10,435 nt of DNA from Actinotalea sp. Lineage in GTDB: Bacteria; Actinomycetota; Actinomycetes; Actinomycetales; Cellulomonadaceae. A program made the position numbers and the translations under genes. Below, piece after piece: positions 1-10,435 of the stretch. The stretch covers positions 1-10,435 of the forward strand of contig JACIXM010000271.1 of assembly GCA_014360395.1 (NCBI GenBank). The letters are read 5' to 3'. Position 1 is the first letter of the stretch. Every line of letters starts with the position of its first letter. The notes under the pieces were generated by a model, which was not told where the DNA came from, did not search any database, and saw only the letters and a list, made by a program, of their open reading frames with translations.

Positions 1-901
1 CCCCGGGGGGGCCGGCCCGGGCCGGGTCCAGGGCGGCTCCCAGGTCGAGCGCGAACAGCCCGGTCTGCGCCGTGACGAAGTCCCGGCCGGTCGGTCCCTG
101 CTCGCCGGCGAGCAGCCAGAGCGTCCCGCCGTCGGGGGCGGGCGCCACCGGGTCGACGGACAGGTTGTCGCGGTCACCGGCGCGCGTGAGCGGGACGGGG
201 CGGGCCGGTCCCTCCGCCGCCGGGCGGGCGGGCACCAGCACGGCGTCGCGCAGCAGGTCCTCCTCGCGGCCCGGGTGGACGGCGGCGACGGCGACGAGGT
301 GCTCGCCGTCGGGCAGCCAGCGGTGGGCGGACACCTCGACGTCGCCCGCGGTCAGGGCGACGGGCTCCGGGAGCTCCGTGGGGTCCGGTTCGTGCGGCAC
401 GGCGACCACGTGCAGGTGCTGGGGGCGGTCGCGCAGGAAGCCGACGCCGTCGGCGCGGTACCGGAAGGTCGTGATGTGCCGCGGCGGCTCCCCGGCGGGG
501 TCGTCGCCGTACCGGCCCTCCTCGGGGACCCGGGCCAGGTAGGCGATGCTCCGGGAGTCGGGGGAGAAGCGGGGCTCGCCGACGCCGAGCGGCGCGTCCG
601 TGAGGCGCACGGGTTCCCCGCCGGTCGCCTCCACCAGCCACAGCTGCGGGCGGCCCTTCGGCTCGGCGCGCAGGAACGCGATCCAGTGGCCGTCGGGGGA
701 CCAGGCCGGGGCGGTGTCGCGGTGCCCCCGCGTGAGGCGGCGCGGCGGACGGGACCCGTCGGTCGGTGCCGACCACAGCGTGCCGGCGTACTCGTCCGTG
801 GCGAGGTCCGGCGCGGTGACCGACCAGACGGCGGTGGCGCCGTCCGGGCTGACGGCGGGTGTGCCGGGGGTGTGCAGGAGCGCGACGTCGTCGGGGATCA
901 C
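1..901 (-). CDS. S9 family peptidase (prolyl oligopeptidase/acylaminoacyl peptidase type), N-terminal part, runs off the window
   Basis: The reading frame is open from GTG at 901 to the left edge, giving 300 codons of a protein that continues outside. It opens VIPDDVALLHTPGTPAVSPDG, the usual beginning of cytosolic S9 peptidases. PD40/TolB-like propeller repeats follow: SPDG at about residue 18, WSPDG at 68 and FSPDS at 113, each before a strand-like stretch, with interleaved RRLT and VRLT motifs. These domains cap an alpha/beta-hydrolase catalytic domain in the family; that Ser-Asp-His domain would lie beyond position 1 and is not seen. No signal peptide or membrane segment is visible. An in-frame TAG four codons upstream makes GTG 901 the only reasonable start. 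TAGGGT lies 6 nt before it, so the mRNA is probably leaderless. Family is fairly sure; substrate is unknown. A TolB-like propeller protein without a hydrolase domain cannot be excluded from this fragment. Confidence 0.88.
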   Translation of the reverse strand, partial: MIPDDVALLHTPGTPAVSPDGATAVWSVTAPDLATDEYAGTLWSAPTDGSRPPRRLTRGHRDTAPAWSPDGHWIAFLRAEPKGRPQLWLVEATGGEPVRLTDAPLGVGEPRFSPDSRSIAYLARVPEEGRYGDDPAGEPPRHITTFRYRADGVGFLRDRPQHLHVVAVPHEPDPTELPEPVALTAGDVEVSAHRWLPDGEHLVAVAAVHPGREEDLLRDAVLVPARPAAEGPARPVPLTRAGDRDNLSVDPVAPAPDGGTLWLLAGEQGPTGRDFVTAQTGLFALDLGAALDPARAGPPG

Positions 902-907
902 CCGCCG

Positions 908-913
908 ACCCTA
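908..913 (-). promoter_or_regulatory. -10 element of leaderless promoter for the S9 peptidase
   Basis: TAGGGT read on the minus strand, followed by CGGCGG (6 nt) and then the GTG at 901. The spacing puts the transcription start at the first base of the start codon. No convincing -35 box is visible. Confidence 0.6.
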
Positions 914-938
914 GCCAGCGTGGGCGGCGCACCTCTCC

Positions 939-944
939 TAGGGT
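939..944 (+). promoter_or_regulatory. -10 element of leaderless promoter for the 28-codon ORF and GpmA-like gene
   Basis: TAGGGT followed by CGGTCC (6 nt) and ATG at 951, a mirror copy of the promoter serving the peptidase. No clear -35 hexamer is present. Confidence 0.6.
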
Positions 945-950
945 CGGTCC

Positions 951-1037
951 ATGCCCCACCGCACCGGCATCCCGCCCCTCTCCTCCCCGGCCCACGAGCA
1001 CGTCGCCGCCCTCGGGCCCGGGGGAGCGGTCCGGTGA
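951..1037 (+). CDS. Putative 28-residue leaderless upstream ORF, coupled to the GpmA-like gene
   Basis: ATG at 951 lies 6 nt after a TAGGGT -10 box, the geometry of a leaderless start. The frame encodes 28 residues, beginning MPHRTGIPPLSS and ending GPGGAVR. It stops at TGA 1035-1037, which overlaps the GTG start of the next gene (1034-1036) in the coupled arrangement GTGA. The Shine-Dalgarno sequence of that gene lies inside this ORF. I recognise no domain; it is rich in Pro, Gly and Ala, with three His. It may be a true small protein, a translational-coupling uORF, or simply the 5' part of the transcript. The position of the ATG and the overlap are what support it; codon statistics cannot decide at this length. 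Confidence 0.4.
   Translation: MPHRTGIPPLSSPAHEHVAALGPGGAVR
1020..1026 (+). promoter_or_regulatory. Ribosome binding site that fixes the GTG start at 1034
   Basis: GGGGGAG ends 7 nt before GTG 1034. It supports this start over the much longer open frame that extends upstream to 275. Confidence 0.6.
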
Positions 1038-1765
1038 CCGGACGCCTCGTCCTCCTGCGGCACGGCGAGAGCGTCGCGAACGCGGCTCAGGAGTTCACCG
1101 GCCGCATCGACGTCGACCTCACCGAGCACGGGCAGGAGCAGGCCCGCACGGCGGCACGCCTCCTGGCGGAGGCGTCGTTGACGCCCGACGTCGTCCTGAC
1201 CTCGCCGATGCTGCGCGCACTGGGTACGGCGAGGATCGTGCACGCGGCGCTCGGGCTCACCGCCCCGGTGGTGAGGCAGTGGCGCCTCGTCGAGCGGGAC
1301 TACGGCTTCCTCACCGGCATGCCCAAGGCCGAGGCCCGCGCGCAGCTCGGCCCGGAGCGGTTCGTCTCCCTGCGCCGCACCCGCCACGGCCGGCCCGGCC
1401 CGCTGCCGGACACCGGGGGGCTGGACCTCTACGAGGAGCCGGGCAGCGGCCTGGCCCCCGCGGGCGGCGGCGAGTCGTTGCACGACGTGGTCGACCGGGT
1501 CGCGCCCTGCTGGTACGAGACCCGGGCCCTCGTGGCGCAGGGAGCGGTCGTGCTGGTGGTGGCCCACGGGAACTCCCTGCGTGCGCTGTGCGCCGTGGTC
1601 GACGGGCTCACCGACGAGGAGGTGCTCCACCTCAACCTGCCCCAGGCCCAGCCGCTCGTGTACTGCCTTCGCGACGGCGTGCCGGAGCCCCGGGGCGGGC
1701 GCTACCTCGACCCCGGGGCCGCGCACGCGGTGGCCGCCGCGATCGCCCGCGAGGGCGGGACCTGA
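1034..1765 (+). CDS. gpmA: GpmA-like 2,3-bisphosphoglycerate-dependent phosphoglycerate mutase (histidine phosphatase superfamily)
   Basis: The product has 243 residues, close to the roughly 250 of GpmA, and spans the whole fold. LVLLRHGES (5-13) holds the catalytic R9-H10. N16, T22-G23, R61, E87, Y90 and K98 follow, then the R114-R115 pair, and VVAHGNS with the second histidine H178. These match E. coli GpmA R10/H11, R62, E89, R116/R117 and H184. GESLHDVVDRVAPCW and the HLNLPQAQPLVY tail are also GpmA-like. GpmA interconverts 3- and 2-phosphoglycerate in glycolysis in the cytoplasm. Differences from classical GpmA: ERDYG replaces ERHYG, MPKAEA replaces the usual LNKAET, and the PPPP segment after the Arg pair is replaced by a Gly/Pro-rich loop (118-146). 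It may therefore be a divergent paralogue or a related phosphatase, and the symbol denotes family only. Start GTG 1034 follows a good RBS and overlaps the stop of the 28-codon ORF. Confidence 0.85.
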   Translation: MTGRLVLLRHGESVANAAQEFTGRIDVDLTEHGQEQARTAARLLAEASLTPDVVLTSPMLRALGTARIVHAALGLTAPVVRQWRLVERDYGFLTGMPKAEARAQLGPERFVSLRRTRHGRPGPLPDTGGLDLYEEPGSGLAPAGGGESLHDVVDRVAPCWYETRALVAQGAVVLVVAHGNSLRALCAVVDGLTDEEVLHLNLPQAQPLVYCLRDGVPEPRGGRYLDPGAAHAVAAAIAREGGT

Positions 1766-1793
1766 CCGGTCCCGCCGCCGCGGGCCCGGTCAG
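1762..1793. terminator. Bidirectional hairpin terminator containing both stop codons
   Basis: CTGACCGG-T-CCCGC, loop CGCC, GCGGG-C-CCGGTCAG: 13 pairs with one mismatch. The TGA of the GpmA-like gene (1763-1765) and the TGA of the convergent oxygenase (1792-1790) occupy mirror positions in the stem. There is no T-run, which is common in high-GC actinobacteria, so function as a terminator is inferred. Confidence 0.6.
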
Positions 1794-2857
1794 CGCCGGC
1801 GCACGCCGTCGGCGAGGTGCGGGTGGTGGGCCGCCACGACGTTCGGGTGGGCCCGCACCCGGCTCTTGAGCGCGTTGTAGCCGTACTCGTCGAGGATCTC
1901 GTCGTCGTCGGCGTCCCGGCTGACGCCGGGGGCCCGGGCCGCCAGCTCCGCCGGCAGCGTGAGGCGCGGGAAGACGGCGTCGAGCGAGGGGTTGTGGAAG
2001 TAGGGCACCGAGACGCGGTCCGTGCCCGGCTCGGGCGCCAGCACGCGGTGCCGGGTGGCCTTCAGGTAGCCGTCCGTGGCCCACTCGAGCATCTCGCCGA
2101 TGTTGACGATCAGGGCGCCCTCCAGAGGCGGCGCGTCGAGCGCCTCGCCCTGGTACTCCACCTGCAGGCCGCGCCGGCCCGGCTCGACGAGCAGGAGCGT
2201 CAGCACGCCGAAGTCGTTGTGCCAGCCCACGCCCTGCTCCGTGCCGCCGGCGACCCGGCCCGGGTAGCGCACCACCTTGGCCAGCCACGCCGGTGCGTCG
2301 CCGAACGCCGCGTCGAACACGTCCGGGGCCTGCCCCAGGGACAGCGCCCACTCCCGCAGGAGGCGGTCGGCGACCGTCCCCATGAGGGTCGTCCACTCGT
2401 CGACGACCTCCCGCAGCGCGGGCAGCTCCGCCGGCCAGAGGTTCGGCCCCTGCAGCACGTGGTGGGCGGGGTCGTCCGGGCCGGTGGGCAGCACCGGCCG
2501 CTCGGGGCCGACGTCGATCTGCTCGCGCCAGTCGACCTTGCCCTGGGTGCGCTCGCCGCCGACCCGGGTGTAGCCGCGGAAGTGCGGGCTGCGCGTGTTC
2601 TCGATGGCGAGCTTCGCCGCCTCGGGCAGCGCGAAGAACTCGCGGGCGGTCCCGATCAGCCGCTCGACGAGGGCGTCGTCGGCGCCGTGGCCGACGAGGT
2701 AGAAGAAGCCGTGCCCGTGGGTGGCCTCACGCAGGGCGGTCCGGAACGTCTCGGCGGTCGCCGGGTCGTCGGCGTGGCGCAGGTCCAGGACCGGCAGGGC
2801 GGGGGCCCCACCCGAGGTCTGGGTGGTGGGGGCGGGCAGCACGGAGTGCAGGGTCAT
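1790..2857 (-). CDS. Isopenicillin N synthase family non-haem Fe(II) oxygenase
   Basis: The product has 355 residues. A DIOX_N-type domain begins at LPVLDLRHAD (21-30) and HGFFYLVGHG (49-58). The double-stranded beta-helix core carries the iron ligands H213-x-D215 (GWHNDFGVLTLLL) and H270 (ATRHRVL). The R281-x-S283 motif (RVSVPYF) normally binds the carboxylate of 2-oxoglutarate, or of ACV in true isopenicillin N synthase. These positions almost coincide with those of fungal IPNS. Nothing nearby suggests beta-lactam synthesis, so the substrate is unknown and most family members are 2-oxoglutarate dioxygenases. ATG 2857 is preceded by AGAAGGA with 8-nt spacing. A leader peptide gene ends 48 nt upstream on the same strand, so expression is likely controlled by cysteine or sulfur supply. 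The gene converges on the GpmA-like gene with a shared hairpin. Family is sure; function is not. Confidence 0.9.
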   Translation of the reverse strand: MTLHSVLPAPTTQTSGGAPALPVLDLRHADDPATAETFRTALREATHGHGFFYLVGHGADDALVERLIGTAREFFALPEAAKLAIENTRSPHFRGYTRVGGERTQGKVDWREQIDVGPERPVLPTGPDDPAHHVLQGPNLWPAELPALREVVDEWTTLMGTVADRLLREWALSLGQAPDVFDAAFGDAPAWLAKVVRYPGRVAGGTEQGVGWHNDFGVLTLLLVEPGRRGLQVEYQGEALDAPPLEGALIVNIGEMLEWATDGYLKATRHRVLAPEPGTDRVSVPYFHNPSLDAVFPRLTLPAELAARAPGVSRDADDDEILDEYGYNALKSRVRAHPNVVAAHHPHLADGVRRR

Positions 2858-2865
2858 GTCAGGAG

Positions 2866-2872
2866 TCCTTCT
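2866..2872 (-). promoter_or_regulatory. Ribosome binding site of the oxygenase gene
   Basis: AGAAGGA on the minus strand, 8 nt before ATG 2857. Unlike most genes here, this one has a classical RBS. This fits translation from a longer mRNA that begins at the leader peptide. Confidence 0.7.
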
Positions 2873-2965
2873 GGTGCGGTGGGACGAGCTGGGTGTCGGC
2901 GAGGGTCAGGCTCGACACAGACAGCTGTCGGTCCGCAGCAGGTCCACGTGGACGCGGCGCACCAG
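2871..2965 (-). promoter_or_regulatory. Candidate attenuator fold between leader peptide and oxygenase
   Basis: In the leader mRNA, CTGGTGCG (2965-2958, codons 5-7 of the leader) is perfectly complementary to CGCACCAG (2878-2871), which abuts the oxygenase RBS. A second helix, GTGTCG (2918-2913, over the last Cys and the Arg codon) with CGACAC (2898-2893), could form when no ribosome sits at the leader end. The two helices suggest a ribosome-position-dependent switch. Pairings of this length can occur by chance, so the fold is a hypothesis. Confidence 0.3.
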
Positions 2966-2977
2966 GACCAGGGACAT
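2906..2977 (-). CDS. Sulfur/cysteine-responsive leader peptide (HVDL...CR type)
   Basis: This is a 23-codon ORF, MSLVLVRRVHVDLLRTDSCLCRA. It matches the pattern R-x-HVDL-x-R-x-x-S-x-x-CR of small peptides annotated as putative leader peptides in Streptomyces and other actinobacteria, often ahead of sulfur-assimilation genes. Two Cys codons (TGT at 2923-2921 and 2917-2915) fall just before the stop, where a ribosome short of Cys-tRNA would stall. ATG 2977 follows TACCCT by 7 nt, predicting a leaderless mRNA, so translation would begin at the first base. The stop lies 48 nt before the oxygenase start on the same strand. The role is most likely in cis, as a translation-coupled attenuator. The motif match and placement are seen directly; the signal (cysteine) is known for related mycobacterial Cys-rich uORFs and inferred here. 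Confidence 0.82.
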   Translation of the reverse strand: MSLVLVRRVHVDLLRTDSCLCRA

Positions 2978-2984
2978 GCCACGC

Positions 2985-2990
2985 AGGGTA
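2985..2990 (-). promoter_or_regulatory. -10 element of leaderless promoter for leader peptide and oxygenase
   Basis: TACCCT on the minus strand, then GCGTGGC (7 nt) and ATG 2977. This promoter probably drives the leader-oxygenase transcript. It diverges from the promoter of the OsmC gene about 60 bp away. Confidence 0.6.
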
Positions 2991-3050
2991 GCCCGGTGCC
3001 CGCCGCAGGGCGAGGGGCGTCTCACCGTCGTGGGACGAGCGGCCGTCTGG

Positions 3051-3056
3051 CAGCAT
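3051..3056 (+). promoter_or_regulatory. Weak -10 element of probable leaderless promoter for the OsmC gene
   Basis: CAGCAT keeps the key A at position 2 and T at position 6. It is followed by CGGGCC (6 nt) and ATG 3063, the same spacing as other genes in the window. There is no RBS directly before the ATG. Confidence 0.42.
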
Positions 3057-3062
3057 CGGGCC

Positions 3063-3563
3063 ATGACGACGACGCCCGACGACGCGACCCCGACGACGAC
3101 CGCTGCGCCGGACGACGGGACGCCGCCGGCCGGTGCCCCGTCGGGCCACCGCGGCGTGGACATCGAGCGCACCGGGCCCGGCACCTACCTGGCGCGCAAC
3201 GTCCGCGGCGGCGAGCTGCGCATCAGCGCCGCCGGCGACGCCGACTTCACACCGGTGGAGCTGCTCCTCGCGGCGATCGGCGCGTGCTCGGCGGTCGACG
3301 TGGACACGGTGACCGCCCGCCGGGCCGAGCCGGACGCCTTCACGGTGCGGGTGGAGGGGGAGAAGGTCCGGGTCGACGGCGCGAACGCGATGCGCGACCT
3401 CGTGGTCACCTTCGACGTCCGGTTCCCCGCGGGGGCCGACGGTGATGCCGCGCGCGAGGTGCTCCCGCGCGCGGTGCAGGTCTCCCACGACCGGTCGTGC
3501 ACCGTCTCGCGCACGGTCGAGGCGGGGACCCCGGTGGCGATCCGGCTGGCCGGTCCGGCCTGA
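3063..3563 (+). CDS. OsmC/Ohr family protein (thiol-dependent peroxide detoxification type)
   Basis: The product has 166 residues. After a Thr/Pro/Asp-rich, probably disordered tail (1-30), the OsmC fold runs from about 32 to 164. FTPVELLLAAIGACSAVDV places the first conserved cysteine at C75, and VSHDRSCTVSRTV the second at C146. In OsmC and Ohr this pair reduces organic hydroperoxides in the cytoplasm. The short form and the spacing resemble the YhfA-like branch, whose substrates are poorly known. ATG 3063 is preferred because it follows a -10-like box by 6 nt and the open frame upstream lacks family similarity. A downstream start near residue 28-32 would remove the tail, but no good initiation codon is evident there. 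The gene diverges from the leader peptide-oxygenase unit, and its stop is 3 bp from that of the convergent transporter. Family assignment is firm; physiological substrate is not. Confidence 0.88.
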   Translation: MTTTPDDATPTTTAAPDDGTPPAGAPSGHRGVDIERTGPGTYLARNVRGGELRISAAGDADFTPVELLLAAIGACSAVDVDTVTARRAEPDAFTVRVEGEKVRVDGANAMRDLVVTFDVRFPAGADGDAAREVLPRAVQVSHDRSCTVSRTVEAGTPVAIRLAGPA

Positions 3564-3576
3564 GTCTCAGCCGGCC
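3542..3576. terminator. Possible bidirectional hairpin between the OsmC and transporter genes
   Basis: The two stops form the near-palindrome TGAGTCTCA (3561-3569). Around them CCGGCTG (3542-3548) pairs with CAGCCGG (3568-3574), or alternatively GGCCGG (3548-3553) with CCGGCC (3571-3576). Only 3 bp separate the coding regions, so any terminator must use coding bases. Confidence 0.4.
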
Positions 3577-5057
3577 GCCCGGGCTGCCGTCGGGGCCGCC
3601 TCGACGGCCTCCGGCGGGACCGGCCGCACGCGCAGGGGCAGCAGCAGCGCGAGGCCCACCGCGAGCACGAGCATGATGCCGAGGATGCCCCAGTACTGGG
3701 CGCCGGAGATCGCGATGAAGGTGGAGAAGGCGACGGGGGCCAGGAAGCTCGCGGCGCGGCCGGTCGTGGCGTACAGGCCGAAGATCTCGCTCTCGCGGCC
3801 CGGCGGGATGACCCGCGCCAGGAGGGAGCGGCTCGCGGACTGGGCCGGGCCCACGAAGACGGTGAGCAGCAGGCCGAACACCCAGAACACCGTCTGCCCG
3901 CCGTCGTGGAGCAGGAACACGGCGGTCCCGGCGACGAGGAGCCCGGCCAGCGAGCCGACGATGACCCGCTTCGGCCCGAGCCGGTCGTCGAGGAAGCCGG
4001 CCGCGAACGTCGACACACCCGCCACGACGTTGGCGGCGATCGCGAACACGACCACCTCGCTCGCGCTGAACCCGAACGTGACCGACGCGATGACGGCGCC
4101 GAACGTGAACACCCCGGCCAGGCCGTCGCGGTAGACCGCGCTCGCGACGAGGAACCGCAGGGTCGCCCGGGAGTGCCGCCACAGCCCGGTGACGTCCCGC
4201 CACAGCGTGCGGTAGGAGTCCGCCACGCCCAGGCGCGCCCGCGCACGGTCCCGGGGCTGCTCCGGCACGGCGACGAGCACGGGCGCCGCGAAGACCCCGA
4301 ACCACAGGGCGGAGACGAGCACCGCGACCCGGATGTCCATGCCGTCCTCGCCGGTCACCCCGAACCAGCCGACGTCCGGGTCGATGAACCCGACGAACAG
4401 GATGAGCAGCAGCACGATCCCGCCGATGTACCCCGCACCCCAGCCGATCCCGCTGACACGGCCGAAGGACCGCGGCGAGCAGATCTGCGCCAGCATCGCG
4501 TTGTAGTTGACCGAGGCGAGCTCGAAGGCGACGTTCGCCAGGGCGAGCAGCGTGATCCCGAGCAGGAGGTTGAACGTCAGGGCGTCCTGGTCCGGCTCGA
4601 CGAAGAACATCGCCGTCATGAGCGCGACGACGACGGCGGTGTGGATGCCCAGCCACCGCCGGCGTCGGCCCGCGTCGTCGGACCGGGCCCCGACCACGGG
4701 GGCGAGGGCGGCGATGAGCAGGCCGGCCAGGCCGAGTCCCCAGCCCAGCCAGGCCGAGTGCTGCGCGAGGACCTGACCGAGCGCCTCGGTCGCGGGCCCG
4801 CCGCCGGCCTCCTGCTGCGCCGCCGTGACCAGGTCCTGGTCGACGAAGGCCTCGCTGGTGATCCAGCGGGTGAAGACGAACGTGGTGACGACGGCGTTGA
4901 AGGCGGCCGAGCCCCAGTCCCACAGGGCCCAGGCTGCGACCCGCCCCGGCTGCCGCCCCGCTCCGGGCGGTGCGGGGGACGGTCCCCGCCCCTCGGTGCC
5001 CGGACCGGCAGGGGACGACGGCGTGGCGGCGTCGTCGCCGCCCGGCTCTCGGCTCAC
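3567..5057 (-). CDS. MFS transporter, UMF1 family (Atg22-like)
   Basis: The product has 496 residues, typical of the family. A hydrophilic Pro/Gly-rich N-terminal tail (1-38) precedes VAAWALWDWGSAAFNAVV (40-57), the UMF1/Atg22 signature around the first membrane helix. About twelve hydrophobic segments follow, including 103-120, 137-153, 163-180, 206-223, 243-263, 311-330, 334-355, 364-382, 388-403, 432-450 and 456-474. SVNYNAMLAQICSPRSFGRV (182-201) and GPAQSASRSLLARVIPPGRE (403-422) are further family motifs. UMF1 proteins are inner-membrane transporters related to the yeast vacuolar amino-acid effluxer Atg22; the bacterial substrates are largely unknown. GTG 5057 is chosen because TACTCT ends 6 nt before it, giving a leaderless start at the expected distance from the signature. 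The gene is downstream of the 5931-5116 gene on the same strand but has its own promoter. Confidence 0.9.
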   Translation of the reverse strand: MSREPGGDDAATPSSPAGPGTEGRGPSPAPPGAGRQPGRVAAWALWDWGSAAFNAVVTTFVFTRWITSEAFVDQDLVTAAQQEAGGGPATEALGQVLAQHSAWLGWGLGLAGLLIAALAPVVGARSDDAGRRRRWLGIHTAVVVALMTAMFFVEPDQDALTFNLLLGITLLALANVAFELASVNYNAMLAQICSPRSFGRVSGIGWGAGYIGGIVLLLILFVGFIDPDVGWFGVTGEDGMDIRVAVLVSALWFGVFAAPVLVAVPEQPRDRARARLGVADSYRTLWRDVTGLWRHSRATLRFLVASAVYRDGLAGVFTFGAVIASVTFGFSASEVVVFAIAANVVAGVSTFAAGFLDDRLGPKRVIVGSLAGLLVAGTAVFLLHDGGQTVFWVFGLLLTVFVGPAQSASRSLLARVIPPGRESEIFGLYATTGRAASFLAPVAFSTFIAISGAQYWGILGIMLVLAVGLALLLPLRVRPVPPEAVEAAPTAARAAG

Positions 5058-5063
5058 GGCGGC

Positions 5064-5069
5064 AGAGTA
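5064..5069 (-). promoter_or_regulatory. -10 element of leaderless promoter for the UMF1 transporter
   Basis: TACTCT on the minus strand, then GCCGCC (6 nt) and GTG 5057. It supports independent transcription of the transporter and settles its start codon. Confidence 0.6.
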
Positions 5070-5115
5070 CGGCCCTGCGCACCGGGTCTGTCCATGCCCC
5101 GCCGGGCTGTCGTGG

Positions 5116-5931
5116 CTACAGGAGCCCGAGCGCGCGGGTCATGCCGAGGAAGAGCGCGAGCCCGACGAGCAGCGCACCCGCGTAGACGCGTCCGGTCGCC
5201 GCCCGGACCGAGGCGCGGACCCGCAGCAGCGTGGTCGAACGCGGGACGGGGGCGCCCAGCGCGGTGAGGGCCCGGACCGCAGACCCGGTGCGCTGGGCGA
5301 ACAGCTGCTCCACGTGCCGACCGGTCGAGCCCGCCCGGGTGAGGACGGCGCCGGTGCCCGAGCCGAGCTCGGAGACGAACCCGGGGGAGAACGCCGTGGC
5401 CGCCAGGAGGCCGAGGGCCAGCATCCCGATGCCGGCGGTGAGGAGCACGACGGTGCCCTGGTTGCGCAGCTGGGCGACCTCCAGGCTCCACAGGAGCGCG
5501 GCGGCCAGCAGGCCCACCCCCACCCCGGCCCGAGCCGGCAGGAGCAGGCGCCGCGTGGCCCGGTGCACGGCGGTCTCGGCGGCGCGCCGGGCGGCGACGG
5601 TCGGGGTGGCACGGGCGGTGAGCCCGGTCGTGCTGCGGGCGGGTGCCGCCGCCGTCGGCGCCGCGTCCGCACCGGGCAGGTGGGGCGCGAGGCGCTCCAC
5701 CAACGGTGCGGTGCCGGGTGCCGCCGTCGCGAGCCACCTGTCGAGCTGGTCGGCGGTGTCCGCGGCGAGGGCGACCAGGAGCCGGCGCTCCGTGGTGGAC
5801 AGGTCCTCCCGCGCGTCCGCCTCCACGCACGCGAAGCGCAGGGCGTCGACGACGTCGTCGACCACCCGACCCAGGTCCGCGCTCACGCCCGCGCCAACGC
5901 GGGCGGCCCGGCGGCTGTTCCGTCCGGTCAC
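5116..5931 (-). CDS. Hypothetical membrane protein with three predicted helices
   Basis: The product has 271 residues that I do not recognise. An N-terminal soluble part (1-130) contains a probably helical acidic segment at 17-70 and an Ala/Pro/Thr-rich linker at 84-115. Hydrophobic helices follow at about 134-152, 158-181 and 248-268, with a hydrophilic segment (185-245) between the second and third. A short tail ends at LGLL. There is no signal peptide and no catalytic motif; one Cys (C35) is present. GTG 5931 is the first start after an in-frame TGA, but neither an RBS nor a -10 box at the leaderless distance is convincing. GTG 5886 (residue 16) is an alternative. It diverges from the 48-residue ORF and precedes the transporter. 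GC bias in the third codon position and lack of interruption support a real gene. Function unknown. Confidence 0.72.
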   Translation of the reverse strand: MTGRNSRRAARVGAGVSADLGRVVDDVVDALRFACVEADAREDLSTTERRLLVALAADTADQLDRWLATAAPGTAPLVERLAPHLPGADAAPTAAAPARSTTGLTARATPTVAARRAAETAVHRATRRLLLPARAGVGVGLLAAALLWSLEVAQLRNQGTVVLLTAGIGMLALGLLAATAFSPGFVSELGSGTGAVLTRAGSTGRHVEQLFAQRTGSAVRALTALGAPVPRSTTLLRVRASVRAATGRVYAGALLVGLALFLGMTRALGLL

Positions 5932-6018
5932 CGGCCCGGTCCCGGTGATCTCTCAGGTCGCGCACCGGGCGGGGCCGCGCCATCATGCGGCGTACGCACG
6001 ACCGATCGGAGCACCAGC
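5932..6018. promoter_or_regulatory. Divergent intergenic region, probable promoters not resolved
   Basis: These 87 bp separate divergent genes and so should hold at least two promoters. A 7-bp inverted repeat, TCACCGG (5928-5934) and CCGGTGA (5942-5948), lies at the left gene start. CATCAT (5981-5986) is a possible rightward -10. Neither element is strong. Confidence 0.3.
6008..6011 (+). promoter_or_regulatory. Ribosome binding site of the 48-residue ORF
   Basis: GGAG ends 7 nt before ATG 6019. It favours this frame over the ATG at 5985 in another frame. Confidence 0.5.
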
Positions 6019-6165
6019 ATGAGCCTGCCTGCCACCCAGGAGCGACCCGCCTCGGGTCAGGGTCGGGCGTCCGCCCCGTCCGAGTGGGACACCCCGGTCT
6101 ACGACGAGGTCGTCGCCGAGCACGGCGAGCCGCCGCGCCGCGTGCCCGGGCCCGAGGACGACTGA
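6019..6165 (+). CDS. Small acidic hypothetical protein, 48 residues
   Basis: ATG 6019 with GGAG 7 nt upstream opens a 48-codon frame. The N-terminal half is Ser/Ala/Gln-rich and looks disordered. The core SEWDTPVYDEVVAEHGEPP (21-39) is acidic and has the only aromatic residues (W23, Y28). The end is PGPEDD. There is no Cys, signal peptide or membrane helix. I do not recognise a family. A strong hairpin begins right after the stop, as expected for a short monocistronic gene. Its own RBS, its terminator and its isolation between a divergent and a convergent gene support that it is expressed. It might be a regulatory or partner peptide, but nothing in the sequence says of what. Confidence 0.6.
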   Translation: MSLPATQERPASGQGRASAPSEWDTPVYDEVVAEHGEPPRRVPGPEDD

Positions 6166-6167
6166 GC

Positions 6168-6192
6168 CCGGGTCCCGCGCGGCGGGACCCGG
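6168..6192. terminator. Bidirectional hairpin terminator
   Basis: A perfect 11-bp stem, CCGGGTCCCGC (6168-6178) and GCGGGACCCGG (6182-6192), with loop GCG. It begins 2 nt after the stop of the 48-residue ORF and lies 14 nt beyond the stop of the convergent Nudix gene. No T-run follows on either strand. Confidence 0.68.
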
Positions 6193-6206
6193 CCCGTCAC
6201 CCTCCC

Positions 6207-8422
<2,216 letters not shown>

Positions 8423-8425
8423 TCA

Positions 8426-8441
8426 CCGGGACCGGTCCCGG
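8426..8441. promoter_or_regulatory. 16-bp perfect palindrome in the dxs promoter, candidate operator
   Basis: CCGGGACCGGTCCCGG lies just upstream of the dxs -10 (8445-8450), in the spacer where a repressor would block RNA polymerase. In DNA this rich in GC about one such palindrome per 10 kb is expected by chance, so only its placement is suggestive. Confidence 0.3.
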
Positions 8442-8444
8442 CCG

Positions 8445-8450
8445 TACGAT
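8445..8450 (+). promoter_or_regulatory. -10 element of leaderless promoter for dxs
   Basis: TACGAT, then GGCCGG (6 nt) and ATG 8457. The hexamer fits TANNNT and the spacing predicts transcription from the A of the start codon. Confidence 0.65.
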
Positions 8451-8456
8451 GGCCGG

Positions 8457-10331
8457 ATGTCCATCCTGTCGAGGATCACCGGCCCGGCCGACCTGCGACG
8501 GCTCCGGCCGGCGGAGCTCGAGGAGCTCGCGCGCGAGATCCGCGCGTTCCTGGTCGACGCGGTCTCCCGCACCGGTGGGCACCTGGGGCCGAACCTCGGG
8601 GTGGTCGAGCTGACCATGGCGATGCACCGGGTGTTCGACTCGCCCCGCGACACCATGGTCTTCGACACCGGTCACCAGGGGTACGTGCACAAGATCCTCA
8701 CGGGTCGGCAGGACTTCGCCGACCTGCGCAAGCGGGGCGGGCTCTCGGGCTACCCCAGCCGGGCCGAGTCCGTGCACGACGTCGTCGAGAACTCCCACGC
8801 CTCCACGGCGCTGTCGTGGGCCGACGGCATCGCCAAGGCGTACGCCCTGCAGGGCGCCGTGGACCGCCACGTGGTCGCCGTCATCGGCGACGGCGCCCTG
8901 ACCGGGGGCATGGCCTGGGAGGCGCTGAACAACATCTCCGCGGGGCAGGACCGCCGCCTCGTCGTCGTCGTCAACGACAACGGCCGCTCCTACGACCCGA
9001 CCATCGGCGGGCTCGCGCACCACCTGGACACGCTGCGCACGACCCGCGGCTACGAGAACGTCCTGGCCTGGGGCAAGCGCACGCTGCGCCGCTCCGGCCC
9101 GCCCGGGCGGCTGGCGTACGACGCGCTGCACGGGCTGAAGAAGGGCATCAAGGACGTCGTCGCACCGCAGGGGATGTTCGAGGACCTCGGCATCAAGTAC
9201 GTCGGGCCGGTCGACGGCCACGACCTGGAGGCCACCGAGCACGCGCTGCGGCGGGCCAAGGCGTTCGGCGGGCCCGTGCTGGTGCACGTCATCACGGAGA
9301 AGGGGCGCGGCTACGTCCCGGCCGAGCAGGACGTGGCGGACCGGTTCCACGCCGTGGGCAAGATCCACCCCGAGACCGGCCTGCCCGTCGCGCCGTCGCG
9401 GTTCGGCTGGACGTCCGTGTTCGCCGACGAGATGGTCCAGATCGGTCGGCGCCGGCACGACGTCGTGGCCATCACCGCGGCCATGCTGCAGCCGGTCGGC
9501 CTGGCGCCGTTCGCCGCGGAGTTCCCGGCCCGGGTGCACGACGTGGGGATCGCCGAGCAGCACGCGGTCACCTCGGCCGCCGGCATGGCCTTCGCCGGGC
9601 TGCACCCGGTCGTCGCGGTGTACGCGACCTTCCTGAACCGCGCGTTCGACCAGGTCCTCATGGACGTGGCGCTGCACCGCGCGGGCGTCACGTTCGTCCT
9701 GGACCGCGCCGGCATCACCGGCGACGACGGCGCCTCGCACAACGGCATGTGGGACATGGCGCTGCTGCGCATCGTGCCCGGCCTGCACCTCGCGGCGCCG
9801 CGGGACGAGCCCACCCTGCGGGAGGCCCTGCGGGCGGCCGTCGACATCGACGACGCGCCGAGCGTCGTGCGGTACCCGAAGAGCCCGCTGCCCGACCCGC
9901 TCCCGGCCCTGGACACCGTGGACGGCGTCGACGTCCTCGCGCGCCACGACGGGGCGCCGTCGGTGCTCGTCGTGGGCGTCGGGCCGATGTCCCACACCGC
10001 GGTCGCGGTCGGACGGCTGCTCGCCGCGGAGGGCGTCGGCAGCACCGTGGTGGACCCGCGGTGGGTGCTGCCGGTCCCGTCGGCCCTGGTCAAGCTCGCC
10101 GACGAGCACGACCGCGTCCTGGTCCTGGAGGACGGGCTCGTGGAGGGTGGCGTCGGCGCGATGCTCGGGCAGCGCTGCGCCGAAGCGGGCGTGACCGCCC
10201 CGGTGCGGGCCGCCGGCGTGCCGCTGGCGTTCCTCGACCACGCGAGCATCGCCCAGATCGTCGAGACCCTGCGCCTGCGGCCGGAGGACCTGGCCCACGA
10301 CCTCCTGGCGGACCTGCGCGCGCAGGGCTGA
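8457..10331 (+). CDS. dxs: 1-deoxy-D-xylulose-5-phosphate synthase
   Basis: The product has 624 residues, normal for Dxs. It condenses pyruvate and glyceraldehyde-3-phosphate, using thiamine diphosphate and Mg2+, into DXP, the entry step of the MEP isoprenoid pathway (and a precursor of thiamine and pyridoxal in many bacteria). [12 protein letters not shown] (37-48) carries the active-site H42. [16 protein letters not shown] (144-159) with N173/N175 is the thiamine-diphosphate motif. [15 protein letters not shown] (364-378) places the catalytic glutamate at E367, and [18 protein letters not shown] (416-433) is a family signature. The C-terminal transketolase domain runs from about 490 to the end. 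All domains are intact and the key residues present. ATG 8457 is preferred over the long upstream open frame because TACGAT ends 6 nt before it and the Dxs N-terminus starts there ([14 protein letters not shown]). It diverges from guaB1, and a hairpin terminator follows. Confidence 0.97.
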
Positions 10332-10341
10332 CCCGGCGCCG

Positions 10342-10369
10342 CCGGCGGTGTGACGAGCCTCACCGCCGG
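10342..10369 (+). terminator. Hairpin terminator of dxs
   Basis: CCGGCGGTG (10342-10350) and CACCGCCGG (10361-10369) form a perfect 9-bp stem around the loop TGACGAGCCT, 10 nt after the dxs stop. No T-run follows. Confidence 0.6.
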
Positions 10370-10416
10370 AACGGGCCCCACGGGCATCGGACCACCCGAA
10401 GGTCCCAGGTCATCCC

Positions 10417-10435
10417 ATGACCCGCCGCGTAGCGT
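10417..10435 (+). CDS. Possible start of a further gene, cut by the window edge
   Basis: ATG 10417 is preceded by CAGGT with about 6 nt spacing and opens MTRRVA before the window ends. Six codons cannot prove a gene; it is listed because the dxs terminator precedes it and the strand is the same. Confidence 0.22.

Follow-up and report, generated by a model that had tools for sequence, protein, structure and literature searches.

A putative cysteine-sensing leader peptide ahead of a sulfur-poor isopenicillin N synthase-type oxygenase in Actinotalea sp. and other actinobacteria

In a 10,435-base stretch of Actinotalea sp. DNA (the window), taken from a draft genome of 545 contigs, a short leader ORF on the minus strand precedes the gene of an isopenicillin N synthase (IPNS)-type oxygenase. 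The leader is a member of a known attenuator kind, that of NCBIfam NF042934, and its response to cysteine is predicted. On the reading that we consider probable, the 23-codon ORF would be translated from a leaderless start and act as a cysteine-sensing attenuator: with charged Cys-tRNA plentiful, ribosomes would pass through the leader and the oxygenase would stay at a low level, and with cysteine short a ribosome would pause at the Cys codons, chiefly at a near-invariant UGU, and the pause would allow the oxygenase to be translated (or its gene to be transcribed on). The oxygenase, a sulfur-poor 2-oxoglutarate enzyme, would then most likely oxidise an organic sulfur compound, the sulfur of which would feed cysteine synthesis. 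The stall, its direction, the step that couples it to the oxygenase and the substrate of the enzyme are what we infer. A large actinobacterial enzyme family, named by its fold alone ('isopenicillin N synthase family'), would thereby gain a likely role in sulfur metabolism, and cysteine leaders could be used for assigning function to orphan genes.

Anatomy of the leader and its site

The initial annotation had placed a 23-codon Cys-containing ORF with a leaderless arrangement of -10 box and ATG 48 nt ahead of the oxygenase gene, and a reading of the minus strand from 3080 to 2840 confirmed this (Table 1). It had also put two Cys codons directly before the stop; both codons are indeed TGT and lie near the end of the leader, but Arg and Ala codons intervene before the stop. 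Among the 7 pattern matches in the draft genome, the window leader is the sole short Cys ORF. Within the window, nothing reached the gathering scores of Rfam.

Table 1 Features of the leader-oxygenase site in the window
Feature	Position	Strand	Basis or remark
-10 box TACCCT	2990-2985	minus	7 nt ahead of leader ATG, leaderless-type spacing
Leader ORF MSLVLVRRVHVDLLRTDSCLCRA	2977-2906	minus	23 codons + TGA (stop 2908-2906)
Cys codon 19, second Cys, TGT	2923-2921	minus	sequence reading
Cys codon 21, the motif Cys (D+9), TGT	2917-2915	minus	proposed sensor codon
48-nt spacer with AAGGA ribosome-binding site at 2870-2866	2905-2858	minus	sequence reading
IPNS-type Fe(II)/2-oxoglutarate oxygenase, 355 aa, ATG at 2857	2857-1790	minus	Pfam PF14226 + PF03171
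Divergent OsmC-family gene	3063-3563	plus	starts 72 nt from leader -10 box

The leader family and the genes behind its members

NF042934, which carries the description "putative leader peptide", gave the window leader a score of 25.2 bits (E = 8.9e-6). The window peptide and the model share their length, the motif R-x-HVD-L-x-R-x-x-S-x-x-C and a site ahead of mostly sulfur-metabolism genes; they differ in that the window peptide scores under the 27-bit cut-off and that no target gene is given in the description of the model. Five of ten leaders run against the model passed this cut-off (four oxygenase-linked and one of the SDF type), as did two of six further ones. The NCBIfam models Ms4527A and Ms5788A matched the leaders tested at scores below their own cut-offs, and NF042936 (the Ms4527A family) was the best match, again below its cut-off, for four leaders tested from f22, a distant Streptomyces-like family. 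The divergent leaders of L008 and of L166/G200 gave no match to any NCBIfam model. At E<=0.01, 116 of 148 class genomes have an NF042934 match and none of 14 controls does; at E<=0.001, so do 50 of 198 order genomes.

The genes behind 30 NF042934 loci were then listed, the downstream ORF being chosen by a script, and 27 of the loci could be parsed. Behind these 27 leaders stood 11 rhodanese, 9 DUF4395 and 2 luciferase-type genes, together with single cases of a sulfatase, a sulfite reductase, CbiX and solute-binding proteins. Sixty further leaders were picked by hand among the matches listed, and these preceded genes for sulfite reductase (9), PALP (8), cysteine dioxygenase (8), rhodanese (6), PAPS reductase (4), luciferase-type proteins (4), ROK/MarR-type proteins (4), SDF symporters (3), DUF4395 (3), TauD (1) and others, the four ROK/MarR-type genes being not plainly sulfur-related. 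That peptides of this pattern occur ahead of sulfur genes in actinobacteria, as had been claimed at the outset, is borne out by the NF042934 relatives ahead of sulfite reductase, rhodanese and PAPS reductase genes.

Polycysteine leaderless ORFs of M. smegmatis are reportedly the subject of Canestrari et al. 2020 (doi 10.1111/mmi.14498), which lay outside the literature search. Within the literature covered by that search, no described pairing of this leader type with an IPNS-family oxygenase was found, in line with the initial annotation, and the parts of the sources that were covered contained no UGU rule for cysteine leader peptides. As presented in excerpts of PMC9031893 and PMC13236596, the Cys-rich leaderless ORFs of M. 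smegmatis provide a precedent for the mechanism. Going by these excerpts and those of PMC9094748, they resemble the window leader in their leaderless start, their Cys codons and the sulfur genes downstream of them, but they have a run of Cys codons, whereas the window leader has two separated Cys codons and a 2-oxoglutarate oxygenase as its target.

Conservation of the leader ahead of the oxygenase

A scan of contigs kept 80 orthologue loci from 151 encoding a relative of the oxygenase. Fourteen of the 80 were at least 71% identical in the best segment and came from Cellulomonadaceae, Ornithinimicrobium, Brachybacterium and an Actinomycetales bin (L015, which lacks upstream DNA). The leader was present in 11 of the 13 close orthologues with upstream DNA (L010 and L011 are the two without it) and absent from all 66 more distant loci, which are 55-62% identical and of Microbacteriaceae type, named either as Microbacteriaceae or after genera of that family. 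Both strands of the 80 loci (540,601 bases) were also scanned for ORFs of 15-45 codons that carry the motif R..VD-x8-C and have a TANNNT box spaced as in a leaderless start. Eleven ORFs matched; each lies within the 300 nt preceding the oxygenase, and the rest of the scanned DNA has none.

A uniform rule applied to 131 homologue loci (the window included; 129 with upstream DNA, L015 and L124 having none) yielded 23 oxygenase-linked leaders. Every one of the 23 has its TANNNT box starting 12 or 13 nt ahead of the start codon, the presence of a box having itself been part of the rule, and the leaderless start is predicted. No leader was found in 106 of the 129 loci with upstream DNA, two of which (L046 and L054) have a motif-like ORF that lacks the -10 box. 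In the family sample, the oxygenase occurred in 4 of 41 genomes (E<=1e-20), with the leader in that of the window (G000) and in G033, without it in G031 and cut off at the start in G026. The order sample had the oxygenase in 28 of 248 genomes (E<=1e-100) and the leader in three of these 28, namely the window, G070 and, in a divergent form, G200. Of 246 genomes in the class sample, 35 had the oxygenase (E<=1e-60), 30 of these with loci, and 9 of 21 new loci carried the leader. All nine lie in f22, where they make up 9 of 10 loci; the leader was absent from 9 of 9 loci of another family, f7, and from L203 and L212.

Since the leader is missing from 66 of 66 Microbacteriaceae-type loci and 9 of 9 f7 loci, its pairing with the oxygenase is clade-wise and not universal, and a universal pairing is ruled out by its absence from the Microbacteriaceae, f7, f44, f51 and f2 loci examined. 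The initial expectation that the peptide is conserved ahead of orthologues thus holds in several families (11 of 13 close orthologues, 9 of 10 f22 loci) and fails in the Microbacteriaceae-type and f7 loci. Absence of the leader system as a whole does not account for the missing leader in f51, nor in the several f7 genomes that have NF042934 matches elsewhere; for f5 and f2, which are outside the 50 matching order genomes, it is possible that the system itself is absent. When presence of the leader is mapped on a tree of 78 of the 131 oxygenases, it takes 6 changes, no fewer than 5 of them forced, where shuffles take 20.1. The carriers are G200 and two clades distant from each other, in which 13 of 15 rows and 9 of 10 rows have the leader; it may have been gained twice or lost often.

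A near-invariant UGU codon in the leader

Codons were counted by position from the aspartate of the motif in 95 general and 23 oxygenase-linked leaders, after three of the 30 loci had been dropped as unparsed. The Cys codon at +9 was TGT in 118 of 118 leaders of this first set. Twenty extra loci (L295-L314), of which 17 were parsed and one repeats an earlier site, gave 15 TGT and two TGC, so that, overall, 132 of 134 distinct leaders encode the motif Cys (D+9) by TGT; the two exceptions rule out strict invariance. The search for leaders ran on the peptide, and the TGT codon was therefore not selected for. Other Cys positions of the 95 general leaders were mostly TGC (+2, 39 TGC versus 4 TGT; +7, 32 TGC versus 6 TGT). 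In the 23 oxygenase leaders, the +7 Cys was TGT in 6 of 7 cases and TGT made up 30 of all 36 Cys codons, versus 50 of 328 in neighbouring genes. We take UGU as the sensor codon of the leader. UGU is decoded by wobble and hence slowly. Excerpts of PMC9094748 state that such ORFs have a lower G/C skew because of their Cys codons.

Possible control at the RNA level

No terminator-like site was found in a search for an intrinsic terminator within 2700-3200 of the window; together with the short spacer, this favours control of translation. The published attenuator model is said to include an RNA fold in which the ribosome-binding site of the downstream gene is concealed. For the leaders studied here, the statistics did not support masking of that site by the leader's 5' part. 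The energies of leader-to-site duplexes were -14.9 for native pairs versus -14.4 for pairs swapped between clades, the native pairing beat just 26% of windows in its own gene body, and the site was no less accessible than in shuffles (mean z +0.14). Taken whole, the leader RNAs exceeded shuffles in stability (mean z -2.0). A common fold of six Cellulomonadaceae sequences pairs the 5' end of the leader with the site; its covariation term is unfavourable (+0.67), though 5 of 33 pairs are changed on both sides.

Family and structure of the oxygenase

The window oxygenase matches the Pfam families DIOX_N (PF14226) and 2OG-FeII_Oxy (PF03171) and not PF02668. Five residues, H213, D215, H270, R281 and S283, are invariant across 31 oxygenase sequences; we take H213/D215/H270 to be the HxD...H iron triad and R281/S283 to be the RxS 2-oxoglutarate motif. 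Isopenicillin N synthase proper closes the rings of the ACV tripeptide without 2-oxoglutarate, and the presence of the RxS motif argues against this enzyme. Solved IPNS structures were distant matches. The nearest structures by sequence and fold were a P. aeruginosa 'isopenicillin N synthase' (6jyv) and the ancestral ethylene-forming enzyme Anc357 (9ovh), at 33-38% identity, both from enzymes whose chemistry is different or not known. Their aligned parts each hold 2 Cys (counted by eye), versus 0 in the window oxygenase. The 6jyv protein is presumably PA4191. A supposed role of PA4191 as a sulfate-starvation gene was set aside, as the name is absent from PMC12581299 and the gene listing gives no sulfur role.

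TauD-type dioxygenases and the window enzyme are alike as Fe(II)/2-oxoglutarate oxygenases but differ in family, the former belonging to PF02668 and the latter to the IPNS/ACC-oxidase type with PF14226 and PF03171. Some TauD-type dioxygenases are made for sulfur supply, and one of the 60 NF042934 leaders hand-picked from the matches listed precedes a TauD-family gene.

Gene neighbours and sulfur content of the oxygenase family

Sulfur genes surround some orthologues of the oxygenase. In a Brachybacterium locus (L008), leader, oxygenase, a CBS-type gene and a CGS/CGL-type gene stand in a row; CBS-type and CGS/CGL-type genes are also in a row with the oxygenase in L011 and L031, and seven Cryobacterium loci have cysK, cysE and the oxygenase. 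Such cysteine-synthesis neighbours occur in just 10 of 131 loci. In G031, from the same family as the window (L335, 3-6482), the oxygenase is accompanied by a flavin reductase, an SsuA-type binding protein, a permease, an ATPase and two FMN monooxygenases. Sulfur gene contexts thus also occur around some leader-free orthologues. Two side observations concern these loci. The Ssu-like cluster of G031 is very sulfur-poor, and the CGS/CGL-type gene of L008 (5438-6576) appears as two overlapping tblastn pieces, perhaps from a sequencing frameshift or a real one.

The window oxygenase (355 aa) contains 0 Cys and 3 Met. We compared matched stretches of 130 oxygenases, one fragment having been dropped, with 224 neighbouring ORFs of 250-500 aa and strong coding signal. 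Mean Cys+Met was 0.60% in the oxygenases versus 2.33% in the neighbouring ORFs (p = 7e-43, a value that overstates the case because the orthologues are related), and 117 of the 130 oxygenases were free of Cys versus 30% of the neighbouring ORFs. Three paralogue frames had 1.0-4.0% Cys+Met. Leader-bearing and leader-free oxygenases did not differ (0.66% versus 0.60%, p = 0.13), and low sulfur is therefore a trait of the whole oxygenase family. Sulfur-acquisition enzymes tend to contain little Cys and Met. In a Gordonia, according to excerpts of PMC7661421, induced oxygenases have 0.88-1.33% Cys+Met versus 3.01% in the proteome.

The oxygenase is tied to sulfur by the targets of this leader type elsewhere, by the gene contexts of its orthologues and by its Cys- and Met-poor composition. 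The orthologue contexts point to a sulfur role, and the enzyme is probably an undescribed sulfur-scavenging one.

Alternative explanations

The same contexts could be read in another way, in which the leader senses cysteine and the oxygenase trims, protects or redirects a metabolite of the cysteine pathway (e.g. the 2-oxobutyrate by-product of transsulfuration, or a thiol) with no release of sulfur. The rows with CBS-type and CGS/CGL-type genes or with cysK and cysE fit an enzyme of cysteine metabolism equally well, a relative from Cellulomonas carbonis (P0012) bears the source name '2-oxobutyrate oxidase', and cysteine dioxygenase genes have such leaders too (8 of 60). We nevertheless regard this as the rather unlikely option, for the Ssu-like cluster of G031 and the low Cys and Met content of the whole family fit scavenging better. 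Cysteine dioxygenase degrades cysteine, and its eight leaders are a misfit with a simple 'on when cysteine is short' rule and a caution as to the proposed direction of control.

It is quite improbable that the short ORF is a conserved RNA or promoter element and not a translated cysteine sensor. A constraint at the nucleotide level would account for TGT in 132 of 134 leaders and for leader RNAs that are more stable than shuffles, but the peptide motif is kept between clades though its codons change, the 95 leaders not linked to an oxygenase mostly use TGC for Cys at +2 and +7, and covariation lends such an element no support. Least probable by far, to the point of being nearly negligible, is a relic, a known type of leader standing by chance before an unrelated gene. 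In favour of a relic, no leader was found in 106 of the 129 loci, but the leader is kept at its site in two distant clades, no such ORF was found elsewhere in the 540,601 bases scanned, and some leader-free orthologues also have sulfur contexts.

The attenuator reading, in which the leader senses cysteine and the oxygenase supplies sulfur, can be extended, more tentatively, to a general proposal. An undescribed desulfurising IPNS-type oxygenase may belong to an actinobacterial cysteine-starvation programme, which it would join either through a Cys leader or through insertion into a cysteine or organosulfur operon, and the leader family may sense cysteine codon-specifically, via one fixed UGU codon. 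We hold this broader proposal to be possible but somewhat doubtful.

Further leaders and possible leaders

Eight leaders of the form VRLWRRVHMDL(V/L)RYAGCVCRPS (L257, L258 and L261-L266) precede cysteine dioxygenase genes in 8 of 8 cases, and a gene for cysteine breakdown under a cysteine leader was unexpected. In the window's own family there is a second leader type, RR[DVA]VD[LY]RRVASALC (one reads RLHVDLRRQASSSC), ahead of a symporter of the DctA/GltP kind in the eight cases followed (L125-L132). Two of the eight symporters matched NCBIfam models at scores below the cut-offs, and the other six are 66-71% identical to the first. The symporter may carry cystine or another sulfur compound. Two weak matches were also seen; one (L099) falls within a long frame, and the other (L100) reads ARRRHVDSQRQASTGC, with an HVD-x8-C stretch, and is possibly a further leader.
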